Shown piece by piece: positions 1 through 64,000 of a stretch of 64,000 bases of DNA. The DNA lies in contig NC_045140.1 in the NCBI RefSeq assembly GCF_008831285.2, positions 22,070,370-22,134,369 on the forward strand. Reading direction: 5' to 3'. Positions within the stretch are counted from its first letter, which is position 1. Each line of letters begins with the position of its first letter. Both the position numbers and the translations under genes were made by a program. The notes beneath the pieces are model-generated. The model searched no databases. It saw only the letters and a list, made by a program, of their open reading frames with translations, and was not told where the DNA came from. Source of the stretch: Nymphaea colorata. Its lineage: Eukaryota > Streptophyta > Magnoliopsida > Nymphaeales > Nymphaeaceae.

Positions 1-1812
1 AAGTCAAGCCAACAGATCACATTCTCAAAGATAAATTACTCAAGTGTAGCAATCAAATAGACAAGAAAACTTAAAGAATATACAAGTGCTGAACATAAAC
101 AAAAAATGGACACTTATCCAGCAACCATCCAAGCGTCCAATTTGTTCAAGAAAGGATTGTTGGCAGTGGATTCTGTGATGTCATAGGAGGGTTTTGGGTG
201 ACGGCACAATGCTGCAACCATAGAGGAACATTCTGTCCGCTCACAGTGTGGCAACAATGAGGCAAGGGATACACCCCCCTCCCCAAATTTAGGTGAATCA
301 TGCAGTTGGAGAGAATGCGCAACAAGGGGCAAACATTAGCAGGGAAAATGAGGCCATGTGGCAAGTGGTCATTGCTAACAAGCAGCTGCATGGAGGAGAT
401 GGCTGCCTTTCATGCATGCAAAGGAGGTTAGTGAATGGGATGGCACAACAGGCCTTAACGAGTGAGAAGGTGCAGGAAATGGCTGTAGGTGATGGCTTTC
501 TCTCGCATAATAAGAGCTCAATTTAGAAGGCCGTTTCCTGAACCCATTGGACAGGTGGTTGAGTTGGAAGGTCACACTCCATACTCATCAATGGCTCGGT
601 TGGTGGTCGACTTGACTGACCATAGTTGCAGCACTCAAAAGGAAAACCAAAACACATCATCGTACATGCAGGAGCAAGCCACTGCTTGTGGACTGTGGTG
701 GTAGAAGGGCACAATATGGTTGATGAAGCCATCATCTCAGATATACAGCCCAAGGAGGTCAATCATAGAAGGAGATTATTTGTCCTAAGACAGACCTACA
801 AGCAAATAACAAGGGCATTTGACTTCACGGTAGACGTTGCACTGGGGGAAAATCTGGCCAAGATAAGTTTGACTGTGCTTGCACGTCAACTATTCAAAGA
901 ACCTATAGCACGAGGTTCCAACCTAAGATTCACTTCAGTTAGGAAAGGGATTTTCCTGATCAGGGTCTGACTAGAAGCAGAGGTCGCCTACATAATGAGT
1001 CTGAGCAGATAAAACGTTGTAAGTTGCTTATTGGTTGCTAACCAGTGGTATCCTAGAATGCCACTGAAAGTAGAAATCTCCAGCCCCCAATAGATTCAGG
1101 AATAACAAGGTATCTACAAACCTCACCGCCCTCAATAGAGCTAAATTTGTGGAGGCTGATTCCTTTATGAAGGATTGCTCAAGCTAGAATTCGTATAAAG
1201 TCAAAATTGAAGTACCATTAGATTTCCTCCTAATTGTTCGAGTGGAGCTAGAGCTAGAGGATGGGCAGGTGTTAGAACATGGTCTCAAAGCCACTGCTTC
1301 CAATATCCTTTGTACCTTGTGAGGATAAAGGTCAAAGAAAGGAAGGGAAATCTCAACTTGATGAAATGCAAAGGATACAAGCAAATGATCTTCAAGCAAA
1401 GAATCATGAATAGATTGGTGCCATTGGCATGGCCTTTACCTATCTTCCTACATCATGAAGATCTCTGACACATTCCCACTAGCATGGTGGATGTACATGG
1501 TTGCTGGTCACTCCTGCTGGTGGTCCCTCCCCTCAACAGGGGTTGAGAAAGGTTTTTGTTCTAGTTTATTTTTGGTGGGTCTGTTCTGGAATCCCTTGGC
1601 ATTCTATTTGCAATGGTCCTATCCTAGTGTGGGATCCATTGCTCGTTCACATATTATAACATTTCTAATAATAAAAGCCAGGAGTCTATCCCCTAGCAGG
1701 CAGATATAGATATGACAAGTAGCAGCAAAAGCACAGGAAGAATCAGCGCAACACATAACAGGAACTTTGAATAATTTAAAGATAGAAAAAGGAAATGAAT
1801 GATACAACTCAC
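1..1812. other. Left edge: CLF intron 9 or sequence inserted in it, no recognised exon
   Basis: Exon 9 of CLF ends at 1813 in phase 2, needing an exon that starts with the conserved CLIARNL-type segment. I could not find that segment on the minus strand here, so the intron exceeds 1.8 kb. The plus strand holds several medium open frames (293-526, 489-704, 626-970) separated by stops and frame changes. They look like decayed repeat DNA, but no transposon domain is recognisable. Confidence 0.45.
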
Positions 1813-3999
1813 CTGTTCTTCCCAAATATTTCTACACCTTTAGCAAATAGGCTTTTCTCAATAGTCTTCCACACTTTATCTTCATAGGCTTCATGTTTAC
1901 CAACTGTTTTAGCACAAGGATTACCTTTCCGCGACATGTTGTCACTACATGTAACCGCATGCTCTTTATCTATTTCATTCTGTGTTCTATTAACAACTTT
2001 AGAGTCAAGTAGTTTCTCGCCATCTAACATAGGTAATGTATTGCTTCTCAACTTTCTAAGATTTGCAGGTTTTTCCACCTTTCTTGGTGAATCAGGTGTG
2101 GTGTCACTGTTCTCCTTGCGTGATGTGGACCTAAGCTTCATATCTCTTGGCCATAAAACACCACTCACAACTGAGTCAGAATCAGAAGCCATCAATTTCT
2201 TTTGTCTCTTACGTAAGCAAATTAATGCCTTTTCAGCAGCCCGTTTGTTGCTTTTCTTATTAATAGTAGATTTTGCAGATTGTGCAATTTTTGAAGGTGA
2301 CATTGCTTTACAAATTGAGCTGTCCTTCCGGGACCTTGTTTCTGATACACTGCTTTCAGATACAAGATTTGCAGTTGAAGAAGCACTTTCTGTCTGCTGA
2401 GATTTTGACCTTCTTCCACTAGATGAACCAGCCAATGCCCCCTTTTTTCTGGAGCTCATTTGACCTCCCGTACTGGTGGATGAAGGAGGTAATTGCTCTT
2501 CAAGTGCATCACGAGCAGGAGAACTGGCAGTTGCAGTACTTTCTGATTTCATTTCCTGATATGAACATCAAATACAAGATAGAGTAAATGACTTTGGAAG
2601 AAGACATAAGCTACATATTCTGTAGCCAGATTTCAAACAAAACAAATAGCACAAGCACAGCAATACATATGATAACATACCAAGAGATAGCAGTGGGTGC
2701 CACAAGGTGTTCCTGCATCATCAACTGGAACGCTCCATGGTAGCTGTTTCTCTGACTGAGGCGAAGAGTACAGCTAAGCAGTTTAGCATTGCACCAATAA
2801 TATGTGAGTAAATAACTATAATGCTATTCACTAACCGGTAGGACAAGGTCTTGAGAACATCCGTGTAATCTGCAATCAAAAACCTGCCAGACATTGAGGA
2901 AACAACTGTTGCAGCGAAAGGTATGTGCAATCAAATACTTCCAAAGACTGAAAACATACTAATTTTGGTTCTGCAGAAACCAACAGAACTGGTCATACCA
3001 GGCAACGGCGACAGAAAAGGTTATCAAAAGAATCTAAAGCAGCTTCAAGATCTTTTTCAGCAAAGGACTCCTCGTGCCAAATTTCTGCATCTGTTTCTTC
3101 CTTTCCTGGTGATAACTTAATCCTCTCCTCATTCAAAAGGCTTTCATACCTTTCCTGCACGAAAAGTTTAATTCTGTATCATACCTCAGTAATGCCAGAT
3201 CAGAACAAATAGGGAACAGCGAAAGAGGAATGCCATATACCAACATTGACAGCATCCAAAAAGAAAAAAGACAACAGTTTAAAACATTTGATGGCACTCC
3301 TACTGCTTTCATGCACATGCTGACACCAAAACAACAGAAAAACATGACGGAGGGAGAGAGAGGGAGAACCTTAATCTCAGAAGGCTTCCTTCCAAGCTGT
3401 TGGGCAAGTGATTCCAGCACGAGATCAGATAACCCAACTTCTTGAATAGTCATTCTGCGAGAACATTGAGAAAGATTATTTAGGGGCTGCCATCAAGTAT
3501 TATGATAAATCTCTGATACAAGAAACACATTTGATATGCAAAATGGCAGTATGTCATTGCCAGTGTAAAACAACTGAAACAACGAAATTAAATCAAATTC
3601 ACTATATCTAACATGCTATTAAGAACTGCAGGCAAATTTCTAAAAGAACATCGTGCTCTAACACAAGCAGCTTCATTGCAGTAAGCTAACCAGCCTAAAT
3701 GGTGGACCCTTCAATGTACTGAATACAGAAGAAAATATGGTTGACTTATACCTATACCTACATATGTTCATCCATAGATTTACACTTTACTGCTTCCGCT
3801 ACTTGCTTTCAGCACGCAGATAATCTTTTTTACATTTGTATAAGACTATAAGCTATTAAAGGACATCATGGGCACATCCTCAAACTTAGATTTGCAACCT
3901 CAAAGAAAGAAAAAAGTTCAGGTTTTCATCCAAAAAACTTAAGACCCTAAGAGTATTTTTGGGCATAAAAACTGTTCAATAAAAAAAACATGCAGAATG

Positions 4000-4046
<47 letters not shown>

Positions 4047-7000
4047 CAGTCCATTGTCACAAAAAACGTATATGGGTATTATACGGTGATGAATTTATTG
4101 GGTATAATACGGCACAGTTGTATATCTCAGGAATAAAAGTTATAAAACGGGAAAATCTCGGCAAATTTTTTAAAAATTTAAAACATTTAATAAATCCTAA
4201 AAATTATAAAAAATACAAAATACAAAAAAAACGCATATAATACGTGTTTTTTTTCACGTTTTTTATTTTCTGGTGTTTTTTAAAAAAGACGAGTTTTTTT
4301 CACGTTTAATACGGCTGACTCTGTTTTGGCGTATTATACGCGTCTTTTTCCAATAAGATGCATTTTTTCTGATGGTGATCTAAAGGTGAAAATAGGTGCC
4401 ACTGAATCTGCTGAACTCAGCCTTGTGTTGGATTTATTTTGTTAGGCAGAGTGCACTTACTGATACAATGGACTTTTGTTTGTGATCCTTTCTCAATTCA
4501 GTGCTTGCCTTTTTCATGGCCTTACTGTTAATTGTGGACAAGGATTGCAATACAGCAGTGATACCCTGCTCTAGGAGTGATTCTGCTTCATAATGTTGTC
4601 ATGCTCATAAAGGTTTCCACTTATAGGACAAAACTTTGTATTAGGAGAATGATCCTCCCATCATCACCGTATAATACCCATATACGTTTTTTGTGACAAT
4701 GCTTTAGATAATATTCAGTGCCTGCCTAATTCATGCAGAAAACTTGTTTGCTTCAAATGAAGCTTATTGCTGATTTTTTTCTGGAGTCATAGTGAAAAAA
4801 TTTGTTCCAAAAGAGAGAGAGAGAGAGCTGACAAATTTCTAAATTCTAAACATTTAAAAAGTACAATGACTCATAAAGAAAATAATGCAATTACGGGGAC
4901 CGGTTGAATGGCTCAAATTTGAGATTGAGGAACCAGAAATGAAATCCTAGGGTATCAGATCCAACTGTCCATAATTAACTTTTAAGCTGACCACCTCCCA
5001 TCTTTGTCTTATTAGAAGTGCGGGTCTCCAATCTAAGCTATACCTAAGCCCTGAAATCCATTTGCACCAGTGAGTGTTGTCTCGCTGATGCCACATGGAA
5101 GCCTCAAACATGAGATGCAATATTATCATATGCAACATAAGTAGCAATAGTAAAATGATTGACAAAGAGAAGCAGCTTAAGCTAAAAAAAACACTTGAGA
5201 ACATAAAGGAGAGAAGCTGATTGCACAATGCCATTTAAAAAAAAAAATGCTATGAAGAAGAGTGCATCTCTGCAGACATGGATTGGAGATCAAGTGGCAG
5301 TTCACACAATACAACTGACCCATCTGGACGATGACTTCCCAAAATAAGTTCAAAAAGCAAAGCAAACAATTAATCCTTCAAACAGAATATGCAAGTTTAT
5401 GATTTCCCAAATCAAGAATATGCAGAATAGAACAACCAACTAGAACAAAGAATGGTCAATTCGAAATCATCTCAACGAAGTATGGCACAAAAATTTGTAA
5501 TCCCCAGAACAATATCAGGGTCAAATTTTCCATTATATTTCACAAATTTTAATAGGTTCATGGATTTTACCAACCGAAGAACATAATCTTCACAACCACG
5601 AAATTCTCTCTTCTCCTCTTCTTCTTCCACAACATCATCTTCACTGTCACTGCAGATAAGGGCTTCTCCACCATTTTGATCATAATAAATCCGCCTCCTT
5701 CCAACAACAGATTGATCCTCAGTCATCCGTTGATTCCTGAACACATTGTCATCAGAGAACGGCAGGCACAAAGAAATTTAAAGAATCAGAAAAATGAGAA
5801 GACAAACCATGAAATCAGCAGTGAAGAAAGGAAAGAAATTCACATTTTAGACAACGCAAAAGCAGCAAGTTGCAATAATGTCACAAGTTTCTTCCAATGT
5901 GATGCTATCATATCTAGAACACCCATCCCAAATGAATCACATTGAGATAAAACGTAGAATTTAGCAATACACAAATAAACAATAGTTAGTAGGTTCAGTT
6001 ACTTGTGGATATGTATCACTAGGCAGGCAACTAATGCTGCATGAATGGAGATGAATGATAAGCTATTACAACAACATACATATGGTAGGATTACATTGAG
6101 GGCCTGAGGCTAGCCGTGAACTGTAGGATCAAGATGAGATTCCTTTTAACCATAAGTTAAGAGATTGGTAATTAACCAAGATTGAGTGCCATTAGGAAGA
6201 AGTGCATACACCAGTATGAGCTAAGGGAAAATGAAGGATTTGGTAAAGAGGCAAATCAAGGAGATACGAAAACTCAGTTCAGACTTTTTGTCTCAGACTA
6301 GACCTTGTCCATACTAAAATTGACAGTTTTTTGAATATATAATTTTCTTATGATAGCACATATAGTCATATACAAGAGACTATTAACTTTTATGGACCTT
6401 AAAGCCCAGTCATTGATCACTTACATAAAACAACATACTAGAAGCCAAGAAGCTAAGAGATTAGCATTTATTAAGTCATATTCGCCTGCGCATTGCAGAA
6501 TGTCCACTCAAAACTAGCAGTTTGGGTACAAAATCTAGGATGAAAGAATATGATGTTTGCACATGCCACATGAAGAAACATCAAACCAGGTGCAGTTTTT
6601 GAAGTTTTGAATGTCAAAATTGACAAAATTTTCTTGCATTTAAATGGTAAACAGTAAACTATTAAGAAGTCAAAATGAGAACAGGTTCAGGCACAAGCGA
6701 GCAACAACAATCCAAGTTTGTTTCATCCAAAAAGAAAATGATTGAACAATTTTTCAGTAAGCAGCTAGAATCCCACTGACTGGTATTACATCAAGAACAT
6801 GACCAAGAAGAGCGACCTTAGAGCAAATCTATCTATAACATATTAAAAAAATAAATTCATAAAACTTAAAATCCAAAAAACATATGATTTACAACAGATG
6901 AATCCACGTGCATTACTTGATAGAATATCAAACCACAATACCTATCTAAAAAAATCCATGTAGTGTAAGGAGGCAATTTTTGCACTTCTGGCAACTTGAC

Positions 7001-9778
7001 AGGGCGCACGGTACTTCGTCCTCCAAGGTTATTTGCCAAAGCAGTTGTTGTGGAAGCATTTGATACATCCTCAAGACAGCAAATATTTTGTTTTCCACAT
7101 CCAGTATGATCAAGGCTGCTTGATGTACAAGATGCATCTTCCCGATTCTTCGCTAACAAGTCAACTGGTTTACCACCACTAATTTTTGTAGAAGACCTCA
7201 TCATTGACAAATTATATAAATGATCTGTAAAGCTTCCTAGTTTTTTGTTGTTCTCTTCAATTTTGTGCTGAAGAAACGCATTTATCAGTAGAGCTCTAAA
7301 ATCAAACTGTGAAAACTTTACAAAGTACTGAGTCAGGAAATAAACATGAAAACTTAAATACCTTTACAGCCATGACACGGTCAGCTGCAACTTGCATTTT
7401 CAGGGATTCAATAACCGATAAGATCTTATCAATAGCTGCAATGTCTTGTGAACCATCAATCTGAAAGTGATAAGTAATAGGCTGATTAAACTCACTGACA
7501 CAAATATATACATGCATGCTTGTGGTTGCACAAACACAATGAGTACATGCATCTCTGCACTTGCACACCCAATAAAAAGGCAAAATTTCTAATCAAGAAT
7601 CCAATAATTTGTTCAGCAGAAAGAAAGCAAAAGCCACGGTCCCAATAAAGAAAAAAACACAACAATTTTGACTTGTGCTTCCAGAAAGGATTTGAAATTT
7701 AAACCAGACAAAGTGACACGTGCCCTGGTATCTAGAGAATCAAAAAATATTTGAAATTCATAGATTTGATGTGGATCTGACTTGGCATGCTTTTGCTAAT
7801 GTGGAAAAAGATCTCCAGCAGAATCCACTGTTGCTGACATATATAATTAAACTGCATCACCTGGCATGCAGCTACAAGATAACACTGCCACCACTAATCA
7901 AAATTTCTTTTTCAAGTGATTTTGTTCACAAAAGCTTTCCTTTGAAGGATGAAAGATTTTTTCAGAATAAGTGAAAAAAAACAACCACAAAATCATGAAA
8001 CTTTCTCTTGGAAGGTATAGCATTTAAAACATTCTGCGGAGCTAAAAGATAAAGGACTCTTGTTCTCAATAGTCCAACCAAATGAAATTTTTATAAACAA
8101 TTGATTATTGAGCAATGCAGAAATTGAATGCCAACAGTCTGATTATTTCCAATGGCTTGGTTTTCCTACAGAAAAGGGAAAATTGGTGTATGGGTATAGA
8201 AGTGTAGATATTTGCAATAATCAACATGTAAAAGAAAAAGTTAGAGAAGACACCATAGAATAGAACAGCCTGATTACAATAAAGTCATAGCTATGTAAAT
8301 ATCAGCAACCTATAAAAAGCATAGCACCACACGGTAGCATTATGTTTTAAATAGAATGACAGCACATGAAAGATATTTCATTTAAATTGAACTATGTCAT
8401 TCTAAAATGTAGTGAATCAGTTAATGGTTTCAAACGTTCAAAGCCAACAGTAAGTACTTTCAAATTTCTACCAATAATCTTATTCTTATGATAATCTGAA
8501 ACAAATCCAATATATATAAGAAAATGGACTAAAATTTTGGATAGGCGCATTTTACGGTTGGCTAACCTCAAAAAAACGACAAGTCAGCATAGCATGGAAT
8601 AGTGCAGTCTCAATTAAAGTACAAACATCACCATCTTACTTCAAGCCACGTTCTGTCTAAGCATCCTCTCCTGCCTACCGCCTTACTCACCCCCATTTTC
8701 TCTTTTTCTTTTTCTTTTTCTTTTTCTTTTTCTTTTCTTTCTTCCCCTTGCTTACTGGACCTGAAGAAAAGTGGCGCCGGGCTTTTTCACTTAATGCTTT
8801 CTTCGAGTTTGATGTCAAGTAGGCAGTATTTGCCACTCAAATCCATTTTGGCATTGCGCTTAAGGTTTGGGTCCTGTTTTGAAATTGAGAACCATCGTAC
8901 TCACGGTATAGAAGGATCAATAAACGGCAGTGTTACGCCCCTAGAATTTAAGTTTCGGTTTCTTTAATATGTTCAAGAAATAGCATATCCAGCTGCATCA
9001 ACGAACGGATATTGGAACGCATTTCGTTGCTTCTGAAATGCTAGAACGCGATCGTCCGAAGGAGTGAAGGGCGTTATATAGAATAAACTGGAAATAAGAA
9101 GCGATAGCATCATTTAGAGCATAAGACATCGCATGCACACCGTGCAAGCACAGAACCTCAAGTGATTGTTCTAGGATAACGAACAATATTCCTCGAAAAT
9201 GTAGTCCAGAAAAATTATGCGGCTCTTGGCGTCCAACCAATTACCCACTCGGATACAACAACTAATGCAGCAGTGCATCCACTCGGAAATGCGCAAAAAG
9301 AAAGCAAGCGCAACCTTCAAAAGTTAGAAGCCTCACTAGCATATTAAGAACCGCCACGAATCAATCGTAGGATCAAGACCCACGTTATCAGAAAATGACA
9401 GCAAAGTCAACGATAATGATATTTTCCAGTGGAAAGCCACTGGGGCTTCAAAGACGCTTCGATGAATCGTGCACCCACATAAAATGTCAGTCCACTAATC
9501 CGCTTGGACATCTTCAACCCCGTGAAAAGATAAAATAACGATTAGAACAATCAAACGTGAAACGTAACGAGAAATTTACAGAATTCCCCCCCGTTAAAAA
9601 CGGGAGAGAGGAGGACAAATCTCAAAGCGGCCCATGATGCAAAAGAACGGACACACAGCAGCCAAAAGCAAAACATGACACTCCGAAGAAGAAATAATAT
9701 GGCAACCTGCGCATCCTTGGCGTCGAGTTTGGTTGGAACCCTCGATCCGGAGGCCGAGCTCGTGGATTTTGACGTCAT
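1813..9778 (-). CDS. CLF: CURLY LEAF-type E(z) histone H3K27 methyltransferase, N-terminal part (3' exons outside window)
   Basis: Catalytic subunit of Polycomb repressive complex 2, which trimethylates H3K27 in the nucleus. Nine exons read on the minus strand: 9778-9707, 7460-7362, 7267-6942, 5736-5575, 3454-3370, 3154-2999, 2883-2836, 2755-2681 and 2555-1813, giving about 588 residues with all phases matching. Family landmarks in order: helix with VIESLKMQVAADR, the PPYTTWIFLDRNQRMTEDQS block, VVGRRRIYYDQNGGEALICS followed by an acidic run, EDYVLRMTIQEVGLSD, the cysteine-rich C5 region DSFDNLFCRRCLVFDC, a basic NLS-like stretch (LRKRQKK), and IEKSLFAKGVEIFGKN. EDYVLR, TEDQS, ASDSDS and EKSLF fit CLF better than SWINGER. 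CXC and SET domains (about 300 residues) must lie left of base 1. The start is the first ATG after a TATA box at 10009-10015. The acceptor of exon 8 could also be 18 nt upstream; I chose the one matching the family. Confidence 0.93.
4002..4045. repeat. (TG)22 microsatellite in CLF intron 4
   Basis: A perfect TG dinucleotide run of 44 bases lies immediately left of the inverted-repeat element at 4052. It is intronic to CLF. Confidence 0.97.
4052..4701. mobile_element. 650-bp non-autonomous DNA transposon with 41-bp perfect terminal inverted repeats
   Basis: The left end, 4052-4092, begins CATTGTCACAAAAAACG, and the right end, 4661-4701, is its exact reverse complement over 41 bases. The interior is AT-rich and non-coding. 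The motif around ATAATACG recurs near 4075, 4102, 4231, 4302, 4329 and 4668 in both orientations, as expected for subterminal transposase-binding repeats. No convincing target-site duplication is visible: flanks read gtc on the left and ctt on the right. The superfamily is therefore unresolved; long TIRs suggest a Mutator-like MITE. It sits in CLF intron 4, which is 2.1 kb long. Confidence 0.8.
8702..8736. repeat. (CTTTTT)n hexanucleotide microsatellite
   Basis: About six tandem copies of a TTTTTC hexamer lie inside CLF intron 1 (7461-9706). Confidence 0.9.
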
Positions 9779-10008
9779 ACCGGCAGCTAGGACGGTAAGA
9801 ATAAGCGGAACAGCAAATGCGAGAGGAAATAATGGCGGGGAGACGGCCGTTTCCCGACGATGGATTCGCTGGAACCCTAGCTCGCCTCCGCCGTGACCCG
9901 ACGACGGAGACCCAAAAAGGAGAAAAGAATGAAAGGGGATTAAATTGGTGGGAAGCCAATCTTTTGAAATCGTCACTCCCCGTTATCGGCTGGAGCCCTG
10001 GGTCCACC

Positions 10009-10015
10009 ATTTATA
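10009..10015 (-). promoter_or_regulatory. Probable TATA box of the CLF gene
   Basis: On the minus strand the sequence reads GTATAAATGG, about 230 bases upstream of the chosen ATG at 9778. This position is compatible with transcription starting near 9980 and a 5' UTR of about 200 bases. It is inferred from sequence only. Confidence 0.5.
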
Positions 10016-11437
10016 CCCGGTCTTTTCCCGTTCCCATTGGCTCTGTGGGCCCCACCGGCCGCCCTCTTCTACCCTTCTTTTTACTTTTGCATTATTTATA
10101 ATTAGCGTGACTTGGCGAGCTTGAATATTAATATTTTCTGTAGAGTGGGCGGGGTGGTGGTTTGGTGAGAGAATAAAAAAAACAGGAGAACGTATGTTTA
10201 TACTCGAAATATATGAGTTGAAAAAATAAATATTAATATCTTGCGAAAATTGATTTGCTCACTGAATTTTCATATTGTGTGCATATATGTCAATATCTTG
10301 CTAATTTCACGTCCATCTAATATATTAAATTTATAAACATCATCTAGAAAAATGGCTGAACGGACCATGGGGGCAAAGGCCGCTATTTTACATAACTATA
10401 AAAGCTATTTATTTATTTTAATTTCGTTGACGCTTACCAGCCAACCCGACCTTACTACTGCAACCTGCCGATGGACCGTCCTTCAAATTTATCGCACTGG
10501 GATGGACCGTCGATGGCACGGTAGCCTGCGTGTCGGCCATGGCTTGACCAAATGGATTGATGATGGTCCCCGGTGGCGTCGCATTCACGTTACCTCCGGT
10601 CCCGCTCCCGCCCTCATCGCCGGCCAACCGTGGCCGGTGATCTAATGCACGTGCTCCGCCTGATCAATAGATTTCCACCGGAATTTCGAACGCCGGAGGT
10701 TGCATCCCATAAATTTTGATTGAAAACTCTAAAGGTATGGATTAATGTTATAGATATCACTTGGCATAAGAGTGTCTGTATCATATTTGCCTATGAACAA
10801 CTTAATGCGAATGTTATAAAATTGTTAATAAATTAATGACTTAACGCAAGGCAACAGGAAAAGGATAGCCGCGCTTTCGGGCCGTAATCATGAATTGATT
10901 GAGCCACATGGGCCGTGAGTTCGCTTTTGTTTGCGAACTTGTCCTATTAGAGCTCGTTGGATTGGCCCAACGCTTCGTCAGATGGCTGGACCCACAGAGG
11001 CGGTACAGCGTCATGCGTGTCAATTCCCAGGAACGCCTACAGTGCTGCCAAAGCCTAATCGCGTCGGGTAGTTGACGTGATATGTTAGGGCTAATACATG
11101 TCGACTACACCATGCTCCTATCTATTTGTAGTTTTGTACCGAACTATTTAGTAGCCCTGCCCCACGACGAGGTACTGAGTCGAGGCGGTACATATATCGC
11201 GAAATAAAGGCTTTCGTGGCGCAGTTCCATTAACACGCTTCTAGCGGCGAAATTCGAGGTACATGTATAGCAGCGATTATTTAATGCTTGTCCGGTCTTT
11301 TGTGAACCAGCTTCTAAGAGGTGTTTGAATGGCTGGATGGCTTCCTTTTTTATTTTATGGATGATAGGAACGGTTATCCTCATCTCTGCTCTGGATTCAG
11401 GACTTGGGTTTGAATAAAGTGTCTAGTCAAGTTTAAT

Positions 11438-11702
11438 GGCCTGTTTGGGTGACGCATCCGATCATAATTTCAAAGCCAAGGCCACGTTTAGGCCCCATAC
11501 CGCTATTTAGTTTGTGTTTGAGTGACTGGAAAGTCAGGTTTTTGCATAACGTTTGCTTTATTTTGTTCGTGAAAACCTAGTTTTTCCTTGTATTCCAAGC
11601 ACACCAACCCGGTTTCAAGAAACTGTTTAAAAACCGAGTTTTCACTGTTGACAAAACCGTGTTTTCACAAAACCAATGTATTTGAGAGTGTCATCCAAAT
11701 GC
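11438..11702. mobile_element. Putative MITE of about 265 bp
   Basis: The left end reads GGCCTGTTTGGGTGAC and the right end, reverse-complemented, reads AGCATTTGGATGAC, an imperfect terminal inverted repeat of a kind common in plant MITEs. The interior has imperfect palindromes of AAAACCG/GTTTTC type and no coding potential. No clean target-site duplication was found, so the boundaries are approximate. Confidence 0.35.
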
Positions 11703-12734
11703 TATTTAAGCTGCAGCCCAAAGTCGGTTGACGTGAATGTTGGTTATTTTGAGTAAAGCAAAATTTGATAGAATTAGCTTGACTAGCGTCGGTTAAGTTG
11801 TGTCAGGTTTGGGCCTTGGTCGGCTAAGTTAGGTCGAGTTTGAGCTAAATTATTCGTGTTGAAGTCGAGGAATGCAAGTTTGGAGATGTGCCTTAGACTC
11901 AGCTTGAACTTAGTTCATATAGCCGAAACTTCAGCTCAGCCGAGTAATATCTTGGCTGAAGAGTTTGAGCTTCACTCAAGTTTGTCCCAATGCATTGAAG
12001 GGGGTGGCCAGCTTGATCGATCATGTATCTGGCGTTGTTGAGTTAAACTGTCACAGGCTAACTTTGCCAAGTCTTATTTGGCCCGTGCGGCATTGAGGGT
12101 TTCCGAAACCTTTAGTCAGTCTTAACTCTATCTTAATGTAGTGGAACCTTTCATCAATCTTTTGGTATCGTGAATTAAATTATAAGTGTTAAACACTCGG
12201 CGCACCATCACCAAATATTATCTCATAATAGACAATTCATAAGTCGTGGTCATGAGGCTTTGTCAGAACACTATCATTCATCCAAGCTCATGTATGCTTT
12301 CATACAAAACTTGGGTAGGAAAAATTTCAATTGGGAGGAAGTCTACAGTCAAAACCAGTTGCTGACTATATATCGTTAAGCAACGCAGCTGAACTATCGC
12401 CTAACTTGACGATAAACTTTCACTTGTTTGCCTTTGCGTAACTTTATGTGGTTGTGAACGCAACATATGTGTTCACTGAAGGAATTAGCCCTAACCTACA
12501 TGCACCTCTGTGTGCATCCAAACACTATGCATGAAAAACTTACCAACTGACTTACACATTTTGAATGGACTGATGACTATGATGCACTTATACATTTTGT
12601 CTTTACACCACCGCAACTAGATCTCACTTGCTTCCCAAACAATGCCCAAACTGACAAAGCAACATCCCCATTCTGCTAGCTTAGTTGGGCCAGACATAAT
12701 CAGGTAGTGAAAATTGAGTCACGATTTAAAGGCT

Positions 12735-12806
12735 TTCAAAAGTCGAGTCCAACGATGGCTTGGCTCAAACTTCAAAAGTCGAGTCCAACGATGGCTTGGC
12801 TCAAAC
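12735..12806. repeat. 36-bp tandem duplication, two exact copies
   Basis: 12735-12770 and 12771-12806 are identical and directly adjacent. Each unit begins TTCAAAAGTCGAG and ends GGCTCAAAC. Confidence 0.95.
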
Positions 12807-13386
12807 TCAGATACTGTGCTTCCGGACCTAGGAGTGTAGGTTGAAGAGAGAGATAGAGAGAGAGAGAGGGGAAAAATTTGTTAAGAAAAAGCTCGGCATA
12901 CCCATTTTTTTAGTTACAGTTAATTTAAAATCATTAGTTTTTCACCAACTAATATTAAAATAAATTTTTGCGGCCAACGATTCACAAATATTTGGTTGAG
13001 TGTCCCGTTTAAGATGCCAACGATTCACAAATAAGTACATATTTGATATTTGACAAGATTGGTCGCGATGATTTATTGGTTGAACACTCGAGAAAGAATT
13101 GCGGAGCCCCCACCAAACAACTGGAGTGGCAGACTTAGGAACAAACATTTGGTAAGAATTTGTGTAATATCAGACAAAATGACCAATCTAATTTCACGGC
13201 ACGCGTCGTCCAACCCTAAAATGTCTACCGGCGGTTTGAATAACTTTGCACGCAAAGTTCGCGTGTGACGAGGACCGTCGGCAACAACTCTGAAGTTGCA
13301 CAGGATCACATCCGATCCGTTTTCATTTCCACAAAAGGAACGCAGTGATAACTGATAAGCCTGCGAGCAAGCCCCGGGAAGAAGCC

Positions 13387-13725
13387 ATGGCAAGCAGGCT
13401 CAGCCTGATCGGCTCCTCGTTGCAGAAGAGTTTTGTGGCCAAATCGCACACCCAAATTCTTACTTCGGGTTGGTTTCCTTCGTCGAGGAGTTGGTATTCT
13501 TCATCGGCCGAGGGACTGCCGAAACTCCATAAAGTGGAGCCCCAAAAGGAAGACGTCCTTAAGAAAGCAGAGATGGAGACGGAGAAGAAGAAAGAAGTAG
13601 ACGCGGAAGAAGAAGAAGACGGAGTTTTCGTAAACAAAGAGACAGGCGAGGTCGGAGGGCCTAGAGGTCCCGAGCCCACGAGGTATGGCGACTGGGAGCG
13701 CGGCGGCCGTTGCTCTGATTTTTGA
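13387..13725 (+). CDS. SDHAF4: Succinate dehydrogenase assembly factor 4, mitochondrial
   Basis: Small matrix chaperone (Sdh8/SDHAF4 family, DUF1674) that binds flavinylated SDHA and helps it join SDHB during complex II assembly. The product is 112 residues from one exon. Residues 1-40 are rich in Arg and Ser with few acids, as in a mitochondrial presequence. Residues 50-78 form a highly charged Lys/Glu linker. The C-terminus carries the family signature [17 protein letters not shown] followed by [10 protein letters not shown] chose ATG 13387, which gives MASRLSLIG and a clean targeting peptide; an in-frame ATG at 13345 would add 14 residues that do not look like family sequence. Length fits plant homologues. 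There are no close neighbours on the same strand. Confidence 0.93.
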
Positions 13726-15047
13726 CCGGTCGTGCTTATAGTCTCCATCTACAGTTTTTTTCTCTCTTGGCTTAGTTGCAAGAAATTTCCCCCTTTTCTT
13801 GTGGGGCAAATAGGGTTTTGTCCACTTGTAATTTGTATCTGCTCTTGCTTGTCTTTTGATCTGCAAAAAAAAAAAAAAGAACTAGCAATGAACGAACGCT
13901 TTTGTGACAACGGTCTAATTGGGTGTTTATGCTAAGTGTTCATTGATTCACTGATATGATGCGCGCAAAAGTGTGATAAAATTGCTTGTAAGGTGGAATC
14001 CATGAAAGGATGCAAAAACTGGATTAATGGACGCGGATAGATCTAGGGGATGTAATTGTAGATTTTTGTTTTCTTCCTTTGTTATCGCTTTTTTATTATA
14101 GCAAGCGAAGAGATGAGTCAGACGACGATAACTTGAGAGCGCCGGAGCTTTTGTGGTAACCCGTCGGACTTTGGGAACCTTAGACCTGAGACTTCTTTAA
14201 GTTTGAGTTGGGGGACCTTCTTTGGTAGGATTCCAGGTCATTCACTGTATCTCACTTGGGAAAGGAGGCGTGAATTCATTGACCCCTTGAGTCCTCCTTT
14301 TCAAGTTCTTGCCAACATAACATCGTTCATTGTATATATGGTGGGAACGGAAAGAATTACGAGGCCGTCAACCACAGTCATTGGGCAGTGAATTTCCGAG
14401 AAAAAGGACGAGTTGGAACTTAATCATGAATGTCTAGATCTCATCAACTCTCAGTTGTTGCTTGATATATTTCTGGCGACAGGTTGTAGGTTTTTACGAG
14501 TGACATCTAATGTTGCACTTTCGTTTTTCAGCCTGTTGTTCTTATATCTCAAGGGATTTTAAGCTGCTTGGACTTGAGTGGCTAAATTGAGAGAGCAAAT
14601 CCCCGAGGCGAAGTTGTATTTGAGTTTGCCTTTCTTATCTGGAACTTTACATCGTTGAACTTGCACACAACTATGCAATGTTCGCAAATTATGTGTAGTC
14701 ATCTTCAGTTGAAACTTGAAACTTAGTTTAGCCAAACCATATCTCCATGTCGGCAAGGAAGTGAGAAAAGTTTATTGGTGCGCAAAGTATCGTTTGTGGG
14801 ATGCTTGTAGAGTTACTGCGCTGAAAAATTCCAATCAATTTAAAATCTAAAAGCATGAACGTTTTTTGTATCTATCTTGCAACTTACATTCATGCACAGT
14901 GATTCTGGGGCATAGCCCGATTGTAGTTCATACGACTTGGATGAATTTGCAGGAAGCAAAGTGCACTCGGCCAACAGATGTTTGTCCCTTTTAGACTTTG
15001 TTATGCCTCTTTGTATTAAATATTGTGATATTCAGAAAGCTCAATTG

Positions 15048-15048
<1 letters not shown>

Positions 15049-15109
<61 letters not shown>
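15049..15109. repeat. (TA)n microsatellite, about 61 bp
   Basis: An uninterrupted TA dinucleotide run in intergenic DNA. Confidence 0.97.
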
Positions 15110-15112
<3 letters not shown>

Positions 15113-16047
15113 GCGGTGCGGAAGCTTGCTGAAAATCTAGCTTGATCTTGTATTCATCTTCTGCAGTCTTGGAATACCTTATTTTCTGCAATTCTAGGAT
15201 ATGGTAGGCGTTTGCTTACCCTGACTTGATCCTTTGCATACAATTATCCAACATAAAGGCAAATTTATTGTGTGGGCCAGTTCTGCTGGATGCTGGATCA
15301 TCCACTGCACAAAGACTGGTAGTTATGCATATTGTGCAGACAACTGCATAACATTGTAAATGCTAGTTGCCAAGCATCCTCTTTCCTTTCCAGCTTGGGG
15401 AAACAAATTTCCTTTCCCCTTGCCTAATCAGATTAAAATGACCTTTGAGCGCTCATGATGTTCATGTATCGGGTTTGCTTCAAGTTACTGCAATTGATAT
15501 GAGGGAAGCATGAAGAGGAATATGTGATTTCTGTTTGGAATTCTGTGATATCTAATTTTGGTCATTAGCAGATCCTGCTTGAGTTATTACACTTTGCAAA
15601 GCTTTGGTGAAGATAGGAACCTATTGATGAACTCTCTATAGTAAAGCACAAAGCAAATCATACAGGTGTCATTGATCGTGCAATATGCCTTCCCATTTGC
15701 ACTTGGCAAACGGTTCCAAACTGGAGTGGCAAACACATTTGGGCAACTTTCACAGCCCATCAATATGATACATTCTTTAGTTCAAGCCGCCTTTTGACTC
15801 TGATCATGTAGGCGGCTGATGAAGGCTTCTGCTTCTGTCACGTACAGTGTCCATAGAATGCTAGCAGCAATTATATTAGTTCATCTGCATCGCATGGTTT
15901 TGTTGGTCTGCCGTGATGTAAGAGGTTTTATCATTGGTTGATGTCAAAGTATTGGAGGCATTTTGCTGTTCCGTGAAACTTTGACTTCATTATTCCCACA
16001 TCATTGGTAGTTTCACTCGTTGCCTATTCCATGACTATTGCTAATCT

Positions 16048-16129
16048 GGCCATAATTTTTGTCCACCGTGTTGATTTCACGAGTGCCTCGGCCATGACTT
16101 TTGTCCACTGTTGATTTCACGAGCGCCTC
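16048..16129. repeat. Imperfect tandem duplication, unit about 41 bp
   Basis: Two adjacent units each contain a TTTTTGTCCAC-like part followed by TTGATTTCACGAG and GCCTC, with a few substitutions and a 2-base length difference. Confidence 0.8.
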
Positions 16130-19100
16130 TCAGCAAGGTATCTGAAAATCTTGCCTCATATTACAACTGCTGGCTCATTTTTAGTTGTGTTAGTCTTTGG
16201 CATAAGATATCTCATACGTGTAACCTCTTGAGTCTAACCAGATAAAGGATGAGCTTCCTTTGGAATATCCTGTTGTATTACTGTATAACATGCTTGCCAA
16301 GTATGTGCTGCTTGTTGCACGAACGGAGGAAAAGCAGGAAAGGTGCTTCATGCATGCAAGTGAACAGGTAGAGTTCAGATTGGAGTGTCACCTTTTCCTT
16401 GTCGAGTTGCCTGAACCGCGGCCAGCTGGTGTGGGTCGTGTTCGTTCATTCACTTGTATTTTCAAGATAAAAATTTGTACATGAAGTTCGAAAAACTACT
16501 TGATGACAAAAAATATTGATCACGTCTGTTGCTATGGCCACAATGGTATTCCAACTGGTGGGTCTTCAAGTCCGCTGCCACCATTGGAAAAGAAAAGCAG
16601 AAAGAAAAGGTGGTGTGCTGCATTGCTCATTCCTGTGGATGCACCCCAGCAGCTGCTACTAATGTCAGTGGCACCAGACCTAATTGGAGGGCGCCGGGTG
16701 CCATTCGGTTTCACTTTTAATGGCAGGCTTTGCGGTGGCCATTGGTTCTTGAGATTTTTTCCAGATCCTGCGGAGACAGATCAACATCACAGGACCTTCA
16801 GATGATTGATGAAACATGAGAAATGCTGCTTGTAGATATAATAAATGTTATTTATGCTTATCCTTCACCCAAGAAATAATGTTTGGTTTGTAGATCAGGG
16901 GGTTGAACCTATGCTTTTGGGATTCGCGAGATGCAATTATCTCAGTCTCCCGATCATGTTTGGCATTTGCTTCAATTTCCGTGAATTGGACAGATTTGAC
17001 AGTTGTAAATCGTTAGAGAATCTCTTTCACTGAGGGCAGAGAAGAAGTATACAAAGTCTGTTTCCCTTGAATTGGAAATGTTGGGCTTGTATCTGCACGT
17101 AGAAAACTGGGAGTTTTAATTTCCTCTTCCCATTTTCATCCAAGATGAAATGGCTTGGCATTTGCTTCTGCTCGGCGGTGAAATTTGTGCCGCTGCACGG
17201 GACTACCATTAATTAGGAAACTAAAGGATGTTACTTACATTCTTCAAGAAAGGAAAGAAATCCACGGCTGCTCTTCTATAGCCGCCACTAACACCAACCC
17301 CGTCTCAGATAGCTCAAAGGCGCTGTAATTCAAATGCAAAGCAGATTTTCTGTCCAATATGGCGAGCTGCGAAGGATCCCTGCCAAAGTTTGCGGTGGAA
17401 AGGCGAGCAAAGGACGACTCTGAGGACATGGCTGCTGACTGGTATGGCTCGTGATGAAAGGCAGTCAGCGAATAAAGAGTAAGTTTGTGCAGATTGTCCA
17501 CTGCGAACAGCAGAGCAGGATCATAGTGATTGCCGCTTGGGGAGTTTTGTTTTGAGCAGTTTTAAATCGATGCCGGCCGAAGCTGTTTCAGGGGTCGATG
17601 AAGCAGAAATGGGCTTGCTGTATAGCTGGTTGGCTCCCATGGAAGAGATTGATGGTAGTTTTCGGAGTTATCTCAAACAATGAAGGTTGGAAGCGTCGAC
17701 TGAGGGGAATGCTACAAGGGAGGAGAATAATAAATCAGAGATGGATGCACATCAGACTACAGGGTTATCGCATAAGAGTGCTTAATGTGTTTCCCTCGAT
17801 TGAAGCTGGGGACCGCAGGTTTCGGGAGAGGGATGGGAAGACGATGGAGCCTAATTATTTAAGCTCTGCTGTGTCCGTTATTTTTGTTGCTTTGTTAGCT
17901 TGACTACACCTTAGTCTCTTTTATTTTGTGTTTGGGCCACAGGGTTGTGCGTGCCGGTTTTGCTGCTTTTTCTTTGTTGTGATGCACAACATTTTGTGAT
18001 CCTCTTTTGCCTGTAGATATCATATTGTTGAAACATAAGGGAGGGGAGCCTAACTCTCAGCAGCCGTTCATTGGCAATTTCAACTCAAGCTGTTATTGTT
18101 TCCCACACTGTTGCTTGATCAAATATCGCTTGTATGCATTGTCCTAATTGCAGCAGTTAGGATACTCAGTGCATGGGAGTTTCAGGCTTGCATGGAAAAC
18201 TGCCTTAATATTTTTCTGTTTGAAAAAGAGATAGAAATTGACACAAAAGAAGGTAGAGATGAATAGATAAAAGGAAAACATCAACATCCTCACTATAATG
18301 TAATTAAATATAGCCGATTCAGTTGTCCCTGCTTTATTGTCGTCTTAATTTTAGTATTCATGATTAAGTCAAGGTGATGAGTGAATACTGTGAAAATATT
18401 AAATATGCACCATATTTCTCTCCTTCGTTTGCCACTTTTGCCTTCGCACTGTTGTACACTGCACCATGTCCATATTCCTTAGATTGAAATGGTAGAACTT
18501 TTTTTTTTTTTCGTGACAACCATATTCATGCTCCTTCAGCTTGTGATGATATGGTGTTTCTTCCTTTTTTTGACAAAGGGATGAGTTTTTTCTTGATTAC
18601 CAAGGCTCAGTCAACAACAGCATGACAGTGCAACTCTGCAACGTGAAGCATGAGAAAGCCGAAATTTGTGCCACAGTAGGCTAAATCCTCTCTGCCATCA
18701 GCTCCCCTCGGTTGCTGAATTCTGTTTGTAAATATCTTCTGCTGAATAAAAAGGTTAGGGGCCCTTCTCCCCGCAGGGTTGTTGCCGCCTCTCTCTACAT
18801 CTCTCAGTTCCCTTTTACGTGGATCCATCCTTTCTCCAATCATCATGTCCAAATTGTTGGAGACAAGGAGGTGGGGATGCCAAAGGCACATTTTGTTTTA
18901 GCAGAAGGCAGATGTCTATAGCAACAACGAAGCTAATCAAGTAGCACGGAAGAACAAAAACAATGCGAAAAAGCATCTTATTGGAGCAAGTAATCTTAGT
19001 TCTTCAACATCAAATGGGTTCAACATAAACTCTTCAAACCAGATTAGTTTTGCAGCTTTTGACAAATTAAGTCCCCGAAGGTGTGGTGAACTGAGTAGGC

Positions 19101-20027
19101 CCAGCTGTTAACAGGCGGCTAATCATTGATTCAGGTACCAAATGTGCCTACTGTTTTTGCGAAAGAGAAAGCCTATGCATGTTTGCTGTGGAACTTAGAT
19201 TTGCGGCAACGTGAGATAACTAGGATATCAGATCTATCTAGAACCCTCTTATTATATTTCTAAACTCATACAATTTTTTTTATATGTAATGTGAATTTAA
19301 GATACAGGCTTCTGATATCATTGTTTGTCTTCACACGAGATCTTACACGACACATCTTTTAAAGCAGCATGACTATAAGATCCGAAGCTATCAAATATAC
19401 TTTTGGAAAGTGTTTGAGAATTTGAGATTATTGGAAATCTCAAATTCATGGATTTAAACCAGACCCCTCCCATCTAATATCAAGTTTGAGGGTTTAATCA
19501 TAAACTGAAGTGAGGATTTCGAATGCTTTTTCTCACGTAGTAGTAAAATCCATTGTCAATTTACACAGTCGGAGTTTCTCTCCCGTTTCAAATCCAGTTT
19601 CTGTTTTCCGTTTAATTAATCCGGGTTGTCGTGCTAAGCCAACCCAGGTTAGACGCAGGTACGCAGTTCCGTCTCAGTGACACGTGGCAGTAGGTTGACA
19701 ATGTTTTGATTTCCATATTCAACACGAATGGAAGGACCATTTTCTCTGAGGCGAAAAGGCGGTGGAGTTTCCTAACCCAACCAAAGCGTCTGATCTTCAG
19801 CAGACGCAAACCCCCGGGTATTTATTGGGAAATTGAAAAACGGAGAAAGAGGAAGGGAGTAAAGGGGGGAAGGAGGAAGGAGGAACAGGGGAGCTCTGAT
19901 CAGGACATCCTTACCCTGTAGAATCCCCCCTCTCTCTCTCGCTTTCTCTTGGTTCGGCGAGAATTGCCGTCTCTTTTTCCCTCTATCGAGACCGTAGGGT
20001 TTCGATTAAGTTTCTGTCGGCAAGAAG

Positions 20028-23000
20028 ATGGCCTCGATGGTGGAAGAGCGGGTCAGCGTGCCGGAGAGTTTCAGGGATCTGAAGGAGGAAGAAGAAGGGG
20101 AAGAGGAGGATGAGGAGGAAGACGTCTGCCGGATCTGCCGAAACCCCGGCGACGCCGACAACCCTCTGCGGTACCCTTGCGCCTGTAGCGGCAGCATCAA
20201 GTACGTACACCAAGAATGCCTCCTCCAGTGGCTCAACCACAGCAACGCCCGGCAGTGCGAGGTGGGTTTCGTTTTTTTTTTTGGTTTATAATTGATTTTT
20301 TTTTTTGTGTTGATTGTCTGTCAAAATCGGTTTTGAAGAGGTAAGTCCCTGTTTCTATGATTCCGTATCGTTTGCTAGGGTTTACGCTGTCTTTTTAAGT
20401 TTATTTCCGTCATTGTGATTCATCATTCGAGTGCTTTACAAATATAACCAGTTGAAGACCCTAGGGATGATGTTACAACTGGTTAGTTTATAACTTGCTT
20501 AGTTGTTCTACCAGCTTCGTTTTTGTTTGCGTACGGCGTTGATTGCTGGTCTGATTGTTTGTGAAGATGCTTGATTTCGGCGAATTTCGGGCTATAGTCG
20601 TCTTACTTTGGGTCGTGCGTTCGAGAAAGAGGGTGATCCCACTTGAGTATTTTTCTGAAAAATGCTTTTCGCAAATGTACTGCTGTACACGGCAATATAA
20701 CAAGCTTAAAGATTTTGTATTAATCTGTTTCCCTTATTTTTCAATATGCTATTGAAAAGACGTATTTCCAGGCATACTTGTATTCCAACTTCTAGAATCA
20801 ATGCTGATTATACTTTTAAGCTTCCAACATATAATATTTGTTTCTGACCTGGGTTTGGTGTTTTCCTTTTGTAGTAGCAGCTCTTTTTTTTTTTTTTTCC
20901 AAAAACAAAAAATATGTTATTGATCAATAGTTCTGCGATTTTCCGTAGCGTGTAGGTTGTTATGCACAGCAAGGGTCTGAAAGGAACTGGGCTAATTTGA
21001 TTTTCTTTTGACATGGTATAGTAACACATTGGGGAGGCAGGAAGATGTTTGTCTCGAGATGTTAGTATTCCTCACTCCTTTGAATCTGGGGGAACATTAT
21101 TATTTGATTCTCAATCTGTGTAATTGTGAATTTCTTGGGTATGCATTACTATGTCAAAAAGTCAAGTTGTGGATTTTTTGATGGCGCGTTATTGATGATG
21201 TTAAAAGCAGGTGCATGATTAACTGTTTATATGTAGATTGATGATGCCATCTATTTGTCTTTACAGGTATGCAAACATGCATTTTCCTTCTCCCCAGTTT
21301 ATGCGGACAATGCTCCCTCAAGGCTTCCTTTTCAGGAATTTCTAGTTGGCATTGCTATGAAAGCATGCCATGTTCTTCAATTTTTTCTACGCCTCTCTTT
21401 TGTGCTCTCAGTGTGGCTTCTTATCATTCCCTTCATAACTTTCTGGCTTTGGAGATTGGCCTTTGTGAGGAGCCTAGGTGAAGCACGGAAGTTATTCTTG
21501 AGCCGGATTTCTGCTGCCTTGATCCTTACAGATTGTCTGCATGGATTTCTACTTTCTGCTAGCATTGTATTTATATTTCTTGGGGCCACATCATTGAGGG
21601 ACTACTTTAGGCATCTACGAGAACTTGGAGGGCAAGATGCTGATAGAGAAGATGATGCCGATAGGCAAGGTGCTCGTGCAGTAAGGAGGCCAGGCCCTGG
21701 AAACAGGATTCAGGCTGGAGCTGGAAATGTTGATGATGCTCCAGGGGGGCAAGGAATTGCTGGTGCAGGTCAAATCATTATGAGGAATGCAGAAAATGTT
21801 GCCGCACAGTTGGAATTGCAGGCAGCTCGTCTTGAAGCTCGTGTTGAGCAAATGTTTGATGGTCTTGATGATGCAGATGGTGCTGAAGATGTGCCTTTCG
21901 ATGAGCTTGTTGGCATGCAAGGACCTGTTTTCCATTTGGTTGAAAATGCAATAACAGTGAGTTCATGCTTGTTTCTGATAATCTTTTTCTTTTTTTCAGT
22001 TATTTGCTAGGTACAGGAGAAAATATGTTACTGGTGAATTGTTCTGCATCCCTTATGCTTGCATAAGTCTGGCAGAAGCATTACTCTAAATCCTGTTTTT
22101 AATTCTGGTTAAGGTTCGGCTAGTGTTTTTTCTCCTTTGTTAATTTCAGTTCTTAAGCTTGTCATTTTCCATCTTATTTGGTGCTGAGCAAAACGTTAGA
22201 TTTCATATTGGAACTCGCGTTGTGGCTCTTATGGTATAGTAGATAACTAAAAGTAAGGGTACATACATTGGCATCCATCTCTTTGAAGTTTTCATGGCTA
22301 GAAATATACACACCTGAATAAGTATGAGTTTTAGGTCCTATCGATGCTATCTTTAGTTTTTTCTTCTGTTCCATTGTTTAGTTGGTTCTTCTAGCATCTC
22401 TTTTGTTAGATTTTCCAGGTCTTAGGGTTCTGCTTTTGCCTTTTTTTTTGGTTTTTGGCTTGTTTTCTATTTTAATTTTAATGAATTTTCTACTGAATGC
22501 ATTGTGCTGAGAATATCAAGTTGCTAATCACTAAAGAAAATCCTGCTCTAAGGAAGGTAATGACTGCATTTATTTTTCCTCTCTTCTCAGGTTCTGGCAA
22601 GCAACGCAATATTTCTTGGTGTTGTCATCTTTCTTCCTTTTTCAGTTGGACGGCTGCTAGTTTTCTATGCTTCTCGGATTCTTTCCACAACCTCTGGGAC
22701 ACTCCGCTCAAATTTCATGCCTGTTATGGAGTCAGCCCTTGCCTTGGCAAACACAACAGTGAACAATCCTATTAGCTATGTCGCCAATATATCTGAAGAT
22801 GGTGGTGGTACTATTTTGGCTGGTCAGCTTGCCAGCTCTTTAAATATGACCAGTTTAGGAGATGCTGCAGGCAGTAGTAGTGGATTGGGAACAAATATTT
22901 TCAAGGGGATGCCCACAACATTTCACCTTTCTGATGTCGCAACTCTTGCTATTGGATATATGTTCATATTCTGTGTGGTGATCTTTTACCTGTCTCTATT

Positions 23001-26000
23001 GGCCTTGATTCGCTACTGCAAGGGTGAACCTTTGGCTATGGGTAGGCTTTATGGAATTGCCTCAGCAGCAGAGGCAATTCCCTCTATAATGAGGCAGTTT
23101 TTAGCTGGAATGAGGCACCTAATAACTATGGTTAAAGTTGCATTTCTCTTGGTGATTGAGCTTGGGGTGTTTCCTTTAATGTGTGGCTGGTGGTTGGATA
23201 TTTGTACAATTAAGATGCTTGGAACTACAGTTGCACAGCGAGTTGAGTTCTTCTCTGTGTCACCTCTGGCGAGCTCCTTGATCCACTGGGCCGTGGGAAT
23301 CGTATATATGCTGCAAATAAGCATTTTTGTTAGCCTTCTACGAGGGGTATCTTCATATTTGCTTATTCATTAGCTACCACAGTTTTTAGTTTTTAGTGAT
23401 ATTTAAATTGTAGAGCATGCATAGTTTTGCTATACATTACTGATCTTATAAAGGATTGTAGGTATTGCGCAATGGTGTTCTGTATTTTCTTCGAGATCCT
23501 GCAGATCCTAATTACAATCCCTTCCGTGATCTAATTGATGATCCTGTGCACAAGCATGCCCGACGTGTTCTTCTATCAGTTGCTGTTTATGGTAGTTTAA
23601 TTGTCATGCTGGTGTTCTTACCAGTCAAGCTGGCAATGTGGATGGCTCCATCAATTTTTCCTTTGGACGTTGGGCAAGTTCACTATACTGCATTCATTTT
23701 TTGTATTGACTGGTTTCTTAGAGTTTTCTAATTTTTTACTTGTATGTATTCTCAATTTTTCTATAATTTGCAGTCTCTCTGATCCATTCACTGAGATTCC
23801 AGCAGACATGCTTCTTTTCCAAATTTGTCTGCCATTTGCTATGGAGCATTTCAAGCCCCGAATAACAATTAAAGCAGTTCTTCGAAGGTGGTTTACTGTA
23901 GTTGGTTGGGCTCTTGGATTGACTGAGTTTCTGCTGCCAAAACCTGAGGATAATGGTGGACAGGAAAATGGAAATGCTGGCCAAGCAAGGCAGGAAAGAG
24001 TGGGTGTTGTCCATCGACCTGGTGCTGAACTCCATGAGAGAGCTTTGGTAGCTCAAGCAGCTGTGAGGGACACTGATAGATTTATTCAAGGGGCCAGAAA
24101 CCTACATGCTGCTGAAGGATCAGATAGTGACGAACAAGCTGGCACTGAAGAGTGAGTTCCAGGGTTTCTTTTCCTTGGTTTGTGGGGTGGGGGGGTGGGT
24201 GGTGTGTGTTTGTGTGACAAAGTTTTCTTCAGACAAACCTTTAGGAACAATGAGTATATTTTAACCATAAAAAAACCTCTCTCGTTGCATAAAATGCAAC
24301 TTTAGTAGCTTTGCATGTTTGGGTCTATATGTCACGTTTGAGCCAACACATAATCTCTTTCCTTTTTTCTGAAATTATAAGTTCCTTTTCTGCCTTGTGC
24401 ATCTAAACTTTTCTAGCATGTTTATATTTTATTTCTTTAATGAGTTCTTTATTCAAGAATATCATGGCCACATGCCTACCTCTTTCATGATTGTCTGCAA
24501 GGTTTTTTTTATAGTGATATAATATACTCCATTTTTAGAAATATTGGGTTGTTTCGATGTTGATAGTAACTGAAGTCCTTTCCCTGAGCATACCTGATAT
24601 TCTCTAAATATCTCATATAAAAGCGGGTGTTGGGGGGTGGGAGGGGGGGAGAGAGAGTGGCAGGTTGGTGGAGTAGGAACTGTTGATTCTGTTCATCATT
24701 AGACTAGTTGGTTGTCTGTTAAAGACTGGCATTCTGTTAAAGCATGCAGTCGTTTTGGGTTCAAATGTTTCATGTGTGTTGGAGGAATTACTGGAAATGA
24801 GTACGTGGAGAATTTTGTTATTTTTTCTAAAAGATGATGAGTGTTAGGAGGAAATTGCATTCAATGGTTTCTTCGTTATCTGATTCAGTCAACTGCTGCT
24901 AATCTATCTATAAAGAGATTAGTGTTGAATAAGCAGTTTGTAAATGTATATATTTGTGTATCGTGCATGTATTTCTTGGGGAAGACCTTTTCCTGTGGTA
25001 ACAGTGTGATTGAAAATGGTTGGACAGTTAATTCAGAACATGAGTGCAGGATATCTATTTCTTTTCTACGTCTATTTTTCACAAACTACTAATCGGTAGA
25101 AATTTTTGTGGTTTGTCTCTTTGCCATAAGTGGTGTATCTTCTCTTTCCTGTGCACAAGGTGGATACAAAAAACATGCTGCGTCCTGATCTGCCAGAGGT
25201 TTATACCATAGATTAGCTATTACGGGGATTCGCTGCCGCAGATGATTATGCTGTTTTACATCTTCCATTTAAAGCTACTAATGTTACAAATAGTTTATTT
25301 TCTAGAATTTTGTAAACCTATGAAATAGCATAATCTTGTGTTTCATTAGTAGTGTGCATGAAGCCATGAACTGATGGGCCACTATTTTTGTTTGCAGCAA
25401 CACTGTTATTTATTGTGGCCTTTGTCTATTTGTATTCGTATTTCCTGTCTCTTTGCGATATAGTTACTATTGTGAAATGTTTGGTTTGGCAGGTATGGGT
25501 TTGTTGTTCGAATTGTGTTGTTGTTGCTATTAGCATGGGTAACGCTGCTTCTCTTTAATTCAACCTTGATAGTTGTGCCCATATACTTGGGACGTGTGGT
25601 CTTTGGTGCCATTCCCCGCCTGCCAATTACTCATGGCATCAAGTGCAATGGTAAGAACTTAAAATTTGGCTTTATTTTAGTCTTATTCCAAGTTAATTCT
25701 TTTATTTAATGCCTTCATGGAAAACTAACTGAACTTCCTTTGCTACTGTAGATATTTATGCGTTCAATATTGGGTGTCATCTTCTCGGGGCTTCTATTGC
25801 TGGGATTAGATATTCTTTGGGGTATCTTAGAACCCAGAGAATGGAATTTCTTGTGCAGGTTCTGAAATGGTGCTCTGTCTTGCTTAAGAGTGCTGCTCTC
25901 TTGTCCATATGGGTGAGTAGCTGGCTGTTCTGATCTCTAATCCTGTTTTAGTTACAATTCGGGATTAACACGTTTTTTGTACAGATTTTCGTCATCCCAG

Positions 26001-27499
26001 TATTGATTGGTCTGCTGTTTGAGCTGTTAGTGATAGTTCCACTGCGGGTGCCTGTGGATGAGAGCCCTGTTTTCCTTCTGTATCAAGATTGGGCATTGGG
26101 GCTAGTATTTCTCAAGATCTGGACAAGATTGGTAACTGCTTTTACGATTTGTTTGTTCTGAACGTCCATGCAAACTTTTAGCTACACTTCATAACTAGCT
26201 TGTGGACTTTAGCTACACTTCATAACTAGCTTGTGGACTATGTCAAATTGTGTAATCCACATGCTCTTCTTTGTCATGAATTAGGGTCGTCATCCTTGCC
26301 ATTCAGGTCTCATCAAAGAATGTTGCCTTATGGCAGCCATCATTTGCACCACTATAATAGTCGCTACATTGTTCTTGTTGTTGACTTGTTTTTTAAGCTA
26401 CTTAATCCTGAACATGTAACCATTGTCACGCCATCATCATCATTACGTTGCCTGTCTGCCGTGTATGCGACCAGCCTCTGAAATGTATATCTTGCATGAG
26501 TCCCTATGCACTGCGCCTACTCTGTAAGGGTCTTGCACCATAACATCAAACTGCAGTCAATATTTGAGCTCTTCATAGGATGAGTGCAATTATATGATAT
26601 GGGGTACTTGTTTCAGCATTCGTTTATATTCTCTAGTGTGTGCAATGTGTACGTCTACCATCTTCCTGAGCGTGTCAAAGATCATATTTATGTATGTATT
26701 TACGTAAATATATGTTGCATGTGTAAATTAATGATATTATTTGTAAATGAAATTGTTTGTATATGTTGAACATGTTTAGATATCTGGGTCGTTGTTGGAA
26801 ATGTAAAATTGTCTAATTCCAATAATATGTGCACGTCTAGAAGGTGTTCTATGATATTGCATGATTCTGTGGTCTCTTACACCTGCTCAGGCAGAGATCA
26901 TACATGGGAGGGATCTGTAGTTTATCAATTTATCTGGCAGACTTTGTACCTTATGCATTGATTTACAGTTTATACCTTTATGCGAACAGGTTATGCTGGA
27001 TCAAATGGCGCCCCTTGTTGATGAGAGTTGGCGGATGAAGTTTGAGCGGGTGAGAGCAGATGGATTCTCAGGGCTGCGTGGTTCGTGGGTCTTTTGTGAG
27101 ATTGTTGCTCCAATTCTCTTGAAGCTTTTGACTGCACTATGCGTACCATATGTGTTTGCAAGAGGAGTATTTCCAGTGCTGGGCTATCCACTGATTGTGA
27201 ACTCTGCGGTGTATCGGTTTGCATGGCTTGGTTGCCTTCTCTTTTCTTTCTTGTGGTTCTGTGTTAAGAGGTTCCATGTTTGGTTCACCAATCTGCACAA
27301 CTCAATTAGAGATGACCGTTACTTAATTGGAAGGAGGCTGCACAATTTTGGGGAAGATGTCATGCAAGCTAAGGATACAAATGTAATTCGGGAGCAGCGT
27401 TTTGGCGGTACAAGCATACCTGGTTCAGGCCAGCAGCAACAAGAAGAAGATGCTGGTTTAAGGTTCCGACCCCGTCGACATGAGCACCTGATGGCCTGA
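20028..27499 (+). CDS. SUD1: ER membrane RING-CH E3 ubiquitin ligase, SUD1/CER9 (Doa10/MARCH6 family)
   Basis: Polytopic ER ubiquitin ligase of the ERAD-C branch. In Arabidopsis it controls HMGR activity and cuticular lipid synthesis. Nine exons: 20028-20261, 21267-21956, 22591-23346, 23462-23673, 23774-24151, 25493-25650, 25752-25912, 25985-26131 and 26990-27499, for 1081 residues in consistent phase. The N-terminal RING-CH has the C4HC3 ligands C34, C37, C51, C53, H61, C64, C77 and C80; the exon 1/2 junction falls between the last two. Many hydrophobic segments follow, including VWLLIIPFITFWLWRLAF and VVIFLPFSVGRLLVFY. Other matches to the family are PITHGIKCN, RVPVDESPVFLLYQDWALGL, RGVFPVLGYPLIVNSAVYRF and LHNSIRDDRYLIGRRLHNFG. 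Intron 4 uses a GC donor. Intron 5 carries G-quadruplex motifs and intron 8 a tandem duplication. Length is near the usual 1100 residues. Confidence 0.95.
23674..23773 (+). other. GC-AG intron (SUD1 intron 4)
   Basis: The junction reads GTTGG|GCAAGTTC...TTTGCAG|TCTCTCT. Only this GC donor, which otherwise matches the splice consensus (GCAAGT), gives the phase-2 junction needed to join ...FPLDVG to LSDPFTEIPADMLL as in SUD1 homologues. The nearby GT dinucleotides would leave the wrong phase. Confidence 0.85.
24184..24199 (+). other. G-quadruplex motif in SUD1 intron 5
   Basis: Runs of 4, 7 and 3 guanines separated by single thymines give four G-triplets with one-base loops on the sense strand. 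Confidence 0.6.
24625..24649 (+). other. Second G-quadruplex motif in SUD1 intron 5
   Basis: Guanine runs of 3, 6, 3 and 7 are separated by loops TGTT, T and A on the sense strand, a canonical four-tract pattern. Confidence 0.65.
26177..26238 (+). repeat. 31-bp exact tandem duplication in SUD1 intron 8
   Basis: 26177-26207 and 26208-26238 are identical. Each unit begins TTTAGCTACACTTCATAAC and ends TTGTGGAC. It lies wholly within the 858-bp intron 8. Confidence 0.95.
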
Positions 27500-30400
27500 G
27501 GGAGCTGGGGAAGGGGATGCTGGATGAAAAGACATTGTTTGATGCATTTCTGAGGTAGAACAGAATTCCCAAAGGGGGGGCTTCCAGCTGGTGTGGATTC
27601 CTCGTTTAGTCATGTGGGTTGCTCTCTTCTGTATGATTATGAAAGTGTGATTTAGAGGATAAAATGACCATTTTGGAGGTATCAAAGGTACGTCCGCAGG
27701 CTTTTGTACGAACATCAAATAGCGAAAGTAAAACTTGGCCTTTGTGCATATTGTCCGACATATCTCTCCGACGGCCTCCAATTTTACGTCGAACAAATCT
27801 GAAACGATGTGCCCCATGCTGTTTTGCACCTGGTTCTTGCGTTGCCTGGATCGGTCTCACTTGTTGATGTTGTCGGTTGGGTCGGAGACGCAAGTGTTGA
27901 TTGATTTGCATTCATTTTTGCGAGCTGGAGAGGAGGGTTTGTTATATTTCTCAAAATGGATTACTAATTTTTATGATGGTGCGGGAGATGTTTTTTATGC
28001 TCGTCTGTGGCGGGTTTACCAAATCGTGTTACAATACCAATTTTAGGAGCTACCGGAGGTTGGGTAATTCCGCTGGCTGCAATTTTTAATTTTTTTAGGA
28101 AACCTTATCTTTGTAGGTGCGGTAGGTTTTGTGTTTTGACAATCTTGGGAGTTAGCTCACCGACCTTGGGGTTTTGCCTGCATTGCCTTTTGGTAGGGCA
28201 TCCATCTAGAAAATTAAAGCAGTCTCCTCTTGCCAATAATCGGGCTTTAGCATAGAGATGGGACACGCCGGCTTCCCTGTCACCTGCTTCGGCAGCACAA
28301 GGCAGCGAGGCCTACACTCCCACTTGGCCGAAACGTCTCCAAACATCATCACTTCTTTCGGGGCGGCATCTTTAATTGGATACCGAAAAATACTAAATTC
28401 GAAACAATTAAGTTATAATAAGCTTGTTCTAACCAGTCAAATATAAAAAAAATGATGAAGAATGGCCCTATGTTAAAAGAGCGTGTGTACTTGTATTCGT
28501 GAGGCAAAGTTTCTTTTGATGATGATTGAGATATGAAAACGAACTCGTAGAATGCAATTTTCTTTTTAAATCATAAGAATTATTTTTTTTCATGAAAATG
28601 TGGCGGGGAGAGAGAGAGCGGAACATCAATACTCGACGTTGCAAAAAATTCCACTTTTAACCGGAAGCTAAAGGTAAAGGGAGGACCACGCGAAGAATCC
28701 GGAATACAGAAAACTTCAACACCCAGCAGAACAGAAAATCAAAAACCAAAGTCCACCCAACCATTGGGGTTTACAAAAAAACGAAGATCCCAACCAAAAG
28801 GAACGGCATGACGTGAAACCCCGATTACCGAGAAAAAACACAGAAGATACCGCAAAGAGGCAGAATATATAAACCCCGGTCCTTAACTGTGTTCGAAAAG
28901 GAAGAACGAGCCTACGGTTGTGATAGAATGAATGTACATGTGAAACGTTTTCCACTACCATTCACGTTTGCCTGGATCCTGCTACTTTGCAATTGTCGCT
29001 TTCGGGTAGCGCTGTCCTTGTAAGGCATGATCATGGGGCTCAGTTGGAGTCTTTCTATTCAATGAGCGAATCCATTAATTTGCGTGGGCCTTGCAATGTT
29101 TCTAGGCGTCGAAAGATGAATAAAGAAGGACAAAGCATGACGCTGGGCTAAACTGAGTCGTCTAACCATATCTATATGAAGTTGAAGAAACTGCACAGCC
29201 ATCCTCATCCGTCGTGTCTTCGAGGGTGTGTGCCCATTTTAGAACCGTCTCTTTGGTGTCGTCTTCTCCATTTCGCAAAGGGTTGGAAACTGCACGCAAA
29301 ATGAGGCGGTGATCCAATGTACAATCTCTGTGGATCCAGACGACCAACGTTGGCAGCTGTCTTATTTCATTCAGATCATGCTCTTATGAGCAAGTCGCGT
29401 GCAACAGCAAGTTAGGCAGCATGGCACTTGGAATTTGTGCTCGAGGAGATTCTTGTGTTTCAGATATTCCTGTCTATCCTTACTCTCATGGACGTTTTCA
29501 ATCAATTATCATGATACAACTGGATGAGAAAACAAAGCCTTTGCATATAAATGTTCGTTTCATGACTCACTGACTTGGCTTATCTAAGAATTTCTGAACG
29601 ATGCCGGCGAATATTCTCTCACTCCCCACACTTTCTCTCTCTATGCTCGCAACAAATATTGTGGGACTGTCCAAATTTCGCTTTCTTATTTGTCAGCAGT
29701 AAGATAAACTTATTGCCAACGGAATCGAAGCTGCCACCTTTATAAAAAAAGAATTGCTTGGGGTTGTTCTGGTTCCAGTGATTTACAGTCGCACATTTGG
29801 AGACGAAAGTTCTAACGGCTTCTCCGCTGAGTTTCATTATACGGTTTCTTCGTTTTCCCCTTTCGGAGAAGACATAACATGGAATTAAGATCGAGACACC
29901 CACTGTTCACAGAATCCAAGTCCGAGTAGGACCAATGCTCATTTTCTTTTATCAGATCCATCTAAACGGATCCAGGATCTTCCAACATCCGTACTCAATG
30001 GGATTTGTTTAAATTTTCAACTGAAGGACGTTCTTCTTTTCTCTCTAATTGAAGAATTATAATGTAAGGTCAACTTTCCCAATAAAATCCAAATCGAGCC
30101 AATGTCTGATCGAGTCTTGTAGCGACAAGGATCAGTTTTCTGACGTGTGTATTTGTCAGCCGACCGAAGGGTTGACGGTGACTTAGCAGGGTGGAAGCAT
30201 GCGGCGCCATGGAAGAAAGCATCGTTGAATACATAAATGGGGACAACTGACTCGATGAATTGATAAACTAAGACAATTATGATTTCAGCCTGATATCATT
30301 AAATTAGAAGTTTAAGTCAAATAAACCCGTGAAATCTATGTTACCTTACGTTCCCTTTGATCCATTATAACTTAAAGGAAGTAATATCAAATAGAGATTC

Positions 30401-30546
30401 TTACTAAGACTTCTCCTAGTTCAGAACCGTACATTTTTGACATTTGACATGGTGGCCAAGCCATACATTTACTATTTGTAGGTACTAATATGTAAGTTTA
30501 TAGTTCAGCCCCTCCTACGACCCACGAGCCTCGTCCATTCCTTTGG

Positions 30547-30609
<63 letters not shown>
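30547..30609. repeat. Compound (CT)n(AT)n microsatellite
   Basis: A CT run from 30547 to 30572 passes directly into an AT run ending at 30609. Confidence 0.95.
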
Positions 30610-30610
<1 letters not shown>

Positions 30611-31656
30611 CAATCTTTTAAAGTAGAGGGACCAAGTGTGGGTTCGACGGATAATCGACACCTTTGCTGCAAATACCAGTTTCTTATAGGACCCTGCCTG
30701 CAATGAGCAAGGGAGACAGCTCAGGCGTGGCTCATCTGCCCATATCAGTCCACCAATAAATAAAAAAAAATTATTTAGAAAATTAATTTAAAGGTTTAAG
30801 CTGACAAGGAACAGTGCTTTATCATTTTTTTTTACGACGCAACACAGAAAACGAATTTTGGGTTGATGGGATGTGACTTGATAAGGTTCGGATCAGCTCA
30901 TTTGGGCATAAGATATTCTAAAACCCGAAATGAAGATCCAAAAAAGCGTCCACTTTTTATTATAATGTGACAAAGATTAAAAATGATCGGACCGGTCTTG
31001 TAACAGAACTGGCTGAGCTGTTGCCTTTTATATATAAAAATAGTCGATCAACCGGCGGCGGGATTGGAGACAAAAGTAGAAATATCGGACAAAGAAATTA
31101 GAGAAACAAGTGGGCATATCGTATATACTCGTTTTTCCATTGATAAATGATTAATGTGTTTATGTGTGTGTATATATATATATATATATGGATGAGTAGG
31201 GAGTTTGGCTTTTGTCAAAGTTAGCTGCCGGGTTGAAGAATTGGCCGTCGATGGCGCAATGCAGCCGAGTTTTATGTTGTTCAGTGGAAGCACCAAATTC
31301 TGCGGTGTGTATCAAAACAAAAGGAACAGCTGCATATTTTTGGCCTTTTCTGGAGGGAGATGCTTTGAGGCGGAGAAAGGACACCGGCGAAGGCGTCCGG
31401 ACATGGACAAGGGACCTGGAAAAGGAAAGAGATAAAAAGTTCACGCGCTTCCGAGAAGGCTACCTGTGCTCTGTCACACCATCCGGTGCTCAAATTTTGC
31501 AAATATTTGATACGGTCAAGTTTGAGCTTCTCGTGCTATGTGTAGTCCGTCCGCGGTTCACTTTCCTTAGACCGTAAGTTTTACGTGCCACCTCTTCTTT
31601 GAGTGACATTGCCGTTCATAAAGCGTCGATCAGAAAGCCACACAGAAGCTCATAAT

Positions 31657-32053
31657 TAGAGATGTCAATATATGCGATTAAGATTGGATATCCAACCGAA
31701 TCATTTTAAAAAAATCACATATATATATATATATTAATGACTGATTAAGAAACCAAATGGAATTCAGATCTAATCAATGGTATTTGATCGAGTTAAGATT
31801 CAGATTCATACTCGGATGTACATAAACATTGAACAGATTCATGTTTAAATCAGATTCAGTTCTAAATAAATATCAATACTCAATGCCCTTATATTTTGAA
31901 AGTCAGCTAGATTCAGTGTAAATTTTGGATTTGGATTTACATTTTTCAGATGTGAATTCCACATATTCGGCTTGATTCGCATTCAAATCCGAATATGTGA
32001 ATATCCAAAATTAAGAGTGCATCCGATTCGAAACCAATCAGTTGGCAACCCTA
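31657..32053. mobile_element. Putative hAT-like MITE of about 397 bp
   Basis: The left end TAGAGATGTCAAT and the reverse complement of the right end, TAGGGTTGCCAAC, resemble each other and the TAGRGNTGNCAA termini usual for plant hAT MITEs. The interior is AT-rich with repeated gattcagat/gattcg words and an AT dinucleotide run. The flanks (ctcataat, agcttaat) are at best an imperfect 8-bp target duplication. A fragment with the same left-end wording occurs at 38752-38830. Confidence 0.5.
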
Positions 32054-32570
32054 AGCTTAATACTAATAATGAAAACAAAGCAGATGGTATGGGACTAAGC
32101 TCACTTCTGCATGTTACTCTACTGTAATTGGTAGAAAAAGAACCAAGATATGTATAACGGCGTCTTGTTTAGTGGCGTTTTACTTTACATTGATAGCATA
32201 GCATACATCAGCGGCTGAGTCGATCTGCAATTGATGTTGGCCGTGGGTAATGTGCTCATGTGCAAACACCTTTACTTGTGCAGCCTCCTACATGAGTGCC
32301 AGTTCACATTGATTATAATATACAAATTGTTCCTCACTTTAGCCCATTATTTTTTGCTGCAAAGGAAGAGATTGAAAAGCGCCGGGGAACGGTACGACGG
32401 CCAAAGTGCAGTGGCGCAGATGTAACGGTACTCTTTACGCCCACAAAACATGTCACGCCAGAGAAAGTTAGGTAAACTATTCTTTTTTTGGTAGGCGGAT
32501 TTCGTTATCGTTGGATTTTTAAAAACCGAAAGAGCTCAATAATTCAATGTCACCGCTCAGCATGTCTGAT

Positions 32571-32602
<32 letters not shown>

Positions 32603-35215
32603 TTGTATACAGTGGTACATGAAACGTCTCCCAAAGAGAGGGGCCTTTTTTAACTTCAAATATGATGAAACGAAATATTTTACGAAATAAAAAAGGAAGA
32701 TATTCTTACTTTTTTTTTTTTTTGCAAGGAAAAATTCACAGAGTTCGTTTTTACACATTGAACTAACTTTAACTACTGGTTGCACGAGATAAAACAAATA
32801 AAGAGCACAAATAAATATCCACCAATAAACCAAGAGCCATAGATTTGTCAAGATGAAAAGAGGGATGCCAATAAAGTTACAGAGGGGATGATGGAGAAGG
32901 ACGTGAAAGAGGGGAAGCTTCCTCCTCCACATGCATGGCAAAGAATGCAGATCATTGGGTCACTCCATTTTTTTATCCGCTCATCTTCCCCGTCTCTCGC
33001 CTTTTCAAACAAATCCCACCGATTTGGCAACAAGCATTCAGATAATTAAAAAAAAAAAAAAAAGAGTTCTGGACTACTGTAGTGTTTGCTTTGAACGGAA
33101 GATAAATGGATCGGCCATAAGCAGCACGCGTTCCCCAATAAAGCAGCATTGACCGAAAAGAACGAATGAGTTTAAGTGCCGCACGTTGATGGCGCGACCG
33201 GCGCTTATGAAGTAGCAAAACCGCGTCCGGTCAATTATCGGCCATTGAGAAGGCTTCTTCACACGGTAGGTCATGGGTGCCTTGATTTGGCCTGGTCAAC
33301 CACCCTTGAATCCAGTGGCCTGCCACTTGAGCGCCAACTGATTTTACATTAACTTATGAAACTTATAAGAAAAAACATTTTTACATTAAAACATTAAATA
33401 TATACAGTTAACAAATTTTGAATTGACCATGAACCAATGACTCAGATCTCGAGAGATTAACCTATATAACTGGACCCAACCCGACCCCACCTGCCTCCCC
33501 CTTAATCAGACAACATCTCTGAATCAGCACACTTATTTACGTGCAATTATAATTTTATAATCAACAACTTAAGTTAATTCCCACAAAAGAACTAACTTCT
33601 AGACACAATCTAGAACTCTGGAAATTGTATAAAATTCCATCAAAATGTCCAAATGCATTAAAAATAGTTGAAAGCAGATCGGTTACCAACGTTCGAGCCA
33701 TCACACTTGTACCGGCACAATTTTGGAAGAGAAAAAAGAAAAAAAAAAACTGAACAGGTGATATAATGCTTCTAGCTAGGAATTGAATGCGATTATGCTG
33801 GGTGCAACCCTGACCCAAGCGATCATCTTGTTCATGGAGGACTCCCCACCAGCAAGGTACTGACAGTCGGACCATATTCTTCTCTGGATGAGTCTTATCC
33901 CAATGACTTGTTTAACACCACACACGCTCCTTGTAGATTGTGGAATAGTCATGGTTGTAAAGTTAAGCGCACGTAATATGAATGCCATTCACTTGGCTGT
34001 CGATCATTTATGTGGCTACCAACCGGAAATATCTTGAAGACTTGAACCATTATATTATCTAGCAAAACGACACATACATTATTTTCAATACATAGTAAAA
34101 GGAACATGGTTGTCTTGGGTGGTATTTCGCAATCGTATAGATATAATGTGCAAAAAAAGTAATGGCGGTGGTTTCATATAGAAAGAAGGAAATCCAAGGA
34201 TATAACTGCAAGTGTTTCTCGTTTTAGTTTTGTCTAAATGAATTAAAGGATTCAAATGAATAGAATCTTGAGCACTTCAACACACGAAAACGAGATCAAA
34301 ATTTCTTCAATAAGATGAAGCTGAGCTCTGATCACGTCTAGTTAAGCCTTGTCAACAATCGTTTGAGAAACGAAACTCGACCAACATAATCGGCATGATG
34401 AGACTTTGATTTGGGGCCCCAACCTAACACCAATTCACACGCCCTTCTTACCATCTAATCTAAAATTATGCTCAAACTTGGTGAAACCAAAGTTTTTACG
34501 CTTCTCAACCTTAACGCTCTCATGTGAACGACGTACAGCAGAAGTATACTTTCTAATTAAACAAGAAAATCAATATGGCACCATTTTTTTTTCGGCATCG
34601 CATCAAAATGAACCTAGTGTTCCGCGAATTTTTAAGAAGACACCAGGATTGTGTTCCAGCATAATATGTAGTTTAAAAGATGAACCGCAGCTTTTGTTGC
34701 AGCAAATATAGTTTAAAATGAACTGCAGTTACTGCAAAAAAATTTCTTGCGTTTATTATTACCGCACAAGTCAAGTCTTGAAATTTGAATTTCTTATTCG
34801 TCCTGATCCCAAATGTAAATCTGTTTACGTATAGGAGAACACGATGCTCGGCGACACTTCAAATTGGTAGATTTTTGTCGGACAATAAAGGAGCTGTCTG
34901 TTCAAGAGAAAAGAAATTAAGAATCAGAATTTCGAAGGACGATAGGGAAAAGGGTGACGGGTAAATTTTTGAAGGCCGCATGGTGATTTTGCTCCAAAAA
35001 TCGCATTTTCGATTTTGGAGATGTACTTGAAGCTACTTAAAATCTAAGGTTCCAAAAAAGGTAACTAGAAAAGCTAAAAAAGTAAAACGCATCGATAGTT
35101 GAATTATTTGACCAACAGATCATCTCCTTCTCCCTCCCTCTCTCACTTCTGTGGTTTTTGTAATTAATTTCGTATTTGTTAAGCATAAACGAATTGTCCC
35201 GTTCCTCATCTCCTC

Positions 35216-35223
35216 TATAAATA
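35216..35223 (+). promoter_or_regulatory. Probable TATA box of IPUT1
   Basis: TATAAATA lies about 320 bases upstream of the ATG at 35536 and is followed by a CT-rich stretch typical of plant 5' UTRs. Confidence 0.5.
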
Positions 35224-35535
35224 TATTCTTTTATGTAACGTTTCATCTGTCTCTCCCTCTCTCTCAAGTTTTATTTGATTTTGAGTTATTTCTGCTCTCT
35301 GTTTCCGAGTTGTCTACTCTGCGGAGTTTCTCTCCGTTAATTTTATGCCTAGTTGTTAGCTGCTGCTGCTGTCGTGCCTCCGTCTTTCTTTCTGGCGCTT
35401 CTCATTTGTTCTTTCTTTCTCTAAAATTTTCCTCGCACACGCTTCTGAAGACAAACGCCCTTCTCCCCAATACGATGAGCACGACGACGATCCATCCCCT
35501 GCATCGCCGTTGACGGCTCCAGCCAGCGAAGAAAC

Positions 35536-37697
35536 ATGCGGAATCCCGGCGTGCTTTTGCTCTGGACGGCCGTCGCCGCACTTACCCTGTGCTGTCTCCC
35601 CGATGGCGCAGCTCCGGCGCCGGAGAAGCATAAGAACGCCTACGCTACGATGATGTATATGGGAACGCCCAGGGACTATGAGTTCTACATCGGCCTGCGT
35701 GTCCTGCTTCGCTCCCTCGCCCACCTGAAGGTCGACGCCGACCTCGTAGTTCTGGCTTCCAAGGACGTTCCGGCCAAGTGGGTCGCTGCCATGTATGTTC
35801 TTCCCCTGCCGCCACCTTCCCCTTTTGCTCTTTGCTTCCATTTTCGTCCTTTTTCGTTTTGGTGGTGATGAAGTTAATTTTGGTGCCGCGTAATTGAAAC
35901 GCAGGCAGAATGAAGACGGGGCGAAGGTCGTGAGGGTGGACAACGTGAAGAACCCCTACGTCCCCGAACATTCCGATTACAGGTTCAAACACACCCTCAA
36001 CAAGCTCTATGCTTGGAAATTGGTGGAATATGAGAGGGTGGTGATGCTCGACACTGACAACCTGTTCCTGCACAACACGGATGAATTGTTCCAGTGTGGT
36101 CAATTCTGTGCCGTCTTCATAAATCCCTGCATTTTTCACACAGGGCTTTTTGTTCTGCAGGTTGGTGCCTTTTCCTTTTGAATTTATGTTCTTGCCGCTG
36201 TAGTTCTTCTTGTTTCTAGGATGTTCTGGTACGGTGGGTGTCGACTGATGGTATTTAATATTAAGGGCAGTTCTATTATTGGGTAACAGTTATTTTGGGG
36301 GATTCTGAGATTTGGTATTTGGTGGCAGCCATCAGAGGAGGTGTTCAACAGGATGATGCAGCAGCTGATAGATGGGAGGCCGAATCCGGACGGTGCTGAT
36401 CAGGGGTTCTTGGTTGGCTGGTTTGATGATCTTCTCGGGCGCCCCATGTTCAATCCCCCCGCAAATGGCACAAGACTCGATGGTTACTTCAGACTGCCCC
36501 TTGGTTACCAGATGGATGCTTCTTATTTCTGTAAGTTCTCAGTCGTTTCCCGGATTCAACCGTTCCATTTCTCCTTGCCTTCTCCATCGCTTTTGTTTTG
36601 TCTCCTTTTAACAAACGAGAAAGGGGTTTAACCAAAATTACCTCGTTCTCAATAATCGGGAAATGCAGAATCTGTTCTTCTTTTTAGCCCTCCCAAGTTG
36701 CGAAAGCTAAAGAGCGAGGGAAGGCTTCCGTTGGTTGCCAGATGTTCAGTTACAATAATTTGCATCATATTTGTGTGAAACTTTATGTAGACAACAGACG
36801 TGATTCCATGGATGACATCCACTTGCAAAAACATAACTTTCATATAATATCAATCTGTCGTTTCATTATATGGCTGGCAGAGGGAATAAAGGTGCAACTT
36901 CTGGTATATTCCCCTGTAAATTTTACTACCACTAAGCCCATTTGTTTCTAATTGCAATGTCTGCGTAAATGTTAGCTTTAACGCTCGTAACTTATGAGAT
37001 CTCTTTAATGGCAGATTTAAAGCTAAGATGGAACGTACCCTGCGGCCCTAACAGCGTTATCACATTCCCTAGTGCGCCCTTGTTTAAGCCATGGTACTGG
37101 TGGTCCTGGCCTGTCCTCCCTCTCGGCTTAGCTTGGCACGAGCAGCGTCGCAACTTGTTGGGCTATGCGGATGACGTCCCTTACTGCGCTGCCCACACTG
37201 CCGTCTTCCTCCTCCTCCTGGCCGCGCTCCGCCTCTGTTTGTCTCGCATCTGCAACTTCCGCGCCACCGACAGGACTAATGCGACGGCAGCCACGACTTC
37301 ACTCTATCCAACTTTCATGAAGTGTGCCCTTCTTCTGCTGATCGTGGGTAGCTACAGTATGCCGTTCTATTTGATACACCGGACAGTGCACCCTGTCGTG
37401 GGCTGGACTCTGTATCTGGCAGGCTCATCTTCACTCATGTTGGTGGTGGCCAATGCTTTCTCCCTGCCCTTGCTCTCTGCACTCACGCCCTCTTTGGGGA
37501 TTGCCGGGGCCTTGTTCGTGATGGCGTACCCTGCATATCACGACGGCGTTGTCAGAGCTCTCTCTATATGGGCCTACTCATTCGTGTGCGCGCCATTTTT
37601 GTGGAGCTCCATCTCTAGATTGTTGAATCAGGTTGAGGCCTTGGTTCCAAATAAAAACGGAGAATTGCCATTACCGCAATTCATGAAGGTCTATTGA
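35536..37697 (+). CDS. IPUT1: Inositol phosphorylceramide glucuronosyltransferase (GT8, PGSIP6-like)
   Basis: Golgi enzyme that transfers glucuronic acid from UDP-GlcA to inositol phosphorylceramide, the first step of GIPC sphingolipid head-group synthesis. Four exons: 35536-35792, 35905-36160, 36329-36530 and 37015-37697, for 465 residues with matching phases. Residues 6-27 are a hydrophobic signal or anchor. The GT8 domain starts at NAYATMMYMGTPRDYEFYIG. The DxD metal/nucleotide-sugar motif is DTD at 135-137 (VVMLDTDNLFL), followed by FINPCIFHTGLFVLQ, NPDGADQGFL and LRWNVPCGPNSVITFP. The C-terminal half after KPWYWWSWPVLPLGL has several membrane segments, which separates IPUT1/PGSIP6 from the single-pass GUX xylan enzymes. 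The start is the first ATG in the conserved frame. A TATA-like box lies at 35216. Family assignment is firm; substrate is inferred from Arabidopsis. Confidence 0.93.
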
Positions 37698-38873
37698 AAA
37701 TTGATGATCTTAGCAACCATGTATTTAGAATGTCGATGAAAGATCTGAGCGTTGTTCTTCTCCCAATTCCAAACGGGCATTGAAGGACAGAGGAGACGGT
37801 TGTTTGGATAGTTGGAGAACGATGGAGTCGAGTGGCACAATGTATATTTATATTGTTTTTTTTTTGGTTGATTTCGTTTGTTTTCCATTTGAAGACAAAG
37901 GCATGTAGCGGGAGGCCGTTTGTCGCTGCTCAATTTTTTCTGAATCTGGCATGCTTCATCTTGCCAACTGGCTGCGAAACGCTGATCCATTCTTGATTGA
38001 TCACACATTGATAAGATCGACAGTTTATATAGATTATTCAGTTACGAAGGACAAAAGGAGCCGCTTTTTTGAGGCAGCCATCGTTTTCTTTCTGTTTTCT
38101 GTCTTGAACGGACTATTTCTGATCGAATGATTGCAAGAATGGCAGCGAGGGCCGGAAATGTGGACTACCAGGGGCGGTCTTTTAAGAACAACCGCTGCGG
38201 TCAACTCCCCCGCTATCTTTGGATGACTTGCCTACCCAATCCGAACGACATTAATGCTTGATATCGATGGGAAAAGTTCTAGCTTCAAAGTTATGAAGAT
38301 CGATCAACCCACCCGAATAAGATTTAAATCATGTTTAAGATAAAATTTTTGCTAGATATCTGGTGAGTTTGGCTCACATATACGCAATATGTATGCAAGA
38401 TCTTCAAAGTTCTAATGCACCTCCCTTGCTTTGTTCAAGACATGTCGTCGGTTCAAACCTCCTTTGCGTCACTTTGATTTCTAGCTGAGTTTTTTTACAC
38501 TCAGCACCGCTTGATTACCCGAGCCTTATGCTTTTAGCTTTAGCTCAGTTAAGCCAAGCTGGAGCTGTCTTAGTCTCGGCCAAAGGTGAGCTCGAAGTTC
38601 CAGTTGGGCCTTTTAAGGGTTGAGCCAAGCTCAAGCAGAGTTGGTAGGATCGTGAAGGCCACTGGCAAGAATTGTCTAACGATTTGTGTAAAGTGATGTG
38701 TTTACGTGCGTTGGCTATGTAGGGGTTTAACTGAATGCCCACTTCCAGATAGAGATGTCAATGTATCTGATTGTATCTGATTTGGATTGGATTTCGGCTG
38801 CTTTAAAATCAAATTGGTTGCATCAGTCATTTAATATTTTTTAAAACAATATGAGAAATTTCGCATTTTAGTA

Positions 38874-38908
<35 letters not shown>

Positions 38909-40812
38909 TTTTTATTTTTTAGAACTAGTTTTAAAATAACTGACCAACCAATGAATCAGTGGGTTGGCCAACTGAATTCCAAAAACAATTTTGTAGAATT
39001 GACTTTGAAAGCATAATGAGGACACTAAACTATGTCAAATCCATACTTTGCTCGAACAATCAATCTAAATAAGACGCTCCCATCTAAGATCCAGATTCAT
39101 CAAACGTTCACACACTAAAGGTGACAAAAAATATGGCAGCCGGTCTGTATTAAGAAAAAAGACATCAATGCTATAAGCGCAGTCATTATCTTTGTTTAGA
39201 ACACAGAGAAGGACTATTTTGGAAGCTGGACTATATAAAAAAGAGCCATATGTGGTAGTTTTTCCACAAAATCCAACTGTGCAAAAATAATTTCCTTTGA
39301 AGATTTTGAGAGTCCACGTTTAGTTCAAAAAACCTTACATTTGAAAAGAGCACAACATTTATGATGTTTATAGATCGTATACATTTATCAATTTGACCTT
39401 GAATATACTTAGTAGCATCATCTAAAGGATCTAGACCCAGTAAATGATTAAATGCGAATTCAGTACTCAGTTTCGTCACCCAACTTGAATTCAAATACTA
39501 TATCCGACTACATCCAACAAAAACTTGACCTCACTACATGTAAATGTGGACCTTTTGTTTAAACTCAGCTCTAAAAGCAAGAGCTGGGTTCACATTTAAA
39601 TCCAGGTCTATATAGACTTGGATCAAGTCAAATTCGGTAGAGATTGAACCTGAGCCCACTGCAACGTCTTTTTTCATCGGTATTAATTGGTTTGTTTTTT
39701 GGGCATGAAGCCCACATTTACACAATTAATTTAAGGAAAAAAACTGGCTGTATGATGCAGTTAAGGGTAAAATTGTTTTCTCACCTTGTAAAAAACCAAG
39801 CTTACCTTTTAAGTCTTTAACCTTTATCTGAATAGTGGCGTGGCTGCAGATATCAATATCTTTGGGGTCTTTTAGCAATAGGAACAATAATATACATTGT
39901 TCCATGTAGCTTTTCCAAAATAAGCATGATACAGTTAATCCGTCTCTTGGAGCATGATTCGGATGCTTTAGGATATGCTGTCAACGACGAGACATTAACA
40001 TGTCCCAATTCTTTTGTCTGCACTTGAGAGGCAATAACAAATAACAATCGATCAATTATTGACCTACTAAAAATTAATTTGATTTACATGCTTTGATCTG
40101 AACTTCCGATTTGGGTCCTTTTAAATCAAGTCTCAGCACTGTCAGTCTTTGACTTCAACTTCTTGGAATTGTTATCTTCTTAAAGCCTGATGGTTTGGTG
40201 AGGAAAGAGACAGAACCTCCACGATTTTTGCCCCAATGAAAGAAGAAAGAGCTGCAGGAAAACGTCAAAGCTACACCTCAGCATAGTTTGGTGAGGTCCT
40301 TTATTTCAACATCTCATTGCTAAAAGTTGGGAAGTTATCTTCAACTCTGGGGTTTTTTTTTACCTCTAGGCGTGGCCCGGCTGATTAAGCAGATGAGCTA
40401 AGGCAGGACGGAGCTTTACAAACTCAAGATTTCAAGTCTTTCATTACGTGATTGTAAAGATTTGCTGCAGATATGTCAGGCCGGTGAATTGCAGGGAAAC
40501 GTCGGACTTGGGGGTAGCTCCGCCACCAACCGCAATGGGTAGGTAAGAACTCTTCAAAACCAAGATATCTTGTATTTGGAGTACACTTATCCCTTCAAAC
40601 TCTCCCCTTGCAACTATCTGTCATTCCTACCCTTCAAACTCTCCTAAGTATTGGTATTCCTACCAAGATTAGCCAATCACTCACCAATACAAAGAAAAAT
40701 AGGCTGAGTCGCACATGTGCGGGCTTAAACAACAGGCGTGCTCTATCTCCAACACAGTCCACTCTTCTCTCAGCAATTGGAGGGCAGTTTGCTCATCTAA
40801 CTAAGAAGCAAA
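37698..40812. other. Intergenic region between IPUT1 and the first BAHD gene
   Basis: Contains the IPUT1 3' UTR, a degraded repeat of gagctt/gagctc wording (about 38500-38640), a MITE-like fragment (38752-38830), a (TA)n run at 38877-38904, and from about 38795 the start of the segmentally duplicated block A. The section 39151-39538 is present only in copy A. No gene is supported. Confidence 0.55.
39789..40288 (+). repeat. 500-bp block identical to 45935-46434
   Basis: Reading both copies base by base gives no substitution or gap across exactly 500 positions (constant offset 6146). The block is bounded by a g/t difference on the left and a t/a difference on the right. It lies about 525 bases upstream of the BAHD copy A start codon. 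Confidence 0.9.
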
Positions 40813-43240
40813 ATGCCGGACGCGTCCATCCGAGTGGTTTCCAGCACCACCATCCATCTTTCGAACAAGTTGGAAAGATCAGGATGGGAACTAACGGCCT
40901 GGGAAGTGGCCATGCTCTCTGCTCAGTACATACAGAAGGGGCTCCTCTTCCCTAAGCCCCCTATGCCGTTCGATGCCGTCATCCAACGCCTCCAAACCTC
41001 TCTCTCCCACTGCCTCCTCCATTTCCCCTTCCTGTCTGGTCGCTTCGCCACCGATCCTGAGACTACCACCTTTGTCGATTGCAATGACGCCGGAGTTTTG
41101 TTCGTCGTCGTCAAGGCTGACGGGCTGCACGTCTCCGATTTGGTGAATGCTGTTGATGTGCCCGCAATAGTCAGGTCCTTCTTCCTCATGGATGGCGCCA
41201 TCAACTTTGATGGGTACTCCCTCCCACTTGTAGCGGCTCAGGTAACGTTCTAGAGACAAGCTAACCTCATTGATCCATCGTCGTGGCTTTTTCTTTTCCT
41301 TTCAAAGACTGGACCACTAATGCCCATGAATCCCCAGAGATCGGTAAGTTTGCCCTGGCAGCCATGCCCTCCCAAGGATAAGGTCCCCCGAACATAGTAA
41401 TTTTGAGGCTTGATTCCAGTTTACTCGTCCAGCGAACATGGCCTGTTTATGCTACCAATTTCAATCTGGTTTGTTTTTCTTTTGTCTAAGGTTTTATTTG
41501 CGGATGGAGAAGGTACAACCAGTGGCTCTGACGAGAAGAAGATCATTCTTTTATGAGGGAAAGTTATTCATTTTCCTTACAAATTTGAGGGGGGAGGAGG
41601 GTTTGGAGTTCGTGGGGTTACGTTCTAAAACGTTTGTGAATTTAACCTTTTTGATACTGTTATTGACATGACAGTGGATCGATATGTTGCCAAATCCTTA
41701 AGGTTTTCACCTATTACAAAGGGAAGGCTCTGCTCAGTTGGCTGCGTCCAAATATCAATCTGCCCTCTTGCCATCTGGTGGCTAATTATTCGCAGAGGGT
41801 TTCCAGATTCAGAGGGCCCTCACTTCAAATTTTTGGACTATTCAAGAGTTCACAGTAAGATAACAAGTTAAACCATCTCAAGAACTGTTTCTCTGCTGTT
41901 CAAAAAAAAGAAAAAAAAAAAGAAAAAAGAATCTCTGAAGTGTAAACCGTTGTGACTTTGTGACAATGGACGCTCAGTGTTTTAAGCTTGATCAACATCT
42001 CCCATTAATGGTGTCATCTGCAAAGAATCCTTGTTGCCTAGAGCTTAGCTGATAAGCTGGAACTCAGATTAAATTCTCCACTCGATCCAGTTGAACTCGA
42101 GCTTCAGCAGCCGAAGTTCTGCTTGAGCTCTGCTTGTGTTAGCCCCTGAGTACTAAAACCTAATACACCCTTCCTCTCCGGCTACAATTAGAAAACGAAT
42201 ATGCTAAGTTGAATCCTATGTTTGCAGCATAACAGGTTTTGTCCAAATGAGCTGTTCTTTTAAAAAATAGTTATTTAGCGTCGGCGGCATTATAGGCTTA
42301 AAGGATTGAGGACTGGTCCGTATGTTGATGCTCAAACTCTGTTCTCATCTCATCAATTCAGATAACCGAGTTGGAGGACGGTGTCTTCGTAGGCTGCTCC
42401 TTCAACCACGCCATGGGCGATGGTGAGTCTTTCTGGCACTTCTTCAACTCCTGGTCGGAACTCTGCGCGGGCCGCCCAACCATATCACGAGCGCCGTTGA
42501 CGGAGCGACCCCAGATCCACAAGGAGCTGGGTCCGGTCCGCTACTTCCCGTCCGAAGACCACATGGAGCGGTTCAAAACGCCAGTGCTTCGGGAGAGAAT
42601 CTTCCACTTCAGTGCGCAAGCCGTAGCCCGAATCAAGGCCAAGGCCAACGAACAATCGAAGTTGGAGAAGGGCGAGATCTCGTCGCTGCAGGCGCTGAGT
42701 GCACTCATGTGGCGGAGCATAACGCGGGCGCGGAACCTCCCGTCCGACCAGACGACTGGTTGCAGGCTGGCGGTCGGGTACCGAAAGAGGATGGACCCGC
42801 CTTTACCCCGGGAGTACTTCGGGAACTGCATCGGAGCCATCCTGACGGAGGCCAAGGCCGGTGAGCTGCTGGGGCAGGACCTGGGTTGGGCAGCGCAGGC
42901 CCTGCACGAGACCGTGTCCAGGCTGACGGGGGACACGGCCCGAGAGCATATGGAGCGCTTGGTCAAGAAACTACAGGTCTATCACCTGAGCTGGTTTGAT
43001 CCAAACAGCATTCTGGTGGGGAGCTCCCCACGATTTGAGATGTATGGGAGTGACTTCGGGTGGGGGAAGGGGCTGGCGGTGCTCAGCGGTAGCGCCCACA
43101 AGTTTGACGGCAAAATTTCAGCTTTCCCCGGAAAAGATGCGGGTGGCAATGTCGATCTGGAAGTCTGTCTCTTCCCTCATTTCATGGCTGCCCTGGAGTC
43201 GGATGAAGAGTTCTTAGATGCGCTCCTTCCTTCTCACTAA
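40813..43240 (+). CDS. BAHD (HXXXD-type) acyltransferase, copy A
   Basis: Cytosolic acyl-CoA-dependent acyltransferase of the BAHD family, resembling the At3g50280/EPS1-type uncharacterised acetyltransferases (LTAWEVAMLSAQYIQKGLLF). Acceptor and acyl donor are unknown. Two exons, 40813-41241 and 42362-43240, with a 1120-bp intron in phase 0, encode 435 residues, the usual size. The catalytic HXXXD is HAMGD at 159-163 with H159 as general base. The structural DFGWG motif is intact at 374-378, and the product ends in a typical SDEEFLDALLPSH tail. An AATAAA lies at 43320-43325, 80 bases after the stop. The exons are clearly richer in G+C than their surroundings. The gene is in the left copy of a tandem segmental duplication and is about 95 percent identical to copy B in exon 1. 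Confidence 0.93.
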
Positions 43241-46200
43241 CAACTGGTTCGACTCCACCATCCCCGTCATTCGGATTGACGTTAGTCCTGTAATGAATTT
43301 CTCTGCTCAGAACTTTTTAAATAAAATTTCCAAACCATTCCCTGAAATTTGAGCAACTCAAACAACTTGCATTATAGGACCAAGTGGGTTATCCTCTTCG
43401 CTGGGTTATTATCTGCCAACTATTGCGTCGTTTTGGTTATTGTATGCCACGGCGTGCTTGACGCTGCCACAATCAAACAAAGATCATCTTGACAAAAGTA
43501 CCTTTCTTTTAAGGGCGATTAATTTCTTACATGGGGGCCATGGAATAATAAAAAGCCGTACTATTTGTTATAATTATTTACAATTGAATTTTATAATAAG
43601 AGTTGTTTTGACCTGATCTGGTAGAGGGGATCAACGTCGTTGATTTTGAACCCGATATGATTTTAGGGATGAGTCGATCTTGCCTTCAATGGGCAGATCA
43701 TGTAGGTCACATTACATCCGCAGTTTGATCTTAAGAACTAGCCTCAATTTTTAGAATTTTATTTTTCACATGGACCAAGTTTTTGTTGGCTACTCAAATA
43801 CATCATCAGGCTAAGTTTTAGGGAAACATTCTGTTTTGGGCCTGTTCTTCGCCCAATTGTGAAAAGATCTTTCTTTGTGAATTTCTTCATGTGGGCTGCG
43901 CTTTTAATGAAAATGATCAAATTAAGACTTGAAGTGAACCTCTGCTAATTAGAAAAGGCGGAAAAAATTTTAAGCAAGGCTGATTTAGACGTTATTTTAT
44001 CAAATGATTGACGCATGATACCGGTATCCGAATGACATTTGAACAAAAGATGAAGCTCCTTTTTTTTTTTTTTAGTTAAAGAACTGGAGATTAATCTGGA
44101 ACACGATGAGAAAGCAAAGGAGCAAATGAGTACGTTGACATGAAGAAGATGATGAGAGATTTGGGATAAAGAGTAGCAGTAGTGCGGGCTGCGCGCAGCT
44201 ATTCAAATGGCTCGAGCTGTTCGCATTTCTGACGGAAGGTCAAAAGTCTGTCGATTAGCCAGTCGATCGTTCATTCTAATTGCTTAAATCAAATTTAAAT
44301 GATATTTAAGATGAGTGCCAACAACTTCAGATCCAAATGATATTTAAATCTAATTTCCCAAATTCGCAGAAAATAATACAGATCAATCGGCACACTGTCG
44401 GATAGATTCCTTTCAGTCGTGTTTGATTCAAATTCGTGGTGATCTGAGATTTTAGAAATCTATGAATTTAAAATCAGCCTTAAATCCGTTGTTTTTGACA
44501 TGTAGAATGAATTTTGTTAGTGAAGTCCTTAATTAGTTTAAACGAATATGATCCCACCACGACCATGATGATGAACACGTTGTGGGCATGTTAACCACCC
44601 TCATAACGCACCACTAGAGCTGTTCAACAAAAAAAGCCATCTGGGAATCGACTCGAACTCCCTCAATTAATCGAGCTCAAGCTTCAATCAAAACTTGAGT
44701 TTGTAACAATTCAAGTTCAAGCTACATGGATTCGGCTCAATTAAGCTCAAGTGGGCTTTCCCTTTCATTCTCTCTCTTTCTCTTTCTTCAACTTGCATGT
44801 TAAGTGTTTGAGCTTTGCTTGAATAAGTCCATCTCAATCTTACAATATATGAGTCAAACACAGCTTGAGCTCGACTTGGCTTTTGCATAACACTACACAC
44901 AATGTTGCTTCCTCATGGCATCATTTGGCAATAAGGGCACGGAGTGGGTATCTCACTGATTCTTCTTAAAAAATGAAGCCAATTCATAAAAGAATAGTTC
45001 GAGTGATTCATTCTCTTCCTTTTGATTCCTGAATCCGTCCTACCTGAACCAGCCAAGATCTAATCTGCAATCGCACTTTAAAAGGAGGACAATTTTTTTT
45101 ACGCCAAACTTGTCCCCCTAATCGAAAACCATAAAGTATGGGTGAAATTTTTACCTATAAAAAACCTTTCTACTTTATCCACTTCACCTTAGAATGAATA
45201 AAATCTTTTATTAGCAGCATGCAAGGCTAGTTTGTAAACTCTGCGCCTTGAAATCCAAAGGTCTCAAGTCACATTTCTCTTCCCTCTAACTTGACATTCA
45301 TGGATTTGAGTAGTACCGTTATCAGGATCCGGTTGAATCGGCTGCTTCAAATGGAATTGGTTGCATCTATCATTTATTTTTTTTTAAAAAACAATATGAG
45401 AAATTTCGCATTTTAGTTATTTATATACATATGTTTTTTTTAAAAAAATTTTTAGAACTAGTTTTAAAATAACTGACCAACCACTGAATCAGTGGGTTGG
45501 CCAACTGAATTCCAAAAACAATTTTGTAGAATTGACTTTGAAAGCATAATGAGGACACTAAACTATGTCAAATCCATACTTTGCTCGAACCATCAATCTA
45601 AGGCGGGCCTGATGTTAAAAAAGACCTTCCCATCTAAGATCCAGATTCATCAAACGTTCACACATGAAAGATAAGACAAATATGGCAGCCAGTTTGTATA
45701 AATGTGGACCTTTTGTTTAAACTCAGCTCTAAAAGCAAGTCCTGGGTTCAAACTTAAATCCAAGTTTATATAGAATTCGATCAAGTCAAATTCGGTAGAG
45801 GGTGAACCTGACCCCATCGCAACCTTTTGTTACATCCGTATCAATTGGTATGTTACAACATTTACACAATTAATTTTTAAGGAAAAAAACTGGCTGTATG
45901 ATGCAGTTAAGGGTAAAATTGTTTTCTCACCTTTTAAAAAACCAAGCTTACCTTTTAAGTCTTTAACCTTTATCTGAATAGTGGCGTGGCTGCAGATATC
46001 AATATCTTTGGGGTCTTTTAGCAATAGGAACAATAATATACATTGTTCCATGTAGCTTTTCCAAAATAAGCATGATACAGTTAATCCGTCTCTTGGAGCA
46101 TGATTCGGATGCTTTAGGATATGCTGTCAACGACGAGACATTAACATGTCCCAATTCTTTTGTCTGCACTTGAGAGGCAATAACAAATAACAATCGATCA

Positions 46201-46933
46201 ATTATTGACCTACTAAAAATTAATTTGATTTACATGCTTTGATCTGAACTTCCGATTTGGGTCCTTTTAAATCAAGTCTCAGCACTGTCAGTCTTTGACT
46301 TCAACTTCTTGGAATTGTTATCTTCTTAAAGCCTGATGGTTTGGTGAGGAAAGAGACAGAACCTCCACGATTTTTGCCCCAATGAAAGAAGAAAGAGCTG
46401 CAGGAAAACGTCAAAGCTACACCTCAGCATAGTTAGGTGAGGTCCTTTATTTCAACATCTCATTGCGAAAAGTTGGGAAAGAACGTGGTGTGGAAAAAAA
46501 AATTGGCTTTTAGAGTTCTATGATGTTTTGCCTCTAGGCTGATTAAGCAGATGAGCTAAGCCAGGACGGAGCTTTACAAACTCAAGATTTCAAGTCTTCC
46601 ATTACGTGATTGTCAAGATTGATTTGCTGAAGATATGTCAGGCCGGCGCGTTGCACGGAAACTTCGGATTTGGGGGCAGCTCCGCCACCAACCGCAATGG
46701 GTAGGTAAGAACTCTTCAAAACCAAGATATCTTTGTATTTGGAGTACAAACAACTTATCCCTTGCAAGTATTTGTTATTCCTACCAACATTAGTCAATCA
46801 CTCACTAATATAAAGAAAAAAAGACTGAGTCCGACATGTGCGGGCTTAAATAACAGGCATACTCTATCTCCAACACAGTCCGCTCTTCTCTCAGCAACTG
46901 GAGGGCTGTTTGCTCGTCTAACAAAGAAGCAAA
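43241..46933. other. Interval between BAHD copies A and B
   Basis: Holds the 3' flank of copy A, including the A-only segment 43358-43785 and a degraded repeat of gagctc/gagctt wording (about 44610-44890). The 376-bp inter-copy spacer (44956-45331) follows, then the 5' flank of copy B. No gene is supported. Confidence 0.6.
43320..43325 (+). terminator. Possible poly(A) signal of BAHD copy A
   Basis: AATAAA, 80 bases after the stop codon. The aligned position in copy B (near 49520) reads AAACAA. Confidence 0.4.
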
Positions 46934-49900
46934 ATGCCTGAGGCGTCCATCCGAGTGGTTTCCAGCACCACCATCCATCTTTCGAACAAGTTGGAAAGAT
47001 CAGGATGGGAGCTAACCGCCTGGGATGTGGCCATGCTCTCTGCTCACTACATACAAAAGGGGCTCCTCTTCCCTAAGCCCCCTATGCCGTTTGATGCCGT
47101 CAGCCAACGCCTCCAAACCTCTCTCTCCCACTGCCTCCTCCATTTCCCCTTCCTGTCCGGTCGCTTCGCCACCGATCCGGAGACCACCACCTTCGTCGAT
47201 TGCAACGACGCCGGAGCTTTGTTCGTCGTCGCCAAGGCTGACGAACTGCACGTCTCCGATTTGGTGAATGCTGTTGATGTGCCCGCCATAGTCAGGTCCT
47301 TCTTCCTCATGGATGGCGCCATCAACTTTGATGGGTACTCGCTCCCACTTGTAGCTGTTCAGGTAACGTTCTAGAGAAGCTAACCTCAGTGATCCTTCGT
47401 CCTGGCTTTTTCCTTTTAATGAAAATGAAGGACCTTCAAAGACTGAACCACTAGTGGCCCATGAATCCCCAAAGAAAGGAAAGTTTGCCTTGGCCGCCAT
47501 GCCCTCACAAGGATGGATAGTGTCCCCCAACATAGTAATGTTGAGGCTTGATTCCAGTTTACTCTTCCAGCTATTCTCGAACTGGGCCTGTTTACACTGC
47601 CAATTTCAATCTGGTATGTTTTTCTTTTGTCTAATTTTTTATTTGTGGCTGGAGAAGGTACAACCAGTGGCTCTGACGAGAAGAAGATCATCCTTTTCTT
47701 TTCTGAGGGAAAGTTATTAATATTCCTTACAAATTTTAGGGAGGAAGAGGGTTTGGAGTTCGTGGGGTTACGTTCTAAAACGTTTGTGCTTGGAAATTTA
47801 ACCTTTTTGATACTGCTGTCCATATGACAGTGGATCGATTTGTAGTAAAATCCTTGAGGTTTTCACCTGTTACAAAGGGAAGGCTCTGCTCAGTTGGCTG
47901 CGTCCAAATCTCAATCTGCCCTCTTGCCATCTGGTGGCTAATTATTCGCTTGCATAGGCCAAGGGTTTCCAGATTCAGAGGGCCTTAACTTTAAATTTTC
48001 GGACAATTCAAGAGTTCACAGTAAGATAACAAGTTAAACCATCTCAAGAATTGTTTCTCTGCTGTTCAAAAAAAAAGAAAAAGAAAAATATCTGAAGTGT
48101 AAACCATTATGACTTTGTGACAATGGATTATGGACGCTCCATGTCTTAAGCTCGACCAACATCTCCCATTAATGGTGTCATCTGCAAAGAATCCTTGTTG
48201 CCTTGAGCTTAGCTGATGAGCTGGAACTCAGATTAAATCCTCCACTCGATCCAGTTGAACTCGAGCTTCAGCAGCCGAAGTTCTGCTTGAGCTTTGTTTG
48301 TGTAAGCCCCTGAATACTAAAACTTAATACACCCTTCCTCTCTGGCTACAATTAGAAAACGAATCTGCTAAGTTGAATCGTATGTTTGCAGCAGAACAAG
48401 TTTTGTCCAAATCAGCTCGGCATTATTATAGGTATAAAGAATTGAGGATGAAAGCAGACTAGGCCATATGTTGATGCTCAAACTCCTCTGTTTTCATCTC
48501 ATCAATTCAGGTAACCGAGTTGGAGGACGGTGTCTTCGTAGGCTGCTCCTTCAACCACGCGATGGGCGATGGCGAGTCCTTCTGGCACTTCTTCAACTCT
48601 TGGTCGGAACTCAGCGCGGGCCACCCATCCATTACACGACCGCCGTTGACGGAGCGACCCCAGATCCACAATGAGCTGGGTCCAGTCCGCTACCTCCCGT
48701 CCGAAGACCACATGGAGCGATTCAAAACGCCAGTGCTTCGGGAGAGAATCTTCCACTTCAGTGCGCAAGCTGTAGCCCGGATCAAGGCCAAGGCCAACGA
48801 GCAATCGAAGTTGGGGAAAGGCGAGATCTCGTCGTTGCAAGCGCTGAGTGCACTCATGTGGCGGAGCATAACGCGGGCGCGGAACCTCCCGTCCGGCCAG
48901 ACGACTGGCTGCAGGCTGGCGGCTGGGTACCGAAAGAGGTTGGACCCGCCTTTACCCCGGGAGTACTTTGGAAACTGTATCCGAGCCATCCTGACGGAGG
49001 CCAAGGCAGGTGAGCTGCTGGGACAGGACCTGGGTTGGGCAGCGCAGGCGCTCCACGAGACCGTGTCCAGGCAGACGGGGGACACAGCCCGGGAGCATCT
49101 GGAGGGCTTGATCAAGAACCCACATGTCTATCACCTGAGCTGGTTTGATCCAAACAGCATTATGGTGGGGAGCTCCCCACGGTTCGAGATGTATGGGAGC
49201 GACTTCGGGTGGGGGAAGGGGCTGGCGGTGCTCAGTGGTAGCGCCCACAAGTTTGACGGCAAGATTTCAGCCTTCCCTGGAAAAGATGTGGGTGGCAATG
49301 TCGATCTGGAAGTCTGTCTCTTCCCTCATTACATGGCCGCCCTAGAGTCGGATGAAGAGTTCTTAGATGCGCTCCTTCCTTCACACTAACAACTGGTTCG
49401 ACTCCACGATCCCCGGCAATCGGATCGACGTTAAACTATTAATACATTGATTACCTACCATCAACTTAGATATCTGAACCGGGGAAAGTTTGTTTTGAAT
49501 TTCACTGCGCCGAACTTTTTAAACAAAATTTTGAAACCATTCCCTGAAATTTGAGCAACGAGCTTTCGCTGGCTACTCAAATACATCATCAGGCTAAGGT
49601 TTAGGGGAACATTCTGTTTTGGTTTTATTGTTCGCCCAATTGTGACAAGAACTATCTTTGTGAATTTCTTCTTGTGGGCTGCGCTTTTAGTGAAAATGAT
49701 CAAATTAGTACTTGAAGTGAACCTTTGCTAAATAGAAAAGACAGGCCAAAATTTAAGCAAGCCTGATTTAGACGTTATTTTCTCAAATGATTGGCGCATG
49801 ATACCGGTATCCGAATGACATTTGAACAAAAGAAGAAGCTCCTTCTTTTTTTAGTTAAAGAACTGGAGATTAATCTGGAACACGATGAGAAAGCAAAGGA

Positions 49901-50755
49901 GCAAATGAGTACGTTGATATGAAGAAGATAATGAGGGATTTGGGAAAATGAGTAGCAGTAGTGTGGGCTGCGGCAGCTATTCAAATGGTTCGAGCTGTTC
50001 GCATTTCTGACGGAAGGTCAAAAGTCTGTCGATTAACCAGTCGATCGTTCATTCTAATTGCTTAAATCAAATTTAAATGATATTTAAGATGAGTGCCAAC
50101 AACATCAGATTCAAATGATATTTAAATCTAACTTCCCAAATCCGCGGAAAATTAAGAAAATGTCAACACAGATCTATCGGCACACGGTCGTGTTTGTTCC
50201 AAATTCGTGGTGATCTGAGATTTTAGAAATCTATGAATTTAAAATCAGCCTTAAATCAGTTGTTTTTGAACGAAAATGATCCCACCATGACCATGCTGAT
50301 GCCCCACGATGTGGGCATGTTAAACACCCTCATAACGCACCACTAGAGTTGTTCAACAAAAAAAGCCAACTTGGGATCGGCTCAAACTCCCTCAATTAAT
50401 CGAGCTCAAGCTTCAATGAAGGCTTGAGTTTGAAACAAGCTACATGGATTCGGCTCAATTAAGCTCAAGTGGGCTTTAGATTTGAATGCTGTATCAAAGT
50501 CAGTACTTATGCAACTTAAGACTTGCTTTCCCTTTCATTCTCTCTCTTTCTCTTTCTCCAACTTGCATGTTATGTGTTTGAGCTTTGCTTAAATGAGTCC
50601 ATCTCAATCTACGCCACACAATCTATTGAGTTCCCTTGAGTTGAGCAATATACGAGTCAAGCTCACCTTGAGCTCGACTTGGCTTTTGCATAACGCTACA
50701 CACTATGTTGCTTCGTCATGGCATCGTTTGGCAATAAGGACACGGAGTGGGTGTC
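45332..50755 (+). repeat. Tandem segmental duplication, copy B (about 5.4 kb)
   Basis: Direct-orientation paralogue of 38795-44955. It lacks the two segments unique to copy A and has a short extra segment after the stop codon (about 49433-49500). The long TA run of copy A (38877) is reduced to a few bases here (about 45422). Confidence 0.9.
46934..49389 (+). CDS. BAHD (HXXXD-type) acyltransferase, copy B
   Basis: Tandem twin of the gene at 40813, with the same predicted activity (acyl transfer from acyl-CoA, substrates unknown, cytosolic). Exons 46934-47362 and 48511-49389, separated by a 1148-bp phase-0 intron, give 435 residues, the same exon lengths as copy A. HAMGD at 159-163 and DFGWG at 374-378 are intact, so it should be active. 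By my count exon 1 differs from copy A at about 20 of 429 bases. About half of these change residues (for example A34-A40 region E to D and Q to H; ADG to ADE). Both copies therefore look constrained but able to diverge in specificity. The first codon of exon 2 is GTA here and ATA in copy A. Confidence 0.93.
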
Positions 50756-51246
50756 GTATGGATTTTTTTTCAAAGAATGGAGCAGATAGTTCTAATGTTT
50801 CCAGAATCTTTTGAGGGCAGAGATATATGAAAAACTCAAAAAATTCACTCGTTGTTGTCCTTACTGCCAAACGCTTCCCCACATGTACAAAATAGACACC
50901 ATGAAAATAAAGCGTGATGAAGATAAGATGATAGGAAGAGTAGGGTTCAAAAAACAGAGAACGACAAAGGGGCTTAGGAATGCCAAGACATAAAGAGCAA
51001 GTACACCCTTTCGACACGTAATAAATTTAACAGAAACGACAACCACTTGCAACGCGTGGCCATAAGGGAAGGATCACGAGCGATGGAACTACACGTCCAG
51101 ATGAGGACAAGCGTATATCGAAGCTACTTAAAACAGCAAGGGATGATAAGGGAGAGCCAAAAAATGTCCAAAAACCGAACGACATGTACGCCTCACTCAG
51201 GATTCCACATTTTGTCAGCTCAGTACGAGCAGAGAAAGAGAAAGAG
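49390..51246. other. Interval between BAHD copy B and the third BAHD gene
   Basis: 3' flank of copy B to about 50755, including gagctt/gagctc-type degraded repeats (50370-50690), then about 490 bases of unrelated upstream DNA for the third gene. No gene is supported. Confidence 0.6.
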
Positions 51247-52715
51247 ATGCCGGCGCCCACCGTCCGCTTGATCTCCAGCACCATGGTCCACCTGCGGGAG
51301 AGCAGCAGCAGCCACGCTGAGGGGAGTCGACGAAGGTGGGAGTTGACGGCGTGGGATGTGGCAATGCTCTCCACTCCTTACATTCAAAAGGGCCTGCTGT
51401 TCCCCATGCCTCCCGGACCGCTGTATGCCGCCATTCAACACCTTAAGTCTTCCCTCTCCCGATGCCTGCTGCACTTTCCCTTCTTGGCTGGGCGCTTGGC
51501 CACCGACTTGGAGACCACCACCTTCGTGGACTGCAGCGACCAGGGCGTACAGTTTGATGTGGCCGCCGCCGACGGGGTCCACGTCTCGGACTTGGCGTCG
51601 GCTGGTGAGATTCCGGCCGTTGTCAACTCCTTCTTTCCACTGGCCGACGGAACGGTCATCGGCTTCGATGGTTATTCTTTGCCTCTCCTTGCCGTTCAGG
51701 TATTCATATCTATCTCCTTTCGAGCCCTCTGGCTTTTCCGTTCATGATTCATAGAGTTTCCTACTTTTGCAACACTGTTACACCCAGATGGAGTTCGAAG
51801 AGGCAAGGACCTAATTAATGGATTGGTGTGTACCATGCGATTCCATTCCAGGTGACCGAGTTGAGCGACGGCGTTTTCGTCGGCTGCTCCTTCAACCATG
51901 TGATGGGCGACGGCGAGTCATTTTGGCATTTCTTCAAGTCCTGGTCCGAGATCACTTCCGGAAGCGAAATCATATCCCGGGCGCCACTGACCGAGCGACC
52001 ACCCATCCACCACGAGTGCGGTCGGATCAGATTCCTCGTCTCCGAAGAACATATGGCTCGGTTCTCCTCGCCGCCCTTGAGAGTGCGTTTCTTCCGCTTC
52101 AGCCGCAACGCCATCGTTTGCCTTAAGGCTAAGGCCAACCGGCAACTCAGGCCGGAGGTGGGCGACATCTCATCACTCCAAGCGTTGACGGCGCTCATGT
52201 GGAGGTGCATAACCCGAGCGAGGAGGCTCCCAGTTGACCAGACGACCACTTGTAAGATGGCCATAGGGAATCGGACGAGGCTCGACCCACCCCTGCCGGC
52301 CGGCTACTTCGGTAATTGCATGGAGGCCATCGCCGTAAAGGCCGTGGTGGGCGAGCTCCTGGCGCAGGAGCTGGGCTGGGCGGCTCGAGCCCTGCACGAT
52401 CGCATCAAGGGCCACACGAACCTGTCGGCTCGGAAGTTTGTAGAAGAGTGGGTGAAGAGGCCGAGCGTGTACCACGGGCTCTTTGAAGGGAACGGTGTCA
52501 TGGTGGGGAGCTCGCCGAGGTACGAGATATACGGCATCGACTTCGGATGGGGAAGTGGTGTGACGGTGCTCAGCGGCGCTGCTAACAAGTATGACGGGAA
52601 GATGTCGGCGTATCGAGGGAAGGGCGGCATCGATTTGGAAGTCTGCTTGTTCCCACATTTCATGAGTGCCTTGGAGTCGGATGGGGAGCTCTTGGACATG
52701 CTTTCGATTGTGTAA
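51247..52715 (+). CDS. BAHD (HXXXD-type) acyltransferase, divergent third gene
   Basis: A BAHD enzyme of the same At3g50280-like group, clearly paralogous to the two upstream genes but much more divergent. Two exons, 51247-51699 and 51852-52715, with a short 152-bp phase-0 intron at the same position, encode 438 residues. The catalytic motif is HVMGD at 167-171 and DFGWG lies at 381-385; both are intact. The N-terminus reads MPAPTVRLISSTMVHL, then LTAWDVAMLSTPYIQKGLLF. I chose ATG 51247 because its sequence aligns with the starts of the other two; an in-frame ATG 63 bases upstream (51184) would add 21 residues of unmatched sequence. An AATAAA follows at 52748-52753. Substrate unknown. Confidence 0.93.
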
Positions 52716-52747
52716 GAACGCGTCTTTGGTGGTGTTTCCATTAATCC

Positions 52748-52753
52748 AATAAA
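52748..52753 (+). terminator. Possible poly(A) signal of the third BAHD gene
   Basis: AATAAA lies 33 bases after the stop codon at 52715, at the near end of the normal range for plants. Confidence 0.45.
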
Positions 52754-52859
52754 AGAGCACCGGCAGCCTAATTTGCAATTGCTGTTTTTGGCTCTTCAAT
52801 ACCAATGTAACGCAAATTTTATGAAACGAGGCAAAAGGCAACAAGTGATTTTAAAATAT

Positions 52860-53358
52860 TAAAAAATTATACGTAATATGGGGTTAATGACAGTGTAATT
52901 GCGTTTTTCTAAAAGAATTTATATGGGCCCGAAGGTGGTTATATACACCATTGGATGAATTTTCATCCCTTATTGTAATAATAACAAAATGCCTATAATT
53001 AATAATTTTTTTGTAAAGACAAAAAAGAAAACCTTAAAAAAAATTGAGTATTCAATAAAAATAAAATTTGTTAGTTTTTATATAATAAAAAAGCGTTTTC
53101 ATTTTTTTTTCACTTATATTGTTATTTTATTATCTTATAAACATTATTTAATATTGATGTTTAGCGTTTTGTTATATAAATATTTTATTATCTCATAAAC
53201 ATTATTTTATGTTTAACGTTATTCCATACGTTCATCCATTATCTTGTTATTTCATAGATAAACATTACATACATATACACTTAAGATAACAAATAGATAT
53301 TTTTTATGGTTACTCTATCCTTGCTTTTCCTAGCAGTTCAGTATCTAAATTCTCTTTC

Positions 53359-53403
<45 letters not shown>

Positions 53404-53552
53404 TTAATTTATTTGTTATCAGTTCGGCCATCACCATTTTTGGTGTAAGCTCTGTGATTCTTGATCAGTAGACATGTCGAACTTTTCTAAAAAAAAAAAC
53501 ATGAATGTGAGACTGTAAAACTTAAAGAACAAATCAAGCAATTCTACTGAGT
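52860..53552. other. AT-rich spacer with 50-bp tandem repeat
   Basis: A strongly AT-rich stretch without coding signal. Two imperfect ~50-bp direct repeats occupy about 53121-53220, each containing TTTTATTATCT, ATAAACATTATTT and a terminal GTTTARCGTT-like end. Confidence 0.6.
53363..53400. repeat. (CT)19 microsatellite
   Basis: A perfect CT run of 38 bases, 150 bases upstream of the BAHD pseudogene fragment. Confidence 0.97.
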
Positions 53553-53960
53553 GTGACAGAGCTGATGGAGCACGAATATTCATTGGGTGCTCTCCTTCAA
53601 TAGTCGTGTTATGGGTGATCCTCGCAATTCGGGACATCAAACACTGTCCCGACCGCCACTGACCCATCCACCATGAGTTCGGTCAGATCCGATTCTTTGT
53701 GTCAGAAGCAGCAGATATGTCACGAGGGGGCCCGGATCTCATCATTCCAGGCGTTGCTCCTGCTCATGTGGAGGTCCATAATAGAAGCGAACGCGTCGAA
53801 GATCGATTCGCCCCCTGTCCCGCAGGTACTTTGGCGACTGCAAGCAGCCCTTCGCAGTAAAGGCCGAGGTGGGCGACAGGAGCTGCGCTGGGATCTCGAG
53901 CCCTCCGAACCTTGAAGCTCAGAAGTTTGTAGAAGATTGGGTGAAGCGGCTGATCTTATC
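53553..53960 (+). pseudogene. BAHD acyltransferase exon-2 fragment, decayed
   Basis: Remnant of a fourth BAHD gene, closest to the gene at 51247. It starts exactly where exon 2 would begin (GTGACAGAGCTG against GTGACCGAGTTG). It keeps recognisable pieces in shifting frames: a GCS...VMGD block, PPLT followed by HPP, EFGQIRFFVSEA, ISSFQALLLLMW, and EAQKFVEDWVKR at the end. Several frameshifts and stops break it, the catalytic His position reads Arg (CGTGTTATGGGTGAT), and exon 1 and the DFGWG end are missing. It cannot make a functional enzyme. Confidence 0.85.
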
Positions 53961-55368
53961 ACTGTGGGTGTGTTTGTCAAGTATTCAAGTGGGTCCGAAG
54001 TCCTTTCTTTTTGATAAATTTCAAGCCACCGGCAAACAAACGATCAAAATCTCGGTCGGACTACTTGAAAATTGAGATTTTAATCCACCCACAAGGAAGT
54101 GCGATTAGAATTCAGGGAAGAAACTTCCGCCATTGGAGGTGCAGGAGAGAGAAGGAAAGAAGCAGAAGCAAGAAGAAGAGAAGCAGCTGCCCTGCACCCC
54201 TTTCTCTCTTCCTTTTGTTCCCTTTCTTTCTCCGTCTCTGTTAATCGGGACAAGGGAAACCCTAACTCCGGGCGGAAGAATTAGAAGAGAGTGAGACCCC
54301 TTCAGGCCGATGCTATGGTGGCGTTGTCGTCCCAGGCAATCGGACAAAGATAAGGGATTTATCGAGCAACAAGGAGGTAAAATCCACTATTGGATCTAAT
54401 CGTAAGGTCGGATGTTCTTGGCTGACATAAATCTTATACAATTTTATTTGTATGATGAAGAATCAAATTTTTCAACAAATATTTATCAGAAATTTTGGAG
54501 TTCACAACAGTTTCCCTACTGTTTGTAGATAATCCCATTAGAGGGAGTTTTAGAACGACATGAATCTAAAATACATAAGTGGAGTGTATGGTACGTTACT
54601 ATTGATTCATGAAAAGTGTTCTATGTAGATTTCTCGTCAGTTTTTGGTGCAGACAGATATATAAAACAATGATATACCGTTACTGTCGTCAAACACCCTT
54701 TAGAATACTGAGTTTCAGTTGGCTCAATATGATGACGGTTCATAAAAAAAATATTTAGAAACCGGAGCTTGGCACTCTTGAATCAGTCGCGGACCACTTC
54801 GGGCTGAATCGGCGGATTTTTTATTGCAATGACTTTCAGTTGCTCTTGAGCGTAAAGCGATCATCTGAATTTAAATAATTTACATGCCCCTGTTTAATGT
54901 TTGCCCATGATGTTCTGATTTGCTTGATATGAATTAGCAAGAAATAGAATATTTGTTTGAGATGGGTAATATTGGTTGTAGCTTCCCAATCATTATGGGA
55001 CATGGTTTTGCCCGTAGTAGTGGTATGTTCCAATATAATATCAATCCAATGCAATCCCTCCGTGGCTTTAAATTAACACTGAGTAGTGAACTGAAATTTT
55101 TTTATGGCGTTGGCAGATTCAAAAATATGTGAAGATGGAAATGAACTCAGTTTGCAAAGTTGATCCTCTCGTCAAAATAGACTGACCTAATATAATGTGC
55201 CAAGGAGTATCAAAACCACATTTACAATAGATGCTCTCATATGAGCAACTACATTTCTGAAACAGAAAGAAAAAAAAGCAGCCGGCGACATTACAGGGAT
55301 TTGGAATTTCCTCAGTTAACTAAACCGACCTCCAGTTCCAATTCTTCATCGAACTGAAAGCCGGATGT
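53961..55368. other. Intergenic region between the BAHD cluster and the GLR genes
   Basis: About 1.4 kb without a supported gene. A purine-rich then CT-rich section around 54130-54240 precedes AT-rich sequence. The right end includes the 3' UTR of the minus-strand GLR gene. Confidence 0.5.
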
Positions 55369-58300
55369 TCAATTTTCGCGAACGATTTCATGATTTGGTG
55401 ACGAGCGCCCACGAGTAGAAGCATCTTGCTCGGTACTTGTGCTATCGTCATCGTGATGTGGTGCAGGTCCTGCTTCAGTACTCACTGGGCTCTGCCTGCA
55501 TGACCGATCATCGATAGCATTGTCGCTGATTTCCAGATCCTCATTATTCCTGATCATGTGCCTGAAAGTGAGGGAGTTGAGATCTTTCTCATCGAAATGC
55601 CTGATAATGTCCAACACTGTGAGCCACAGGCGCTTCTGCTCGGTGTCATGCTCGGGAGAAGAAGGGCCCTCGTCTTTCTTGTAATATTCCAACAGGACCG
55701 AGAGGACGTAGAAAAGGAGAGCTCCAGTTGAAGCGATCCCGGTTATAAGGAAGAGGCCCCAGAAGTTTGAGAGCGAAAGGCTGCCGGAGCTTGTATCTGA
55801 CGTCGAATCTACACCGTCGGTCGTTTGATTGCTGATCCATTTCTTTTCTATAGCTATCATTTCATCTCCCTCCGTCACGTTGAGAATGGCTCGAGACATA
55901 TCAGAGACCAACGGGGAACCTCGTGGAAATGCCTGAAAAGTTAAGTTAATTTCGTTTCCTCAGTGCTGTTATGTAGAAAGGGAGAGAGATCTAGGGAGAA
56001 GGAGAGAAAGTATACTTACAAATGCTAAGCCACCGGTTTTGTAGGTAGGGCCAACAGTAGTATACTCATCGCCATGCTGGCCGAGGAACATGCGGTTGTA
56101 AGGGATCTCATCGAAGATGGCAGCAACGCCGCCATGGCGGCTGCCCTTGGAGAAGGCTTCCAGAAAGTCCTCGGGCTTGGTGTATGGCCTGATCTTCGAC
56201 GCCGGAACGCCCAACCGCCTCAGCAACTGCCCCACGAAGGACGAGTTTCGGTAGCCGATGTAGTCGCCATTCCTGATCAGCGTCTGAATGTCGGTAACCG
56301 ATGGTTGCAGCTGCTGCACCGTCAGCATGGACGTCAAGCTGGCCGTGTAGCTGGTCGTCAGAATCAACACGACGAACACCCAGACTACGATCACGAGTCG
56401 AGACAGGTTGCCGGCGAGCCTTTGGTCTGAAGATCAGTCCAGACATCTAATTCCTCTCAATTTTCAAGTCAATACAAGATTCATGTCCATGAGCAATGGG
56501 TGGTGATCAGTTGGGTACTTACTGTGGGCGAAGACCATGGTGGAGAAGATGAAGTAGAAGACCAAGCCCACCTGTTCGGTGGGAGGGCCTTGGAACTCCG
56601 ACCCGCCCTTCCAGCGCTCCAGCGCCCACACCACGACGCCGGTGAAGAGGAAGGAGGCAAAGGTGGCGAGCCACAGCTGTAGGGTCATGGGCCGGAGGAA
56701 CACCCAGGCGTTCTTCTTGTGGGGCTTCACCGGCACTATCATGGACACCCCGGACTCGGTGTAGGGCAGAGTGAAGTCCACATATTTGGATCGGTTTGCG
56801 ATGATGGTAGTGTCGCCGACGACCGCGTCGTACCTCTGTACATACCAACCAACATCAACACCTTAATTAATTCGTTAATTATTGTAATGACCACAAGTAG
56901 CAGAGAGAGACCAAATTGATTTCGATTTATATATGATAATGCGGCTTAGTTTTTTGGGCGAGTAGAATAAAAAGGAGGAGCAACCGAGCAAGAGAAAAGA
57001 AAAGGGATGTGTTCCCCAACCCAAAATGTTTCTAAAAAATTATCGACAAAAAAAAAAAAACTGAAAATTTTGGAGAAAAACTTGAAGACGCCTCCATTAG
57101 AAATTTTGTCTCCACTTGGTGCAGGTCGATCTAAACGCCCATGCTTTTTAGGTCGTTGACGTCTGCGAATCTTGGACCCGCAACCCTCCAGCACAGGGGG
57201 ATGGACTTCGTCCAGTTTTGACCGTTGGCTTTCTGACGACGGTAAAGCCATCCAATTATTTATGAACTTCTTAACAAGGTCGTCTGACTTTTAGTGCAAC
57301 TTGCTAAAAAAAAAATTTGGTGTGCACATTCTTCTAAGGCAAAATTTTGTAAAAGCAGAGTCTACTTGCCTAAGTTTTGATTTCTTTCATTTGACCGACT
57401 AAGTTGTAAGGAAACATGTACACACTGGGATAAAAGAAGTCGGAACTTAAGCATGTGTGATTATATCAAACCAAATTAATTTCTCTAGAGAGCTTCAGGT
57501 TGCACTTGCGTGGAATGCCAAAACCAAGGCCCCAGATTACAATGCATTCAAGACCACTCGCTCTCATTCAATCGAAGCCTGAAAAAGACTTTAGCAACAC
57601 AAGAAAATGTCCCGCAGGCGTGCTTCTGTGAAGCAATTATTGTTCGTTATTTTATTCGTTTTGTTGATTATGTAGCCCCACCAACGAATCGCAACATTGG
57701 CTAGCCGTTGACTTGCTTTATTACACGCTAACGCCGGTCGGCTTCTGAGCGGTAGATTCTTTGATAGATTAAAGAAGAAGGGTGGATATAAAACCTTAGA
57801 AACGGATTATTGAGCCAAAGCTCAGAAGCTGTGAAAACAAAAATATGAGCATGAGTTTCATTATTATGCTTTATAAAAGTGTAGAAACTTACTGAAGAAT
57901 AATAGAACTACTGGCCAAAGCAAGTTGACTTGATAACGCCAACCCAGACAGTTATTCCAAATTTTAGTTGAAAATAGGGAAGTAAGAATTAAGGGGAAGG
58001 AAAAGTTACGCAAAAACTAAAAAATTGGCATAGGGGGTTGAACCCTAGCTAGCTATTGCTTTCGTAGTTACCACTTCATTCTTACTTTACCATCTAGCTC
58101 AGAATTCATGTTCGGTCAGAGAAGATGAAAGGAAAAAAGTTGGAAACTAAGTTTTCGGTACTAACCTGAAGGTAGACTTGGTAGACGAGATCATCGTAGC
58201 TGCCGGCCATTTTTCCTTGATCGTTCTCAAAGGGGAACAACTCGTAGGGAAGCGAGTAAGGGAGTTTGCTCACCACCGCCTTGAACACGTCTATCGAGTA

Positions 58301-60006
58301 CCCCGTCACGATCGTCGCGTTCGTCTGCGGATCCCTCCAAACACCGACGAAGTCCTTGTAACCATCTTTCACGGGCACCCCAATCCTCAACTTCTTCCCC
58401 TCCGTCGGAATCATCCAACCCCGGGGAACCTCCTCTGTTCCGCCGGGCCAGACCACCGGGTTAAGTACAATGGCAGGATCTGAATAGTTCGGGTTCCTGT
58501 TCCTGTCTTCCGAGCTCAGAGTCCGGGAAAGCCCGAATCCTGGACGCCAGAATCCGATCTCATGAAGATCTTCCATGCCCACCACGTTAATTATTTGGAT
58601 GATTCTGTTCCGCAGTTGACCATCTGCAAGCTGGAATTCGCCACTCAATCCTCTAAACCGTGTCTTCCTCACTGCTTCCAGGAGATTTCGACCCGCCGGT
58701 GAGACACGTTTCAACAGCTCGAACGAGTTCGCCGACTTCTTTGGTTTGAGGGCGTCGGAATTGTACTCACCGACGCCGTTAGCTTTCTCCACGGCCAGGG
58801 CCAGTGCCCAGGCCGTGTCGTAGGCCCAGATGCCAAACGCGTTGCGCTCCGGCTGCGTCCCCATCTCCGGATTTTCCGCGACCAATCTGCGCCTCCACCT
58901 CTCCGCGAAATCCCTCAAGGGCTTCGAGGAAGGAACGTATGTCTTCACTCCGATGACACCCTTCATGGAGGCAATCACAGAAGAATTCATGACTCCAATG
59001 AGGTTTCCCAATGAGTTCGTGATGATCCAGACGTAGTCTTTGCTCATCATACCTTTAGTTTCTGCGTTGAGAAACAGACGAGCACCAAGAGCGGGAGGCA
59101 AGTGCACCACAAAGACCCGAGTATGGTTCGAAGCAAGCCGGTCCAGCTCTCCATTAATGAAGCTATCGTTGGCCGATGGTGGCAGAAGGGTCCTGTAAGG
59201 TACTCCGACGCCAATCTGCTGGAGGGCATCGGTTAAGAAGGGGATCACCCCCATCCCGAAGTTGGAGTTTTCATAGATTGGCACCACTTTTTTCCATCCG
59301 TAGGCCTTGACAATATCAACTATGGCACCTACTTGAAAGGAGTCGCTCTCCGCAGTGGAAATGAAGAAAGAATTGCCACTTGATGACAGCGAAGGGCTTG
59401 TAGCCGAGAAGGAAACGATGGGCACATGAGTTCTATCACCCAGTTTGCTGATGAATTCTGCATCTCCGGACCTCTGCGGCCCGATAATAGCTTCCACTCC
59501 AACATTCTTCAACAACCCAATAGCTAACAAGAACACAAGAAGGAGGGTTAAAGAGCATTCTCAGATCTATCCAACCAGACTAAAGAAAATTAAGTAACCG
59601 GTTTGGAATTGCTCAAGAATTTGGGTTTCAATTCAAGTTGATGGCCTATGTGAGGCAGAAAGCTAGAAATTGCTTAAGACTGCCCTCAGTGGTTTGGAAT
59701 TTGAAGAAAGGAATAATTTTGAGTCCCAAGTAGCGTACCAGTGTTGGTGGCTCCAATAACATCTTTTTCTGAACTACCACTGTGAAGAATCAACCGTTTG
59801 TTGTGGCTGCGAGTGCCATAGAAGTCCTCAAGAGCGACTGAGATAAAGGATTTGCCGATCTTCCCAACCAGAGACTCGAAATCAAGGATCAGTCCGACGT
59901 TTACCGGAACTGCTGATGTGTTTGCAGCAAGGGAGGGGCCGCAGAAGACGACCAGGAAGAAGAGAAGAGGAGGTTGGAGAACGGAAGGGGAATTTCGAGG
60001 GGCCAT
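55369..60006 (-). CDS. Glutamate receptor-like channel, clade II-like (GLR-1)
   Basis: Ligand-gated cation channel of the plant GLR family, predicted at the plasma membrane. Five exons on the minus strand: 60006-59739, 59523-58166, 56835-56523, 56426-56020 and 55932-55369, for 969 residues. Order: signal peptide (1-28, LLFFLVVFC core), ANF-type amino-terminal domain (about 35-440), S1 lobe (GKKLRIGVPVKDGY to YDDLVYQVY), M1 (LWLATFASFLFTGVVVWALE), pore loop (GLVFYFIFSTMVFAHN), M3 with signature SYTASLTSMLTVQQLQP, S2 lobe, M4 (WGLFLITGIASTGALLFYVL) and a cytosolic tail with FDEKDLNSLTFRH typical of clade II. Both cysteines that normally form the S2 disulphide are replaced (G and T). Upstream are four W-boxes. 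The next GLR gene follows head to tail 766 bases away. Confidence 0.94.
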
Positions 60007-60772
60007 CTCAAGGCCAAAAAAGGAAGCACTTAGGCTTGGGGAAGGCCCTTGTTCTACTTCTCCCTTGGGGCTAACTGCTCGTGGCTAAAAGGAGAAGGCA
60101 GAAGATTGTGGCCGATTCAAACTACGAAAGACAATATAATATCTGCTGTTGACTGTGTGCTAGTCAAAGGAAGCAATGGAAATTGTAAATTCGAAAAAGA
60201 AGATCAAACAAGAAACTATTCACCTTTTGACTGACTTTGATAAACAATATTATTTCCTTGACCAACGGCGCAATTAATTTTTTCAACTTCAAAAGTTTTA
60301 ACTCATCACTTGTCGCTCGCTACAGAGGTTGCTTATTCAAGTTCACTATTATAATATTACTGGCAAAGCATTGGATTTGGATAATTTTATAGCCGGTTTT
60401 AGAGCTTATCCAAGTCCCCTTTTATTTCCTACTACAATCGCCTCGGATTTTAAAATTATTCTGTCCCCTTAGCGTTACCCATGACAAAATCAAGTCCTTC
60501 CCACCGGTTATCCACTTAAAGCTTCCGCTAATTTTCCTCGAAGGCAAGCGGGTGTGAATTATAGTTCACTAAAAAGCAGTTTCCGACCCAGTCCATATAA
60601 AAAGTTAATGGATTACCAAGATTAATCTTTACATATAGTTGATAAGCCAGTAGACATCTGGCAATTAGGAAACTGGAAAGTTAACGATCACATCTTACAA
60701 CGATACGACCTACCGCTATCTCACAAGCTGCAAGTTATTTCCTGTAATAGGCCAATTATTGGGAATATCTCG
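60007..60772. other. Promoter interval of GLR-1 and 3' end of GLR-2
   Basis: The 766-bp space between the tandem GLR genes. It carries a W-box cluster at 60149-60263 and otherwise AT-rich sequence without coding signal. It must serve both as promoter of GLR-1 and as 3' region of GLR-2. Confidence 0.6.
60149..60263. promoter_or_regulatory. Cluster of four W-box motifs upstream of GLR-1
   Basis: TTGACT at 60149-60154, AGTCAA (TTGACT on minus) at 60162-60167, TTGACT at 60227-60232 and TTGACC at 60258-60263 lie 143-257 bases upstream of the GLR-1 ATG. WRKY factors bind TTGAC[CT]; clustering suggests defence-related control, but this is inference. Confidence 0.4.
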
Positions 60773-63700
60773 CTAAGCGGAGGCAATTACAATATCATGA
60801 GGAGGTTCTTCACCACTGTTTGGAATGCTCAATGGATGGATTCTCATGTCTCTCCTGCTGCCTCCTTCTCGCGTGTTTCTGAAAGTGTGTGAAGACATGT
60901 CCTTCTGATCAAAGTGCTTCAACATGGTGTTCATTCTGACTGCTTTTACTCTCTGCAGCCAAGTCGTCGGCCCTGTGAAAGTGTCCTCAACCTTAACAGT
61001 CTTGAGATAGTTGTAAAAGAAACGAAGGAAGAAAACAAGAAGCGCCATCAATGAAGTTGTCCCTGTTAAGAGGAAGAGTCCCCACAGACGGGTGACGGAC
61101 AACCTGTCAGATTCCACTTTTCTTCCCGCATTTACACAAGTCTGGTTCCCAAAAAGTGCCTTGTTGATCTCCATCATCTTATCTCCCTCCGTAACGTTCA
61201 GTATTGCCCTCGAAACATCAGAAACTAAGGGCGAACCTTTCGGGAATACCTGCAACAATTGCCAGTGTTTGAAACCATGTGAGAGAGAGAGAGAGATAAA
61301 GACAGAGACAAACAGACAGACAGACGGACTTACGAAGCCAAATCCTTCTGCTCTGTAAACAGGTCCAACCATGGCGAAGCCATCACAGTATTTCGCGAGG
61401 AAGAGCTTAATGAGTGGGATTTCATCGAAAATGGCTCCAACGCCACCATTCTTGCTGCCATTGGTGAGTGCATCTGCGTATTCTTCTGGGGAATTGTACG
61501 CCTTGAGTTTATTTTTGGGAACATTCAGTTGATCGATCAACATGTCGCGGACGAACGATCCATTCTGGTAACCAATGCTCTCCCCATTTCTTAGGAGAGT
61601 TTGAATGTCGGTGACGGTGGGCTGGAGCTGCTGCACGGTGAGCATGGAGGTCAGGCTGGCCGTGTAGCTCTGCGTCAGTATCAGCACCACAAACACCCAC
61701 ACGATCACTACAACGCGGGACAAGTTGCTTTGGAGCTTCTCCCCTTCAGTTTCGAAAGAGAAAAATGCACGAAATCAGCTTTGTCAAAGATATGGTCAGG
61801 ATTTATAACCCAAACTTTGAAAACAAAATTGACGCCGCGAAATGTTTATTTGAGGAATCAACGGTAAAGGGACTTGGTGTTTGCGGGTGCCCTGGAGTAA
61901 AGTTTTGTCTCATGTAGATGAACATAATAAAGCAATAATCTAACACCACTAGAAGAGACAAAATACCCAAATAAAAGAGTGTGTGAGATTGAGAGAGAGA
62001 GAGAGAATTACTGTGAGCAAAGACCATGGTGGAGAAGGCAAAGTAATAGACCAAGCCAAACTGCTTCAAGGGAGGTCCTCTGAACTCATCGTTGATTCGA
62101 TGCTCTAAAATCCATACCACCAAACCAGTCCAGACAAAGAAAACTCCACTGACCACCCAAAGCTGGGCCGTCATTGGCTTCAAGAATATGAAAGGGTTCG
62201 ACTTCCTTCCGGCTTTCATCCGCACAATCATGGACACACCAGTCTCCGTGTAGGGCAACGTGAAATCCACGTATTTGGTTCTGCTTGCCCTGATAGTCGT
62301 ATCACCCACCACTGCGTCGAAATTCTGTATGCCAACATCTTAAATTAATTAATCCATGCAACCTCTCATGCATAGTCATCTCATGGATAGTCGTACATGA
62401 TATAATACATAATTCAAGCATGAATACTCCAGGTAATATATAACCCTTACGATAGAGAATATAAATAGCAGCTTTTGAAACCATGTAACAGTAACCAACA
62501 TAAAAGATCTTCTCTGGGCATATTTATAGGATGAGTGTTATATGTAACTTTTAAAAAATTGCGACAGTGATTTTTACATTCTTGCAGAATGTTATTTACA
62601 CATTAAGGAGACATTTAATGAGGTGAAAAGGACAAGAAATGAAAGACGGTTTTATGCGTACGGTGGTTAAAATTTTTCAAGAAAATAAACCAGAGTTTTT
62701 TAATTTGTGGAACAAAGAAGTTGACATGACTGTACAGATCTAATAAAAGGAAAGAAAAATCTCAGGAATTCCTTTTCAGTGTTCGATGCATGAATGTGCC
62801 GTGGAGATAACTTATCAAACAAAGTATGCCTCGAAATTTTTTCTTGTTCATCGTTTCCAGTAATCTATAACGTTTTGGATCGCCACGAAAAATCCAAGTT
62901 TATATGGTAAACTTTTGTAGGAAAAAAGAGTAGAAATATGATGAAACGACGGGGTACAGCCAGCAAGAACAGAAGGTAAATGGCCTCACCCCAAGAAAAA
63001 CTTGGTAGACAAGTTCATTGTAAGTTCCATTGGGCTTCCCTTCGGCGTCTTCAAAAGGGACGAACTTATGGGGCAGATAGTACGGCATGTTTTGCAACAC
63101 CATATTGAAAACGTCTATGCAATAACCCTCCACGGCCGTGCTGCCGTCCGTCGGGTTCCTCTGGATCTTCAGAAATTCGGTGAACGCAAGCTTTACCGGC
63201 ACTCCTATTATCAGTTTCTTCCCGCTGGTTGGAATTTCCCACCCTCTCGGCGTCGCCGTCGTACCACCAGGCCAGTTCACCGTCTTAAGACTGGAATCCT
63301 TCTGTCCGCCGTCCACCTTTCCGGTTCTTGAGAGTCCGGTCGCCTTCTTCCAGAACCCCACTCTTTTTTCTCCACGTCCGATCAGATTCAGTATCTCAAA
63401 GTCTTCGGTGGTTAACTGCCCGTTTCGGAGATCGAAATCACCACTCAAACCTTGCAATGGATTGCGTCGCATCTCGTGCAATATGCTTGGCCCGGTTGAG
63501 GAGACTCCCAAATTCCCGAACACTCCCGTCGAGTTGGAGCGGCCGTTTCCACGTTGGTGGTGCTTGATGTTCCCGGCTTCTGTTCTTTCTACTGCTGAAG
63601 CCAGGGCCCAGACGGTGTCATATGCCCACAAACAGAAGATGTCGGGATCCCATGGCGGTTCTTCAACGTGGGTGAGGTTGGACTTGGACCAGATTCTCTG

Positions 63701-64000
63701 CCGCCATCGCACCTTGAAATCGTCCAACTTTTCCGACTTGGGCACGAAGGTTGTCAAGCCTAACACCCCTTCCATGGAAGCAATTTCCGACGGGTTTAAC
63801 GAAACCAGCTGATTTCCAATCCCATTCGTGACGATCCAAACGTACCCATCGGTCAGCATCTCCAACTCACGCACCAGTTTGAAAAGTCGCCTCCCCAGAG
63901 GTGCCCATCCCATATGCACCACAAAGACTCGAGTCTGCATACCCTTCAGCCTGTAGAGCTCTTCCTTGATCTGATCCTCACTCTGGCTATTAGCAAGGAT
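60773..64000 (-). CDS. Glutamate receptor-like channel, clade II-like (GLR-2), 5' end outside window
   Basis: Paralogue of the GLR gene at 55369, same orientation. Visible exons on the minus strand: exon 2 from the window edge (64000) to 62990, then 62324-62012, 61743-61334 and 61249-60773. The phases and the 313-nt third exon match GLR-1 exactly. The first 100 or so residues (signal peptide and start of the ligand-binding amino-terminal domain) are beyond the right edge. Seen are the rest of that domain, S1 (GKKLIIGVPVKLAF), M1 (LWVVSGVFFVWTGLVVWILE), pore loop (GLVYYFAFSTMVFAHR), M3 with SYTASLTSMLTVQQLQP, S2 with both disulphide cysteines (AKYCDGF and NQTCVNAG), M4 (LWGLFLLTGTTSLMALLVFF) and tail FDQKDMSSHTFRN. 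About 750 residues are visible. The 84-nt last intron is stop-free and in frame. Confidence 0.94.

Follow-up and report, generated by a model that had tools for sequence, protein, structure and literature searches.

Two neighboring acyltransferase genes in Nymphaea colorata raise the question of how a stretch of non-coding DNA in front of each can be cleaner than the exons that follow it. In the window (the whole stretch of 64,000 nucleotides that was analyzed), a first-pass annotation had claimed that positions 39789–40288 and 45935–46434, upstream of two BAHD-type genes, match at all 500 bases, and had favored recent gene conversion as the cause. The identity is exact: 0 mismatches in 500 bases were counted, and the maximal exact match stops at the same coordinates, with a mismatch at the very next base on each side. 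The best explanation for the block, and a probable one, is in our view that the two genes recently underwent a short gene conversion without crossover. The coordinates of the block, of its limits and of the genes are listed in Table 1.

Table 1. Coordinates of the identical block, the tract limits and the BAHD-type genes in the window.
Feature	Position	Strand	Description	Basis
Identical block, copy A	39789–40288	.	500 bases; end lies 524 bases upstream of the gene A start codon	Maximal exact match
Identical block, copy B	45935–46434	.	500 bases; end lies 499 bases upstream of the gene B start codon	Maximal exact match
Widest plausible conversion tract	A 39714–40333; B 45858–46479	.	4 differences in 621 sites; score 41.3	Two-rate likelihood scan
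A-only segment, left tract limit	39697–39710	.	14 bases missing from B	Alignment
Right tract limit	A 40334–40378 vs. B 46480–46536	.	Apparently unrelated sequences	Alignment and event list
BAHD-type acyltransferase gene A	40813–43240 (exon 1 40813–41241; exon 2 42362–43240)	+	435 residues	Reading frames, exon join
BAHD-type acyltransferase gene B	46934–49389 (exon 1 46934–47362; exon 2 48511–49389)	+	435 residues	Reading frames, exon join
Third, more diverged BAHD gene	51184–52715 (frames 51184–51747 and 51828–52715)	+	Start and splice sites approximate	Reading frames

Two Tandem Units With BAHD-Type Genes

The two copies of the block occupy corresponding places in two tandem units, at approximately 38794–44979 (unit A) and 45338–50783 (unit B), with a spacing of approximately 6.1 kb between the twins. 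Within the second exons of genes A and B we identified frames that match PF02458 (E 1.7e-60 and 9.3e-61, respectively), and the translations of both genes contain HAMGD (in NHAMGDG) and DFGWG, corresponding to the HXXXD and DFGWG motifs of BAHD acyltransferases. On the basis of the domain and both motifs, genes A and B belong to this family. For gene A, the closest solved structure is that of AmAT7-3 (8h8i, E 1.2e-81). The second frame of the third BAHD gene also matches PF02458 (E 5.3e-52).

Genes A and B have diverged at the level of both protein (31 of 435 residues) and coding sequence without the stop codon (79 of 1305 bases), with a coding dS of 0.174, a dN of 0.032 and a dN/dS of 0.18. 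The units are neighboring, fairly old duplicates of a plant acyltransferase gene.

Divergence of the Units Around the Block

The two units were compared in a global alignment, in which a run of gaps was treated as one event. Two unalignable stretches of unit A, 39151–39540 (approximately 390 bases that, read by eye, are missing from unit B between 45698 and 45699) and 43285–43777, were dropped before counting. Over the 5147 alignable sites 419 difference events were found, and the divergence outside the block is 9.0%. The block is therefore far more alike than its flanks, beyond what chance would give. It is also cleaner than the exons of the twins, which are under purifying selection as judged from their dN/dS: exon 1 has 22 differences in 429 bases, close to the 20 or so noted previously, and the intron has 93 in 1081 aligned bases (8.6%), with additional indels, in line with the earlier remark that introns are more diverged than exon 1.

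Differences were also counted in overlapping windows of 500 sites. The 3648 windows clear of the block, equivalent to perhaps seven to nine independent ones by our estimate, hold 27 to 70 differences each; the highest count arises where the unshared stretch to the right of the block is included, as the alignment is forced there and scores mismatches. In this sliding-window comparison, which the first-pass annotation had proposed, 500 bp with zero differences is exceptional. When the differences between A and B were shuffled 5000 times, the longest identical run had a median of 75 and a maximum of 161, vs. the 500 observed. The assertion that neutral duplication cannot leave such a block is thus borne out for a uniform rate.

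Farther upstream, another run of 106 bases is identical in the two units (38952–39057 and 45485–45590).

Extent of the Tract

The limits of the tract were derived from a two-rate likelihood scan, compared with 60 shuffles. The best-scoring tract covers 39730–40288 and contains 1 difference in 559 sites, with a gain of 45.4 log-likelihood units vs. a maximum of 13.2 in the shuffles. A version restricted to the 500 identical bases scores 44.8 and the widest plausible version 41.3, and the left and right ends of the tract are therefore uncertain by up to approximately 75 and 45 bases, respectively. The edges had been described as sharp, which holds only roughly, as near-identity continues up to 39714 and 40333.

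Going outward on the left, a substitution at 39788 is followed by 58 identical bases, a 2-base indel and 16 identical bases, after which the sequence is unshared. On the right, substitutions at 40289 and 40321 are followed by unshared sequence from position 40334. The tract limits thus adjoin unshared sequence on both sides, which argues for conversion; heterologies of this kind could plausibly delimit heteroduplex DNA.

The two-rate scan did not single out a further conversion tract in the unit. The next best candidate, the run at 38952–39057, gains 9.1 units, which is within the range of the shuffles, and was rejected as another tract.

Sequence Properties of the Block

A coding role for the block was rejected, as its six frames contain 5 to 16 stops and the longest open stretch is 76 codons. 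At the gathering score, 0 Rfam matches were obtained for the whole window, and the predicted RNA folds of the two strands of the block are not unusual when compared with shuffles (z-scores of −0.40 and −0.02). Based on these results, a structured non-coding RNA was rejected as well. Sequence related to the block was not found elsewhere within the window, including the region upstream of the third BAHD gene, and a plasmid collection, which says little for a plant, contained no match to it. The GC content of the block (0.372) lies between that of the left flank (0.346) and those of the right flanks (0.448 and 0.422), and therefore gives no sign of GC-biased repair, although without an outgroup this says little.

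Gene Conversion and Alternative Explanations

Conversion between the twins would explain the identity of the block, its position, its limits and the undisturbed spacing of the genes. The two units align collinearly, with flanks and gene order intact around the block, as is characteristic of a non-crossover event. We propose that a DNA break occurred upstream of one BAHD twin and was repaired with the other twin as a template, through synthesis-dependent strand annealing or a similar short non-crossover event. Such a repair, in either direction, would have overwritten approximately 500 to 620 bases and left both genes and their spacing unchanged, and the tract may have been limited by the sequence on each side that the copies do not share. 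The event was probably recent, because 0 differences in 500 bases place a 95% upper bound of 0.6% on the divergence of the block, which is less than 7% of that of the pair. Gene conversion is a well-known and ordinary process, and the reading that had been favored from the start is retained as the best explanation, with 0 of 500 differences vs. 9.0% elsewhere and the gain in the two-rate scan.

The main rival to conversion is an artifact of assembly, gap-filling or polishing, by which the true sequence of one copy would have been replaced by that of its twin. We regard this as unlikely. A length of exactly 500 is a round number that would fit an artifact, and some polishing tools use windows of approximately this size. 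However, a replaced window of 500 should have normal flanks, whereas 4 differences fall in the adjoining 121 sites, vs. approximately 11 expected (Poisson P 0.016, from a test picked after seeing the data, and thus mild evidence against an artifact), and the effect is limited to one block in the unit. Chance variation in neutral divergence is hardly credible: nothing was found in its favor, its probability at a uniform rate is of the order of 1e-16, and the shuffled runs fall far short of the block.

The copies could also be kept identical by strong purifying selection on a common regulatory element or non-coding RNA, an alternative raised in the first-pass annotation (there as an enhancer or non-coding RNA), and each copy lies approximately 0.5 kb ahead of the start codon of its gene, a plausible place for regulatory DNA. 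Constraint of this kind nevertheless finds no support in the Rfam search, in the ordinary fold or at the third BAHD copy, where nothing similar is present, and the exons of the same genes differ in spite of purifying selection. In addition, 500 contiguous unchanged bases greatly exceed the median of 30 bp that an excerpt of one study gives for a set of Arabidopsis conserved non-coding sequences, which compares other kinds of sequence pairs (PMC8233505). We therefore consider constraint very improbable. It is improbable too that the block is a common control region that is repeatedly homogenized by conversion, with its identity favored by selection; if so, two enzymes with diverging proteins would stay under common regulation.

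Comparison With Known Exchange Between Plant Paralogs

Exchange between plant paralogs is documented in excerpts of two studies (PMC6771003; PMC6343889). At RPP8 of Arabidopsis, the excerpted text describes exchange as extensive among some copies and low between tandem twins, and the default tract length in the accompanying simulations is 100 bp (PMC6771003); both points count against conversion at the present locus. The two cases are alike in that short non-crossover exchange is inferred between duplicated plant genes. Unlike the polymorphism-based results for RPP8, those reported here come from one sequence and concern a single clean tract shared by tandem twins. For the tandem AT3 genes of Capsicum, which are BAHD acyltransferases, the excerpt reports recombination inferred from spliced coding exons as well as a recombinant gene (PMC6343889). 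Here, too, the inferred exchange involves tandem BAHD acyltransferase genes, but the tract lies upstream and the coding sequence is untouched.

The block is most likely a further instance of known exchange between paralogs, which stands out only in that it lies upstream and is very clean. As such it would illustrate cleanly how a conversion tract between tandem metabolic genes can be confined to upstream DNA, and it calls for caution, as a duplication can be badly misdated when its age is taken from a single non-coding stretch. The block would be of greater importance only if the homogenized segment were regulatory.

Surroundings of the Units

On the other strand of the window, a domain search identified a receptor ligand-binding domain (58106–59560) and a ligand-gated channel domain (60773–61774), presumably as in plant glutamate-receptor-like genes. 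Based on the intron-containing BAHD genes and the genes with these receptor and channel domains, the window resembles plant nuclear DNA. An open frame of 242 codons at 36969–37697, without a Pfam match, reads like a membrane protein, and an alternating A/T run of approximately 60 bases at 15049–15109 is an ordinary simple repeat.
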